From Thozetella sp. PMI_491 (Eukaryota; Ascomycota; Sordariomycetes; Chaetosphaeriales; Chaetosphaeriaceae): a stretch of DNA of 64,000 bases. The notes beneath the pieces were generated by a model, which saw nothing but the letters and a program-made list of their open reading frames with translations, searched no databases and was not told the DNA's origin. The position numbers and the translations under genes were made by a program. Positions 1 to 64,000 of this stretch are shown in pieces. The stretch lies in assembly GCA_021432635.1 (NCBI GenBank), contig MU270056.1, positions 363,656 through 427,655 on the forward strand. The letters run 5' to 3'. The stretch's first letter is position 1. Each line of letters starts with the position of its first letter.

Positions 1-784
1 CCTGGCGCGGTGTGAAGCCTTCGACCGCTAGAATTTGCTGGTATATGGTTTCTGGGGAGGCAAATGCCGTCTCACAGTCTTCCAGCTTCGGGACGCTCGC
101 CGATCCGGCAGGAATAGGACTAGGGAACGGGTTGTCCGGGCTCTTCACCATGTCTGGCGGAAAGACGATGCCCCTCTTCTTGTCCAAGACCCATCCATCT
201 ACGTACTCGGCAGCCTTCGCATAGATCATCAATGCCTCAAAGTACCCCCTCCGCCACGCCTCCGGCTTGGCTGATATGTCTTTCCCAACCCCATTCTGCG
301 CCGGGCCAACCTGCTGTCCATCGACCTTGGGGTCTTCGAGGCGATCGACTGCTGCCTTGATATGTTGTATCACTGCCACCCAATCTATCACTCCCTTGGG
401 GCTTATTAGATCCCTCTGCGATACGGCCACGCGGAAGCGCACACGCGTAAGGAAACTCCATTCGTGGGGAGTCGGGAACTCCCGTTCGAGCGCTTCTTGG
501 TGGAAGGCGACCGCTAAGCCGGTGCAGGCGGCGAGGCCGATGCCAATGTATATAGCGTATTTGATGCCCAGGGTGATCTCATATCGGAGCCAGGCCTTGC
601 GCTGGGTGGTCAGAAACCGGACCCGCTGCCGGCTTGTCGTCGTCGGAACGGAGAGGAAGGGAAGCTGGGGTCGCGTCCGGAGCGGGAGCCGGGCAGGGGC
701 GTGCTGCATAAATAGTCGAGGAGAGGAGGGCCGTGGCAATGCCCGGACAAGAGCCCGGCGGATGGGGACGGGTCGGGACCGCAT
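1..784 (-). CDS. Mgr3-like mitochondrial TPR-family protein, 5' part (runs off the left edge)
   Basis: An open minus-strand frame starts at the ATG at 784-782 and stays open for 261 codons to the window edge, so the C-terminus lies outside. The first ~70 residues are rich in Arg, Pro and Ser with almost no acidic residues, as in a mitochondrial presequence. One hydrophobic segment follows at about residues 74-94 (IKYAIYIGIGLAACTGLAVAF). The next part is a soluble domain with helical, TPR-compatible stretches (DWVAVIQHIKAAVDRLED; EAWRRGYFEALMIYAKAAEY). This layout resembles fungal homologues of Mgr3, an inner-membrane adaptor of the i-AAA protease Yme1. The family call is from recalled resemblance, not a search. 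The overlapping plus-strand ORF at 267-998 is a shadow. A start at the internal Met 26 cannot be excluded. Confidence 0.62.
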   Translation of the reverse strand, partial: MRSRPVPIRRALVRALPRPSSPRLFMQHAPARLPLRTRPQLPFLSVPTTTSRQRVRFLTTQRKAWLRYEITLGIKYAIYIGIGLAACTGLAVAFHQEALEREFPTPHEWSFLTRVRFRVAVSQRDLISPKGVIDWVAVIQHIKAAVDRLEDPKVDGQQVGPAQNGVGKDISAKPEAWRRGYFEALMIYAKAAEYVDGWVLDKKRGIVFPPDMVKSPDNPFPSPIPAGSASVPKLEDCETAFASPETIYQQILAVEGFTPRQ

Positions 785-1885
785 CTTGGGCGGCCGTGGT
801 GTCGTCGACCGGCGCGCACAATTGAGCAGGAGACCGGGGACGGGCCTGCCGGGCTATGCGTCCGCGTCGTCGATTGCGCCCCCGGGGCGCAGCTGTCTGA
901 TACAACGCAAGACAGAACGAAGGCAGACACTGGTACTAAATGAGTGCCCGGGGGTTAGTTCGCTGTTCGTTTGTTCCGCAGCATCGACGAGCACGTAGAC
1001 AGGCCGGCCGTTGAGGTTTGAATCTTCACGTTGACGGGAAGGCCCGCCTTGGCAGTCCATGTCAATGCATGGCCCAAGCTCCCTAAGCCAGAACATTTGG
1101 CTGTCCATTGGCTGGGCTGCGGGACTGTGTGCGGGATGTGGTCCACAAAATACTGCTTGGAGCGCATATAGCCATTAGCGCGGGGTCTTGTATAATAGTG
1201 TGGGATACCGCGGCCTCCGGTGGCGAGCTGTAGCAGTCCTCTCCGTCGCTTGAGGGTTGTGCGCAACCTGTTCATTGATCCATGGAATAGATTGCCACAC
1301 ACTGTTGCATTTACCGGGTGGTGCATGTGCTCGAAAAGCAAGTCCTAATTCGTTCTTGGAGGAAGGGGGGAGAGACGATCCGGGTCCTCGCTGCTCGCCT
1401 GCGGCCTACCGGCAGTGGGTTGCCGCGCCAACCCAACCATCAGCCCAGCTCCCCGGGGGGAAGCCGCGATGTGCGACAGCACTGCCTTTCTGCAAACCTT
1501 GGAAATGTAAAGCTCCGTGGTCCTATCGCTGCAAAGTTTAGCAGGATCTCACGAAATTCCCTTCCCCTCCAAGCTACAGCCTTGCATCCGCGAGCTTGCG
1601 TGCGAACAAGAAGCTGATCAGCGAGATCGACGCCTACCCCTCAAATACTCTCAATCAGTGTTCAAGGATTCGTTTGGTGCGAACCTTGCATAAGAGCTTA
1701 CATTTGCGATTCGGTTTCTTCGTTTGAATGCCATAGGAGCGAGCCAAAAAGACCCCGTTAACCTTTAGTATCCTAACCCACTTGGCTGAGTATCTAGGGA
1801 CGGCCCTTTTGCACCCAGCGTGTTTTCGTAAGTCACCGGCTGGCCCAAGGACCTCACTTGATCGCAGGTAGTCTGGAACGTCAAG

Positions 1886-3221
1886 ATGCCTTTCCCAGAC
1901 TGGACAACGAAGCCAATACCCGGCCTCGCCATCTCGGCGTCCGGGCTCATCGCCCTAGCGGACCTCAGCACTATTGCCCAGCGCACCGCTATCGCCGGCG
2001 GTAGCTCATGGATGGACAGCCTGCTCCTCGCCCCAGGCCTTCAGTACCAGCAGGCCGCCGACGATCTGGTCAAGGGAGATGGAATGGACGCCATAGTCAA
2101 CGCCGTTGAGGAACGAGACGGCAAGCCCGTTACATTCCGTGTGAACAACGCGGCCACGGCTCACTACATCCAAAAGATCGCCCGCCCAGGCGAAGTGGTG
2201 ACACTGGACGTCGGAGCTCTGCCTGCAGCAAAGGCGAGATATAGGTTGAAGCGTTCAGATAGCGGAATGCGTGAGTCTCTCAGCCGCTGAAGCCGATCGG
2301 AAGACCAATGGCTGACTGGGGGGAGGTTGCAGACGCTACTGTGTGGGCTGAAGATGATATGCCAGACTTAGGCTGGGTCTCCCACGTCTTGTATCTCATG
2401 AGCCCTCTCTTGACAGTAGTGGTAATCGTTTTTCAAGTGCTCATAAAAGACTGTGAGGGTCTTCCTGCCCTGCTTCTGCGAAGGGATCCTCGCTAACTCT
2501 CGCTGTCAGGGTGGGCTCTTGCTCTTATCGGGCTGTTGATGACATCCCGGATGCTCAACATTTGGGTCATAAAGCAGCGGTCAAAACCTCGACCGAGAAA
2601 GAGGCGCCAAAGCAACCAGGACGGGGCTTGTGGCGCGCCGGAGCGGACAGAGTATGTCGTCAGGCTCGGCGGCGGGGATTCGAGCGTGCGACTGCGGGGT
2701 ACGCCCGACGACCTTGAGGCCATCACCAAGGAAGCCTGGCTGCGGGCAAAGACGCACGTTGAAGGCTACCTGGAGGCCATGGCCAAGTTGCTGGTCTACA
2801 TGGTCGCCGCGCTGTCAGGGAACATGACGCAGCTGGGGTCCATCATCACTATGGGTCTGCTCATCGTGTCGGCCGGACTTCTGGCCCTAAGCAATTCCAA
2901 CGCCAAGTCCTTCCGGATGAACGGGCGTGTCGCTGCGCCGCGAGCACCCGATGATGACAGCAGCAATGAGGCCCAGCACGGCACGAAGTGGGACCCCCCT
3001 TACCCGCACGGCCGTCCCGGGGACGACGATAAACGCACCGAGTCCTGGCCGAGCAGCAGCGACGGTACCGGCTTCACAGGGATGGACGACTGGGCCGAGA
3101 AAGGGCAGATTGGACGCGCGGTTCGGACCAGCTGTGAGCACCCCATGCCCCTAACTCACTCAACCAGCACCACTAACCCTGTGCCACAGACCCGTTTGAC
3201 GATTCCGTCGACTACAGTTGA
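1886..3221 (+). CDS. Predicted multi-pass membrane protein, four exons, function unknown
   Basis: Reconstructed as join(1886..2270, 2333..2452, 2510..3133, 3190..3221), giving 386 residues. Each intron (62, 57 and 56 nt) starts with GTGAG, has a CTGAC/CTAAC branch sequence and ends in CAG, and the reading phase is kept throughout. The N-terminal ~128 residues are soluble. Hydrophobic stretches follow: VLYLMSPLLTVVVIVFQVLI, then WWALALIGLLM, then a longer pair after residue 270 (LLVYMVAALSG; GSIITMGLLIVSAGLLAL). The ~80-residue tail is hydrophilic, rich in Asp, Ser and Pro, and probably disordered. A conserved-looking soluble stretch (TEYVVRLGGGDSSVRLRG) lies between the membrane segments. No enzymatic motif is visible. 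I recognise it only as the kind of integral membrane protein often left hypothetical in Sordariomycete genomes. It converges with the sedolisin gene. Confidence 0.72.
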
Positions 3222-3769
3222 GATTCAAACCTTTGTGCGGGTGTGGTGTAACCGAAACTATCGTGTGGGTCTGGACATTACGTGTACTCGGAGTTTGGCT
3301 TTCGAGGTCTGGAGAATGGTGTCTCGGATGTGCTTCGGTCAGGGTCCACAGAAGGTTGCTTGTTTGTATACGTAGACGGCGTTTTTGGGACGGCGGAGCT
3401 CAGTAGCCCATCTCGGCTACGAGCTGCGACGTCCAGGGAGATGTCCAAGACCGTCTTCCCCCTTCGATACCCTAAGGAAACGAGCAATAAACGGCAGAAT
3501 AGCGTTCGCAGCATGAGACGTAAGTGTGATGTCCTATATTCACGGCCAAATGCCTAGATGATACATATATTTGAAAATGGTAACCGATTGGTACGGCCTA
3601 CCTCCGTACCTGTAATAGCCCATCCACAAGATCTCGGGGATTGAGGTTACACGTTGCCTCAAATATCCTCCGGTCTAGGTGCACTTTACCTGGACGCCGT
3701 ATACCCTCCGTCGTCGCATGCCCCCCCCATAATCATTATTAATACTCTTTTCTAGTCAAAGTCAGGTGT

Positions 3770-5916
3770 CTACTGAAGACTCAAGAAGAGCTTTTCCATC
3801 TGCGGATAATTCGGCGTTCTACGTTTCCCGGTTAGCCCAGCCGCGATCGTATGGCGGATGAATAGAACAAGGATTAACTCACCCGAGCCCGGTAACGGGA
3901 TCCCAGCCTGGTACGGCCTCGAAGCCGTTGGTGCCACAGCCGGGGTTCTTGCCGTTCGTCACGTCATTTAGCACCTGCGGGTTTGCGTATAGGGCCGGGT
4001 TGATGAAGCCGACCGGGCTCTTGCCCGCCTCAATGCGCTTCTCATTGATTAGGTTGATGATGGCACCGAACGTCGGGGCCGAGGCTTGCTCCAGATTAGC
4101 GACTGCCACAGACAAGTGCTACGGCACGCAGATGCCACGCTTTGGGGTCATCTTACCAGAAGTTCCGAAGGAGAGCGAGAAGTTGCCGTCCACCGCGGTG
4201 ACATAATTGGCACCGTTGGCTGAAACATCCGGGAACCCTCGGACGGTCTTGGAGTTGTTGAAACGGTCTTGGCCGTACGGCGGGGCCGAGTTGGCGAAGT
4301 AGTTCGCAATAGCAGTCTTCTGGTACGAGGGCATCTCGAAGACGTTCGAGAAGCCGCCGCCCGAAAAGATGACGGTCTCGCACGCGCTCTCAGGGGTGTG
4401 CACAGTCGAGCCATTGATAATCTCAGTCGCGCCAACGCTCGTGATGTATGGGCACGATCCCGGGAACGAGGCTGCTGCTCGTTAGATCTACAATCTTTGT
4501 AAGGAAGAGTGGGCGAGACTCACGGTTGAAGATACCAGTAGACCCGTTGTTGTAAGCCCCGGTCACACTGTCGACGCAGGCGCCTCCATTTCCAGCGACA
4601 CCGAAGTCGCCGGACGAGTAGAGAACCGTGACACCCTGGAGGCCCATCTTCATATACTCGGCACACTGTCGCTGCTCATACCTCGAGCTCAGGTCAGCTT
4701 CGTTGTAGGAATAGCTCGTCGAGATGACATTGGTGGCCTGGAAGGTGCCGCAGCCGACCTGGGTCGAATACTGGCCGTCGAGGTTGGGGTCCTTGGAGTT
4801 CCCGCCTTGGAACTGGCAGAAGCTGCCGTCGAGCGCGCTCAAGAAGTTGTTGAAGCTGGCGCCCTGGACCAGATCGCCGACCTGGTACAGCGTCGCCTGC
4901 TGGGGGAAGATCAGGGTCATGGCAAACTCGAGATCGAGGGCAGACTCGCCGTTGAAGTTGAAGCTCTTGTTGGTCTGCTGGACGACGCCGTTGGCGACAA
5001 GGCTCACGATGGGGGGCTTCCCGACGAGCTGATTTTGGAACTGCCTGAAGAACAAGTCCAGGTCTGACTGGAGGAACGCCTGCGGCGTGTACTCGACGAT
5101 GCCCATGGTGTTGTTCGACGCCGACAGGGTCCCGGGCGGCGTAGCATACAGCGCGCGGAGACACTCGGGCGTGATCATCATGTCGCACTGGTCCAAGTTC
5201 ATCAGGGCGTTGACGACAGTGGCTCCCTGCTTGGGGTTGCTGCCGCTGTTCGGGTCGCCGAGGATGCCGACTCCCGGTCCGGGAGGAAGCGCCCTCTTCC
5301 GGAGCTCATCACTGCGGTCTTCATCGAGAGGGACCTGCTTCTTGCCCTTGTCGTGGCCCACCCGCTGGTCGAAGTGGATAGTCGGGGTGATGATGTCGAT
5401 GTGCTCCGCAAGATGCTCGGGCACGTGGTACTTGTCGCACGCGACATGGCTGTTGCCGTGGTAGTCGTGCTTGTAGACATGGTAGGTCGTCTTGAGGAGG
5501 CGCTCCATCTCGCGCACCGTGGCGTTGAAGTTGATCCAGTTCCTACCGTTGGCCAGCCTCGTCCGGGTCGGGTGGATGCCCTCCAGCTCCAGCCACTCCT
5601 TGACCAGGTCGACAGTCTCCTGCTTGGGAGCGAACGTCTCCCGGATCTGGTCCGGCGTCCAGTGCTTGCCGTAGTTCGGCGAGCTCGGGTGCGATACGTC
5701 CATGATGAACTCCTCGGCTCGGTGGAGGTTGCTCTGCGTCAGGCCAATCTGGACGGGCAGGATGGCCTCATGATGCAGGCGGGACGACCGGCTCCAGTGG
5801 CGCCGGCCGACCGGACTCTCCTCGTGGACGATGTGCCGGGTCGACCTCCGCAGCGGCTTGGCGTCTGCGGCTACCGCCAGGGTAGCCAGTATGCTGGTGA
5901 ACACGTTGAACCGCAT
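3770..5916 (-). CDS. Secreted sedolisin-family (S53) serine carboxyl peptidase, tripeptidyl-peptidase type
   Basis: Spliced as complement(3770..3818, 3883..4084, 4157..4471, 4524..5916), 652 residues. The ~20-residue N-terminus (MRFNVFTSILATLAVAADA) is a signal peptide. Residues ~40-200 form the kumamolisin-type propeptide. The catalytic domain begins near residue 210. The S53 triad is visible: Glu324 and Asp328 in GESALDLE, the oxyanion Asp437 in SSGDFG, and Ser569 in GTSASAP. The nucleophile motif is split by an intron and is restored only by taking the acceptor after CTGGAGCAAG. The C-terminal Ca-binding signature is WDPVTGLGTPN. Intron 1 (4472-4523) rejoins NPSFPGSCPY, a conserved sedolisin stretch. 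Fungal members are secreted acid proteases that release peptides, often tripeptides, from proteins. No regulatory site was identified upstream. Confidence 0.93.
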
Positions 5917-7358
5917 CTTGTTGACTCGTTGCTCCAGGTCAACCCAAGTCGCAGCACCGCCAGAGGAGAAGGGACCAAGATGGCGACCGGCCCCGGCGGC
6001 GCGGGCTCGTTGTTATGTTGCAAGCACCTATCCATCCCATCCCACCTCGGGACCCCCACAGGTTGCATGGGGCGGTGCCCCTCCGTAGAAGGTAGAGCTT
6101 CCTCGGGGAGCCCATCGCAAGACAGCTATGAAACCAGTTTCAGAGAAGGACGTTGACCTTCCCGGCCGGCTAGTGGGTTTTAGCGAGGAGCTCGAGCAGC
6201 CAGCAAGCATCCCGACCCCACTGATCGCGCGGCCGGCGGGAGCGGGCGGGGAGCATTGGGACTGGACTGCCCCCCCGGTTCCTCCTCATTGGGCGCGGCC
6301 CTGACGTCGCAGGAGGCTCAATCCGTCGCGGTTGGAGCCGTTCTGCCGGGCTTCGCATGGATCACCCTTGGGGTCATCGAGGCGGGTGGTAGCTCGTTAT
6401 CGGGCCCCCCCTGCACGGCATTCACTGGGGGCGCATCAAACAAGTCTTGACTGCACAGATGTTCCATGAAACCCTAGCCGGGCGACGGCACCACAGCGGG
6501 GTCCCGCTTCCCTAGCAAACAGCCGAGCCCCCGTCTGGCGCAATCGCAATGCGGTCTACCGGTAAGATCTCTCGGATCGGAAGCTTGCCTATCTCTCTTC
6601 CCGCCTCCCTGCCCGGCAGAAATTCCCTTTACATCTGGCTTGGTACAGTACTGTAGAGTTGGGGTTCAGGGTCCGCTGTTTAATATGTAGAAATACTTCG
6701 AGAGTAAGACAAAAAGTGGGCCCTGGATTGTGCGTGGCTTTTTGTCGTTATATGCTCCCTCAGCACTACTGAACGTGCAGTTTCAGCGACCGCTTTTTTA
6801 GTATAGAATATTTTTAGGGTTGGTCAAAAGTGGAGTTGGACAGCGTTCGGCGTTCAATTTCAAAGTATCACTGGAGCGACTCCCTTAACATAAATTGGAT
6901 TCGGCTTGGCGCTTGATCCAAGCGATACTATGTAGTCTCGATGGCTCAGTATCGTGCTGTGAAGTCAAAGTTCAGGTTCAAGACCCACTTTTTCGATAAG
7001 ATCGTAGGTAGCTTACTGTAAGCGCCTTAGTATCAGTGCTAGTTATTATTTGTTGAACAGCCAGGTAAGTTGTATTGATGGCTCCTGAGAGTACTTCCAC
7101 TGCCAACTTGGCAACAATCTATCCACACCACAGATTTAACCACTGGATTTCATCTGCGGAAGCTCAAAGCACTAAATGACTTTACTTACAGTAGCGCATG
7201 ACATCTCTGGATAGTTAATGAAAAGAGAACATATGTCATGTTCAAAGCGTGACCAATATTGTGTATGCAATGCATATCAACGATCTACATTATCTTTCGC
7301 AATCATTGCAAGCGAGCTGACCACAGAAATACATTTATTAATTAGCATTCGCAGCTAT
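5917..7358. other. Intergenic spacer, no gene recognised
   Basis: About 1.4 kb between the 5' end of the sedolisin gene and the 3' end of the HET-ankyrin gene. The first 600 bases are GC-rich and serve at least as the sedolisin promoter and leader. From about 6600 the sequence turns clearly AT-richer, which continues into the HET gene. ORFs here are short and lack any recognisable motif. A weak tRNA-like patch near 6940-7010 was judged not to be a tRNA. Confidence 0.6.
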
Positions 7359-9617
7359 TTAGACTGCCAGGAGAAGCAGTGTATCCCCATCCTCGTCCTG
7401 AGCATCGATATCAGCACCATTCTCTACCAAAACCCCAAAGATCGACGCACTCCCCCCAACGACCGCAGCCATCGATGGAGTCCACCCGAATATAGACCTA
7501 GAATCAACAGCGGTTCCATACTTTATCAAGAGACGCACCACATCAATATGTCCCTGTCCTGCTGCTAAATGCAGTGGAGTCCATCCAAACAAAGATTTCG
7601 AGTCTAGTAGAACGCCTTTCTGGGCTAGGTAGTCTACCACCACGGTATGCCCTCCCCTAGACGCGACAGCAAGCAATGATTCTCCCCATTCATTTTGATA
7701 TTCCATATAAGCCCCATTATCGACAAGTTCGGTTAAAAGGTTGATATCACCAGTCTCAGCTGCATGCAAAGATGGCAATCGCTCTATGTCATTATGGAGA
7801 TTGGGAACTTGATGTTCGTTAGCTAGTGTGGCTATTGCTGTCTCATCCTTGTCGAGTATCGCTCGTGCTAATTTGATTGCTACAGAATCGCTTGGCGGAT
7901 TGTGCACAAGATTTTGATCTGCAGAATCATCTGCATCGCCCGGCTTCTTTGAACTGGCAACAAGGAGAACGTAACCAGCGTCGAGGGCAGTCTCGAAAAC
8001 CTCGTTATGATCGTTCACTGAGGTGTCAAGATTTGGCGTGTTCGCTAGTAGCGCGAGCAGAACTTCAGAATCTGATCCATTCGTTCTAATTCGATCGAAC
8101 TCGTCATCTTCGAATTGAAGTTGGACTTTAACTATCCCATAGAGTAGCTTCATAATCTCTTTACCGTGCGGATCACTCATCCAAAGCCTCGTTGCTTTCT
8201 CGCCTTGTATTTTTAGCTCTTGGTCGGGCTTTGGAGATATCTCTCTGAGTATATCTAGCCCTGTTGCACGATTCTCAGCTAATGCAACAACGACTTCTTC
8301 CGTGAATATAATCTGTTCACGGCATATTTGTACCATGGTTCGCATCAGGTCTATGCCGAAATCTGTGCTCTTCGCAATACCAAGAAGAGTCTTTTCTGTA
8401 ATAGCAAAGTTCTGTTCCAGAGAATTCAATCATAATACTTATAAACAGTATTATATAATTTCGTGATAGTACATACCTGGATGTTTTGTTTTCTTTGGGG
8501 AAGAAACTTCTGGATGGAGGGATAATCGGAGGATTCTACCAAATGTTCAAGAAGTCTGGTGTCGAGCGTCTCCAGTTCGGAAAGGAAGCCGTCTATAGTG
8601 TTGTAACTGCACAACTTCTCTGGCACAGAATCAATGTCGCAGAAGCAAATATGCGAAATTACAGCGCGAATGATATCGCCGATAGACTTGCTGTAATCCG
8701 GTCTTAGCTGGCCATGTCCCGCACTCTTTGAACAAAGTCCGAGTAAAGCGAAGATGCGATCTATTGGGTTGGTTGCTTCAGCCGCACGGAATCTCTTGAG
8801 AAGGCTGTAAAGGTCAGCGTTGTCCGCTACCTTCCTCATCGGGCTGGGCATGAGCTCGAGAACCGCCTGGCAGTGGGCCGACGTATTAACACCAACGAAA
8901 TGAGTGCTCATCGCAAAATAGTGAACGGGTATTGATGTTCTGCCGCATAAAACATATGCAGAACGAGCATTGCCAACTTCCTGGAGAATCCATGCTCTTC
9001 GGAACCAACTGTGTGAAAGGAACATGTCAAAGCTATGACAAAGTTCCCCGGCATCCATTTGATGTAGTGTACTGATTTGTGCCTTTTTCCATGCAAGGGA
9101 CCAGCGAGGATCATTGAATTGCAATTTGAGTTTTGGCGACTCGTTTTGAAGGGCTGTCGCAGCTTTCATTACATGGTCCGAGTGTTTAGTTGCCTTCCCA
9201 AGCCATATGATGACAAGTCTCGCATTAGTGTATATATCTTTCATATGGGCGACCTGGTGCGACTTTTCTGCCTCGCACTTTTGGTTGATACAAATACCGT
9301 CAACCCAGAAATATCCAGGATCGTACCACAGGTGACGGTGTTCCGCCGCACGTAGAGAGTCGAGCATAGTAAAGACACTTTCTGTAACAGGGAATTTATA
9401 TTCCCCGATGAAAATGTATTTATTCTTAATCCCAGCGATAAGATATCGCAATATAAGGAATTGACTCAGTGTTGTCCAGGACGGCTTCGATGAGCTCACA
9501 CTTGATGTCGCCGTGCCGCTTATCCTCCAAGCGAAGGAGTCGGAATTTTGGTGGATCATCACAAAACTGTGGGCGATCATCGTGAAGCACTTTATGTTGG
9601 AAGGTCTCTGACGCCAT
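7359..9617 (-). pseudogene. HET-domain plus ankyrin-repeat protein, interrupted by one frameshift
   Basis: The HET (heterokaryon incompatibility) domain begins at the ATG at 9617 and reads to ...IPYIAISYRW. It hits TAA at 9428-9426, while the continuation KNKYIFIGEYKFPVTESV is open one base out of phase from about 9431. No splice signal fits in the few bases between, so a small indel at ~9431 is the simplest reading. The rest of HET is intact (YFWVDGICINQ; WFRRAWILQEVGNA). An intron at 8412-8476 (GTATGT...CAG) joins QRKQNIQ to NFAITEK. The C-terminal half has about four ankyrin repeats (GWTPLHLAAGQGHIDVVRLL and relatives). HET proteins trigger cell death on non-self fusion in ascomycetes; here that is inference. 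Everything apart from the one lesion looks functional, so a sequencing error or allelic null is possible. Confidence 0.8.
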
Positions 9618-12137
9618 ATTCTGGGTTGCATAAGGGCTATTTCGATTTGGAAGCAATGTATTAGAAAGCGAAGAAAACTAACCGAGAACAGCTTGTGTCA
9701 GCAGGGGGGCCAAATCCACAATAAATACAGAATAGCGCAGAGGTGCAATCTGCAGATCCTGCCTAATCCGGGCTGAACGTGGAGAGTCTCGGGCTCTCAG
9801 TCAGCCTTACAAGGCGTTGCGTCAGGCATAAAAACCCATGGGACGAGACGGTTGACAACTCTAGCAATATTCAGCGGGCAGCGCGAGGAGCGGAAGAAAC
9901 AGGTTTGGCTATATCTTCAATCGAAAATCTTCGCAGGAGCGATGTTTAAGTATTATGCTTAGAGATTGAGAGCAGAGTATGTGCTTAAGAACAGAAGTAT
10001 TTCCTCCAGGGTTGTCCGCATTGACCTAGCGAAAGCCTTCTAACTCTTCGTTCGAGGTACTCTACCATTCAGTAAGACAGTAGATAAGGCCAGATTGGTA
10101 CGAGGCTTAGCGGGAAATATTTCCCTGCCTTCAATGTTGATCATGGAGAGACGTATTGTTCTGGCTCTCCAGTGCCGTCAGGAGCTTACGTTGAACCTCA
10201 TTTATTACCACAAGCTTCATTGCTGCCCCGATTTAATCGAAAAGTGGCTCCTTGTTGAAGTAGCGACCAATGCCCCTCCATTTTAGGCTCCGTTAAGGTC
10301 AGAATATATGGTGACTCAGTGTACCTAAGAGATGCACTGCCCCTAACTACTTTGGGTTCTTGCCAAGAAAAGTTTATATATCAACAAGTGGACGCTGAAC
10401 CTGCACGTCACAATATTCAAGTCCAGTTATGGCGTGACTCATGCAACCCCTAGTTTCTGGACCTCTGCAACTGGCTCGCACACAGCCAAAAGAGGTACTG
10501 GGCGCTGTTTGTCCATTATGGGCCGTAGGCTAGACCAGAAGTCTGTATAACGGTAGCAAGAAAGCGCCAGCTGATGGCCTGGAATTATAAAACGGACAGG
10601 AGGATGTAAAATTGCTCCACTGTCCCGTCTCTCGGTGCTATCTTTCTCTCCCAGTACATTCAAACTACAGACTCGATTATAACACATTAAACCCGTATCA
10701 CACAAAATAGAATAGGAAGGTGCCTTTTGCAGCATGTCCAGGCGATTACGGCCTTCTTCACTCTGTTGTTGCTATCTATGGCGCAGAGAGTCACAACCAG
10801 GAAGCACGTTAGAAACGACTTAGCCAGGGGTTCAGTAGCCTCGAGAACTCCTTGCGGCGCGCACTGCACTCACCGGCCGGCTAATAGCTGGATGGTGACG
10901 GCTGCAGTGGCGGCGAGCTGGAGAACCGACCTCACAGCGTTAGCTCCATTGGCACAGTCCAATGAATTATAGCAAAATTTTCAAGGTGCCTAGCGGCGTG
11001 CGCACCTACGTGTCGGTAGTTGATAGCAAATCATATGCTAGAAATCGTACTTCAACAGGCAGGAGTATATCTTGATCGAGAATGGTTCTAGAGTACGTCG
11101 CCCCTATCCTTCATTGTCGTCGTTGACCAGTGGGCAGGCAGAAGATGCGTCGCAGGTAATGCCTCAACGCGTCTAGCTTCACACCTCTATGGACATGTCT
11201 TAACTTCCTCTGTCGGTACTCGTGGAGTGCTGATTGGAGTATCGCTTCGTTCGGTCCCAGTTCACTGCCTTGTCGATTTTGCAGAGAGAGATAGCGGCCC
11301 AAATTTCGTGCACCGAGGTATGATTCCTTAATGCTTGCTTGTGAAGAATGCGTTTTGAAGGCTCCGTCAGAAATTGGCGGATGTTGGTCGGCTACCAAGG
11401 CAGATGCCAGAAAAGAAACTCCCAGTTCCCGTCAGGCGACCCAAAGTCCCTGAACCCACATCTGACCCAGCTCTCGCCACCGTCATCTCTCCACACTAGA
11501 GATAAGTACCGATACCCATCTGACAGGCCCAGAATCCCAAGACGCACCCCCTGGCTTAGCACCCTATCCGACAGCAATGATGACCCCAACCAAGCCTTCT
11601 TCCCTTCCAGTGCTGATTGCGCCCCTCTCCCCCTGTTGTCGCCATCTGCGGGAACCCGCCGTAGCCCCTCCCCCCCTACTGAAGCCCTCAACTGCCCAAA
11701 TGACTTCGGCAGACAACGTCACGCCCGACCTTCCACACCCATGTAAACGGAAGCTTCGAGCTCGCCATGGAGGAGAACGAGGCCCCCGCGCCTTTGGATC
11801 GGATCCTTTACGTGAGGTCTGTCTACTGGGGTGGCGTTTCTTGGCATGCATGAGGACCAGAAGGGAAGTTTTTGGGACGCATGCTTAGACAAAAAGGGAG
11901 GTTTCCAGCTCGCAAGCGCTACTTGGAAAATGTTGAAAAGCTGGGCTATGTCGCTAGATTCGCACAAATAAGACTCGCCTGGGCGAATTGCTAATGATGG
12001 AAGACTTTAGAAGATACTAGAATAGAGTAAATAACTATAAATCTAATCATTCCCCCTGACCCATCTTGTGCCACGCTATGATAGGGAAAAAAAATGATTA
12101 GGAATTTAAAAGGAAAGGTAAAAAGGGATTCCCTATT
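9618..12137. other. Spacer between two HET genes, no supported gene
   Basis: About 2.5 kb of mixed composition. The ORFs are short and give no domain-like translation. A plus-strand stretch at ~11760-11950 has short readable blocks (for example ELAMEENEAPAPLDRILYVR) that run into stops in every frame, so it may be a gene relic, but I cannot name it. The last ~130 bases (12000-12130) are AT-rich. Confidence 0.5.
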
Positions 12138-12455
12138 GAATGGATCTCAGCAGCCGCACGACCGCCTTGTATCCTCCCGCTATGGCCTACGACAGCGGCG
12201 TCCGATCAGAGTCATCCTTTGACTCGAGTCGCTCTAATCTGGTAAGTAAGAGTGCTACCACATCAGTCGAGCATGCCATAGTAGGATCCTGCCGAACGAT
12301 CCCTACAATGGAAGTTGACACGACCAGCTCGAGCCATGACATCTGCCCCAGCTTCAAGCAGAGCCTTGATGGCATCAACGTGACCATTCGGAGCAGCAGT
12401 GTAGTCTCTCGTTTGCTTCGTGCCATGACATCTGCCCCGGGCTCAAGCATAGCCT
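12138..12455 (-). pseudogene. Degenerate ankyrin-repeat tail behind the HET-WD40 gene
   Basis: Downstream of the WD40 stop, minus-strand frames carry ankyrin-like pieces that no longer connect. The first is GHINAIKAMLEPGADVMARS. A frameshift follows, then NGHVDAIKALLEAGADVMARA, a divergent section, and VVALLLTRLE followed by DDSDRTPLS. That frame meets a TAG where ankyrin repeats normally have Trp (TGG), then continues as AIAGGYKAVVRLL to a final TAG at about 12138. The pattern (helix-turn-helix blocks with 'AGADV' and 'RTPLS') supports ankyrin ancestry. The WD40 frame runs into this tail one base out of phase near 12475, so the tail is not translated from the upstream gene. Confidence 0.6.
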
Positions 12456-15400
12456 TTATGGCATTGATGTGGCCATCGCGCCGCTGGCCGCGTCCCAGAG
12501 CCGGACCGTGGGATCGTATGAAGCCGATGCGAGCGTCCTGCTGTCCGGCGAGAAGGCGACCCCCCCGGTACGTGCCGCTAGCCGCGTCCCAGAGCCATAC
12601 CGTGCCATCCTCCGAAGTCGACGCAAGCGTCTAGCCGCGTCCCAGAGCCGGACCGTGCCATCGCTCCAAGCCGACGCGAGCGTCCCGCCGTCCGGCGAGA
12701 AGGCGACCCCCGAGACATAACCAGTATGCCCCTCGAGCGTCTGCCGGTACGTGCCGCTAGCCGCGTCCCAGAGCCGGACCGTGCCATCCTCCGAAGCTGA
12801 CGCGAGAGTCCTGCTGTCCGGCGAGAAGGCGACCCCCCTGACATAATCAGTATGCCCCTCGAGCGTCTGCCGGTATGTGCTGCTAGCCGCGTCCCAGAGC
12901 CGGACCGTGCCATCGCTCCAAGCCGACGCGAGCGTCCCGCCGTCCGGCGAGAAGGCGACCCCCAAGACATAATCAGTATGCCCCTCGAGCGTCTGCCGGT
13001 ACGTACCGCTAGCCGCGTCCCAGAGCCGGACCGTGCCATCGCTCGAAGCCGACGCGAGCGTCCCGCCGTCCGGCGAGAAGGCGACCCCCGAGACATAACC
13101 AGTATGCCCCTCGAGCATCTGCCGGTATGTGCCGCTAGCCGCGTCCCAGAGCCGGACCGTGCCATCCTCCGAAGCTGACGCGAGCGTCCTGCTGTCCGGC
13201 GAGAAGGCGACCCCCAAGACATAATCAGTATGCCCCTCGAGCGTCTGCCGGTATGTGCCGCTAGCCGCGTCCCAGAGCCGGACCGTGCGATCGTATGAAG
13301 CCGACGCGAGCGTCCCGCCGTCCGGCGAGAAGGCGACCCCCAAGACAAAAGCAGTATGCCCCTTAAGCGTCTGCCGGTACGTGCCGATAGCCGCGTCCCA
13401 GAGCCGGACCATGCGATCGTCTAAAGCTGACGCGACCGTTGAGGTAGAGGTACACTCCTGGAACAGTAGCTGCACGACGGACTCGTGCCCCATCTTGGTG
13501 GCCCACTCCAGCGGTGTTCGGCCATCGTTGTCTTTCGAGTCGGCGTCCACCTTGCCCGTGTCAAGCAATAGCTGGACAACGGCTTCACGGCCGTTCGAGG
13601 CGGCCCAACTAAGCGGCGTCCGACCACACTCGCGATCCTTCGAGTCGGCATTCACCCCGCTTGTGAGAAGCAGCCGAACAACACTCACGTGTCCCTTGCT
13701 TGAAGCCGCGATCAACGGCGTCCATCCGTCCTTGTCCGCGACCTCCATTTCGACACCCTTGTCGAGAAGCAACTTAACAACTTCGACACAGCCGTTCTCA
13801 ACAGCCCACCGAAGCCACGTCTGGACATCCATCCTTTCTAACTCGCAACTCGCTTTCTCGCAATCAATCTGTAGAAGGTTGCTCCACTGCTTCTGTGCTT
13901 GCAACCATTGGTCAGACGTATGCTCCTGTCTTTCCTTAAGTTCTGCTTGCCTTTCACTTAGATGATGTACTTCCTGAGCTCCATTGCTTTCTTCCTCAAC
14001 TAATGCTCTCCTCCTCTCTTCAAGCCTTCTCTGTTCATCTTCTACCCCCTCTCGCTCTCTCATGATCTGCTTTAAGCGGTTTATTTGTCCCTTTACCATC
14101 TGGTTTAACTCGTCTCCTTCAACATCGTTTTGCTTTTTTTCTTCCACAATTCTCTCAAACTCCAACATTAGATCCGACTTCTGCAACTCTACAGTCGCAT
14201 CGATAGTAAAATCTGGTGGTTGAGGCATTGCTTCTGGCCTAATGATAAACATCGACCGCTGCGCATCAGGCTCCAGCGCCACACGTAGGTTGAGCGGTCC
14301 ATTGCTAGCACTTCCTCCCCAAGATGCTTTTTGCGTCAAATTTGGAAGCTTTGCAGCTAGCTCCTCCAGTGGCGTACGTCTGCAGCATGTCACAACGCAG
14401 CATTGAGGCTTGATGCCGGTGTCGTGCTGTTTAAACTCGAGCACTACGACGAAATCCCGAGACTCTGCCTCATCATGACGGAATCGAGCCAAGATCTGAT
14501 GCGTAGCGTCATCATCTGGTTTCGTTGTCGACGTGATCAGAGCTACTTCTTTATCCCAGCAAGACCGAGGCGCCACGTCCACTAATTCTAAGTTGATTTC
14601 GGCAAATCCATCGTCGTAGAGCCAGTGCAGTCTATTCACATCTTGGTGCTTCGTGCTTTGACTGTCGTGCTTGATGTGGATTGGCTGGGGCGATGCGTCA
14701 GACGCAGTTTTCGGCCGCAGCACTGCACGAGAACCCCTTGGTCTGGCATACTCGTCGGACGACCCCGACGTCATCTTGGCAAGAGGAATGCCAACCACTT
14801 GAGTGCTATGCTCGGGCCCGCACCGAAGCAGCCCCATTGCCTTGTCGACGGAAGTTGGGAGTAGCGATAAATATATCCGAAGACTGCCGCCGGAAATGTC
14901 GAGCGAGTGTAAAGACGTGGAGGACTGGTCCCGGGAGACAATCCTCCCGGATTGTGCAAAGTCTGATGGGGCGGCCGCCAATATTCTCCCGGGCGTGACT
15001 TGGCAGGAGTCGCTGGCGGGTGATTCATCGTCGCTAAGACCCCACGCTAGGATAGAATCATCTCTCTTTGTCTTCATAATCTGTTCCTGCAGCCGGAAGA
15101 AAGCCTGTTCACCACCCTCGCCATATATCATCGGCATCGTCACGCCGAAGATGCCCAGGAGACAATATGCGAGGTCTTCCTTCCTTTTCGTCTCTCTCCG
15201 CGCAGCCCATGACATACGCTGCGCAAGACTCGCGGTATGCAAGTCAGTGATGCCCTTCAGAAATGGGCGGGGTACACCAGTGATTTCCTCGATGGCGGTA
15301 CACATGCCTCCCTTCGTCCCTAGGTAGCGCCACTCCGAATTGTAAAACTGCAAGCGCTTGGGTGCGAGAAGCTCTTGCAGGGTCCATCCTCTCTTGAACC

Positions 15401-15782
15401 ACCGACTTATCCAGAACTTAGAGCTACGCCTCCGGGGGTCGTCATCGCCGGGAATGTCAGACAGATAGGCATAGCAAACGGAAGCACGCTTGTACCATCG
15501 AAACATGGAGTTGATAGCCTCACTAAGCTCTACCAAGTTGGTTTTATCAATGCAGCAAGTATCAATCCAAGCGTATCCGAGGCCATCCGTCGCGGCTTGT
15601 CGACAGCATCCCCGAAACTTGACCGAGCCGACACCGGGTTTGTCGATTTCCCCCTCTTCAACGTTGCGGAAAGTGAGCTCTTCGCGGTCCTCCCCCCAAG
15701 TATGGGATAGTATGGCATATCGGGGAGTTTGGTAGTCGAGAAACTCCTCTAGCTTGAACGTCTTGACGTTGATCAGGCGCAT
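12456..15782 (-). CDS. HET domain / coiled coil / ankyrin / WD40 repeat protein (putative incompatibility protein)
   Basis: A single exon of 1108 residues. The ATG at 15782 (MRLINVKTF) is chosen because it matches the usual start of this class; the frame upstream has only a GTG. HET domain at ~residues 10-200: YAILSHTWGEDREELTF, GYAWIDTCCIDK, WFKRGWTLQELLAP. The segment after HET (QIMKTKRDDSILAWGL) is typical of this class. A coiled coil covers ~550-640, ankyrin repeats ~655-780, and WD40 units of 42 residues ~785-1100. No P-loop (GxxxxGKS/T) is visible, so unlike Podospora HET-E/HET-D it lacks a NACHT module. The WD units differ at only a few positions. The reading frame makes two compensating shifts near the C-terminus and ends on the first bases of a foreign ankyrin segment. 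A role in non-self recognition is inferred. Confidence 0.88.
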   Translation of the reverse strand: MRLINVKTFKLEEFLDYQTPRYAILSHTWGEDREELTFRNVEEGEIDKPGVGSVKFRGCCRQAATDGLGYAWIDTCCIDKTNLVELSEAINSMFRWYKRASVCYAYLSDIPGDDDPRRRSSKFWISRWFKRGWTLQELLAPKRLQFYNSEWRYLGTKGGMCTAIEEITGVPRPFLKGITDLHTASLAQRMSWAARRETKRKEDLAYCLLGIFGVTMPMIYGEGGEQAFFRLQEQIMKTKRDDSILAWGLSDDESPASDSCQVTPGRILAAAPSDFAQSGRIVSRDQSSTSLHSLDISGGSLRIYLSLLPTSVDKAMGLLRCGPEHSTQVVGIPLAKMTSGSSDEYARPRGSRAVLRPKTASDASPQPIHIKHDSQSTKHQDVNRLHWLYDDGFAEINLELVDVAPRSCWDKEVALITSTTKPDDDATHQILARFRHDEAESRDFVVVLEFKQHDTGIKPQCCVVTCCRRTPLEELAAKLPNLTQKASWGGSASNGPLNLRVALEPDAQRSMFIIRPEAMPQPPDFTIDATVELQKSDLMLEFERIVEEKKQNDVEGDELNQMVKGQINRLKQIMREREGVEDEQRRLEERRRALVEEESNGAQEVHHLSERQAELKERQEHTSDQWLQAQKQWSNLLQIDCEKASCELERMDVQTWLRWAVENGCVEVVKLLLDKGVEMEVADKDGWTPLIAASSKGHVSVVRLLLTSGVNADSKDRECGRTPLSWAASNGREAVVQLLLDTGKVDADSKDNDGRTPLEWATKMGHESVVQLLFQECTSTSTVASALDDRMVRLWDAAIGTYRQTLKGHTAFVLGVAFSPDGGTLASASYDRTVRLWDAASGTYRQTLEGHTDYVLGVAFSPDSRTLASASEDGTVRLWDAASGTYRQMLEGHTGYVSGVAFSPDGGTLASASSDGTVRLWDAASGTYRQTLEGHTDYVLGVAFSPDGGTLASAWSDGTVRLWDAASSTYRQTLEGHTDYVRGVAFSPDSRTLASASEDGTVRLWDAASGTYRQTLEGHTGYVSGVAFSPDGGTLASAWSDGTVRLWDAARRLRRLRRMARYGSGTRLAARTGGVAFSPDSRTLASASYDPTVRLWDAASGAMATSMP
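12475..13435 (-). repeat. Tandem WD40-encoding minisatellite, about 126-bp unit, roughly 7-8 units
   Basis: Near-identical 42-codon units recur along the 3' part of the HET gene, each containing TVRLWDAASGTYRQTLEGHT and GVAFSPD. Six units are intact. Variation concentrates at a few codons: the residue after GHT (A/D/G), the one before GVAFSPD (L/S/R), the GG/SR pair after SPD, and S/W plus Y/E/S before the final Asp. The two units nearest the 3' end carry internal deletions. High identity with clustered variable codons is the pattern known from Podospora HET-E/D/R. Confidence 0.93.
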
Positions 15783-17286
15783 CGCGAGGTCTTTGCGGAC
15801 CACCCGGAATATAGAAAGGATCGAGTAGGAAGCCGGAGGAGGTGCTTGGCAACTTTTCGGAGCTGTGAGAGGGGAATCGACGGCTGCGGTCGTACCGTTA
15901 GGCTGTCATCAGCGTGGATTGCGCTGCGATCGGCTGGTGCGGGGTGCCACCCTGCTGAGCGTCAGGGCGGATGCGCCGCGGTATACTCGATCGCGTGGTT
16001 TTGCAGACAAAGAGGCACATAAGAGGATCACTCCAGACGCTCAGGATTGGGTAAGTTTGAAGCAATCAGGCACGAGTTGGTTGGACTGCTGAGGCGTGAG
16101 CAGAGCGACGACGGGTGATTCTGCAAGGTTGGCGTAGCTTTCCGCTTCAGCCTCGTGGCTCGTGGCGGCCAATAGCCGACAAGACAGGAGCTGTGGCGGC
16201 GCTTCGAACAGAGTCATCGATGCTCACGATCCCAGACTCACGAATACGACGAGAAGACTCACAAAGAGGCACTCTTCTAGCGGAAAGAACCTGTGGACTA
16301 AGTACCGCAGACGCGCGACGTGGCGAGCTACTTAGCGGCCCCATTATTCTCTAACAGGTTCCTATGGGTCCTAGATTCTCTACACGGCTATCACCAGACA
16401 GTATAATTGTGTGTTAACCGCCTCCTGCCCACATCTAGCGAGGGGTTGCATAGGAGATAGGCAACGCTACGGCAGGGAGATCAATCGGCAGCTAATCGTG
16501 CCGCGCCTAACAGGGTCTTTCTTAAGTTTAGTGGGGCTACTAGCCCTGTGGATACAACCTAAACAAAGAGCAGCCTAGTTATATAACCCTTATATCTATT
16601 CTTTACCTACTAGTAAAATAACAACCTGCTTATCTAAATATCCTCTTCCTACTTATAAATAACTTAGTGTTTATTATATGCAACGTAATTTATCTTCAGC
16701 AAGCCTCAAAAGTTGGGCTGCGCACACGGAAAAAATGAAAACCTGTCAATCTACACAGTAGATACCATACAGACTATAAGGCTTATTGGTCTGTTTATAG
16801 ATGTGTAGGGACTGTTTTCATAGTTCCTAGATCTGCCTTTACTACAGGCACACCTTATCTCAACCCAGTTAAAATAGCTAGATGCTAAGGCGGCTGGGGG
16901 AATGGTTTTGGGCGACAACTGCCTATGAGCGGCCGCCTAGCCGGGAAGGCTATCTTGCCTGGGTGCACCAAGCCAAAGTCAGACCAACAGCGTCGCGACC
17001 CTTTAATCAACGCAAGGAGCAGCTGGGCCGCTCAAAGTAGTAGCCGGAGCAGGGGTCCTACTGGATGTAGACCTCGAGCAGTTGAAGCAGTAAGCTTCCA
17101 GACCAAAGAAAGACATCCATCCTAACGCGTTGGCACTGTAAGAGACTCGGTTAGACAAGCTACTTAACTACATGGGTAGGAGCAACATGCTCATAGGACG
17201 GAGCTCCCGACCCCTGCCCCTCGTCACGCGAGCGTTCAAAGTATCTGCGCTCTCGCGACTACCCCTCGGGAGGTCTACCACATGCT
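15783..17286. other. Spacer with an AT-rich island (about 16540-16890)
   Basis: No coding frame is supported. From about 16540 the composition changes sharply to AT-rich, TpA-rich sequence (e.g. TTATATAACCCTTATATCTA). That is how repeat-induced point mutation leaves old transposon copies in these fungi. No terminal repeats or transposase fragments could be recognised, so the transposon origin is inference from composition only. Confidence 0.4.
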
Positions 17287-18015
17287 TTAGCCCTCATAGG
17301 TCGCAAAAAGTCTCCATGCAAGGCAGTCGGAATACACAAATCCGCCGGAAATCTGATTGCTGCCCACTGCAGGCGGGCAGTTAGAAATGAGACCCTGATC
17401 CGTGCTCTCACAGAGGCTCGCTGTAAGATTGGCTTTCATGTCCTCCAGGGTAGAATTGTTAGGGCAGGCACTGGGGAGGTACCAGGCCTCCATTAAAACG
17501 AAGGTCTCGTTGGACAGCATAGAGGGGTCGGGAGGATAAACTTCCACCGCAGCCAGCGAAACAGAGAAGTTACTGGTTTGGATGGTGCTGATGTTGCCTT
17601 CGCATGTGCCTTTTAACTGAGACGACACGCCGTTGCTGTCAAAGTGTAACCCATTGGTGAAGCAAATCGAAGTATCTTGCGGGGTCACTGACCCGCTCGG
17701 TAGAGGCGTGGAGTCACTGGCAGATGCCACTTCTGTGGCCCCTGAGAGTGTGGGATTTGGGCCGCTCAACAAGATACGAGTAGAACCCTGGGAAAAGTCT
17801 GAGGCCGAAGACAAGGTTGATGCCGCGCCAGAAGTCGAACTCGGGTCAGAGGTTATGCCTGACGATTCCGTTTCCGTCTGCCTTGTGAGCACCGCATGTA
17901 CCGCAGTCACGGTATCCTCGCGACTCCTTCGATCTAGTCACCAATCGACCAAAAGGGACGGATTTGCCGTGGCCGTCGGGTAGAGCCCTGTGCCTGCGCC
18001 GGTGCCCGTGCCCAT
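17287..18015 (-). CDS. Possible secreted-type Ser/Thr-rich, Cys-containing protein, gene model doubtful
   Basis: A possible model is complement(17287..17881, 17942..18015), 222 residues, with a 60-nt GTGACT...AAG intron joining LLVDW to QTETESSG in phase. The N-terminal part is low-complexity Gly/Thr (GTGTGAGTGLYPTATANPS) and then Ser/Thr-rich. The C-terminal ~130 residues are more domain-like, with about seven cysteines and several N-glycosylation sequons (NISTI, NFSVS, NETFV, NNSTL, NLTAS). That suggests an extracellular region. No signal peptide, transmembrane segment or GPI tail is visible, so an upstream exon may be missing; the frame stays open to a TAG/possible acceptor near 18120. It may also be a gene fragment. 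I do not recognise the family. Confidence 0.32.
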
Positions 18016-18311
18016 GGAGCGCCTGGTGGTTGTAGCATTGGCTGTGGGATTGGTGGGTTGTCCCTGGCCTCTACCGGGACGAATTGACTGGTTTGGCGAT
18101 GAAGTCTCGGGGCTTTGACCCTAAGTAATTCAGATACTTTTCGGACGCAAGGATTGAGGAATCGACCGTGCAGACCGTCTACGACAGTACGATGAGGATG
18201 GCGAATGGCGGAGAGGACCCCCTCCCGGGTGATGAGGCCTTTTTCAATTCCCATAGCGAGTTGGGAGTCAATTGGTACACCAATAACCGGTTTCTATATA
18301 ACTACAGCACA

Positions 18312-18332
18312 TTTTTTTTTTTTTTTTTTTTT
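18312..18332. repeat. Poly(T) tract, 21 bases
   Basis: An uninterrupted run of T on the plus strand (A on the minus strand), just upstream of the doubtful minus-strand ORF and inside a short non-coding spacer. It could be an assembly-length artefact, a promoter dA:dT tract, or the remnant of a poly(A) tail. Confidence 0.95.
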
Positions 18333-18865
18333 CGCAAACCCGGGCTTGGGCATAGACCCCTCAACGTATATAGACCAGACGTGGTTATCTGCTGGTGAGC
18401 TCGGCGATAGAACGCAATCAACAGTGTCGATCAAGACAACATGCTATTATCGGACGAGGACGGCCGATATGGATCGTAATAGGAGATAACTTGGCTGGGT
18501 ATTCTCAGGTTTATGTATCATGCATCTGTAGCGATGGGAACCAAGAGCTTCAACGCTAGGTATATGACACAAAGCCTCCCCATCGGTATTTTCTCCAGCT
18601 TGTCAACGCCATCGTCCCCTTTATCTTTTCCCGTTCAGGATGGCATTTCTACACATTCGCTAGGTACCTCATACCTACTAAAGGGTAGATTATATCATGT
18701 CACCAAGGCACATTACGAGCGATGAGCAGATGTATTTGTGGGCGGCAGGGTACCCTGACGGCCTGACCCCTTGCTTCTGCCATACTTCCATGAGAGCAGA
18801 ATTTTTGGGGGGGCTTTGCGTAGATAGTGGGGAAAATATAGCATATCTTTTTGGATCCTATCTTG

Positions 18866-20583
18866 CTAGACTTCCGCAGTGAAAGAGAGCATTGGTCTAT
18901 ACCTGGGCTTCAACTTGTTGCGCCGTGTAAGTGGAAGCGGTGAGATCTCCCCCACGTCAAATCGTTCTGGTACGCCCTCACGGAGGAGAATCTCTCTCAT
19001 GGAGTCAAGCTGCCACTCTTGGGCAAGTGCCATAGCCCAAGTGCCGGTCTCAGGCGTGTCTAGTGTGGCGCCACGGTCACGTAGGAACCGGAACATGTCG
19101 ACGTGTTCCCTCGTCACGGCTATCACGATCGGGGCGGGGAATCCTTCGTTGACGTCGGCACCGTGGTCTAGCAGCATCTTAGCGATAGGCACATTGCACC
19201 TGCTTACCGCAGCCATCAGTGGTGTATCGTCGAGCGGGTGTCCCGTGGTATCGGCGCCGTGCTCGAGAAGGATGCGCACCGTTGACGGGTCCCCATTATG
19301 AGCTGCGCTTTGGAGTGCTTTGCGCTTTTGTAGCACGCGCTCGGTGCCTTCGTTCCTACGCGCCGGCCCGTGGCCCGGATAGGCGTTCGGCCCGAGAAAA
19401 TAGCGCAACATTTCCGTGCGACCATGATCTGCGCTGGAATCAACCCGCATAAAGATGGGGTTAAGCTGAAACGACATGCTGTCAGGCCCAAGCATGGCTG
19501 CAGCACGCTCATAAATGTCCACAAGTGGGGTGCGCAACGTTGCCTCGTCAAGTATCATCCAGCCCCTACTCGGATTGTCATTCCTCCCTTCGATGCCGTC
19601 CAAGTCTAGTGGAGATATATCTAGCGCAAAGTTAAAGGCGGCTTCGCGGCCATAGGCCGCCGCCGAAAGGGCTACCCTGCGCTGAATATGCTTCAGCTCC
19701 GCTTTCGCCCTTCGCGCATCCACAGTAGCTGGGCAAAAAGCTAGCAGCAGTCGGAGCAAGTCGATATCGCCTTGGCGCGCGGCGGCATCGAGGGCCGAGC
19801 CAAAGACATCGCTGCGTACATCTCCTGCGGGGTAGAGAACCCTGCCGTCCCATTTGGGCACCTCAGAGATGACGCCTTGGACGTATTTTTTGCGGCCGAG
19901 ATATACAGCCGCCACACAGACGTCAACTTCGAGCCTCTGTTCCCAGTCGTCCGTACGCTCCGGACTTGGGTTGAACAGTTTTTCCTGCACACCCTCAACT
20001 TTTGCGTCGATAAGTGCGAGATGGCAGAGACTCCGGAGACAAGTGATGAAGTCCGCATCGTTCAATTCGCCAGCGTCCTGGCAAAGAATTTGAGCGGTGC
20101 GACTGATTCGGCTTAGCAGAGTTGTGGCATCTTTCTCTCCTCGGGCCTGGTAGGCTAGATAGGAGCAGACATAGGCGTGCCAGGTTTGGTCGTACGGATC
20201 GGTGGCCGAGCCTACAATGTGATTGAAGCCCTTCAGAAGCCGGTGGCGAAAGATGGCATCGTCTACATAGTTCATGAATTGACCTTGGGACAGGGCCGCG
20301 GGTAAGCAGGAGCATACGCTAGAGGTTTACCGTTGGTGGACTCACGACTGACGAGCCGCAACCTCATGACACGCTTGAAAGCATTCGACTGAGACCGTTT
20401 CGACAAGTCGACTCGCTCATAGTAGTCTGTCGGTCCTGTCGGTCCTGTCGGTTCTGTCGACCGAAGCAGGGAAAACTCATTAGGAGTCTTGAATGCGTTC
20501 GCCCGCGACAGGACAAACTGGTCAAAGAGCAGATGGATGAGTTCCGGAGGGAAGCTAAAAAGTGGGAACGCGCCGCTAGCCAT
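18866..20583 (-). CDS. F-box-like ankyrin-repeat protein
   Basis: Spliced as complement(18866..20283, 20346..20583), 551 residues. The 62-nt intron (GTGAGT...CCAAG) rejoins LRLVSRQFMNYVDDAIFRH, which neither single frame gives. The N-terminus (FPPELIHLLFDQFVLSRANAF ... LRLVSRQFMNYVDDAIF) has the pattern of fungal F-box-like segments preceding ankyrin domains. The middle is helical, with scattered ankyrin-like blocks (GSALDAAARQGDIDLLRLLL). The C-terminal third has clear ankyrin repeats: ALQSAAHNGDPSTVRILLEHGAD, TPLMAAVSRCNVPIAKMLLDHGADV, and IVIAVTREHVDMFRFLRDRGA. A TGPTGPT repeat near residue 46 comes from a 9-bp tandem repeat. If the F-box is real, the protein could recruit targets to an SCF ubiquitin ligase; that is inference. 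It is the third ankyrin gene in 13 kb. Confidence 0.82.
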
Positions 20584-21697
20584 GACGTACGTGCTAGGTC
20601 GCGTGGGATTTCTGCTCTAACAGTAAGGGAGTTTTAGGAGAGCGCCCGGTAAGGGAGCCTAGAACCACACAGACGACGAGGATACCTCGAAAGGTATAGT
20701 GGAGCTAGATCTAATAGAACTAAAATGAGTTGGCCGAGCCGAAAATTTTGCGCGAGTTTTAAACTCAGGGTTTTGGGGCCAGGAGTGTGTTTTCTGTGAG
20801 ACGAACAGGAGCGAATGCTGTGTTGGTGTGTTGGTGCCTATTGTTGGATGTTGGTATCAGAATGATGCCTGTTAGGGGGGGGGCCGCTTTCAGGCATGGG
20901 ACGGGGCAGTACCGCGTAGGGCTGACTCGTTTCGAGGGTTAAACAGTGGGAAGAAGACCCGACGGCACAGGTTCGACAACTTAGCCTAGCCTTTTTCGTC
21001 TCCACTTCCGTGGCATTAACTAGCCCAAAAGGTATTGTTATATACGTCGTTTCAAATGTAGAAGATACAAATGCTTGCAGCTTCTAACTAGCTGGCACTT
21101 CAAACTCAACTAGGGACTAGATGCCGCCTTTTTGCAGCTGCCACTTTAGCGCAGTGCGCAGTTGCAACCACCAGAATATTAGATGTATATTGCACTTGCG
21201 CGGTGTGCTTTGAGGTACATTTGATCAGGCTTTGTAGCGCCTGTGGACCCTATCTGGACCTGGTTTTGGTGGTGTATCAACGTGTGCATGTGCCCACCAA
21301 GACCTAGATCCCCATCCCCCACTTCATCATGTAATTACTGTAACTAAAGATATCAATTAGTTATATCATCTGAACTGCAGTTAATTTCTTTATATCTCCC
21401 TGTTTCCTAGACTAATTACTTGTCTCTTAGACCTTCAATATTAGCTAGCCCTACCTATTATCATATCGCTATTCGTGGCTGCATATTGTGAAATTGTTAA
21501 GGGGATAAGTAACGGCAGCCATTAACGGGAAAACAATATACTGTGCCTGGTCTCACTATGACCCACTCTAGAAATAAGTTTATATATCCATGCGCGGACG
21601 CTGGACTCCACAGCAGCGGGAGATGTGCGCGAAGCAATTGAATTGGTGGGTGACAGGGTTTCTGGCTAGGTGGCGATCCGCCTACCTGAAACGGAGC
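20584..21697. other. AT-rich intergenic spacer
   Basis: About 1.1 kb with no supportable gene. The segment 21030-21590 is AT-rich and TpA-rich, similar in character to the island at 16.5 kb, and may be a mutated transposon remnant. No repeat termini are visible. Confidence 0.45.
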
Positions 21698-23111
21698 TTA
21701 CGAACGGCTAGATCGTGCTTCCACATAGCGCTGGTGTGTTTGCTTTTGGAGCAGCCGTTGCTCATTGACGATCTCCCACAGCTCGTCGTTCTGCCGCCGT
21801 AGCTCCTGGTCCCCTGTACTATCCACCGCCGGCTGCTGCATCGTGGCTATGGCATTTTCTAGCACCGCCGGCGAGAAGCCTGCCGGCTTTAGCAAGGAGC
21901 CAAAACGGCTATCGCCTATATCCGCTACCCCATACCCCAGCGATGCGGGTTCGAATTGTGCCGTAAAGGTGTAGCCGCGTGGCGCCTGCGAGGGCTTGAC
22001 GATGGTCACGGCTCTGATCGCCTGCTTAGCCGGTAGCGGCGACAGCGAAACGAGGTTCGTGACGGCCGCGTTGAGGCTCGCCAGCTCAACGGGAGTCTTG
22101 TTGTCAGCAACATCCCATCGCAGAATCTGGCCCTTAGGATGGCCGGTCAGCAACGCAGTCCCGTCGTAGCTCACGCTCAGGCAGGATGCCGGGCCAACAT
22201 CGGACGGGGTAGCCCCGAAGGGGGAGGACAGCTGAACCACAGTCGAAGCGTCTTCGGCTCTGGGCCCTAGGAGCGGCCGTTCCCCAAAGAGCTCGGCCAA
22301 GAAGAGGGACCCATCTTCGGCCGAGACGAAGAGCGCTCTGGCCGCGGGATCGAGGGATACGCATAGGGGAAAGCTTGGGAACAACAAGGTCCGGAGGGCA
22401 TCGCCGGTGTGGTAATTCCACAGTATGCACGACTTATCCTTGCTGGCCGAAACGCACACGCCGGTGTCGGCGCTGGCACTTTGGCCGGCCGCCAGGGCCG
22501 TGATGGCGGCTCGGTGGTGAGAAAGGCTCCGTTCGGGCCCATGCTCTTCTGGGGTGTCCAGCTGTAGCAGCTGGGCCAGCGACCACACGTGGACGTCCGA
22601 GTCATCCGACCCGGACAGGAGGTGATACGGGGTAGCCGCTAGGCACGATACCGCCTGAACGTGGCGCGGAGGTGTCGACACTAGTCGGCCGGTGCAGACC
22701 TATCACTTTTGTCAGAGCCACAATTTGCGGAACGACCGCCCATCAATGCCGGTGGACAGGAAGGGCGCCTACCTCCCACAACATGATTCTGCCTTCTGCC
22801 GTGCCCAAGATGAGTACATCCCCGGCTAGTGTAATGCATCGTATCCGCTCGGGGAACGAAATGAAGGCCTCTTGGTTTCCGCGTAGGCGAGAGTAGACAT
22901 GCACATACGCCTTCTCGTGTTGGGCAGCGAAGACATGCGTATCACTTGCAGCCAGACAGTTGACTGGGGCCGAGCTCTTCTTGAAAGTCCCCTTCACCGA
23001 GTAGACCGGGCTGAGCGTGTGGTTGTAGATGCCGACATCCTTGGCAATAGCTGTGTTGCTGCTGAGCGGCGGGCCGCACACGGCCGAGAGGAACTCCTCC
23101 GTCAACGACAT
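21698..23111 (-). CDS. IPI3: Ipi3-like WD40 protein, Rix1 complex, pre-rRNA processing
   Basis: Spliced as complement(21698..22699, 22773..23111), 446 residues. The 73-nt intron (GTAGGC, CTGAC branch, ATAG acceptor) restores LWEVCTGRLVSTPPRHVQAV. The N-terminus MSLTEEFLSAVCGPP and the WD40 blades (ILGTAEGRIMLWEV; YHLLSGSDDSDVHVWSL; VCVSASKDKSCILWNYHTGDAL; ALLTGHPKGQILRWDV) match fungal Ipi3. The C-terminal helix (DQELRRQNDELWEIVNEQ) is also typical. In yeast Ipi3 works with Rix1 and Ipi1 in ITS2 processing and late 60S maturation, in the nucleus. Symbol by family resemblance. Confidence 0.86.
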
Positions 23112-25576
23112 GATAGGGGCGCTCGGGGGGGGAGGGCCCTAGTGTGCACGAGGGAAAGGAGGGCGTCCTTGCGGAGCGCAAGCAGGCGGCACAAGACGCG
23201 GGAGCCCGTGAGTAACTGCCCAGACGCAGATGCAGCGTGTGGCGAGAGAAACTCGCAGGTGACACCCGTGGCGGCCAACGGTGAGGTTAGTAAGATTGCC
23301 GGAGGGGCGCCGAGTTGGTTTCCCGAAAGCTGTGCGAGCACAGGCGTGCCCAAGAGGAGGATTCGATGCGTCCCCGACGGCTTCGCGTTCCCGTCTATGC
23401 AGCAACCTGCAGATATCGTGTTATGACGGTGTGACAACCGAAATCGCGAGGGTGCCGCGGCGCGCTGACCGTAGCTCGACGAAAACACACCCAAGCCGTC
23501 CCGCTTTCTTTCCTCTCCCCAAGGCGACGTGACGGCGAGACCACTCAAGTTGCGAGCTCTCAGCCCGTGCCAATCAAGCAGATGGGGATGGGGGGGTGAT
23601 GGCGTACAATGCTGAACAGGGTCTGCAGCTGCCGGTGATGACTGCTTGCATGCAGGGCGCATCAACTGTCTCGGACGGGAGCTCGTTGTGTGCTTTTCAC
23701 AAGCTGCTCGAACATGCCTTTTTTTTCCTTGGGAGTAAAAAACCCAAAAAATTTCATGTCATGCAAAAAGCTAGGTACAGGAAGCGGCTAGTGGCCCACT
23801 GCGTCGTTCGTGGATCCACCTGCCGCTTCCACTGTTAGATAGTGGCCTTTTGCATGCCCAGCCGCTCCCTACATAGGCCTAACTGAGTCTCGGCTGACCT
23901 GCACAGGGATCTCTATTAAGGTTCGCCAATAAGAGCCGGCGTGCTACTGGGCGGGTTCAGCCGCAAAGTCAACCTCAGTATTGTGCAGGTAATTTCCGGC
24001 CTGTGCACCTTTTGGCATCTACCTACCTACCTACCTAAGGTACCCTAGATGCCCGTACCGGCTCTCAGTAGGAACCTCATCTTCGGGAAGCGGAAGAGCT
24101 AACTCGGGAAAGAACTGGCCAGTTTCCAGCCCGCGGAAACATACTCGACCGGTCTATCGACGAACTAACCCCCTTGCCCCCATCCTACTTTTTCCCCAAT
24201 GGGACAGGTGTAGGAAAAGAAAAAGAAAAAAAGAAGACATCGCTAAGCAGTGGAAGAGCGGAGTGGCAATAACCTACACGCACGCCCGTCCATGCTTCTT
24301 TCTTTTTCCTCTCCCGCCCCCCCTGTGAGCATCAACTACGGCGATCAGCCATCTCCCTGCAATCAGTCGCTCCTCTGCATCTCTTGACAGCTTCCCCAAG
24401 GCCAATGACGAATCAGGTCGGCCATCCCTCTCTCGCTGGGCCCGTTGTCTCGGTGTCAAACCTCGTGTCGACAAGGATAAACCAAGTCGGCGGGCCTGCC
24501 TTGCTTGAACCCACTGGATCGAAGAGCTACCAGCACCTCCTTGCAACAACAACCGGCCACTCGCTTTCGCATCTCGCATGGAAGAATGGAGCTTCGCATG
24601 TGGTAGGGGCGAAACAAAGCGTGCAACAATCGCCGAGATGATAGATGCGTGCCTCCTCAGCCGTGGAGCTGGGCTGGTCCATGACGGCCCTCTTTTTGAT
24701 CGCAAGCAGTAGCATTGGCGTCGCCTGGGCAGCCCGGAGAGGTAGTCTAGAGTGACCTGTTTCTACCCATTATCGCCTGGCTTGTGCATCCTCTCCCGCC
24801 ACCTCAACGCCCTAGGCTGACTAGATCAAGGGGGTTGGCACGAGCTGCTCTCGCGCTCTTACGCCCTACGCGCCTCAACGAACTAATCGGCTGTTCTGCG
24901 AACCGCTCAAAGTTCAACGGTAAGGCTTCGTTTAATCAGTAGTGCCCCTTGCGACAGATGATTGTGCTCATGACCCTCTGAACTCAGACTTAGCGCGACG
25001 CAAAACAGATTGGGCCTGCGTAGCTAACGGCGATAGTGCGACTTAGACGGCAGCTGTGGCGACCTTTCATATTCCTGTGTCTCTGCCACACCTGTCACTT
25101 GTCTTAGTCTAGGGTCATGAGGAGTTGCTTTTTCCCCCATCGCCCGTCAACGCCATCCCATCGACCATTATGGGATGGTCAAGGGCCATCATGGCCCTAG
25201 TGGCCTGCGTGTCTCACTCCCTGTTCAGAGTTTTGTGATGCGTGGAAAACGACATGGCGGCCGCCTCAGCACGCAAGAAGCTTCCAGCTACCGCCCTCTC
25301 TTGTGTTTCCCCCCCCCTCTCCGGGGAGCGCGACGGGGGTTGACGAGACTCGACGAGATTGCCATATGTCCTATGTCATCCGGGTAGGGGAGGGGCCTTG
25401 TCCCACCCACCGGCTCAGGTAAATATCGAGGTCGACGCCCTAGGACAAGCTCGTCAAAGCAATACACTCCAAGACGCTGTAGCACCCTCAGTCGGGCGTC
25501 CATGCCGTTAGCCGCTTTTTGTTGCTGTTACACGTGTTTCCCTCATCAAGAATTTCACATTGTGTGAGGCCAGCCA
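23112..25576. other. Divergent intergenic region between IPI3 and the 25.6-kb gene
   Basis: About 2.5 kb shared by two divergently oriented genes, so it should contain both promoters. It includes a (CTAC)n-type tetranucleotide run at about 24019-24038. ORFs are short to moderate, the largest being 143 codons on the minus strand at 24274-24705. They are Arg/Ser-rich with no domain-like pattern, so they are not annotated as genes. Confidence 0.5.
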
Positions 25577-27685
25577 ATGCAGGGGATAGTCTTCGCGAGA
25601 GATCGTCCTCCGGATCGACCCCCGCAGAGGTCTGTGTCTGCTACCATGGCCGCCCCTCGCCCCTTAACCGCGGCCCCAGCCCCCATCATCTCGAGACCCT
25701 TGCTCACCAACCTCCGCCCGTCCCCATCCAGTGACTCTCTATCCCAGAAGAGCGGGGTGGAGGCCATAGAAGGGTGTGAAATGGATGTGAACATGCCCGA
25801 GATGCTTGCTTGGAATCTCGAATCGTCGAAGGCAATCTTTCACTCACTCGACCTGACCGCTGGAGCCCCCGATACTGCCCTCGCTGCGGACCGACGTAAA
25901 CTTTCCATAGGAATGGCGTCAACATACGGGAGCTACCCGGACCAGAACAACGGGCTCAGCTCCATCGCCGAGCAAGAATCAATCGTGGAAACGGACAGCG
26001 AAACCTCCGCACATGACCTAGTCATGGACAATGTGTCGAGCTCAGATGAAAGTGAGGAAAGTTCAGATCCCATCGACTTCATCCGAGATCGTAAGCAATC
26101 TGTCACCACAGCCGCAACGTCGGTCACCGGCCCTTCAAACTCTCCCAGATTCTCCAAGGCCTCGCCCACCAGCCAGAGCATCCAAGGAAGCTGGTATTCC
26201 GACGACAACGACGATTACGAACCAGCCTCTCGCGCCCGAACTCCTGACATTGAGTCCAGGCGCTGGCCGCGAGCTCACCCCTCAACACTCTGCTTGGAGG
26301 TCCCAATCCGCCGAGCAATTACCCCGGGACCTTACCCAGCCTCGAGGGCCGAACGCAATTCAAGCCCGCAAAGGTCTCTCTCGCGAGCTGCTACCATCAT
26401 GGAGCGCCCTCGGTTGGTTCACATTCCCGCATCACCGTCGGGCAATGTGATGATCCCCGCGCGAACTTCATCATCACGAATCCAGATTCCTCACTCCCAG
26501 TCGAACCCGGTGGGTGCCGGCTGGGACAGTGAAGTGGCAGAGTCAGACCTTGATGTCTTCCTCCCGTTCGTGCCCGGCTCATCCAATAGGCCCCCCATCT
26601 GTACATCGCCTTCTATAAGAACAGTCATCGATGCGACACAGACCGCCATGCTCTCGACCCCCGAGCAGCGTCTACGGCGTACCGGAGGCCTCGCCTCGCC
26701 CCGTGGCGCCTCTCTGGAGCGGGGGTATACGATCCGAGACCGGGCACAATTTAGCGATGATGGCTCTGAATCGGACCCGTACGCGTCTCAGACTAGAGCT
26801 CTCGCATCGATGGCCGCCAACAGCCACCGTTGGCTGGATCAAGCTGTGGACGCCTTCGCCTTGCAGCACGCAGTGCCGTCCAATATACCCATCGCGCCAG
26901 AGATCGTCGATAATCTGCGAATTCACGTAGAGAACTTTCCGGACACTATGCTCACCTGCAAGAGCCTTGCCTTCGAGACAATCCGTGCCTACTCCAAGAA
27001 ACTGAAGCACCTCAACACGCCAATGCTCGGGACTGGTCACGTGGATTTCACCTTGGACGATCACGCCGAGCCGGCCAAGGGGACTATTCACAGAGCCGTC
27101 AGGTTCATTAGCAGAAGAGTCACCAGCTTCAGCAAGCCGCGCCCGTCGCGCCCGTCGACATCTGCCGGCGCTGGCTCGTCGGCGTTGTTGGCCGACTGGA
27201 CCCCAATCAAAAACATCTTTCCTCTTGGCTCCGATTACATGTGCGAGTCGCTCTATGCACACCTGGTGGCGTACAACTACGTCCGGTCTCTATACCCGAC
27301 CGCGTTTCCTACCGATGGTCAACCGCACACGGTACCCGTCGCGGAAGACCGCCCACCGGCTACGCCAGTAGAGAAAGACGACGGCACGAGAATCTCGCGC
27401 AAGGCGGCAACCATCCTCGGAATCTCCAATACCACGGGATTGGCCCAGCCCCCGGCCCCCACCGGCCCACGACACCATCCTTCTCGGGCTAAGCTCTCCG
27501 GCCGCCCGGTAGCGACCCAGGAGACAATGGACGAGCTCCGGCTAGGACTTGTCAAGTGCATTGGCTGCCTCGTGACGAGCGTCAGCATGATTGGGGCTCC
27601 GGCCAACAAGACTCCTCAGTTTACCCAGGAGCTACTGCGGTCGCTCGCTGAGACTGTGCGCTGCTCCGAAGAGAGAGCGGTATAG
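25577..27685 (+). CDS. Large hypothetical protein with disordered N-terminal two thirds
   Basis: A single open frame of 702 codons. The first ATG is at 25577. The ATG at 25646 has a much better context (ACCATGGCC) and may be the real start, giving 679 residues. Residues ~1-420 are Ser/Pro/Thr-rich with acidic clusters (SSSDESEESSDPIDF) and many S/T-P sites, so they are probably disordered and phosphorylated. A structured-looking segment begins near residue 430 (HRWLDQAVDAFALQHAVP...RIHVENFPDTMLTCKSLAFETIRAYSKKL) and resumes around WTPIKNIFPLGSDYMCESLYAHLVAYNYV and at the C-terminus (MDELRLGLVKCIGCLV). I do not recognise the family. The long uninterrupted frame, its codon use and these ordered segments argue that it is real. 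Confidence 0.8.
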   Translation: MQGIVFARDRPPDRPPQRSVSATMAAPRPLTAAPAPIISRPLLTNLRPSPSSDSLSQKSGVEAIEGCEMDVNMPEMLAWNLESSKAIFHSLDLTAGAPDTALAADRRKLSIGMASTYGSYPDQNNGLSSIAEQESIVETDSETSAHDLVMDNVSSSDESEESSDPIDFIRDRKQSVTTAATSVTGPSNSPRFSKASPTSQSIQGSWYSDDNDDYEPASRARTPDIESRRWPRAHPSTLCLEVPIRRAITPGPYPASRAERNSSPQRSLSRAATIMERPRLVHIPASPSGNVMIPARTSSSRIQIPHSQSNPVGAGWDSEVAESDLDVFLPFVPGSSNRPPICTSPSIRTVIDATQTAMLSTPEQRLRRTGGLASPRGASLERGYTIRDRAQFSDDGSESDPYASQTRALASMAANSHRWLDQAVDAFALQHAVPSNIPIAPEIVDNLRIHVENFPDTMLTCKSLAFETIRAYSKKLKHLNTPMLGTGHVDFTLDDHAEPAKGTIHRAVRFISRRVTSFSKPRPSRPSTSAGAGSSALLADWTPIKNIFPLGSDYMCESLYAHLVAYNYVRSLYPTAFPTDGQPHTVPVAEDRPPATPVEKDDGTRISRKAATILGISNTTGLAQPPAPTGPRHHPSRAKLSGRPVATQETMDELRLGLVKCIGCLVTSVSMIGAPANKTPQFTQELLRSLAETVRCSEERAV

Positions 27686-28728
27686 CGTTCCCACCTCCAT
27701 CTTCTCTTGGAACTGTTCTTGAGGAGAGGCCCCAAGCGAGAGGTGCAATAGTTTGGAGACGGGAAGGAGAAGGGAGGGATGAGGTAGGATGGATGACAGA
27801 CCCGTACGGCCGTCGAAAGGCGAAAGCTTCCGGCAGGGCGCGGGAGTGGTTTCGTTTCGACAAAACTAGCTACTTTCTCCTAGTTTCCCGGCCAAGCGGC
27901 TCGGGCTTTCACTTGTCTATTTCTTCAGTATCGACGACGTTTCCCTTTGTCGTCCCTTTCTTCCTCTCTTCTCTGCACTGGAAAACTTGTGTGTATAAGC
28001 ATGAGAGCTGGGCACGATGGAATACCCGGTGGTGCCACGAATACGAAGATGAGCTGCTGCCGAACTGGACCAGATCTCGGTAGCCGGGAGCGTGACCATG
28101 ATTCGCTCTGCTCTCGGAGCAGCACATATCTTTACATCAGAAATAAGAAAAGCCAAAGCTGCCTGTATATAAGTCACAGAGGTCTCTTTCTGCATCTCGT
28201 CGCCGTTCTCAACGCTTGTCCAAATATGTGTGTTTGTGTATGCTCTTTGGACCCACTTGTTGGAAGAAGGAGCCAGTGAGATAAGTTCCGATGGGCTTCG
28301 GCGTCTACCCTTCGGGGTCTGCTATGGTGGCGGCTCCCCTCTCCCCGGCCCCGCCCCGGAGGCCAGACCGGTGACCAGGGGCTTAAATAAGAAAAAGCAT
28401 TCCCCTGACGGGCTCCGAGGCTCATCGGATCTTGTCCAAGAGCTCCGTCCTGCTGCCGGCCGATTGTCGTGAACCAACGGAGCCTCTCATTCCCCCTTCT
28501 TGCGTCCTGATTGGGGCTCCTCTTTTCCCCCCATCTTTACCCCCCCCACACCTGCACCCTTTTGCTCCCGCTCCTGCCAATGACAAACGCTCGTCTCCGC
28601 TAAGTACATCCGCGATTAGTAGTGGCACGCTTCAGAAACGGGGAAGCAGAGAGAAGGACAAGGAGAAGCCCCGATCATCTATCCTGTGCCGGTAGTCCGC
28701 CCCCCCCCGTCTTCGGTACAGACCCAAG
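27686..28728. other. Intergenic region upstream of the Zn2Cys6 gene
   Basis: About 1 kb of 3' flank and promoter with C/T-rich and C-run segments (28520-28570, 28698-28710) immediately upstream of the transcription-factor start, as is common in filamentous-fungal leaders. No coding frame is supported. Confidence 0.5.
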
Positions 28729-31347
28729 ATGGACGAACCAGACTCCCAGCCGCAGCATCCGCGCCCAAAGGTCACCAACGCCTGCGAGGCCTGTAGATCG
28801 GCCAAGGTCAAATGCCAGGCTAGTAACCAGCTGGGCATCTGTCGGAGGTTAGTCTGCTCGTGTTGTCAACGGCCCGGATGCTCCCCCCTCCCTCCCTCCC
28901 TCCTCCCCCTGCTCGGAACCTTCCCGCGATGGCTGCTCTCTTAAGAACTAATGCTAACGCCCACCCTCTTCCTTCCCCCATTCTAGATGCCTTGATTCTA
29001 AGAGAGAATGTATATTTAAGACAGGCCCGCGGACTAGGAGGCCGAGGCAGTCCAAGCTGTAAGTCCAGGAAGTATGGAAGCACTCTGGCTTTCTTTCTGC
29101 CCTTGCATAGTGTACCCTTCCCTCCTCATCCTCACGCTATCCCACCCTGAACCGAAGATCCCCTCTCCCCCTAACCGCCTTCCAGGAGTGACCCAGCCAC
29201 TGTGCGGCCGCCGCCTCCTCCGGCCCCGTCCAAGACCTTCACTATCGATATACCCGTGTCGGTGGACGAGGACGTGCACGAGACCTGGGACGCCCTCCGT
29301 TCCCAGCACGAGGATATCCTCGACAAACTCGTGCCCGACATGTCGTCGGAGGGCGAGGACGAGTGGTTCGACGCCCCTTCGGCTTCCACAGCGGCGCCGT
29401 CCGTTGTCGGGTCCGGCATCTCGGGCTCATCACTACCCCTCGGCGCCTCGGCCACCCACACGCCGCCGTCGTCGGTGGCGTCGCGGCAGACTGGAAAGCG
29501 GACGGCGAGCACCATGGGTCTGCAGCCACAGTTCAACGTCGAGTCGGCCACGGCGCTACTACAGACCTTCCGGGAACCGATGCTCACCAACTTCCCGTGC
29601 ATCGTGCTCCCAGCCGAGGCCACGGTTGCGAGCCTCGCCAAGGACAAACCTTTTGTTCTGTTGGCGATCCTCGCGTCTGCAAGCAGCAGCACCTCTCTGC
29701 AAGGCTATAGCTTGTACGATGAGGAGTTCCGCAAGATTCTGGGTCTCAAGTTCGTGGCCGGCGGCGAGCGGAGCTTGGAGCTGCTTCAGGGATTGGTTAT
29801 TTACATATCATGGTTAGTATCCCCGTCCAGACGCCTCCCCGCCGCTACTGCTAGTCCGGTCGTACTAACACGCAGGAACTCCCCAGGTACCCGTTCCACC
29901 TACGGCCGAGGAACAGGGTGGCCTTCCAGTACATTCGAATGGCAGTAGACATCGTTAGCGACCTGGACCTGGACCAGGAACCCTACCCCGAGAACCCGTC
30001 AGTCCGGCCGACTGACGAGCGTCTTGAGGAAATAAGGACGTACCTCGCCGCCTACCATATGGTTTGCACGTAAGTGCCTCTGACTGCCTTGGTTCTATGA
30101 TAGTTTGCTCATGATCACACCCAGGTTTGCCACTACTTGGAATCGGACTCCCACGCTGCAGTACAGCCCCTACGTTCGCCAGTGCTGTGACGTGCTTGAG
30201 AAACAAGGCCAGGGAAAGGGTGACTTGGTGCTGTCGTGGCAGGTGCGCGTGCAACGCATCATCGAGGAGACGAGCGCTACGCGAAGAAATACCAAGGCCA
30301 TCGACGCCGCCCAGGCGTATCAGCACGCACTCATGGTCAAAGGCATGGAGGCAGAGCTCACCCATTGGCAAGCCATTATGCCGCCAGAGATATCATCAAC
30401 TCGTACGTCTGTTCCTCTCCCTTTACTAGCCTCTACCCCCAGGCTGCTTAGCCGGACGATGGCAGCGCTCACACTTTGGTGGTATAGTTTGCATTCGTGT
30501 ACACTTTCTCCTCGCCCGCATCTTTCTCACAGCAGCCCCGCTTCTCAAGATTCCCATGCCAAAGAGAAGACCAGCAGATGGGGGGGCTTCCCTCTCTAAC
30601 CTCGTGCTGCCTGAAGATCTACGCTCTAAGATACCGGCGCTAAAGGAGCTCTTCGATCTGTATACACAGCAGCCGCCAGAGTGTATTAACGCCTTTAGCT
30701 GCATCTGCTGGAGTTACCTGATCATCAGCATCATCGTGGGCTTCCGCATATCCTTCGCGCTGCCCGAGTGTGTGGGATGGGACGATGCGGCGGCTCGGCG
30801 GGAACTGGACTTTGGCGGCTACCTAGAGCGCATGTGCCATATCGGCGAGCAAGAGGGCGAGGACGGCCTTCCGCCGCCGAACACCAAGAAGAACATGGAC
30901 ATCCTGGCCGCGATCAAGGTGGTGTTGAGGGCGATGATGAGCAAGTATCAGAAACGCGTGGCCAGGCTAGAGCGCCACCGACTAGCGAAAGAAAGGGCAC
31001 ATGCGGCGTTCGCGGACGCAGGAATGGGGGACGACCTAGCAGCGGTGGGCGCCGGCCTCAACTTCCTCTCCTCGGACCCTATGCAGCTGGACAAGACGGT
31101 GGCGGGATGCCCGATGATGGACGGCAGCCTGGAGGCGTACTATCCTCTATGGGACGAGACGTTCCCAACTCCGGACCTTACCGGCGGGACCACTGGCGGA
31201 GTCATGGGGGATGGGAGCGGACCCAGTGCTGGCACACCCGGGATAGGGGGTATGTCAACAACCGCCCAGCCGGCTCCCTACAACGATATATGGGCCGCGA
31301 TGACGATGGGATGGGCACAGAACGAGATTAATTTTGACGACATGTAG
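28729..31347 (+). CDS. Zn(II)2Cys6 fungal transcription factor, six exons
   Basis: Reconstructed as join(28729..28847, 28987..29058, 29186..29812, 29887..30069, 30125..30402, 30488..31347), 712 residues with phase kept through all five introns. The binuclear zinc cluster spans exons 1-2: CEACRSAKVKC ... CRRCLDSKREC (CX2CX6CX8CX2CX6C). It is followed by a basic stretch (GPRTRRPRQSKL) as a linker. The middle region is helical (FNVESATALLQTFREPML; WYPFHLRPRNRVAFQYIRMAVDIVSDLDLD). The tail is Gly/Pro-rich and acidic (EINFDDM end), a possible activation region. The architecture is that of Gal4-class nuclear regulators binding CGG half-sites as dimers. Target genes are unknown, and neighbours do not suggest a cluster. 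Intron 5 (30403-30487) is the least certain join, chosen because it gives LCIRVHFLLARIFLTAAPLLK in phase. Confidence 0.88.
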
Positions 31348-34300
31348 GGTTCCTGCGGTAGGGTTTCCCTTCTTGTTCTTCTTACCTGTGTGTATCTTTC
31401 TTGTGCCGCTCTTGTTGTGGTTAGAACGATGGCAATGCGCTTGGGTTATCGTCCTGCTGAATACATTCATGGCATCCACCTTTGTGACTGATGGTACTCC
31501 CAAGGGCGCAATTCTCGTGGCTATTTCTACGCTTGGCTCACAGAACCACGAGGATTTATGATGACCAAGAACTAGAAAGCGTCTCCAGCAGACGCGCGTG
31601 GTCGTCTGCATCACGGTACGCCTACGTCGCCAGAACCGGAAGCGGCAGACTTCGGGAGAACTCGTCTGCGTTCGAGCATGATTAACGGCGCGAGGTAGTA
31701 TGCATTGGTGGAATGTATGGCACGTATCTGCGGAAGAGACCGCCACCGCACATCTCCAAGGTTAACTTTAGTGGATAGAGTCAACCGCTGGTGGTATGCT
31801 TGCCCCGTATCACCACTCCGACGCAAGCGGCCAATACGACACACCAATGTTTTCAGTTTCTGTGGTCAGCCATCAGCCCTATCCAAGAATAAACTCTGTG
31901 GAAACCGCTTGGGAAGCAGACGGGCCTGTTAATCGCGGCCCAAGCCTGGCACTTGGAAAGGCCGTGCCCTCCCCCATCACCCGCCCCGTACCCTTGCCTT
32001 CGACTGCTGGGCATCTCATCGTCCACCCGCATCAGCCGGCCCCAGACTCCACAGAACATGTGATCGAGGCCTAACGCGCGCAAGGCCGGCCGGTATTGGG
32101 CAGCGTGCGCACGCCCAACCCAACAAATGCGATCGAACCCACCAGCTGCGCGCTGGGGAGGGGAGCCACGCACGACGGTGATCGCTGGGAAGGGGGGGCG
32201 TGTTTCGTTGGGGGGTCGGGCTGCTCAATGCCCGCTCGGAAACCCTGCAGCGCCCCGGTCCCGGCTCTCGCGGCCGCCGGTCCTGTACGCTTTTGGCATG
32301 AAACGAGATAGGGAACGGAGTCGACGGCGGGCTCCCTAGCAGGGCCCTGTGCGCGCAGCTGAGATCAGACAATTGGGCATTTACCCCATTTCCACCCAAG
32401 CAGCTCGCATATTCCGGCCTGCAGCCTTCCCGGATCCCTTCTTCGATTGGACCCTTCCGGACTTTCTGCGTATAAGCGACAAAGGCCGACGGCGGGGTGC
32501 GCATGCGCGGCCGGGACGCAAAGGGTACTGCTGCCGTATGCTCAAGGGCGACAGCAGGCACGGATTATGTACATACTTCGCGGAGGAGAGAGTTCCTTGG
32601 TCGTATCTTATGCCTCGACTAGGGAATGATCTACGGCTCAGGCGAAACTGGAGTCGTCTCGATACCACAGAACTCACTGGGTGGTAATGAGCGACCTTCT
32701 CGAAGGCTAGCGTAAAACACGTTGCCATTGACGCAGGCACAAGGTTTCCCTAGCGCCAGCGTCTTGCGCTTGCGGCCCCAGGCGTGGCGTGGCTCTCGAT
32801 TCCGTTTCAAGGGCCCTGTTCTCCTGATGGGACGAAGCCAACTTTGTCCGCATCCTGGGCGGTGCACCCTCGTCTTGTCCCATAGGGAGCTGTCGGACCC
32901 GCCTGCGCCGGGGTCCCACGAACCTAGCCGGGCCCCGTCGGCCGATACCATCGCGAGCACGACGCTGCTCCGACCCACAGCGCGAGCGTTGCCTCGCCCA
33001 CTTCGTCTGTCTATTCCCTGCCGCCGAGCTCGTTTATGACGAGAGAAAGAGACACACCTTGCTCAGATTGGGCCGGGGGATCCTAGCGCGCGTGTCCACC
33101 GTAGAGATCGATTGCGAATATCTCGAGCCCCTCCTTGCCAGAAGAAGACGTCTACCCCTCTCCAAACATCCCAGGCGGCCGACTCCATTTGTCCCAGTCA
33201 GCTGGCCAAGTCAAGCGGACGGCGCAGTCTATACCTAGATAGACTGCCAGGGACGTAATGGCCTGCCCAAGTTTGACGCTCGGAGTGGCCAATACGGCAC
33301 TCCTCGCAGGCACGTCGCCGGGCCGGTCCTAGAGAAGTCCCGGGCTCGAGCACAGTCTCGGGCTTCGTCGAGACTCGCCTAGGCTTACAAAATTCCATCC
33401 TTGAACAAAGTTAGACTTCCGACAGGAATCCGGCCGAGCGCCTACAGGTGCTACGGTTGGCGGGCCACCCCGTCACCCCAGCCAAGTCGACGCTGGGAGA
33501 TGGCGGAAAGCCGAGGCTTGTCAACTACGAAGGGATCCCCGCGAGCCCCCCGTCTCAACTCTAAGAGGCTTGTGTGGCCTGGCCCACCAGTCCTTGTCGA
33601 CGCGGAATGCCTGCTTAGCAGACATTTCGTGTCGGTGCGTAAGCCAGTGCCGGCACTGTACCCGGGCCAACCAGAGAGTCCCCGAACAACCCCGGCACAT
33701 CGCAGAAACATCACCAGACCAATGTCTTCACGAAAGCGTCTCTCGCTCGCCGAGCGTGGCCCGAGTTTGTCCGGCCGAGAAGGGGGGAGCCGAGGGCACG
33801 ACCAGCGGTACCAGGCTCTCGAGGCGACCGTCGGATGGCAGCCGTCGGCCCTCAGCAACAATACGAACCCGGTAACTGGCTAAGTATTCCGCAGTGACAT
33901 CTGGTATGCCGACTACAGTGCCACGCAGCGAGGCCGAAGCAACCCCGGCACAGGGTGCTTTTGCAGCAGGTCCAAGAGCCGAGGTCCTCCTACCCACTTT
34001 GGACCCCTTTGCTGCCATCGCAGTCGAGATTGGACAGCTCTGAACTGCGGAGACCTGCTCCAGACATGGCCAAGCCTGCAAGAGCGCTGCGGGCGCCGCC
34101 GTCGCGGAGCGGTTGAGCAATCAGGAGGCAGAGGCTGCACGGGCGGTCTCGACGCAATACCGGGGGTGGCGGGGGAAGACGGTGGCGTCTCGCCGCGAGA
34201 GACAATTGTCCCCTCTGTTTCATTGATTTCCTAGGCGTTGCTTGCTTTTCTCACTCCGCCGCCGTGGGAGCGGGCGGACGGGCGGACACGGGGCTCCACC

Positions 34301-37300
34301 TCTGGAGCTCAGAAGCTCGGCGTATAGAAGAATGGAGGGGGAGCGGGGAGGGGGCCAACAGGTGCAAAGGGGCCTCCTCGGGACGCCGAGGCTTTGTGCG
34401 AGACAACGGGCATGCGACCTGATCCTTCATCCATCGCTGGCCTTGGGGCATGTGCTGGGCGGCCCTGGGATCCCTGGCTGCTCTGAGATCTTGATCAGCA
34501 ACCTGTCGCTTCTTTGTCCCAGATGCAGGAGCCTCACTAAGCCTCTCATCTACTCCGTCCATCCCCCCAGCGGGATGCCGGGATGCCACCCTACCGTCAA
34601 TATGAGGAGCCTCCTGCAACTACAGTGCCATGGTATTAAACTGTGTATGTATGCACAGGGCTGCTGCCTCAAGGTGCCTCAAGGGGTGGCCTCCTGGTTC
34701 GTGGGGGATGGGGCCGGGTGGACAACTACCATAGTATTACGGAGCACTACCAGTATTGCGTACTACACACGTACCATGGCGAGTGGGCTAGTGAGGTCGA
34801 CTGACGCCAAGTCGCAGTGACAGGCGGGTTACGCAGTCCAGGATGTGCTACTGGGATGCTTTTCGTACGCGTAACTGGGCGGTCGGCAAGGCTCGGGGAT
34901 CGTCGCGCCCCGTTTGGTCTAGATTCCCATCTCTAGAACTCACGTTCGGGCCTCTTGGGAGGACGATCGACTATCAAAAAGCCCCCCGGTCCCCTGGCCT
35001 GAGCGGTGAACGGTATGTCATTTGCACCTTGCTCCCTGGCCGAACCCAGGGTCGACAGCAGCAACCCCCGCCCCCCGTCCCTAGGGAAATTTCTTTCCGA
35101 CAATCCCACGACAAGGCCTTTGGAGGTGGGAAAGTGCACCGTGGTAGCGCTACATACGACGGCAGCAAATGGTGTGCTGACCAGTCACGCCTAAAAAATG
35201 GCTCCCCTATCGCAGCGGACCAACAGGCTGCAGTGCCGGGGCCGGTTTGGTCAGCACTTGCTTTTGGCTGCAGAAGCGCACAGACGCAACATCCCCGTCG
35301 AGTGCTCGTACACGGGAGGATCCTTGCCACTCTAGAGGTCTGCGGTGAGAGAGCGAGCGAGGTGAGTGGGAGGGTTGCGGGTGGCGGTAGTTTGGACCTG
35401 AACACCGTTCCTGAATGCGGCGTCACATGCCGGTCGATAGTGGTTGGGCAAGCGCAAATTAGGTGCAATCTAGTAGTATTATGGTCTGCGTGAGATACCG
35501 CCGTCGTGAGACGACCAAGGCCCTCGGGGTGGGTACCAAACGAGTGAAGTAAGTGTTGTATGTAGCCTGGGGGGGGAGGGGGAGGACCCGCGGCTGGCTG
35601 GACGCGGGCGGGCTCGTAGACGGGGCACCTACTACTGTACTATTATTACTATGTGCGAGTAGGGATGGCCTATTCCGTAGGTCGCCAGCCCGTCCGCAGG
35701 GCAATCGAGATGCTCCAGCCCGAACGGACAAGGGCTTGCCGCTGGTCCTTGTTATCAGTGGTGTGCCCTGGCAGGGGCCCAATAGCCGACCGTCGCCTTC
35801 CGCTCACCTTGGAACCAGGTTCAGGAACATGGAACTCAGCCAGAGGGGACCCAGCGCGTGACTCTCCGTTATCGAGGTGCCCGGGAGCGCCGAGGAGCCC
35901 GCGACACGGTTTGGAGGCACGGCAGAGGGACACGGAACGCCCAGGACACCCTTCCACACCCTCCCACCACCCGGGACGGGCCAATCTCGTTCTGTTATTT
36001 TCAACCCAAGCAACCCACCCCATCTCGTTTCAGGGCTCTGCATCCGGACGTGACCTCTCCTGCGGCCCCCATCTAGCGCGATGCAAAGCAATATCAGCGC
36101 GTCCAATCAAATAATCCCCGCAGAGGATATACTCGCCTCCAGCCCTTGCCGGTTTTGACCCTACCACTTTGGGGTTTACCTGCGCTCCCTGGGCCTTGAA
36201 GGACTTAGGAAGGGAGGGGGGGGAGGGGGAGGGATCAAGGGGCATCGACTGGAAGGACGGTTGGGGCTAATCAGCAGTTGACGAGCAATCAAGTCCACTC
36301 TTGAAAGACGCGAGCGGACTGGGGTCGATCCTGGATGGGCGGAGGAGCTAAGGACGACCAATCCGCGACGCAAATGGCCAGAGCTCCGGACTGGATGGTT
36401 CTTGGCGAAGCCATTATCTGTGTGGAGGCACGTGCTAGATGGGCACTACGAGCGGCCCTCTGTTACTTTCCGCTTGATGCTCTGGTTGGTGATGCTTAGT
36501 CTTCCAGAGGCCACGGGCGTCCGGAAGGGATCTGACGACTACTAGCAGCAGCTCGAAGCGGCAGAGCCAGGCGGTCCCAAAAAAACCAACCCATTAAGGT
36601 GACCAAATGCAGAGGTGACTCAGTTCGGGAGAGAAACGTCTGCCGTTTCTCGGCGCCTGCCTCGAGACACCAGCCCAGCATGAGACATTTCGTGGTTGGC
36701 TCTGCCCATCAAACTCTCATTCAGTTAAATTGTGTTGCAAATCATCGCCGGTATATTCGGTCCATGATATAACGTTGCATGCCAATCAGCACCAGCATCT
36801 GGTCGCCGCTGGAACCTGCAAAGGGAAAATACCCGTCCCGCATTGTCAGTCGGAGCTTTTTATTTCATCTCTCGGCGCCTAAGCAAGGACCCATTTCTGA
36901 GCTGTGCACACTACCGGACGTTTACCACGGCCGCTGCCAGTGCCTGGTGGGGAGCCGGTGGTGGGCTCAGTGACCTCGGTGAGGACCTGCCTACTTTGAG
37001 GGTTGGGCTAGGTTGGCGTTCGGATTAGGGCGGGCAACTGTGCTCTGGGCGTTTGGGTGTCAGCAAGGCTAGAAATAACCGCGGGGGCCATCGAGTCTGT
37101 CTGTCATGCCTTGGGAATGTAGGACTTGTAGCGTCGCGAGTTCCATTTTAGATCGGACTGTCGAGATGGTTTCCAGGTGAGGCTCATTCGCTAAAGCTGT
37201 CGAGGATCTCCAGGCATTGACCTACCAGTGCCCCGTGCCGAAGAGGTTCCCCGCCTGATTGGACCCGGTCTAGAACGCAGTACGGCGCCGGATATCGTCA

Positions 37301-37772
37301 TCTACGGACACTTTATCACGCCCGCGGTTGAACAATGGCAATCGCCGACATTCCACCAAGGGTCGGAACGGCCAGCTCAGTGTGCTTTTTTTGCGCGAAC
37401 CATGGCCGCGATCACGCGGGCAGCGATTGCAACAAACCCTGGGCTCACCCTCCCCCCTTGACCGGTCGGTGAGCCCCTCCTGTTGGCCGCAAAGGCATGA
37501 GGGGTCTGAAGACAGACATTCGGCCCTGTCAGAGGCCGAGAGTGTCGCAGATTCCACTTGTCCGGCCGTGGCCCAATCTTTTCCTTGCTTTTTCGCCCAT
37601 TCTCCTCCTCTACATTCTATTTGTAGGTCCCGGGACTTAGAATGTATAGGCTAGACTTGCGCGCAGCGGGGGCTGATTGCACACGGAGGAGGAGGCATGA
37701 CACTAGGTCGGGCGCCCCTGATGGCACAATACATGCAGGTAGCGTTGCAATTGTGAACCGGCCGGATAGCAC

Positions 37773-37803
37773 ACGGAGAGAGAGCGAGAGGGAGAGAGAG
37801 GGA
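37773..37803. repeat. (GA)n-rich purine microsatellite
   Basis: An imperfect GAGA/GAGCGAGAGGGAGA run in the gene-poor region. Nearby similar tracts: a (GAGGTC)n hexamer at about 38157-38183 and an (AAGG/AAAG)n purine run at about 38907-38945. Confidence 0.85.
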
Positions 37804-40800
37804 GCTTCGCGCGTACATTACAGCCCCCAGCCTGGTTGGGCCGACCCTCTCGACAGCTCGGCAGACAAAGGACCGCCCGCCCGAAAGCACGAGACGCTTT
37901 CGGCGACACACCGTGGCCACAGCGGCACGAAGTTGGAGGGGTGGTGGGTCTTGAGCATGCATGTCTTGGACCTACTGTCTCTCCCTCTCTCTTGCTCCAG
38001 GGCGGTGAAAGGGGGGAGGGGAAGGAGATGCAGGCTAGGGAGATTGGAATTGGACCTACCCGCCCGACGGCTACCGTGCAGAACGCAGATGCAGGCAGCC
38101 TTCGACGATACCGGCCATGCGACGGCCAAGGCCTCGAGGAGGAGGGAGCGCGGCGAGTCGAAGTCGAGGTCGAGGTCGAGGTAGGGCGGCGGGTGTGGGC
38201 AGCACAGTACTGAGTACTTTCGTTCCAAAGGTGGGGGAGCGAGAGAGCCATGGAGAGAGATGGAGGGATGGAGGCTGGCCCTTTTGCCCAATAGAATGAA
38301 ATGGAGGAAGGGCGCCGGGGAGGGAGTGTGGCTCGGCTTTCTCCCCAGTCCAGCCAGGGAAGAAAGGGTAGGAAGCAAAGTACGTACATGGAAAGTACGA
38401 TGCAGCAGCACCCCTCGAGGGAGCGGACCTGTCGGTCGGCCCTTACAAGAAACCTTGGTGTACGATCTGCGCAATGCCAGTTCCTTTGATCTCGTGGCCC
38501 GAGGGCGATCAATCACGACCCTCTCGGCTTGGCATCGCCCTGGCAGGCTCCAAAAACGGTCCACCCCACGCAGAGCTAACGTGGGCTGCCGGGAGGGCCC
38601 AGCGCCAACCCCAGCTTTGTCCATTTCGCCTCGCGCCGATTGCAGCTCCATTCCCATGCCTGCGGGAACCCCCCCTTCCTTGAGTGGGCCTACGGGTTGG
38701 GGGTCACCGATGGCATGCCACGGCATTTCTGCACACTGGGCGGCGAGGACGATGACGAGAGCTAGCGGAACGCGTCTTGTCACTGGAGAACGCCGTTGAG
38801 GTGGCTTCCATTTGGGTTGCGTGATTTCCCACCACTCGGGCTGGCGGGATGCGACAGCTAGAAATGCTCGTGGAGGGTAGGCCTGGACGAAGGAGAGGGA
38901 AACGAGGAAGGAAAGAAAGAAAGAAGGAAGGAAAAGAAAAGAGACAATCCGAATTGTTCGCGCTCCCAGGTGTCTCCAACCTCTCTCGTGCTCTGCATGC
39001 GTCTCGCCTGGCAGATAGGCCCCCTACACACCCTTCCCCCCATCCCTCCCCCCCTTCACCAGCGGCAGGCGCAGCAGGAGGCTTCACCGATAGCCATTTA
39101 GCAGCTTCAACGGACCCTCCAACTTCTTAGCCGAAGGGCTGCACCCCTACCCTTTCGGCAAGCCTGGGACATGCAGGCCTGGCGTCTGAAGGCAGTTCGC
39201 TTCTTCCCTGGGGGAGGGAACGACCTTCCCCCACGAGACATGTGCTGCCGATGCCCGACTTTTTATCTGGGCCTCCCGTCTTGCAGCGTGAACAAGAGCC
39301 TTGGGGGAATCGTGGCGCTTTTTGCGTCACACAACCTGACACCAGTCAGGCTTAGCGCTAAGGGCTCTGAATGGGCAGAAGCAGGTCGGACAGGGCTTGC
39401 GTCCTGGACACCCCAACAACGTTCCGCCAACCTCAGAAGGGAAGAGAAAGGGGAAGTTGGGGTGGCATGAAAATCCTCACCGGCCGCCCCTCCATGGGCT
39501 GGGTCTGGTGTCCCAGACGATGCTAAAAGCATCATGGAAGCTTAAACCGATAGATGCCTTTTCGATCGCTTGGCTGCTATGGGGAAATGCGCTACAGGCC
39601 TCGACGCTATTCTGCTTTCGGTCTCCGTTCTCGCGATGGCTATCATCGGTGGAAGGACCTCCAGGTACCGTCTCCAATTACATGGAGAGGTGAGCCGCCC
39701 AAGTGTCTGGAATGCTATCCCCGGCTCCTCCCTGGCCTGGTGATTGTCCAATCTCGACACTTGGACCAGCTCTAGGAATACCGCCCGGCTGCGAAGCCGG
39801 CGTCAAGTGCTTACCGCGTCTTACCTGAGCGCACCGACAATAGCCAACCTCGAGGGCCTCACGCGACTGACGTTCAAAGAGGGCGCGGCCACCTACGGAC
39901 CAGCACCCTTCCTTCTTTCTCTTTGCCAAGCCAAATACGCCTTGATAAACTTCAGCTTCCTTGTCCGCAGAAGTGGTACCAAAGAGGCATTCACCCCTCA
40001 CGCGACCGATGGTCGCGGCATCATGTTCCATCTGGAGTCCACGTCGGCTTAAGGATCAGCTGGGCGCGGAGAGCGGGGGAACGGATATCGAGCGAGACCT
40101 AGGGAAGCAGTCCGGGCCTAGTCTCTAGGGAGAGGTCCAGTGCTGCAAGAAAGCAATCTCAACCACACTTCTGCATTGCTGGACGCCCTCGGAGTGCAGT
40201 GCCAACATATCCACAGGCGCGCACATGAGTGGCAGATCGTACACGTGCTCGCAGGCCTGTAGCAAGGAAACAAACCTAAGCTACCTTTCGTAATTCGTAG
40301 GAGCAGAGAGGCATTCCGTATATCCGATTCTCAAGTGACGAGGCAAACTTAAAATGGCGTGGCCGGAGGCCCGCTGCCGGGTGTCGGAACGTCTTTTGCC
40401 TCTAGCCAGCTGGGCAAGGACCCAAGTGAGAGGCAGTCACATACCCGTTTGATGATCCATGCCCAAATAGAAGGGCCTACCCTTCCCCGAAGACGACCGG
40501 GTACATCGGCCAAGGTGAGCAAGGTGATGTTCGCGAGTCCGGCGTGTCTGGCTGTCGGCATGACCTCCCCGAGCTCCAGATATCAGATCAAAGTGGCATC
40601 TTCCGCAACCCCCTCCCCCCCCCTCCATTTCGTACCGCCTAGGAAGGGCCCGCAGCAGTCAATCAATCCGTTTGGAGAGTGGCAGCCGAAGGAGCGACAC
40701 AGCGTCGAGTTTGCGATACCATCCAGAAAGGTAGACATCTTTCGTTCAATAAGAGGGCGGCGAGTCATCTGCAATGATGCCTGCTGTTGAAGTGCCATGG

Positions 40801-41898
40801 CGCCTGTTACTCGCCAAGCGTGGGCGGGGGGTGGACTGTTCTACCCCAAGTGCAGGCTGTTTCTTCGACGTTACCCTGGCTTGCCTGGCCTAGATGCGCG
40901 ACCAAGAGAAACATGCTTTTTCTTTCTCCTGTCGATGTTTGTTCCTTCCGGGCACCCACCCCTGCCTGCTGATGCATACAGCGGTGCATTCGTCCCCACC
41001 CGCACCACGGCTGGCACACGTTGACCACAGAGTTCCAAACACCCCGGCTCCCTGCTGGAGACACGCTCCCCTCCCCCCTAGAGCCGCTCCACCACCCATC
41101 ACCCTCGACGCCTCGAAGTCCCTCGGCCACTAGCCATGGACCACCCAGTGGCCACTGCGCCCCCTTCCCACCCCACCCTCCCCTTCTCTCCCCCCCCCCG
41201 GCTTTGTTCTACTGCGCTAGCGCACAGGACGCCAGCCAGGAGGCCAAGTCTGGAAGCTTATGATTTAGCGCTACCTCCTAGCCCTGCTAAAAGGCCGCTA
41301 TCGTGACCCGCAACGCCAATCTACAGAGAGCAAACTGCCGTTCCCCCCATCGCCCCATCACGGACCACTCAGTACTCAGGACGGCGGGCTCCGTCCAGGC
41401 CAGGTACCGTAGTACATGCAGGCCACGCCTTGGCCTAGCAAAACCTGGGCCCGCAGGGAGATATAAGAGTTGAGGATTAAGGTGAAGGTGGTGATGGGTG
41501 GGAAGGAGCTGGAGCAAAGCAGAGGGGATGCGAGCGAGATCTGGTCTGCGACGGATGCGCCCTGGGCCGGAGAGAGGTTCAATAGATAGAGAGAGAGCGG
41601 CGGGAAGGAGAGAGGGAAGGAGATGTAGCACAAGGGGAAAAAAAATAGCAAGAGCGTTAAAAAAAAACGCGTTTCTCCCAATCTACTGGCCGGGGCTGCT
41701 GGAGGTTTCGGAGGAGTGAGGGAGCTAATCGCAATGGAGGTGGCATTCTGCCGTGGCTTTTTCGGCCTCGAAAAGAAAAGGTTCACTGCCTATCTCGTTG
41801 CACTACAGTAGGTACATGATGGATGTCCTTCGCCCGGTTCCTTCCCAAAATCCCTACTCGCGCTCCCGCCGCCCCTCTCTTCTGGCAGCTCTCTCTAC

Positions 41899-41976
41899 CC
41901 ACAAAGCACAAAGCACAAAGCACACAGCCCAGCCCGTCCCTCCCCCCCCCCCCCCCCACCCCCCACCCCCCCCCCC
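41899..41976. repeat. Heptamer repeat (ACAAAGC)n followed by a broken poly(C) tract
   Basis: Three tandem copies of a 7-base unit (ACAAAGC) at about 41901-41922 are followed by C-runs interrupted by single A bases at 41942-41976. The tract lies in the CT-rich leader of the Whi3-like gene and codes only for Pro/His runs in the open upstream frame. Confidence 0.85.
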
Positions 41977-42488
41977 TCTCCAATCATCCCACCAACCCGA
42001 AACTCACCATCTCCCCCAAACCTTCCCAACTGACAGTTTCTCGTTCGCGCCTCTGCTGCGTCCTCCCGTGCACTGCATTCCTCCATCCCGCCTGTCTTAT
42101 CGCGCGCTCCACGCACACCCCCAACGCAAAGGTCGTCATCGAGACATCCTGCTCTCGATTTTTTTTTTTTTTGCCCTCCCTCTTGTTGCCTGCTCTCCTT
42201 TCCCTCTACCTAGCACCGAGCGGACGTCCCTCCGTAATTGCCTGCAAATCAGACGGCGTGGCGCTGCGTAAAAAGGACACCCCCCCCTCCCCCGACAATC
42301 GGTACCCGTCGATTTCGCGTACCCGCCAATATTACTCGACTCGCGCATCTCCACTGCCTTCATCACATCCACTCGCTCTGCCCACTCCGATTCGATCAGC
42401 GCGATCGTCGCGACAGCTCTCCATCACTGCCTCACCTCCAGAATCGAGATACGTCGTAGGGCTGCTTGCTCTACATGCATCACAGCTC

Positions 42489-44180
42489 ATGAACGGGGAT
42501 CATAACGCTCTAGGCGCACCCACTGGCGCAACCGGCGCCCTCGCTGCAACCAACTCACTGACTCCCTTGAGCTCCAGTCGCGCAAGCCCGTTCCCGGCCA
42601 CCACCGCCGCGACAAAGAATGCCATGGCTGCGCCATCGTTTCTGCCCGCGCCGGGCTCCCAGTCCCTCCGGCCCATCGGCGCTTCGTCGCAAGCACCATA
42701 TCAATCGGGAGGCCTAGCCATGAACGGCGTTGACCGCGATGCGACCCATGGCGCGAGGAGCCTCGCGTTCCCACCCACCCCGATCGGCGGCGTCACCTCG
42801 GTCCTGATCCGGCGCCTGCCCTTCAAGACGTCGGAGGAGTCCCTGCGCCTCATGATGGTCTTTTCCAAGGACCTCGTCACCATCGAGATCCTCCCCATGG
42901 AACAGTCCGAAGACGCCGGTTTCCTCTCCGCGATCCTCAAGTTTCGCACCCCCGCTGGCGCCGCCGAGGCCAAGAACATGCTCGACGGGAGACCCAATAT
43001 CTCTAACGACGCCGACATGATTGTCGAGATCCTCGCAGCCAACCAGTCTTCGATGCGATACCCCCTCGATACCACGGTGCCGAACGGCACCTCGACCGCC
43101 GCGTCCTCGGCTGCTTCCTCGGCCGCCTCGTCGCGGCAACCCTCGCGCTTCAACGGGGCATTCTCCTCCCTCGAGAAGGTGTCGCCCCCGATGGCTGGCA
43201 CGGCCGTGTTCGGTAGCAGCGACCTGTCTAGCCCTGACTCGAGCGCGCACTACCAGAGCATCTTCTCGCCCCAGTCGCCGATTGGTAACCATCTCACGGA
43301 TCGCGCCACCCGCATTACCGGCAAGTCGCTGATCAACGATGCCGCGGATGATGACGAGACTGGAGAGCTTCTCAAGGACCCCGTGGCATACGCGGAGAAC
43401 GGAGCCATGGCCGCCCAGCAGCGACGTGCTACTGCACCTCATATACCCATCGGCCGTATGGCGGGGCTCTCGCTGAACACGGCGCCGCCGACCGGGCCCG
43501 CATCCATGCAATACGGCCACAGCGGCATCGGTCCCTTGACAGCGCATTCGCACTCAATGTCGCCAACTGTCATGGGCCCGCCGCCCTCTATGAACTTCAA
43601 CGGCCACCATCACCACTATCGGGGGCACAATTTCCCCCCCGTCAATCCAGCGGACCAAAATCCGCCCTGCAATACCCTCTACGTCGGTAATTTGCCCATC
43701 GACACGTCCGAAGAAGAGCTGAAGGCCATGTTTTCGAAGCAGCGTGGCTACAAGAGACTTTGCTTCCGAACCAAGCAAAATGGCCCGATGTGCTTCGTCG
43801 AGTTCGAAGACGTATCATTTGCGACTAAAGCCCTGCATGAGCTCTACGGCTCCCCGTTACACAACAGCGTGAAGGGTGGCATCCGATTGAGCTTCTCCAA
43901 AAACCCCCTTGGCGTACGCTCGGGCCAGTCCACCGGCCAGCACGGCGCCAGCATGGGGCTCAACTCGATGATGGCCGGATCCGGGAGCGCCTTTACTACG
44001 GCGAGCGGTCCCCCGCCGGGGCTGGCTGCGCCGCCCGGAATTCGCGGCTCCTCATATCACTACAGCAGTCCCGGCCTCACGAGCCCGTCCGGCAGCGGCT
44101 GGAACATGTACAACAACGGCAACTCGTCGATTCTCGCGGGTGCTGCCGCGAACTACCCTCCCCACATGATGGGTCGGTAA
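42489..44180 (+). CDS. Whi3/Scw1-like RNA-binding protein with two RRMs
   Basis: 563 residues from the ATG at 42489 (MNGDHNALG). A first RRM at about residues 103-185 ([21 protein letters not shown] ... GFLSAILKF) is divergent. A second, canonical RRM is at about 393-475, with RNP2 LYVGNL and RNP1 GPMCFVEF, ending in [15 protein letters not shown]. Between them lies a Ser/Pro-rich, probably disordered linker containing a His run (GHHHHYRGH). The tail is Gly/Ser/Asn-rich. [21 protein letters not shown] is the hallmark of fungal Scw1/Whi3 proteins, which bind mRNAs and act in cell-wall integrity, cell-size control and growth. The frame stays open upstream to 41823, but that extension is Pro/Ser low-complexity, so the internal ATG is preferred. 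The specific orthologue (Whi3 or Scw1) is not resolved. Confidence 0.88.
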
Positions 44181-47100
44181 CGCATAGCGAGGATGTCGAT
44201 GTACGATCAACTGGAGGCGCTTTCATTGTGAAGGGGGGGGGATTCCAGGCGTTGGAGGATCCATCAAGGGGATATCATATGTCGCGGCTGCGTGACCTTT
44301 CGAAACTCATGGTCGAGGCAGTCGAGTCTTGTGGCGCAACTCCATTTCACCTTCCGACCGCTATGGACATCTCGGCATGGCCCTCGGTGTTGGTCGAAAC
44401 TTAGCTGGCGCTATATGGCTTGGTCATCATGGCTTGCATCTCGAGAGTTGGTACTCTTTCTAGAGACCATCGGCGCATGGTCTCGGGTTCAGGTTGCGGT
44501 ATCTGGTCTGTTTTCTATCCGAACGATTCCCCCATTTGCGGCTCTTCATTTCATCAGGCGAGGTGTTTAGTAGAAAGATGCGAAGGGATGGGTCCTGTTT
44601 TTTATGTCTCTTATTTGGGTCGTCAAAGTCTTGCTTTGCGAGGCGATTGTCTCGCGGCTGTCGACCTCGGATCAATGGAAATGGATATTCATCATGGCAA
44701 ACTGGGATGAGCAGGCGAGTGGTTCGGTTGGCGGCAGCCTCCAGCATCATATCTCTTCAAGGTGGAGCGGAACGCAACTTTGCGCAGCAACGATAGGCAT
44801 TGGTCGGCGGCTGTCGGGCTACGCTACCGGCCATGCATAGCACAAGCAGTCTACTCCTTCGCCAAAGTGCTACTTACGGGGGGAGGCGTTCGCCCAATGG
44901 AGAGGGCATCCACCGCCACGCCGGGAGGCCAATTAGGTCCTACGACACGGCACACAGGAACGGGGGGTCGGGGTCGGACGACAGGGAGAAAATCGGAGGG
45001 TTCTAAAAAAGCGATCAAAACGAAAGAAAGAGAAAAACTTGGCGGCCTTCACTATGTACAAGGAGGGGGGAGTACATCCGGACGGAGGGCATGGATCGGA
45101 CTTTCTTTGGCACCACGGGAGGATACCATACAAGAGACAACTACACCATCAAAACGGCTCGCGCATCGGGGGAACACAGCAAAGTTGGCTTGGCTTCATC
45201 ATGGTCGGTTGGATGATTCGCATTCAAGGCGGACAATGCATTCTCCAGGCCTGGATGTCCTACGAGACCGAGCCTCGGATCGCCCGCCCCGGTCTCGTCG
45301 AGTCCAGCGGCTCCGATCCGAGCGACCCCCCCCCCAAGAGACGGTCCGGACTGCGGGCATCGGGTGTCCTGGCTTGGAATTACATCGCATGAAGGCAAGG
45401 GCATTCGGCAATTTGGATTTGATCTTGTGTGCTTTTTGCTTCGTCACTACCTACGCAACCAGTATCCATAGCGGTGGAGTTCTATAGTACCCATTCGGTG
45501 CCGTCGTGTGGTTTCTTGGCCTCGGTCTTTTTTGTCGTTTTATTTCCTTGTTTCGTTATTTCCTTGGTGTGGATTGGTCAAAGATCTCTACGATTCTCCA
45601 CGACACCGCCCGTCATGCTGCGTCTGTTGTTGCTTACAAAGAGCGTCCAAGAAACCTGGCGGGTCTACAGTTGAAACTTGGCCAAGAGGGGAAGGAGGAA
45701 GGAGGGAGGGGATTGTCTTGTGCACAACCACGTACTCGGTGGTGCCCCCTAATCGACAACGGGGTGGGGAGAAGGGGGGAGACGCCAGGAGAAGGCTACG
45801 TGCGGATATCGTTGGCAAGAAATTGTGTCTGATCCGTGCAACGGCTAGACTCTAGTCTCGACTTCTGCCCTCCCGGGTGGCTATCTGCTATTTGTTGTCC
45901 TTGTTGTGGCTTACACGGCGGCCGGCGCTTTCCATCGGGACGGGGGAGGAGGGAGTGGCGGACCAGGTCCAAGAACGACCTCAGATATAAGTCAACAACT
46001 ATTAGAGAGGAATCACATCATCATCACCGCGAATCCAGACATCCCTGACACTGCCCGGCTTGTTTAGGGCGCAGCCTGTCCCTCTCGTGGTGCTTCTCGC
46101 TTTCGCCCCGGGGGGGGGTGGGGGGGTGTTCGTATACGACTATAGGGCAGCAGTCGAGATGCGCGCATTGTAGACACTATACGTCACCAGCATAGCTAAG
46201 GAGATCGGCCAGGGCCTTCTTTTCCCTCCGGACACCTACCTACCCATGCTGCTTCCCGGGCTCTGGGGGCGCGCAAGGATAGTTTGCAGGTGCTCCCGCT
46301 GCGAGTTCCCGCGGCGCAGCGTGGCATCGCTTCAAGCCAGGGTCTTGTCTCTTCCCCCACCTCGTCCCTGATTCATGTTGCGGTTAGGGTGTCACGTTGT
46401 ACGGAAGCCGGGCTAGAAATCAGGTTTCTGTTTGCTGGCGAGGGGTATGTCTCCGCTACCGGCCCTCGAACCTGGACATATCTGACGGGTGGGAAATGGG
46501 GTCCAACCGACTACTGGCCGTCATGCCATGCGGTTGAGAGGTGGGCGTGCTTTCGCAAGTTTCGAGGTGCCCACTTGGTCGATACTCTTTGACCGCGTTC
46601 GAGGCAACAGAGGCTAGTCAGGGAGAAGAGCTGGACAGGACAGCAGCTATTCCATCGAGCGCAGTAGAGCGTGCCGCACCGTATTCCAGTGGCGAGGTCC
46701 AGACGACGGGTATAAACAAACCTTGAGTAACTAGACTGGGAAGTTATTCACTATAGTTAAGCGCCTTCTCCATAATCTTACGCAGTCACCTTCGCTTGGC
46801 TACGGCCCAGAGGCCCCCCATCCGTTCTAGGCTTCTCTTCGTAATATGAAGTTGCGAACGACGCCGCTCGCCTCTACTCTAGTGAAGACGTCTTTTAATC
46901 TCAACATTTGCTCCGGCGCTCTGATGTATCGTATGCGAGCAACTCCACGGCCACATAGCCACGTACGTAGAAGTATCGGATAGTCTCTGTCTGGCCTAGC
47001 CGATTGCCCACAAGACTCATTCATTACACTGCCAGAGCTAGATTCTTTTACCATAGAGAACCGGACTAATATTAAGGAGAAAAGTGGCATAAATTATCGT

Positions 47101-47853
47101 TGGTGCTCGACAACTGAAGCGAGGGAACCAGAAAAGTAACTGAAAAAGTAAGCAATAGCGAGGTAAAGCAAAGAGATTATTAGTATACTGGGAGGATCTC
47201 TAACAGCAACAGAAACTCGCAAACTGGGGTCCATCGTTCATAGTAGAGCCACTGCAGCAAAGGTGAGGAAAGGTGAGGAACGGTGGCGGGGAACAAGCAA
47301 GCCGGCGGCAATTGTAAGTCGGCGCGCGGGATTGGTCCACAGGGGTGTAACATGGCTAGACACAACGATACATACTTTTTAGACTCGACCATGCGTTGAA
47401 GCTGCCTGCGACGTTGTCTGCTAGAGCGCTGCTTGGATATCCTCTCCTTGCTGATAAGTGATCTGTCTAGTTTGTTGACTGGGCGAAACCGTGCGATGCG
47501 CACGGCGGGACGACAGCACGGCAAGGCGAAGCGATCTCGCCGGAGGTGGTGGTACGGTCGGGTACAGTGGTGACGACCCAGAGTACATACACGCCCCGCC
47601 AGATGATTCATCGTGCAAGTGGGTGGGGAGAACGAAACAGGTTGGCGGTGGGAATACATCACATCGGCCAATCCGGCCATCCGTCTCTAGATCTATATAG
47701 GGTTTAGATGTCGTCCTAACTTCCGGTTCTTGGGCTCTTGACTTATGACTAAGCCGGACTCAAGAGGGTCAAACTTTGGGCTCTCGAGTATACGCGCCGA
47801 GTGTATTAAACGCCGTGTAACTTTGGACATTTACGAGAACAGAGAGCAGAGAA

Positions 47854-47888
<35 letters not shown>

Positions 47889-48503
47889 CATCGCCTAGAA
47901 TAGCAACCAATCTAGTCTCAAGAACCTAAGCGCTGGGTTAGCCGGCGGAGAGGTCGGGCGTCTCGCTGAGGTGAGGCCTCACCTTCCTCTGCGGAAGGGT
48001 GCCTCGGCCCATTTTCCACCGATTTACCACCAGCGTCCTTCGACTTTGGCCAGAAGGCTTTTTTTCTTGCTCCCAGCTAAGAACCTTCTTCGCCATTGGC
48101 CATGTTAACCTGGGGCCAAGGCTACGAATGAATCCGGTCTGACGCCGTGGTAGCCTGGCTTTCCATGACCTAATCCTAATACCAGTCCGCTCCCCCCCTT
48201 CTCCACCCACAGCCCTGCCGACGGCCCCAGCCGGGCGGTTCTTGGAATCCTCCAGGCCCTTGGGGTCGTAGGGAGAGAGGGGCACGAAGGGGGGTGCAAC
48301 GGGCAAACCCCCACCCTCCGATCGCGGGCCGCGGGGCAAATTCGAGCTGCGAGCAAAAAGTTCGTGGCCGATGTCGAACTCTGAGTCATTTGCCAACATT
48401 CCCTACCTTGTATCCCGAGATACTTCGTGAGCGAGCGAGCGAGTAGTGTTGGAACCTCTAGGCCGCGATCGAACCCCGCCAATTGCTGCTGCAGATTCTC
48501 ACA
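44181..48503. other. Intergenic region, no gene recognised
   Basis: About 4.3 kb after the RNA-binding-protein gene and before aspartate-semialdehyde dehydrogenase. It probably includes the 3' UTR of the former. ORFs of up to 241 codons (e.g. 44762-45487, plus) are Arg/Ser/Gly-rich with no domain-like pattern. A clear hexanucleotide microsatellite lies at about 47854-47888. Confidence 0.5.
47854..47888. repeat. (AGCAGG)n hexanucleotide microsatellite
   Basis: Nearly six tandem copies of the AGCAGG unit in the spacer upstream of the aspartate-semialdehyde dehydrogenase gene, in non-coding DNA. Confidence 0.93.
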
Positions 48504-49775
48504 ATGGCCCAATTGCCCACCAAGACTTGCGGTACAGAGCACCCCCGTCCCCTCCCTCCTCCCCCCTTTCTGGTCACCACTTGGAACACCACTTGGGGAG
48601 AAATACTGACTTGGTTCCTCGACCAGGCGTCCTAGGATGCACTGGATCTGTCGGCCAGCGCTTCATCCTGCTCCTCCAGGGCCACCCGTGCCTCAAGCTC
48701 GTCGCCGTGGGCGCTTCGTCCCGGTCCGCTGGCAAGAAATACCGCGATGCCGTCAACTGGAAGCAGTCGACGCCCATGAGCGACGAGCTGGGCGATCTCG
48801 TGGTGCGCGAGTGCCAGGCCGCCCTGTTCGCCGACTGCGACATCGTCTTTAGCGGGCTCGACAGTGACGTCGCCGGCACCGTCGAGCGCGAGTTCCAGGC
48901 CGCCAACATCGCCGTCTTCTCCAACGCCAAGAACTACCGCCGCGACCCGCTTACGCCCCTGGTTGTGCCTACCGTAAACCTGGGCCATCTCGACCTGATC
49001 CCGCACCAGCGCAGCCAGCTCGGGCTCGGCAAGGGCTTCCTGGTGTGCAACAGCAACTGCGCCGTCATCGGGCTTGTCATCCCCTTCGCCGCCCTGCAGC
49101 AGCGCTTCGGCCCCATCGACACCGTGTCCGTCGTCACCATGCAGGCCGTCTCGGGCGCCGGCTACCCGGGCGTGAGCAGCATGGACATCATCGACAATGT
49201 AGTCCCCTACATTGCCGGCGAGGAGGACAAGCTAGAGACGGAGGCCCAGAAGATCCTCGGCGGCATCAACGCCGAGGCCACCGCCTTTGCCGAGCAGACC
49301 ACCCTCAAGGTCTCGGCCACCTGCAACCGAGTGCCCGTCCTAGATGGCCACGTGGCCTGTGTGTCGCTGCGCTTTGCCCAGCGGCCGCCGCCCAGCGCCG
49401 AGGATGTCAAGGACTGCCTCCGGAACTACAAGTCCGAGGCCCAGGAGCTAGGCTGCCCGTCGGCGCCCAACCCACCCATCAAGGTCTTCGACCAGCCCGA
49501 CCGGCCGCAGCCCCGTCTTGACCGCGACCTGGGCAGAGGCTACACCGTCAGCGTGGGGAGAATCAGGGCCGATGAGAGTGCCATATTCGACCTCAAGTTC
49601 ACGGCATTGAGCCACAACAGTAATTTACCCCCCCCCCAAACCTTCTCCTTATTCTTCTATGCACCTACAGAGTCTTGCAAATATAGAACTAACGCCGCCG
49701 CTTGTAGCCGTCATTGGAGCCGCCGGCTCGTCTATCTTGAATGCCGAGGCTGCCATTCTGAAGGGCTACATCTGA
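48504..49775 (+). CDS. Aspartate-semialdehyde dehydrogenase
   Basis: Spliced as join(48504..48531, 48627..49619, 49708..49775), 362 residues, the usual length. Exon 1 is only 28 bases (MAQLPTKTC plus one base), and the 95-nt intron splits the NADP-binding loop so that [13 protein letters not shown] is restored by splicing. The catalytic Cys is Cys154 in [28 protein letters not shown] contains the conserved active-site His. The last exon gives [21 protein letters not shown] and ends GYI. The enzyme reduces L-aspartyl-4-phosphate to L-aspartate semialdehyde with NADPH. This is the second step of homoserine, threonine and methionine synthesis, in the cytosol. Fungi have the pathway and animals do not. 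Yeast calls the gene HOM2. Confidence 0.95.
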
Positions 49776-52700
49776 TGGGCAGAGACAGGCGTGACGGGGG
49801 AGTACAATATTGGGTGCTGCAGCATGGCACTGTTTCATGGCTCGGGAGTTTAAAGGATATGGTATATGGAGCATGGCGTGGGAACAAAAAAAAAGAAATT
49901 TTCTCGAACAAGAGAGGCCATAAAGGGGACAGGTTGTCGAGGGTGCCACGCATATCCTAAAGGTGTGCACATCAGCAGGTACTTGGGGCGAGGACAGAAG
50001 CTCGGGGCAATATTCTACTGCTATATCTCGAGCGGGCACACAGGGGAAACGCTCAAAATATACTCTACATATCGGTTTAAAATAACATTGTTGCTCCTAT
50101 GCCCCCAGATTCCCGAACTAGCTGGGAATCGCACACGGCCTCCCGGATCCGCGGCCACCCAATGCTCAGGCATGAGCCAGGGCAGCCGAAGGGGCCACCG
50201 TAACGCTAGACCAGCATCTTTGTGCTGACTGGAATCCCCGGAACACCCATATCCGCCGCCAGGAGCACTCTTCCTGGAATAAAAATAACCTGGGCAAGAT
50301 GCTCCCTGTCGATTCATGCTCGATCACTTGACAACAGCGTATGGGGTCACAGCAACCAGCGTGGGTGAGATGCTGGGGCGAGCATTACATTGGCTAGCAA
50401 CCCCTAATTATTTCCAGTTGGCCGTAGGACCTCGGTATATGCAATGCCCCCGGGCAGGTGTGAAGCTGGCTCTTCCCCGCGACTGTCGATTCTAAGATCT
50501 TCGATTGACTTATAAGAAGCCCGCTCTATGTTGTTCGCTATAGGTGTGGTATGTTCTACCCACAGCTAAACCATAGTCTGAGCCCAGCTCGTCATTGTTG
50601 CCTCGTACAAACCTGTCCCGTAAGAGACTTAATAGAAGTACCTTATCGTGGGGTAGCTTCAAGATGGTTATGGGCACTGTTAATTAGAGTCCTCCCCGAT
50701 TCAGTCAAACGTCCGCTGAAGCTGGCGTCGCAGCCGGGCGGGGATAGAGAGTTGAGCCCGATGATGGCGAGCTTGAAATTCATCTGATGTGCGCCCCCCC
50801 TGCGCCAGCCCAAAGGCTCGGAAGCCGGCAAAGCACGGTCTAAACTGCAAGGGGCCGACCATCTCGTCTTCAAATTTGGCGGCTGTTGTCTTGTACAACG
50901 AGCGAGCAGTCAACAGGGACGGTGCGCGAACTTGATCAGCACCCGCTCGATCTCGGGAGCAGCGGCGAGGAACGCACATGAACAGCAGTTCGTTTGCCAC
51001 GGCGCTGATTCGAGGGCCGCTCGAGCCGATCTGCGAATGCCAAGTGCGATTTTTGTGCGGGCACGCGAGGAGAACAAACCTGATACATGGGGCAAGGGAT
51101 GTTCTTCATCCAGGCAAGGGGGCCTTTCAACGGGCGTCCTAAGTCGCAAGAGTGGGTAGCACCACAGCAACGTGCATGCGCCGCGCTGGCTACCCGAGCA
51201 TGCAGGGGCCTGAGATGCAGCGATTCTAGCTCCTTAGAGCCTCAGGTGGGGAGGCCCATGCTGACTCGTCCCCCAAGGTTTGGAAGGACACTGAGGTGCA
51301 GGAAAACAGATCGTCCTCTGATCGCCGCCGTTGTCATACCGAGATGGCCCACGTTCGTTGGCTTGAAATCTCCGGATAAACTTCCGCGTCTAAAAAAGAA
51401 AAGAAGAAGAGTTTCTGGAGCGCGGAGCCGGGGCGCTCATTGTCGAGGATCATAAAATGCGCTCGCTACAGCGGTCTGGGAGAAGGGGTTCTGTGATGGG
51501 AGTTCTGACACTCGTCAAGACCAGGACCCCCGGCAGTGGTTGTGGTCCTCCTCCTCCACTGAATCGGGGGACAAAGTTCGCTGGCAAGATCTGGTGTCAA
51601 CTTCAGATGAAAGGCGCTCGCTGTGGCTCCTGACCTGCCGGGCACCAGACAGAGGATGAGACGCAGCTAGGAGTGGGGGGGGGGGAGAGCCAGGCGGACC
51701 GAGGGAACCTTGTACTGGACAGCCTTTGGCCCCTCTTGAGATGCAATCGCCTGTAAAAGCCAAGTGTGGTTCCTGAGTGATCGGCCCCGGGGCCCGTCCC
51801 CAAAACGACGTGGCCGTAGAGGAGAATCCAGGTTTGGGCGAAATCTACACTACCGGGGCGCCGTTCTGGGTTTGACGATGCAGGGTTGAAACTGCTGCCA
51901 TTCATGCGACGAGCCAGACGCGACTTGACAGGCCAACACTTGCTTCTCTGCTGCGTGCTTCTACCATGTCAGAATTGCTTATGGTACGATTGTCAAGGCA
52001 GGCAGGCAGGCAGGCAGGCAGGCAGACCGCGCCGGAGGCTGCGGGTCCGAAGTCTTTGTTAAAAAAAGATATGGTTGGAGGAGGCGCACGGGCGAACCAA
52101 TGGTCCGTCTAGGTGTCTGTCTGTATTTGCCAACCAACACGTCCGGGAAGGCACCTGGAGCTGAAGCATTGGGGAGCATAGGGGCATGAGCCGTCTTCAT
52201 CTCCGGAACGGACTAATGGGCTTTGGGTAAGACAAAACACCCAGAGAAGAGGGGTTGGAAAAGAAAGGAAAGACAGGAGAGATAGAAGAAGCAAAAAAAG
52301 AAGAAAAAAAAGAAAAAAAGGAGAAGGGACAAGACCAAGATAGCCAAGGATGGCGTGTGCTTCGTGTGTTCCAACCTAATTGTTCGTATTTACAGTGCCT
52401 CCAGCGAGATGCCTTTTGGGTTTGGCGTCTAGAAGCAGTGACGTGGGAGGGCTGGTGCGGAAACCCTTTTATCGCAAATGGGATCGGTTAACTGCATCCC
52501 ACCTGGTGTTTCAGACCCCTGCTACCACCGCTAATCGGTAGTAGTCCAGCTACCCGGATAAGCAGATTTAGCGCGCCATCTGCTCGTGTTCTTCACTGCC
52601 GTTCCTCCGCCAATTTATTGAAAGGGCCCGCCCGACTGGTTGATGTCAGGGCACCTTAGATCGTACGTAATGACTGCTTGAAGTTCCACCCATTCTCAAC

Positions 52701-52830
52701 TCGCGATCCTTCGCTCACCACGCACCGAAAAGACCACCTCATCCTTCTACGCCCCTTCTTGTCGCCACCAAGGCACGACAACACCCAGCCTGACCCTGCA
52801 CATTGGTGCAACCTTCACCCCGCGGTCAAA
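49776..52830. other. Intergenic region with simple repeats, no gene recognised
   Basis: About 3 kb between two plus-strand genes. The ORFs are short and not protein-like. It contains a (GGCA)n tetranucleotide run at about 51997-52025 and a purine-rich A/G tract at 52255-52326. The final few hundred bases should be the promoter and leader of the RhoGAP gene. Confidence 0.5.
51997..52025. repeat. (GGCA)n microsatellite
   Basis: About seven tandem copies of GGCA in non-coding DNA. Confidence 0.93.
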
Positions 52831-55528
52831 ATGTCGCTGGGAGACACGGCAGTTGTGGAGGGCGCCGCCGGTGCGCCGCCCAACGGGAGCTTGGGCATCG
52901 CCAGCCCGGTCGGTGTGGCGACGAGCGACGAGGACAGGCAAGTCCATGAGGTTCTCAACTCGGAGGTAAGCAGCCGTACTCTCCACGCCTTGTAGATGGC
53001 GCCAACTGACACGGCCTCGTCTTGTCCCGGCAGATCGGCGTCGCTACGCTTCTGAATCGCCTCAAGCAGAGCATCGCCTCCGCAAAGGGAAACCCCCCCC
53101 CCCCCCCCAGCCACTATCCACCTCTCGCCTTGCTCGCGACCGCTGGGGCGGGCCCAGCTGACTACGATTGCAGGAGTTTGCGCTTTTCCTCAAGAAACGT
53201 TCCCTCCTCGAGGATGACCACGCGAACGGACTCAAGAAGCTCTGCAGGACGTCGCAGGATAGCATCCAGCGGTCCGATCACCGGGGAGGGACTTTCGCGA
53301 AGGCTTACGAAGACATGATGGCGATCCACGAGAGAATGGCCGACAACGGGATACAATACGCCATGTCGCTGCACCAGATGCAGGAGGACCTGTTGGAGCT
53401 AGCGGCGATCGCCGAGAAGTCGAGGAAAGGCTGGAAGCAGAACGGCCTGATGGCGGAACAACGGTACGCCGAGCTCGAGGCGGCCATGCGCAAATCCAAG
53501 TCAAAGTATGACACCCTGGCTGAGGACTACGACCGCGCGCGAACGGGCGACCCGAGCAACCAGAAGAGGACCTTCGGCTTCAAAGGCCCCAGATCGGGAG
53601 CGCAGCACGAGGAGGACTTGCACCGCAAGCTACAGGGTGCCGACCAGGACTACCAGAGCAAAGTGCAGATGGTGCAGCAAGAGCGCAATGAGCTGCTGAC
53701 GAGGACACGGCCCGAGACGGTCAAGGCCCTGCAGGACATTATACGGGAGTGTGATTCGGGACTGGCGCTGCAGATGCAAAAGTTTGGTAAGTTAGCACGC
53801 AAGCTGACTTTCTGTGGCATTGTTTTCTGACCGGGCGTGGCCCCTTGCAGCATCGTTCAATGAGAAACTCCTCCTCAGCAACGGCCTCAGCATCAGCCCG
53901 CTGAAGAACGGGCACGGCGACGCGCGCAGCTTGAGGGAATGCATCCTCGCGATCAACAACGATAGGGATTTGAGCGACTACGTCAGCGCCTACTACAAGC
54001 AGCTCCCACCGAGGACAGGTGAGCCAAAGTACGAGCGCAACCCGGTAAGTGACGCCTCCAGACGCCTCCAGGCGCCACGGCGTGCCTAGGCCCGATCGCC
54101 CCCCGAGCTCACTAGCTGATTTCGCCCCCCTCACTATGTAGGTCTTGGACCAGTCGCACCGTGCGCCCGCACAGGCGCCCGCGCCAATTAACACGGCGCA
54201 GGCCCAGGGCGGCGCAGTGCAGCCCATGTTCAACCCGCAGGTACCCCAGTCCAGCAGCTCCATGGCCCCGAGGACCAGCATGGGCGGGTACGTCGAGTCG
54301 CCTATTACCACCTCACCGCCTGGGCCGAACCCCCTGGGCCACAGCTACAGCCCCAGCACGGGCGCCCTCCCCCCGATAGGTCCCGGCTCGTCGCAGCCCC
54401 AGCAGCGCCCGTCGCACCAACAGCAGCACGAGCGAAGCTTCAGCCAAAGCAGCATGGGCAGCCAAGGGAACACAGGCCCGCCCTACGGTGGACACCGGGG
54501 GTCCACGCAAGCACCTCTCGTCCCTAGCTCCCGTTTCAACAATGGCCCGTCCAACAGTGGCAACCTTAACCTGAGCCCACAAGGCGCCCCGCAGCTCGGG
54601 GCCTTGTCTTTCCAATCTTCCCAGCCCCAACCACAACCGCTCCAGAACCCATCCCCGTCGCAAGGACCTGCTCCTCTCGACCCTAATCCTCTTCAGCAGC
54701 ACCCGCCGCAAGGGCTGCCGTCAGGTCCTGCCGCCGCACGGAATCAGTCGCCACCAAGAATGGCGCCTACCCGACCGGTCTTCGGCCAGTCCCTGGCCCG
54801 CTTGTACGAGCGTGACGGCCTCGCCGTGCCCATGGTCGTCTACCAATGCATCCAGGCCGTGGACCTCTACGGCCTCGGCGTCGAGGGTATCTACCGTCTG
54901 TCCGGCTCCGTGCCCCACGTCAACAAGCTCAAGGGATTGTTCGACCACGGTAAGCTCTGCCACGTGCTCCAAAAAGGAAGGCAGAAAGATGCCCCATGAA
55001 GATCTGGTTATGCTGACAAGCAATGCCCCGTAGACTCGAGCGCTGTTGACTTCCGAAACCCCGAGAGCTTCTTTCACGACGTCAACAGCGTCGCTGGCCT
55101 GCTGAAGCACTTCTTCCGGGACCTCCCCGACCCGCTCCTCACCAAAGAGCACTACTCGGGCTTCATCGAAGCGGCCAGTACGTGAAAACCCCCTTAACCA
55201 CCTGTGCTCCTCTACCGCCCCCCGCAGCCTGCTGACCTCGGGTTCAATAGAAATTGACGACGACACGGTACGCCGCGATTCTCTGCACGCCATCATCAAC
55301 AACCTCCCGGATCCAAACTACGCCACACTGCGCGCCCTTACCCTGCACCTACACCGGGTGATTGAGAACTCGGGTGTGAACAGGATGAGCTCGCAGAACC
55401 TAGCCATTGTGTTCGGCCCGACGCTCATGGGCACCGGCGTGGGGAACAACATCGCGGACGCAGGCTGGCAGGTCCGGGTGGTCGACACGATCCTTCAGAA
55501 CACGTACCAGATTTTCGATGATGATTAG
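52831..55528 (+). CDS. F-BAR and RhoGAP domain protein (Rgd1/Rga-like)
   Basis: Seven exons: join(52831..52965, 53034..53087, 53174..53786, 53851..54044, 54142..54949, 55034..55177, 55251..55528), 741 residues with phase kept. An F-BAR/FCH domain spans about residues 46-320 ([41 protein letters not shown]). A long Pro/Ser/Gln-rich disordered linker follows. The RhoGAP domain is at the C-terminus from about 550, with the arginine finger Arg584 in GIYRLSG and a typical end ([17 protein letters not shown]). Such proteins bind curved plasma membrane and switch off Rho GTPases during polar growth and septation. Five of the six introns have canonical ends. The second would have to start with GGGAAA at 53088, not GT; reading through gives a stop. 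Confidence 0.88.
53093..53108. repeat. Poly(C) tract inside RhoGAP intron 2
   Basis: Sixteen consecutive C bases five bases after the inferred exon 2 end. Such runs are prone to base-calling error, which bears on the odd donor site next to it. Confidence 0.93.
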
Positions 55529-56232
55529 ACAACTCGATCTGCTGGGCTGCGTGCTCGGGTGGGATGTTCCAGTTGGGCCCGCTGGACGAGCGTTCTTGAC
55601 AGCGTATTTGAGAGCATGTTTGAGCCCCTTAGGGTTGGGGGCTGTACCATAACCAACCACCACGTTCGGGAGAGCAACATCTGATGTGTGTGTGTGTATA
55701 CCGAGACAGGTATTTAATGATAAACATCCGGATATGGCAAAAGGAACGGCGAAAGTTTGTTGTCGAGCGGCGGCAATATATCCATGGCAGGCTATTTAAT
55801 CTCATTTTCCATCCTCCTCGAGCTTGAACTGTCCCCCGAAGCCCAAGGCTGGCTACATCGGCGACACTTGCCATTGAGTCAGGTAGGTATTGTTCAATTA
55901 AGGTAGGGTACCTAGGAACCCCTAGGTAAGTCTAAAATTATGCAGGCAGTGCTCTAGGGGCATCACTGCATGGTAATACGGCGCACAATGTGTTCTGGTG
56001 GGCGGATCGCCAGAACTGGCGGGGCTGGCCCGTGCGTAGCACTACGTTCCTTCGTTGGACCTCGAAGCTAGAGCTCCTACGTCCCCTCCGCCGAGGAGGA
56101 TAAACTTTCTCGCCAGACACAATCCCTCGGACCAACCGGCAAGAGAAAACCACACCTACGGGAGGCGTTAGGATCGATACCGAGACCCCGAAAAAAGTCG
56201 CCTGCGCACGCCTCAAGACACGCCCCAAGAGC
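55529..56232. other. Intergenic region between RhoGAP and hotdog-protein genes
   Basis: About 0.7 kb between two plus-strand genes, with a short (TG)n run at about 55687-55698. No coding frame is supported. Confidence 0.5.
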
Positions 56233-57228
56233 ATGCCCGCAATGGCGCGTAGCTTCTGGGCCGCCCAGCTGCTCCGGCGCACTTGTTTGCCCGGCCAAGC
56301 ATGGGCCCCGAGAGCCCCGAGAGCCCCGGTCCTTCCCTCCTCTCCTCGCCGAGCCCCAGCCCACGGGCCACGGGCCACGACGCCCTTCTCAACGACAGCA
56401 GTCCGAGCCCGACAGGCCGGTCAGAACTACGACTACTACCCACAGCAACCCGTCTCTCCAGCTCCTCCGGCCGAGAATGCTCCGTATTCGCCGCCGCAGC
56501 CGCCCCCTCCCCGCCGCCGCAGGCTACCCTGGGGCCGCATGCTCACCATCACCATATTTCTCGGCCTCGGGTGGACCACTGCCACCGCCATCCGGGAGCA
56601 ACTGTTCCCCTCGGCGTTCCCTGTCCCAGGCTCCCCAGACGATGCGTTCATCACTCGCGAGATTCACAAAATGGCCGCCAAGGAGCCCCTCATCCGACAG
56701 CTCGAGACGGATCCGGAGTGGGAAGAGATCGAAGCCGATCTCTCGAGCTCTCTGCCTGGCCCGGAGGCGCGCGAGCGACATTTGATCGCGGGCGCTCTCC
56801 GGGGCGCAAGGGGCATGGAGGGTTACTCGCGTGTTTGGCGCAACCGCGAGGGGCTCTTCGTGAGCGTCATCTACTTTGGGCCCGCAACGGCCGGCTGGCC
56901 CGGCGTGGTGCACGGCGGTCTACTTTCGGGGGTGCTAGGCGATGAGTGCGGGTGGCGGCCGACGGTGGCCCATTGGGGCCCCAACGGCTCGTGGATGAAC
57001 CACGTCGAGACCTCGTTCCGAAGGCCGGTGCGGATCAATCGCTTCATGCTGATTACTGCGCACAAGGTGCCCGAGGAGATGGCCCCGGAGGTCGACTACG
57101 ATAAGTACCTCGCGGTGGCATCTGCCATCTGGGAGCTGCGTGAGGTTAAGGACCTGAAGAAACCCGGGTGCCAGCCTCTGGCCGTAGTGTCCAGCGTGTG
57201 GAGCTTGATAGAGAAACAGTCCGGTTGA
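56233..57228 (+). CDS. Mitochondrial-type hotdog-fold (thioesterase superfamily) protein
   Basis: A single exon of 331 residues starting MPAMARSFWAAQLLRRTC; the second Met, three residues on, is an equal candidate. The first ~60 residues are Arg/Ala/Pro-rich with almost no acidic residues, like a mitochondrial presequence. Next come a Pro/Tyr-rich spacer and a probable membrane segment at about 106-122 (TITIFLGLGWTTATAI). The C-terminal ~200 residues hold a hotdog-type domain with the signature GWPGVVHGGLLSGVLGDECGW followed by strands (NHVETSFRRPVRINRFMLITAHKV). The layout resembles fungal proteins related to yeast Fmp10 and to mammalian THEM4/5 acyl-CoA thioesterases. Substrate and catalytic activity cannot be deduced. 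It converges with the lipoyl synthase gene, which is also mitochondrial. Confidence 0.83.
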   Translation: MPAMARSFWAAQLLRRTCLPGQAWAPRAPRAPVLPSSPRRAPAHGPRATTPFSTTAVRARQAGQNYDYYPQQPVSPAPPAENAPYSPPQPPPPRRRRLPWGRMLTITIFLGLGWTTATAIREQLFPSAFPVPGSPDDAFITREIHKMAAKEPLIRQLETDPEWEEIEADLSSSLPGPEARERHLIAGALRGARGMEGYSRVWRNREGLFVSVIYFGPATAGWPGVVHGGLLSGVLGDECGWRPTVAHWGPNGSWMNHVETSFRRPVRINRFMLITAHKVPEEMAPEVDYDKYLAVASAIWELREVKDLKKPGCQPLAVVSSVWSLIEKQSG

Positions 57229-57847
57229 AAGGCCCCTGGCGTAAACTGCTTAAGTGGAGCAAAAGGGTGCCAACTAGAGGGAGTGGGAGATGAGCATTTC
57301 CAGGGCGTTCACGGGCGAACAGGAGGGGATCATTGTATAGATGGGAACGGAACCCAGGTGCTGAGTCTAAATAAGGAGCCTTGCAAGGCCATCTGGAGGG
57401 CTTCGGGGACGGAATGTGTATATTATCCCGGAGATGTCAGAACAGCTGTATTCATGCACTCTCAGTAGCCAAGACTCCTATCTTGGCTTTTGGATGGATA
57501 CCGCAGAATCGACCACACGTACGTAGAGTCTGGACGACGCTTTTGGTCCACTTTTCGTCGACTAACATGTGATCGCGGACTCGCAGTGGGTTAACACGGG
57601 CTCATACCAAGATATTCAGTGGAAGGCAAAATGGTGATGCATTTTTGGTTATGCTTGATCCTGTTTGGCTCTTGGGCCAACGAATTTTCCCTTGTTGAAG
57701 AGGCACCATACTCCCATCCTTTCGCCCGAACGCCGAACAAATGAGGGCCCATCCATCTATGCCCGGGTCTTTGGAAAACGACGACAGTGAGTAGAAGAAG
57801 GGTTAATACACGGGTGTTGAATATGCTTTGGCGGCGAGGCCGGCCCA
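57229..57847. other. Convergent 3' flank, no gene recognised
   Basis: About 0.6 kb between the stop codons of two converging genes, presumably both 3' UTRs. ORFs are short and not protein-like. Confidence 0.5.
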
Positions 57848-59197
57848 TCACAACGAGCTAGGGGTCGTTTCCGCAGAGTTGGCCGCGGCCTGCTCGAGGG
57901 TCTTGGAGGACATGGCCTTCTCGCCTGCCCTTTTCCTGAGGACATTCTCGATGAAGGCCTCTCCCGCCTTATACGATGACCGGACGAGAGGTCCGCTGGC
58001 GCAGTACAAGAAACCTAGGTCGAGGGCGCGCTGCCTCCAGAGCTCGAACTCATCGGGCGTCACGTACCGCTCGACCTTGAGATGCCTCTTGGTCGGCCGC
58101 ATGTACTGACCGAATGTCACGACATCGACGTCGACCTTTCGGAGCTCTGCAGGACATGTTAGCCACTGTTAAATAGCGGATTAAGGGTGCGTAAACGGGA
58201 AAGAAAAAGAAAAGGGGGGTTCCCGCTTACCCCTGAGTGTCTCCCAAAGTTCCTCCTCCGTCTCGCCCAAGCCCAGCATGATACTCGTCTTCGTGATAAT
58301 GCTCTCCTTTCCTTTCACCTTCTTGACGTGCTCCAGAACCTTCAAACTCTGGCGGAACGTGGCCCTTCGGTCACGCACGTATGGCGTCAGTCCTTCGACC
58401 GTCTCGACGTTGTGAGCGTACACGTCCAGGCCGCTTTCGGCCACGATCTTGACCATATCCAGATCCCCGCCAAAGTCTCCCGTCAGGGCCTCCACCAGGA
58501 GGGTGGGCTTCTTCTGCTTGATCCTAGAGATGGTCTCGGCGAAGTGGCGGGCGCCACCGTCGGCGAGGTCGTCGCGGTCGACGCTCGTGAGCACGACGTA
58601 GCCCAGTCCCCAGCGGGCCAGCGCCTCGGCCGTGTTCTCCGGCTCGTGCGGATCCAGGGGCGGCGGCGCGCGACTCGTCTTGACGCTGCAGAAGCGGCAG
58701 CCGCGCGTGCACGTGTCGCCCATCAGCATGATGGTTGCGGTGGCAGCCGCCTTGGACGAGCCGCCCCAGCACTCGCCGATGTTGGGGCACCGCGCTTCCT
58801 CGCACACGGTGTGGAGGTTCAGGCCACGAAGGTCGGCCTTGATCTTGCCGAAGTTGGGGTTCTCGCCGGGCGACGGGATCGGCGTCTTGAGCCAGGTTGG
58901 CAGCCGCGTGATAGTGCGCTTCTTGCCGGCGGGGCCGACCTCGGCGGTGCGGATCGCGTAGCCGTCGCTGGGGGAGAGGGGCGCCGCAGAGGACGCGGTG
59001 GGGAGGAAGTCGGAGAAGGAGGCGACAGTCTTGTCCTTGAAGTAGGTCGGCCGGGGCTTGCCGATGGCTCCGTTGGCCGCGTGGTCGTCGGGCGTCGGGA
59101 CCGTCGCGTAGGCCCGGCTGAGCGCGCCGGTCGACGAGGCCAGAGACCGTCGGAGGGGCGCCTGGAGACGATGCAGGCATGGGACGGGAGAAGCCAT
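57848..59197 (-). CDS. LIP5: Lipoyl synthase, mitochondrial
   Basis: Spliced as complement(57848..58146, 58231..59197), 421 residues. The 84-nt intron (GTAAGC...GCAG) rejoins [21 protein letters not shown]. The start at 59197 ([21 protein letters not shown]) gives an Arg/Ser-rich mitochondrial presequence; the frame is open further up to 59344, but that extension looks like leader. The auxiliary Fe-S cluster motif is Cys132, 137 and 143 in [12 protein letters not shown]. The radical-SAM CX3CX2C is Cys164, 168 and 171 in CTRGCRFC. The C-terminal RSSY ligand motif is present (VRSSYKAGE). The enzyme inserts two sulfurs into protein-bound octanoyl chains to make lipoyl groups for 2-oxoacid dehydrogenases and glycine cleavage. 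LIP5 is the yeast name. Confidence 0.96.
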
Positions 59198-61434
59198 GGT
59201 GTGTTTTCTTGGCTTGCCGCAAGAAAGATTGGGCCAGAGGAGGTGCGGCGTGAGCGATAAAGTGTTGTCGGGAGCTTCGGGGCAGTTCTCGCCCTCAATT
59301 ACAAATTTTAAGCCGATAAGATCGGGGAAACCGGATCTTGTCATCGGGAATCTCGGGTCACGTGGGGGCCGATGTTAGCCGCGTTTGTGCGGGCCCTGTC
59401 GCCGTGTTGCCGGGTCTCTGGGCCTGCAGGAAGCCATGGCCATTTAAGCTTACCCGCATCTCAAGGGCATACGGAGTAGGACAGGGCTGCTCTCTCGGCG
59501 TGTCTGTGGCCTGTGAGCGTGCTCGTGTCTCCCTCCCCCGCTCTTGTATACAAACCTGGTTTTGTGGTGGTTGGCAGGCTATGGCGTCTTAGGTGCCTGT
59601 CTACATTCTACTTTGGGAGGTACAGTACTAGATAACAATGAGCAGGCTGGGATGCTACTCCTCTAAGTTGTCATCAGGGTTGGGGTTGGGATTGGGTCTT
59701 GGCTGGTCCCTGGCCAGTCCCTAGCTAGTTTGCTCTTTCGATCACCGTCCCTGCTCCTCGTGGGATGCCTCGGTTCGCTCGTCTCCCCTCAGCAAAACCG
59801 CTGTCAGGGAGAAGCTGACGGCTGCTGGGTAGCCCGGAAACATAGAAGTTGGGGCGAAGACGGCCCGGATCTTCAGGACACATGGCTCCCGTAGAGAGTT
59901 CGCATCCTTAGTGGACGCCCATGATGGCCAAGGTTTGGACGACGATGAAACTGGTCTGCTACAGACGCCGACGGGCTGGAATTTCTGGAACCTTATTTTG
60001 CCGTGCTCCTCACTGGCCCAGCTGACCTCATAGGCCACCAAGATTTAGCCACACAGAGCATCGTCCAAGCAGGCGCTGAACATCCAACCACCCCCCCTCG
60101 ACAACCCCCTCCACTACCCCCGAAATGCCAGCATGCCGGATCAGAAGGCTAGTGCGATGGATGGTCGTGGGGTGCAGCGAAACGGCCCATTCCATGTCAT
60201 GCCTTTTGGGGGGAGGAGGAGAATATGGGGAACTGTGCTCGGCCAATTGCCGGATCGATCGTCACCCGTGATTCTCAGATGGGAACTGGCCCGCGCATTG
60301 AGACAGATGCTGTTGCGCGATCTGGCCTTGGCCCCGACGTGCCGTCGAGGCAACCAAGGGCTCCTAAAAAAAGCTTCTAGGGAACCTCTTCTCCACTTGC
60401 CCTGGCAGAGCTCCCAGTTGGTGTCTAATTATTCCCATCTTGCTCTACACTCAGCCACGCCCCTTCCTCCTAGCTCGGGCCAGTCTTCGGACTTAATTAA
60501 TCTTTGCTAGTCAAGCACGGAGCGGCGGGTACACGCAGCTGTCCGGCGGGCTCAGCTGGGCGGCGAGCAGGATTGCGTAACGCACTGGGCGGCTGGGTCA
60601 CCTGGTAGGCCAGGCAGTAGCAGTGGGTGAAATGGATTGAGTGATGACAGCGCCAGCCAGGCCAGCCCGCCCGGCCGCCCTTCAGCCCCCCATGCTATCA
60701 TGCCTGGCCTGTCTTACTACCAGGCCAGGGGACGATGGCTAATTAAAAAAAAATGAAAAAAAATGAAAACCCTTGGGCGCTGGCCATATCTTTGTTGGAT
60801 GGCTGGCCAACAAAAACTGTGGGTAATGGCAATAGAACACAAACAAAGGGTCGCTCTTGGCTTGTTGTGCCCGCTGCTCACCCCCCAGTCGCCCCCATTC
60901 TCTCCCCCGTCTGGCCGTCCAGCGAGCGAGCGAGCTCGTATGGAGCAGGGGTGTCCGTTGCAGTGACGAAAGCGTCGCCTCTGCGCCCGTCAGTGCTGCT
61001 GCTGCCGGCCGCTGATCCCGAACAGAACCCATTTCCGCATACTGTGCGAGAGCATCTGTCCCCACTGCTCGCACTGCGCGACGCTAACAAATCACGGGCG
61101 GGAACAGCGGAAAGCGCAGTCCAGGGTAGCCGAGCTGACGTTAGACGTCTGGTGCCACCCGCGCTAGACTGGACAGTGTGGTTACCAGGGGTCCCAGGCC
61201 TTCCCTGTTCTGTTTCGGCTGTGCTCTCGCCTCTTCCAAACGTCTCACAACCACCTCACCTCCTTCACCATCGCAACCGGCCAACCTCTTCCATTCCAAC
61301 ATTTCTCCCCCCATCCCCCTAAGACCAGCTCCCATCGCCCTCCTACCGCGAAAACCCTCCCAAACGCTACCAAGACTCAAAAACTCATTGCGCTGCGCTC
61401 TTTAGCAAGCCTTTAACTCGTCCTAAACGCCAAA
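59198..61434. other. Divergent intergenic region, no gene recognised
   Basis: About 2.2 kb between the lipoyl synthase and synaptobrevin starts, which are divergent, so it holds both promoters. The last ~250 bases are C/T-rich, typical of a fungal leader. No ORF has a protein-like pattern. Confidence 0.5.
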
Positions 61435-63568
61435 ATGCCTGAGGAAGCTCCCTATGATCCCTACATCCCCAGCGGCGGCGCTGCGCCGACCCAGCAGTCA
61501 CAGCCCACGGGAAATGCGAGGACTCAAGCCCTCCAGTCGGTAAGTACCCGATGACTCCTGTGATGCATCCACCCATAGAAGAAAGAAAAAGGGGTAAGAG
61601 ATGATTGTTCTGGTCGCCATGACTTGGTCTCGTGCATTTGTCGGCCTTCCCATGTACCGGATCCCTCTGCGTCGGCTCGAGTAGCTGCGACTCTGGGCGG
61701 TCGAGATCGCATCGTCACTAGCCGCCTTGACACGACGACAAGCCGCGCGATGGCCTTACACAGGCGGCTAGCATCAAAGCGGAGCCGTCGACTGTCGACA
61801 GTCGCAACGAAATGGAAGATGGAAATTCACTTCACCACCACCGCGGCCTCGTCCCTTACGCCTTGCGGTCACAATGACCCAACACACACAGAGGCTTTGG
61901 CAATTCGTTCATTTCCATCAACCTCGACCCTGCTGCCAAAGAATTATCAATCGCTATGAGCTACGACCCCTCCTCCAAGTCGCCGGATTCGGCCGATCCT
62001 CCTGAGGCCAAGTTCGACAACACCAACATATGGGAATCAATCGATCGTCTGCGAGGCGGCGTGCCTCTTGGCGCTATCCCGCTTTCCCGAGAGGCTTGGG
62101 ATGCTACCAAACCGGCAATGAGCCCCAACAACCCAATTCGTCTCTACGATGCTCAGTTTCCAAAGCATCCTACTGTCTCCCGTCCTGCCCCGCGCTCTCC
62201 TTCTCCCTACAAGTTTTTTGAAGGATCGGATGATCCGGCTCTCCAAGAAGAGATCGAGAGCCAGATCCAAGAAGTCGGCTGGGGAACCCTCCGAGACGAT
62301 GCCGAGCGCAGCATCACTGAGCTTCGTACCGAAATTGAGGAGCTGGAAGCCAAGGCTTCGGACGCTGCCGCCAGCCGCAGCATTCATCGCCAGCTCGAGC
62401 GTCGATATGAACACGGCGCCTCTGCCTGGGAGGCCCGTCACAAGGAGCTTGCCAGCGAGGAGCTGGCGCTTCGATTCCATCAAGAGAAGCTCGACATGGA
62501 GATGCTGCAACGCCGGAACAGGCTGTTCCATCTGTCACGATCAATCATCCGGCGCAATTTCGCGCAGCAATTCGGTCGCCGAGGTGATGACGTCGAGGCA
62601 GTTCTAGCTTGCAATCGGCCGGGTCACCATGGCATGAGATCAACCGGCTGGGCGACCTCGGGTGACACTCTCATGCGCCACATTGAAACGGTTGTCGGAT
62701 GCAAGGGCGGCGGGATGAGACTTGTCCAGGCCGTGGTCCCTGGTTTCTCCGGCCACCAGCAAACCGGCTGGCCCTCACGTGGCCAATCCTTGGAGGAGTA
62801 TGCTCGCAAGACCCATGGTGTTGCAGCGGTCCAGATTCGCCTTGCCAATTCACGCTTTGGCGGCGAGCCGGGACGCTTCGGTCTGCGACACACGGGCTGG
62901 CCGCTGCCTGGCCAGTCGCTCATGGAACATCAGCGCAAGACCCACGGCATCATAGCTGTCGGGAGCATCGTAGCCTCCCCACCTCTTGTTGACCGGGCTT
63001 GCCAAACCAGCTATGTCGACCTCACTCGACTTCCAAGCCTAGACGAAATGGAGCAAGGCGCCATCCGGAAGGAGGCATCAATCCATGGCCATAGGCGCAC
63101 TGGCTGGTCCGCGGCGACCAAGAACATCATCTCTTACTAACCTGCTTTCCATAGCTTGAGCGATGGATAACGCGCTAACTCGCGAGTAGCAAATCGACGA
63201 CACCGTCGGTATCATGCGCGACAACATCAACAAGGTCTCGCAGCGTGGTGAGCGTCTCGATGCGCTTCAGGACAAGACGGACAACCTCGCCGTCTCTGCG
63301 CAAGGTTTCCGCCGGGGTGCGAACCGGGTGCGCAAGCAGATGTGGTGGAAGGTGAGCGAGCCTCCTGTTGCTGCACGCAGCTATGGCCACAGGCCGAGAC
63401 TGACACCTTTATAGGACATGAAGATGCGCATGTGCCTCATTGCTGGTATCATTATTCTTATTCTCGTCATCGTTGTGCCCGCCGGTATGCTCGCCCCTCT
63501 TTGTCCCCTCCAGACCTGCCACGGTAGTTTACTGACACTGTACGACAGTCGTTGCCACTCGCCACTAA
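61435..63568 (+). CDS. SNC1: Synaptobrevin / v-SNARE (Snc1-like), with a 1.65-kb first intron
   Basis: Spliced as join(61435..61539, 63190..63351, 63415..63484, 63549..63568), 118 residues, the normal length. Exon 1 encodes the N-terminal stretch ending LQS. Exon 2 encodes the R-SNARE helix ([36 protein letters not shown]), with the zero-layer Arg at residue 54. The juxtamembrane WW is in KQMWWK. Exon 3 encodes a Cys in MRMCLIAG, the position palmitoylated in yeast Snc1, and a single transmembrane segment ([16 protein letters not shown]). The last exon encodes the end VVATRH. It would act on secretory vesicles fusing at the plasma membrane, and in endocytic recycling. The donor GTAAGT at 61540 and the CTAAC-then-TAG acceptor at 63189 are canonical. 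The intron contains another ORF. Confidence 0.93.
61956..63140 (+). CDS. ORF nested in the synaptobrevin intron: coiled coil plus four TGW motifs, unknown family
   Basis: An uninterrupted frame of 394 codons lies on the same strand, wholly inside intron 1 of the synaptobrevin gene and ending 50 bases before its acceptor. Residues 1-85 are Pro/Ser/Asp-rich. Residues ~90-210 are charged and helical with coiled-coil character ([52 protein letters not shown]). The C-terminal half carries the motif G-x3-TGW at residues 230, 270, 313 and 382. The middle copies extend to TGWPxxGQSLxExxRKTHG. Repeat conservation at protein level, codon use like the neighbours and the absence of stops argue for a real gene. 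The family is not recognised. The ATG context (GCTATGAG) is ordinary, and an upstream intron or start cannot be excluded. Confidence 0.8.
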   Translation: MSYDPSSKSPDSADPPEAKFDNTNIWESIDRLRGGVPLGAIPLSREAWDATKPAMSPNNPIRLYDAQFPKHPTVSRPAPRSPSPYKFFEGSDDPALQEEIESQIQEVGWGTLRDDAERSITELRTEIEELEAKASDAAASRSIHRQLERRYEHGASAWEARHKELASEELALRFHQEKLDMEMLQRRNRLFHLSRSIIRRNFAQQFGRRGDDVEAVLACNRPGHHGMRSTGWATSGDTLMRHIETVVGCKGGGMRLVQAVVPGFSGHQQTGWPSRGQSLEEYARKTHGVAAVQIRLANSRFGGEPGRFGLRHTGWPLPGQSLMEHQRKTHGIIAVGSIVASPPLVDRACQTSYVDLTRLPSLDEMEQGAIRKEASIHGHRRTGWSAATKNIISY

Positions 63569-64000
63569 GGAAGAAAATACCCCTGCGTTGGCTACAACGA
63601 CTCTCTGAATCGGCATGGGAAGGGCACGAAACTGGATTTCGCAGCTATGAGCGTTGTGAAAGGGGAATGGTCATGGTTCTATGCAACGATTTTTGATTTC
63701 AGGGGGAGTTCATCGTCTTGATTTCCAAACCCCCCCCAACGGGTCTGACCAAGCACGTCACGAGAGGGCCGGCCAAGACCGCGGTTCCTGGGGCTCCAGG
63801 ACCACGCGAAGACCGGCTGTCCTCACCGGGCTGGACATTCCCGATGTATGTAGGATGGAGGCGGTGGGGCGTTCTCCATACGATTAATCAGGACATTTGA
63901 TGAGCGATGCAATTTATGCGGTACCCTAGCCTGCAGCTGCCTCTGTTATCCACGTTCAAGTGCCGTGTGCTGTGCCTGTTGGGAGAGTCTAAGAGGAAGG
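63569..64000. other. 3' flank of the synaptobrevin gene to the window edge
   Basis: About 430 bases with no supported gene; it probably contains the synaptobrevin 3' UTR. Two short frames (63681-63887 and 63718-63900) show no domain-like pattern. Confidence 0.5.

Follow-up and report, generated by a model that had tools for sequence, protein, structure and literature searches.

Introns of filamentous fungi are short as a rule, and a locus in the ascomycete Thozetella sp. PMI_491 raises the question of how a spliceosome adapted to such introns handles one the size of a gene. The locus lies in the window, the whole 64,000-nucleotide stretch of DNA that was analysed, which is part of one contig (C42) of a 72.3 Mb genome assembled in 157 contigs. 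Here, the first intron of a SNARE gene, SNC1, is long enough to hold a complete open reading frame on the same strand. Understanding the arrangement requires a reliable exon structure for the host, a judgment on whether the enclosed frame is coding, and a view of how the distant ends of the intron could be joined. The features of the host and of the nested frame are:

61435-61539, + strand: SNC1 exon 1, 35 codons, ending in phase 0
61540-63189, + strand: SNC1 intron 1, 1650 nt, phase 0, GTAAGT...CTAAC (candidate branch A at 63178)...TAG
63190-63351, + strand: SNC1 exon 2, containing the SNARE motif
63415-63484, + strand: SNC1 exon 3, hydrophobic segment
63549-63568, + strand: SNC1 exon 4, ending at the stop codon
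61956-63140, + strand: nested intronless open reading frame, 394 amino acids, ATG to TAA, uninterrupted
62622-63137, + strand: repeat region of the nested protein, residues 223-394, four imperfect repeats A-D

The host is a Snc/VAMP-type R-SNARE of the Synaptobrevin family. Its spliced product of 118 amino acids matches PF00957 with an E value of 1e-33 (115.5 bits against a cut-off of 26.4), and it combines the R-SNARE motif with a C-terminal membrane anchor, the latter recognised as a hydrophobic C-terminus when the translation was read by eye. Intron 1 begins with the donor GTAAGT at 61540, ends with the acceptor GAGTAG at 63189, and interrupts the protein between LQS and QIDD in phase 0; exon 1, both splice sites, and the start of exon 2 all lie where a first-pass annotation of the sequence had placed them. 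In alignments with yeast Snc1 from the PDB (9cru_J, E value 1.4e-32, and 3b5n_A), the junction LQS|QIDDT is crossed without a gap. Since the two proteins are colinear over the junction, SNC1 lacks no residues there and exon 1 is very probably correct; for the same reason we rejected an alternative exon 1. The first-pass annotation had also described intron 1 as far longer than every other intron here. This holds against the remaining two SNC1 introns, of 63 nt (63352-63414) and 64 nt (63485-63548), to which our comparison was limited. The SNC1 gene of Saccharomyces cerevisiae presumably has its single intron at the same place; if so, intron 1 is old and only its contents are new.

Correct splicing of this transcript should matter to the fungus, because none of the other four PF00957 matches in the genome (five in all, four above the cut-off) looks Snc-type by eye. 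One is an R-SNARE exon on contig C29 (L005, 1468-1770) with the diverged motif EIDDVRGIMTRNI, which we take to be VAMP7/Nyv1-like and perhaps a longin-type vacuolar R-SNARE. A second match on C29 we regard, by eye, as a Ykt6-like piece, that on C33 as a Sec22-like protein, and that on C4 as a syntaxin-like protein. A second Snc gene was ruled out on these resemblances, leaving the gene in the window as the sole Snc-type gene found in a genome of which parts read N.

The 394-codon frame reported in the first-pass annotation is present in intron 1, on the host's strand, as described. Its length is informative to a limited degree: among 2000 dinucleotide shuffles of the intron, the longest ATG-initiated frame averaged 120 amino acids, with a 99th percentile of 257 and a maximum of 401. 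A frame of this size is thus rare yet possible by chance, and the case for coding is carried by codon use and by internal repeats. In frame, the codon score is 0.065 bits per codon; the other five frames range from -0.27 to 0.033, the highest being an antisense frame, so that the margin is small. The ten genes of the training set, chosen by eye from sixteen frames in the window and two of them shortened, scored 0.045-0.388 on themselves rather than by leave-one-out, and shadow frames of at least 120 codons reached at most -0.009 (13 rows, 8 of them distinct). With an earlier training set scored by leave-one-out, the nested frame obtained 0.094 and eight correctly framed genes obtained 0.054 to 0.244. 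Two frames trusted by eye fell below zero in that test, 12456-15782 (-0.011) and 8426-9631 (-0.094), and the second was left out of the final set. The codon signal of the nested frame is therefore near the low end of genes here. The 12456-15782 frame, on the minus strand, encodes 1108 amino acids with what appear by eye to be a HET-like N-terminus, ankyrin-like repeats, and near-identical WD40 repeats, an architecture reminiscent of fungal NLR-type incompatibility genes.

The internal repeats lie in the C-terminal part of the nested protein and are of the type TGW...RKTHG, the best pair sharing TGWPxxGQSLxExxRKTHG. Repeats B and C are identical at 16 of 25 residues, 9 of these 16 are encoded by different codons, and the DNA differences between the two are distributed 7/6/14 over the three codon positions. 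We read this third-position excess as a trace of selection on a protein. Comparisons of repeat A with B and C (17/14/17 and 13/12/15) have little such excess; A and the truncated D are the weaker members, and the six pairs gave p values from 0 to 0.0034 in 5000 residue shuffles each, for segments that were chosen by eye.

Searches for relatives of the nested protein returned little. The whole protein had no Pfam match at E values up to 1, two pieces of it had sub-threshold Pfam matches (best E value 0.084), the best NCBIfam match (E value 0.019) was far under the cut-off, a single match among PDB sequences (E value 0.2) was not convincing, and IMG/VR held no relative. In the genome, the frame occurs at one place and has no paralogue that we could find. 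A single-sequence AlphaFold model was poor, with a mean pLDDT of 43.2 and values over 50 confined to about residues 92-191; a long helical stretch at about residues 94-206, predicted with moderate confidence, is what we take for a coiled coil. By its codon use and repeats, the frame looks coding, and the sequence evidence supports the view that SNC1 intron 1 holds a same-strand protein-coding gene, as first proposed. The contrary reading, that the intron is an enlarged one whose open frame is decayed or due to chance, is in our judgment improbable: the unconvincing Pfam, NCBIfam, and PDB results, the empty IMG/VR search, the missing paralogue, and the fact that at least one of the 2000 shuffles attains the length of the frame all favor it, and the codon use and the B/C third-position excess speak against it.

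How such a gene might be expressed is constrained by its surroundings. In an unspliced SNC1 transcript, nine ATGs follow the donor and precede the nested start, and with this many the nested frame most likely needs a start site of its own. The reading frame of the last of these ATGs (61874) runs past the nested start in a different register, so that the nested transcript probably begins downstream of it, or leaky scanning is tolerated. At the other end, the gap from the nested stop codon to SNC1 exon 2 is 49 nt long. A search of 63141-63900 for seven hexamers resembling poly(A) signals gave a sole match, AAGAAA at 63571, just past the SNC1 stop codon, and none between the nested stop and that position. 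The short gap and the lone hexamer make it more likely that the nested transcript enters the SNC1 exons or shares their 3′ end. We accordingly envisage that transcription of the nested gene would begin at a start site of its own, shortly before 61956, and that its transcript would end in or after the SNC1 exons.

It had been suggested that alternative polyadenylation makes expression of one of the two genes exclude that of the other. In favor of this, they lie on the same strand in overlapping units. The 49-nt gap, the lack of any of the seven hexamers before 63571, and the nine upstream ATGs of the unspliced SNC1 transcript all count against it, and we consider this idea very improbable.

The more interesting part of the locus, statistically strong and putative in function, is that the ends of intron 1 are complementary. 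These complementary arms, and a second set of splice signals close to them, are new relative to the first-pass annotation:

61594-61618, + strand: left arm of an inverted repeat, non-coding, starting with the donor-like GTAAGA
63113-63137, + strand: right arm of the inverted repeat; encodes the C-terminal end of the nested protein
63135-63154, + strand: second branch point and acceptor, TACTAAC followed by CATAG, candidate branch A at 63140

Within intron 1, the distance to the donor is 54 nt for the left arm, and that to the acceptor is 52 nt for the right arm. They pair at 21 of 25 positions without gaps, or in 24 matched columns with two one-base gaps, and the duplex has an energy of -37.2 kcal/mol. 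In the partition function of the pre-mRNA from 61435 to 63260, 21 of the 25 bases in the left arm have a probability of at least 0.98 of pairing with their partner, and the remaining four lie at or beside bulges.

Complementarity of this degree at the ends of an intron-sized segment is exceptional in both shuffled and real DNA. The first 100 and last 100 nt of the intron give a complementarity score of 40, which was reached by none of 50,000 shuffles (best 34), by none of 6,195 tiles of the same geometry elsewhere in the window (best 28; 40 of 6,235 tiles around the arms were set aside), and by none of 13,390 tiles free of N from other parts of the genome (best 33), making 19,585 real tiles in all. 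The genome tiles came from 20 control stretches, of which three (L010, L020, and L029) read N throughout, one contains 6,245 N, and two contain a few. When the positional condition was dropped and one half of the intron was compared with the other, 2 of 5000 shuffles matched the stem; on real DNA, half-against-half scores did not exceed 38 among 312 tiles of the window or 35 among 674 tiles from other parts of the genome, and none of these matched it. All of these tests compared non-overlapping halves or ends and concern a stem that was found post hoc.

Each arm occurs at one genomic place at up to three mismatches, and the first 416 nt of the intron (61540-61955) likewise have a single place; from these single placements, no repeated transposon end and no multiplying intron is seen. 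A transposon with terminal repeats was considered and rejected, there being no further copies and, by eye, no direct repeat flanking the arms. A search of 60800-64000 against Rfam at E values up to 1 gave no match.

The arms coincide with splice-like signals. Between 61435 and 63352 there are six donors of the form GTRNG, two of them at the 5′ end of the intron (61540 and 61594), and four branch-like motifs followed by YAG, only two of which contain CTAAC, in units ending at 63154 and 63189. The inner donor, GTAAGA at 61594, begins with the first base of the left arm. At the other end, TACTAAC overlaps the end of the right arm, and the candidate inner branch A at 63140 coincides with the final base of the nested stop codon. 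Judged by these motifs, the outer intron contains a complete candidate inner intron (61594-63154, 1561 nt). Removal of this inner unit would leave an 89-nt remnant, a length similar to that of the remaining SNC1 introns (63 and 64 nt). When the frames were followed by eye, either direct splicing of the outer sites or removal of the inner unit followed by the outer one gave the SNC1 mRNA. Mixed use would run into a stop codon, after seven codons for the outer donor with the inner acceptor and after four for the reverse combination.

Folding models bear on which of these sites the stem could bring together. The predicted distance from the inner donor to the inner branch A is 4 steps, a value reached in none of 60 interior shuffles and none of 30 left-arm shuffles, and the models strongly support that the inner ends meet. 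Between the outer donor and its branch A they predict 36 steps, where the shuffle medians are 73.5 (interior) and 90 (left-arm); 5 of 60 interior and 2 of 30 left-arm shuffles equalled or beat this value. The distance from outer donor to outer acceptor, 42 steps, was equalled or beaten in 8 of 60 and 3 of 30, respectively. For a bridge between the outer sites, the modelling support is thus weak.

We propose, with a probability of just under one half (about 0.48), that a single-copy intronless gene resides in an ancient SNC1 intron and that a zipper-like stem either bridges the intron or hides its inner sites. Both arms would be present in the SNC1 pre-mRNA, and their pairing would form a stem from which the nested gene is looped out. 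The stem would cover the inner decoy donor and branch point, and by joining the intron ends it would allow the outer donor at 61540 to be spliced to the outer acceptor at 63189. If the nested gene does have its own start site near 61956, its mRNA would lack the left arm, and only the SNC1 pre-mRNA could form the stem. Two functions fit the stem within this proposal, a zipper that loops the gene out and a mask over the inner decoy sites. Points against a bridge are that the right arm is coding sequence, that the outer sites are not brought significantly closer when taken on their own, and that terminal inverted repeats in Hypoxylaceae introns have been suggested to be unnecessary for excision (PMC8469720).

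In ranking explanations of the stem, we placed the bridge or mask ahead of an incidental inverted repeat, and two-step splicing after both. The incidental explanation accepts the nested gene as real, regards the arms as a by-product of its origin (for example, an inverted micro-duplication at insertion) with no role, and has the 1650-nt intron spliced unaided. We consider it the less likely account, and a serious one: the outer structural distance lies inside the shuffle range, one arm is coding sequence, and the terminal repeats of Hypoxylaceae introns were suggested to be dispensable for excision in the part of that study concerned with them (PMC8469720). A random duplication, however, would not be expected to place its arms near both ends of an intron and abutting splice-like signals.

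Two-step splicing would remove the inner unit, 61594-63154, first and the 89-nt outer intron afterwards, giving the same SNC1 mRNA. The two donors at the 5′ end, the presence of only two CTAAC-plus-YAG units, the size of the remnant, and the 4-step distance that the stem sets between inner donor and inner branch A (0 of 60 and 0 of 30 shuffles) are all in keeping with it. The same stem, however, pairs the inner donor and part of TACTAAC and could block both, and GTAAG and CTAAC are short enough to occur by chance; we hold this route to be unlikely. A broader version, also unlikely in our estimate, is that the gene travels in a stem-ended inner intron housed by an ancient outer one, with SNC1 spliced in two steps or with the stem picking either the inner or the outer sites, so that the two genes are tied together. 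Were this true, the nested coding sequence would itself form one strand of the stem that protects splicing of its host.

Several known systems resemble parts of this locus. Intron-nested protein-coding genes, reviewed mainly in animals, likewise consist of a complete reading frame in an intron of an unrelated host gene, and a review regards them in animals as a likely neutral development (PMC3488318). Unlike the animal cases, the present host is fungal, with two further introns of 63 and 64 nt, and its long intron has complementary arms at the ends. Among fungi, the transcriptome of Chaetomium thermophilum, according to an excerpt of its description, includes 28 transcripts lying wholly in a reference intron and 5 with a reference gene in an intron of theirs (PMC8535861). 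An open-access literature search of limited scope yielded no case, as far as we could recognise, of a fungal SNC1 intron with a gene inside it, and the words intron and exon are absent from the available portion of a review of fungal Snc1 (PMC10252874).

The Hypoxylaceae stwintrons are nested introns with terminal inverted repeats in filamentous ascomycetes, and the SNC1 locus shares these attributes, its inner intron being putative. As outlined in part of the published account, the inner intron of a stwintron splits an outer splice signal, sister copies exist, one example measures 207 nt, and the repeats are suggested to be unnecessary for excision (PMC8469720). In SNC1, the inner sites are set back by 54 nt and 35 nt from the intron ends, so that none of the outer signals (donor, CTAAC, and TAG) is split, and the definition of a stwintron does not apply. 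The locus also differs in that the inner unit carries a gene, and in that the arms, the reading frame, and 61540-61955 each have a single place in a genome that is partly N, unlike the copies of a propagating sister-type stwintron. The single-place arms and, by eye, the missing flanking direct repeat likewise separate it from transposable elements with terminal inverted repeats.

In its proposed function, the stem resembles the zipper stems of Saccharomyces. In the introns of RPS17B, RPS6B, and APE2, a segment following the donor pairs with one that precedes the branch point, which draws these two sites together; the introns of RPS6B and APE2 are 352 and 383 nt long (PMC2536676). SNC1 intron 1 has complementary segments in the corresponding positions, just inside the donor and the branch point, with a putative role in splicing. 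If the bridge works, the last codons of the nested gene would be selected both for its protein and for splicing of SNC1. Unlike the RPS6B and APE2 zippers, the stem described here spans an intron of 1650 nt, and one of its arms codes for the nested gene.
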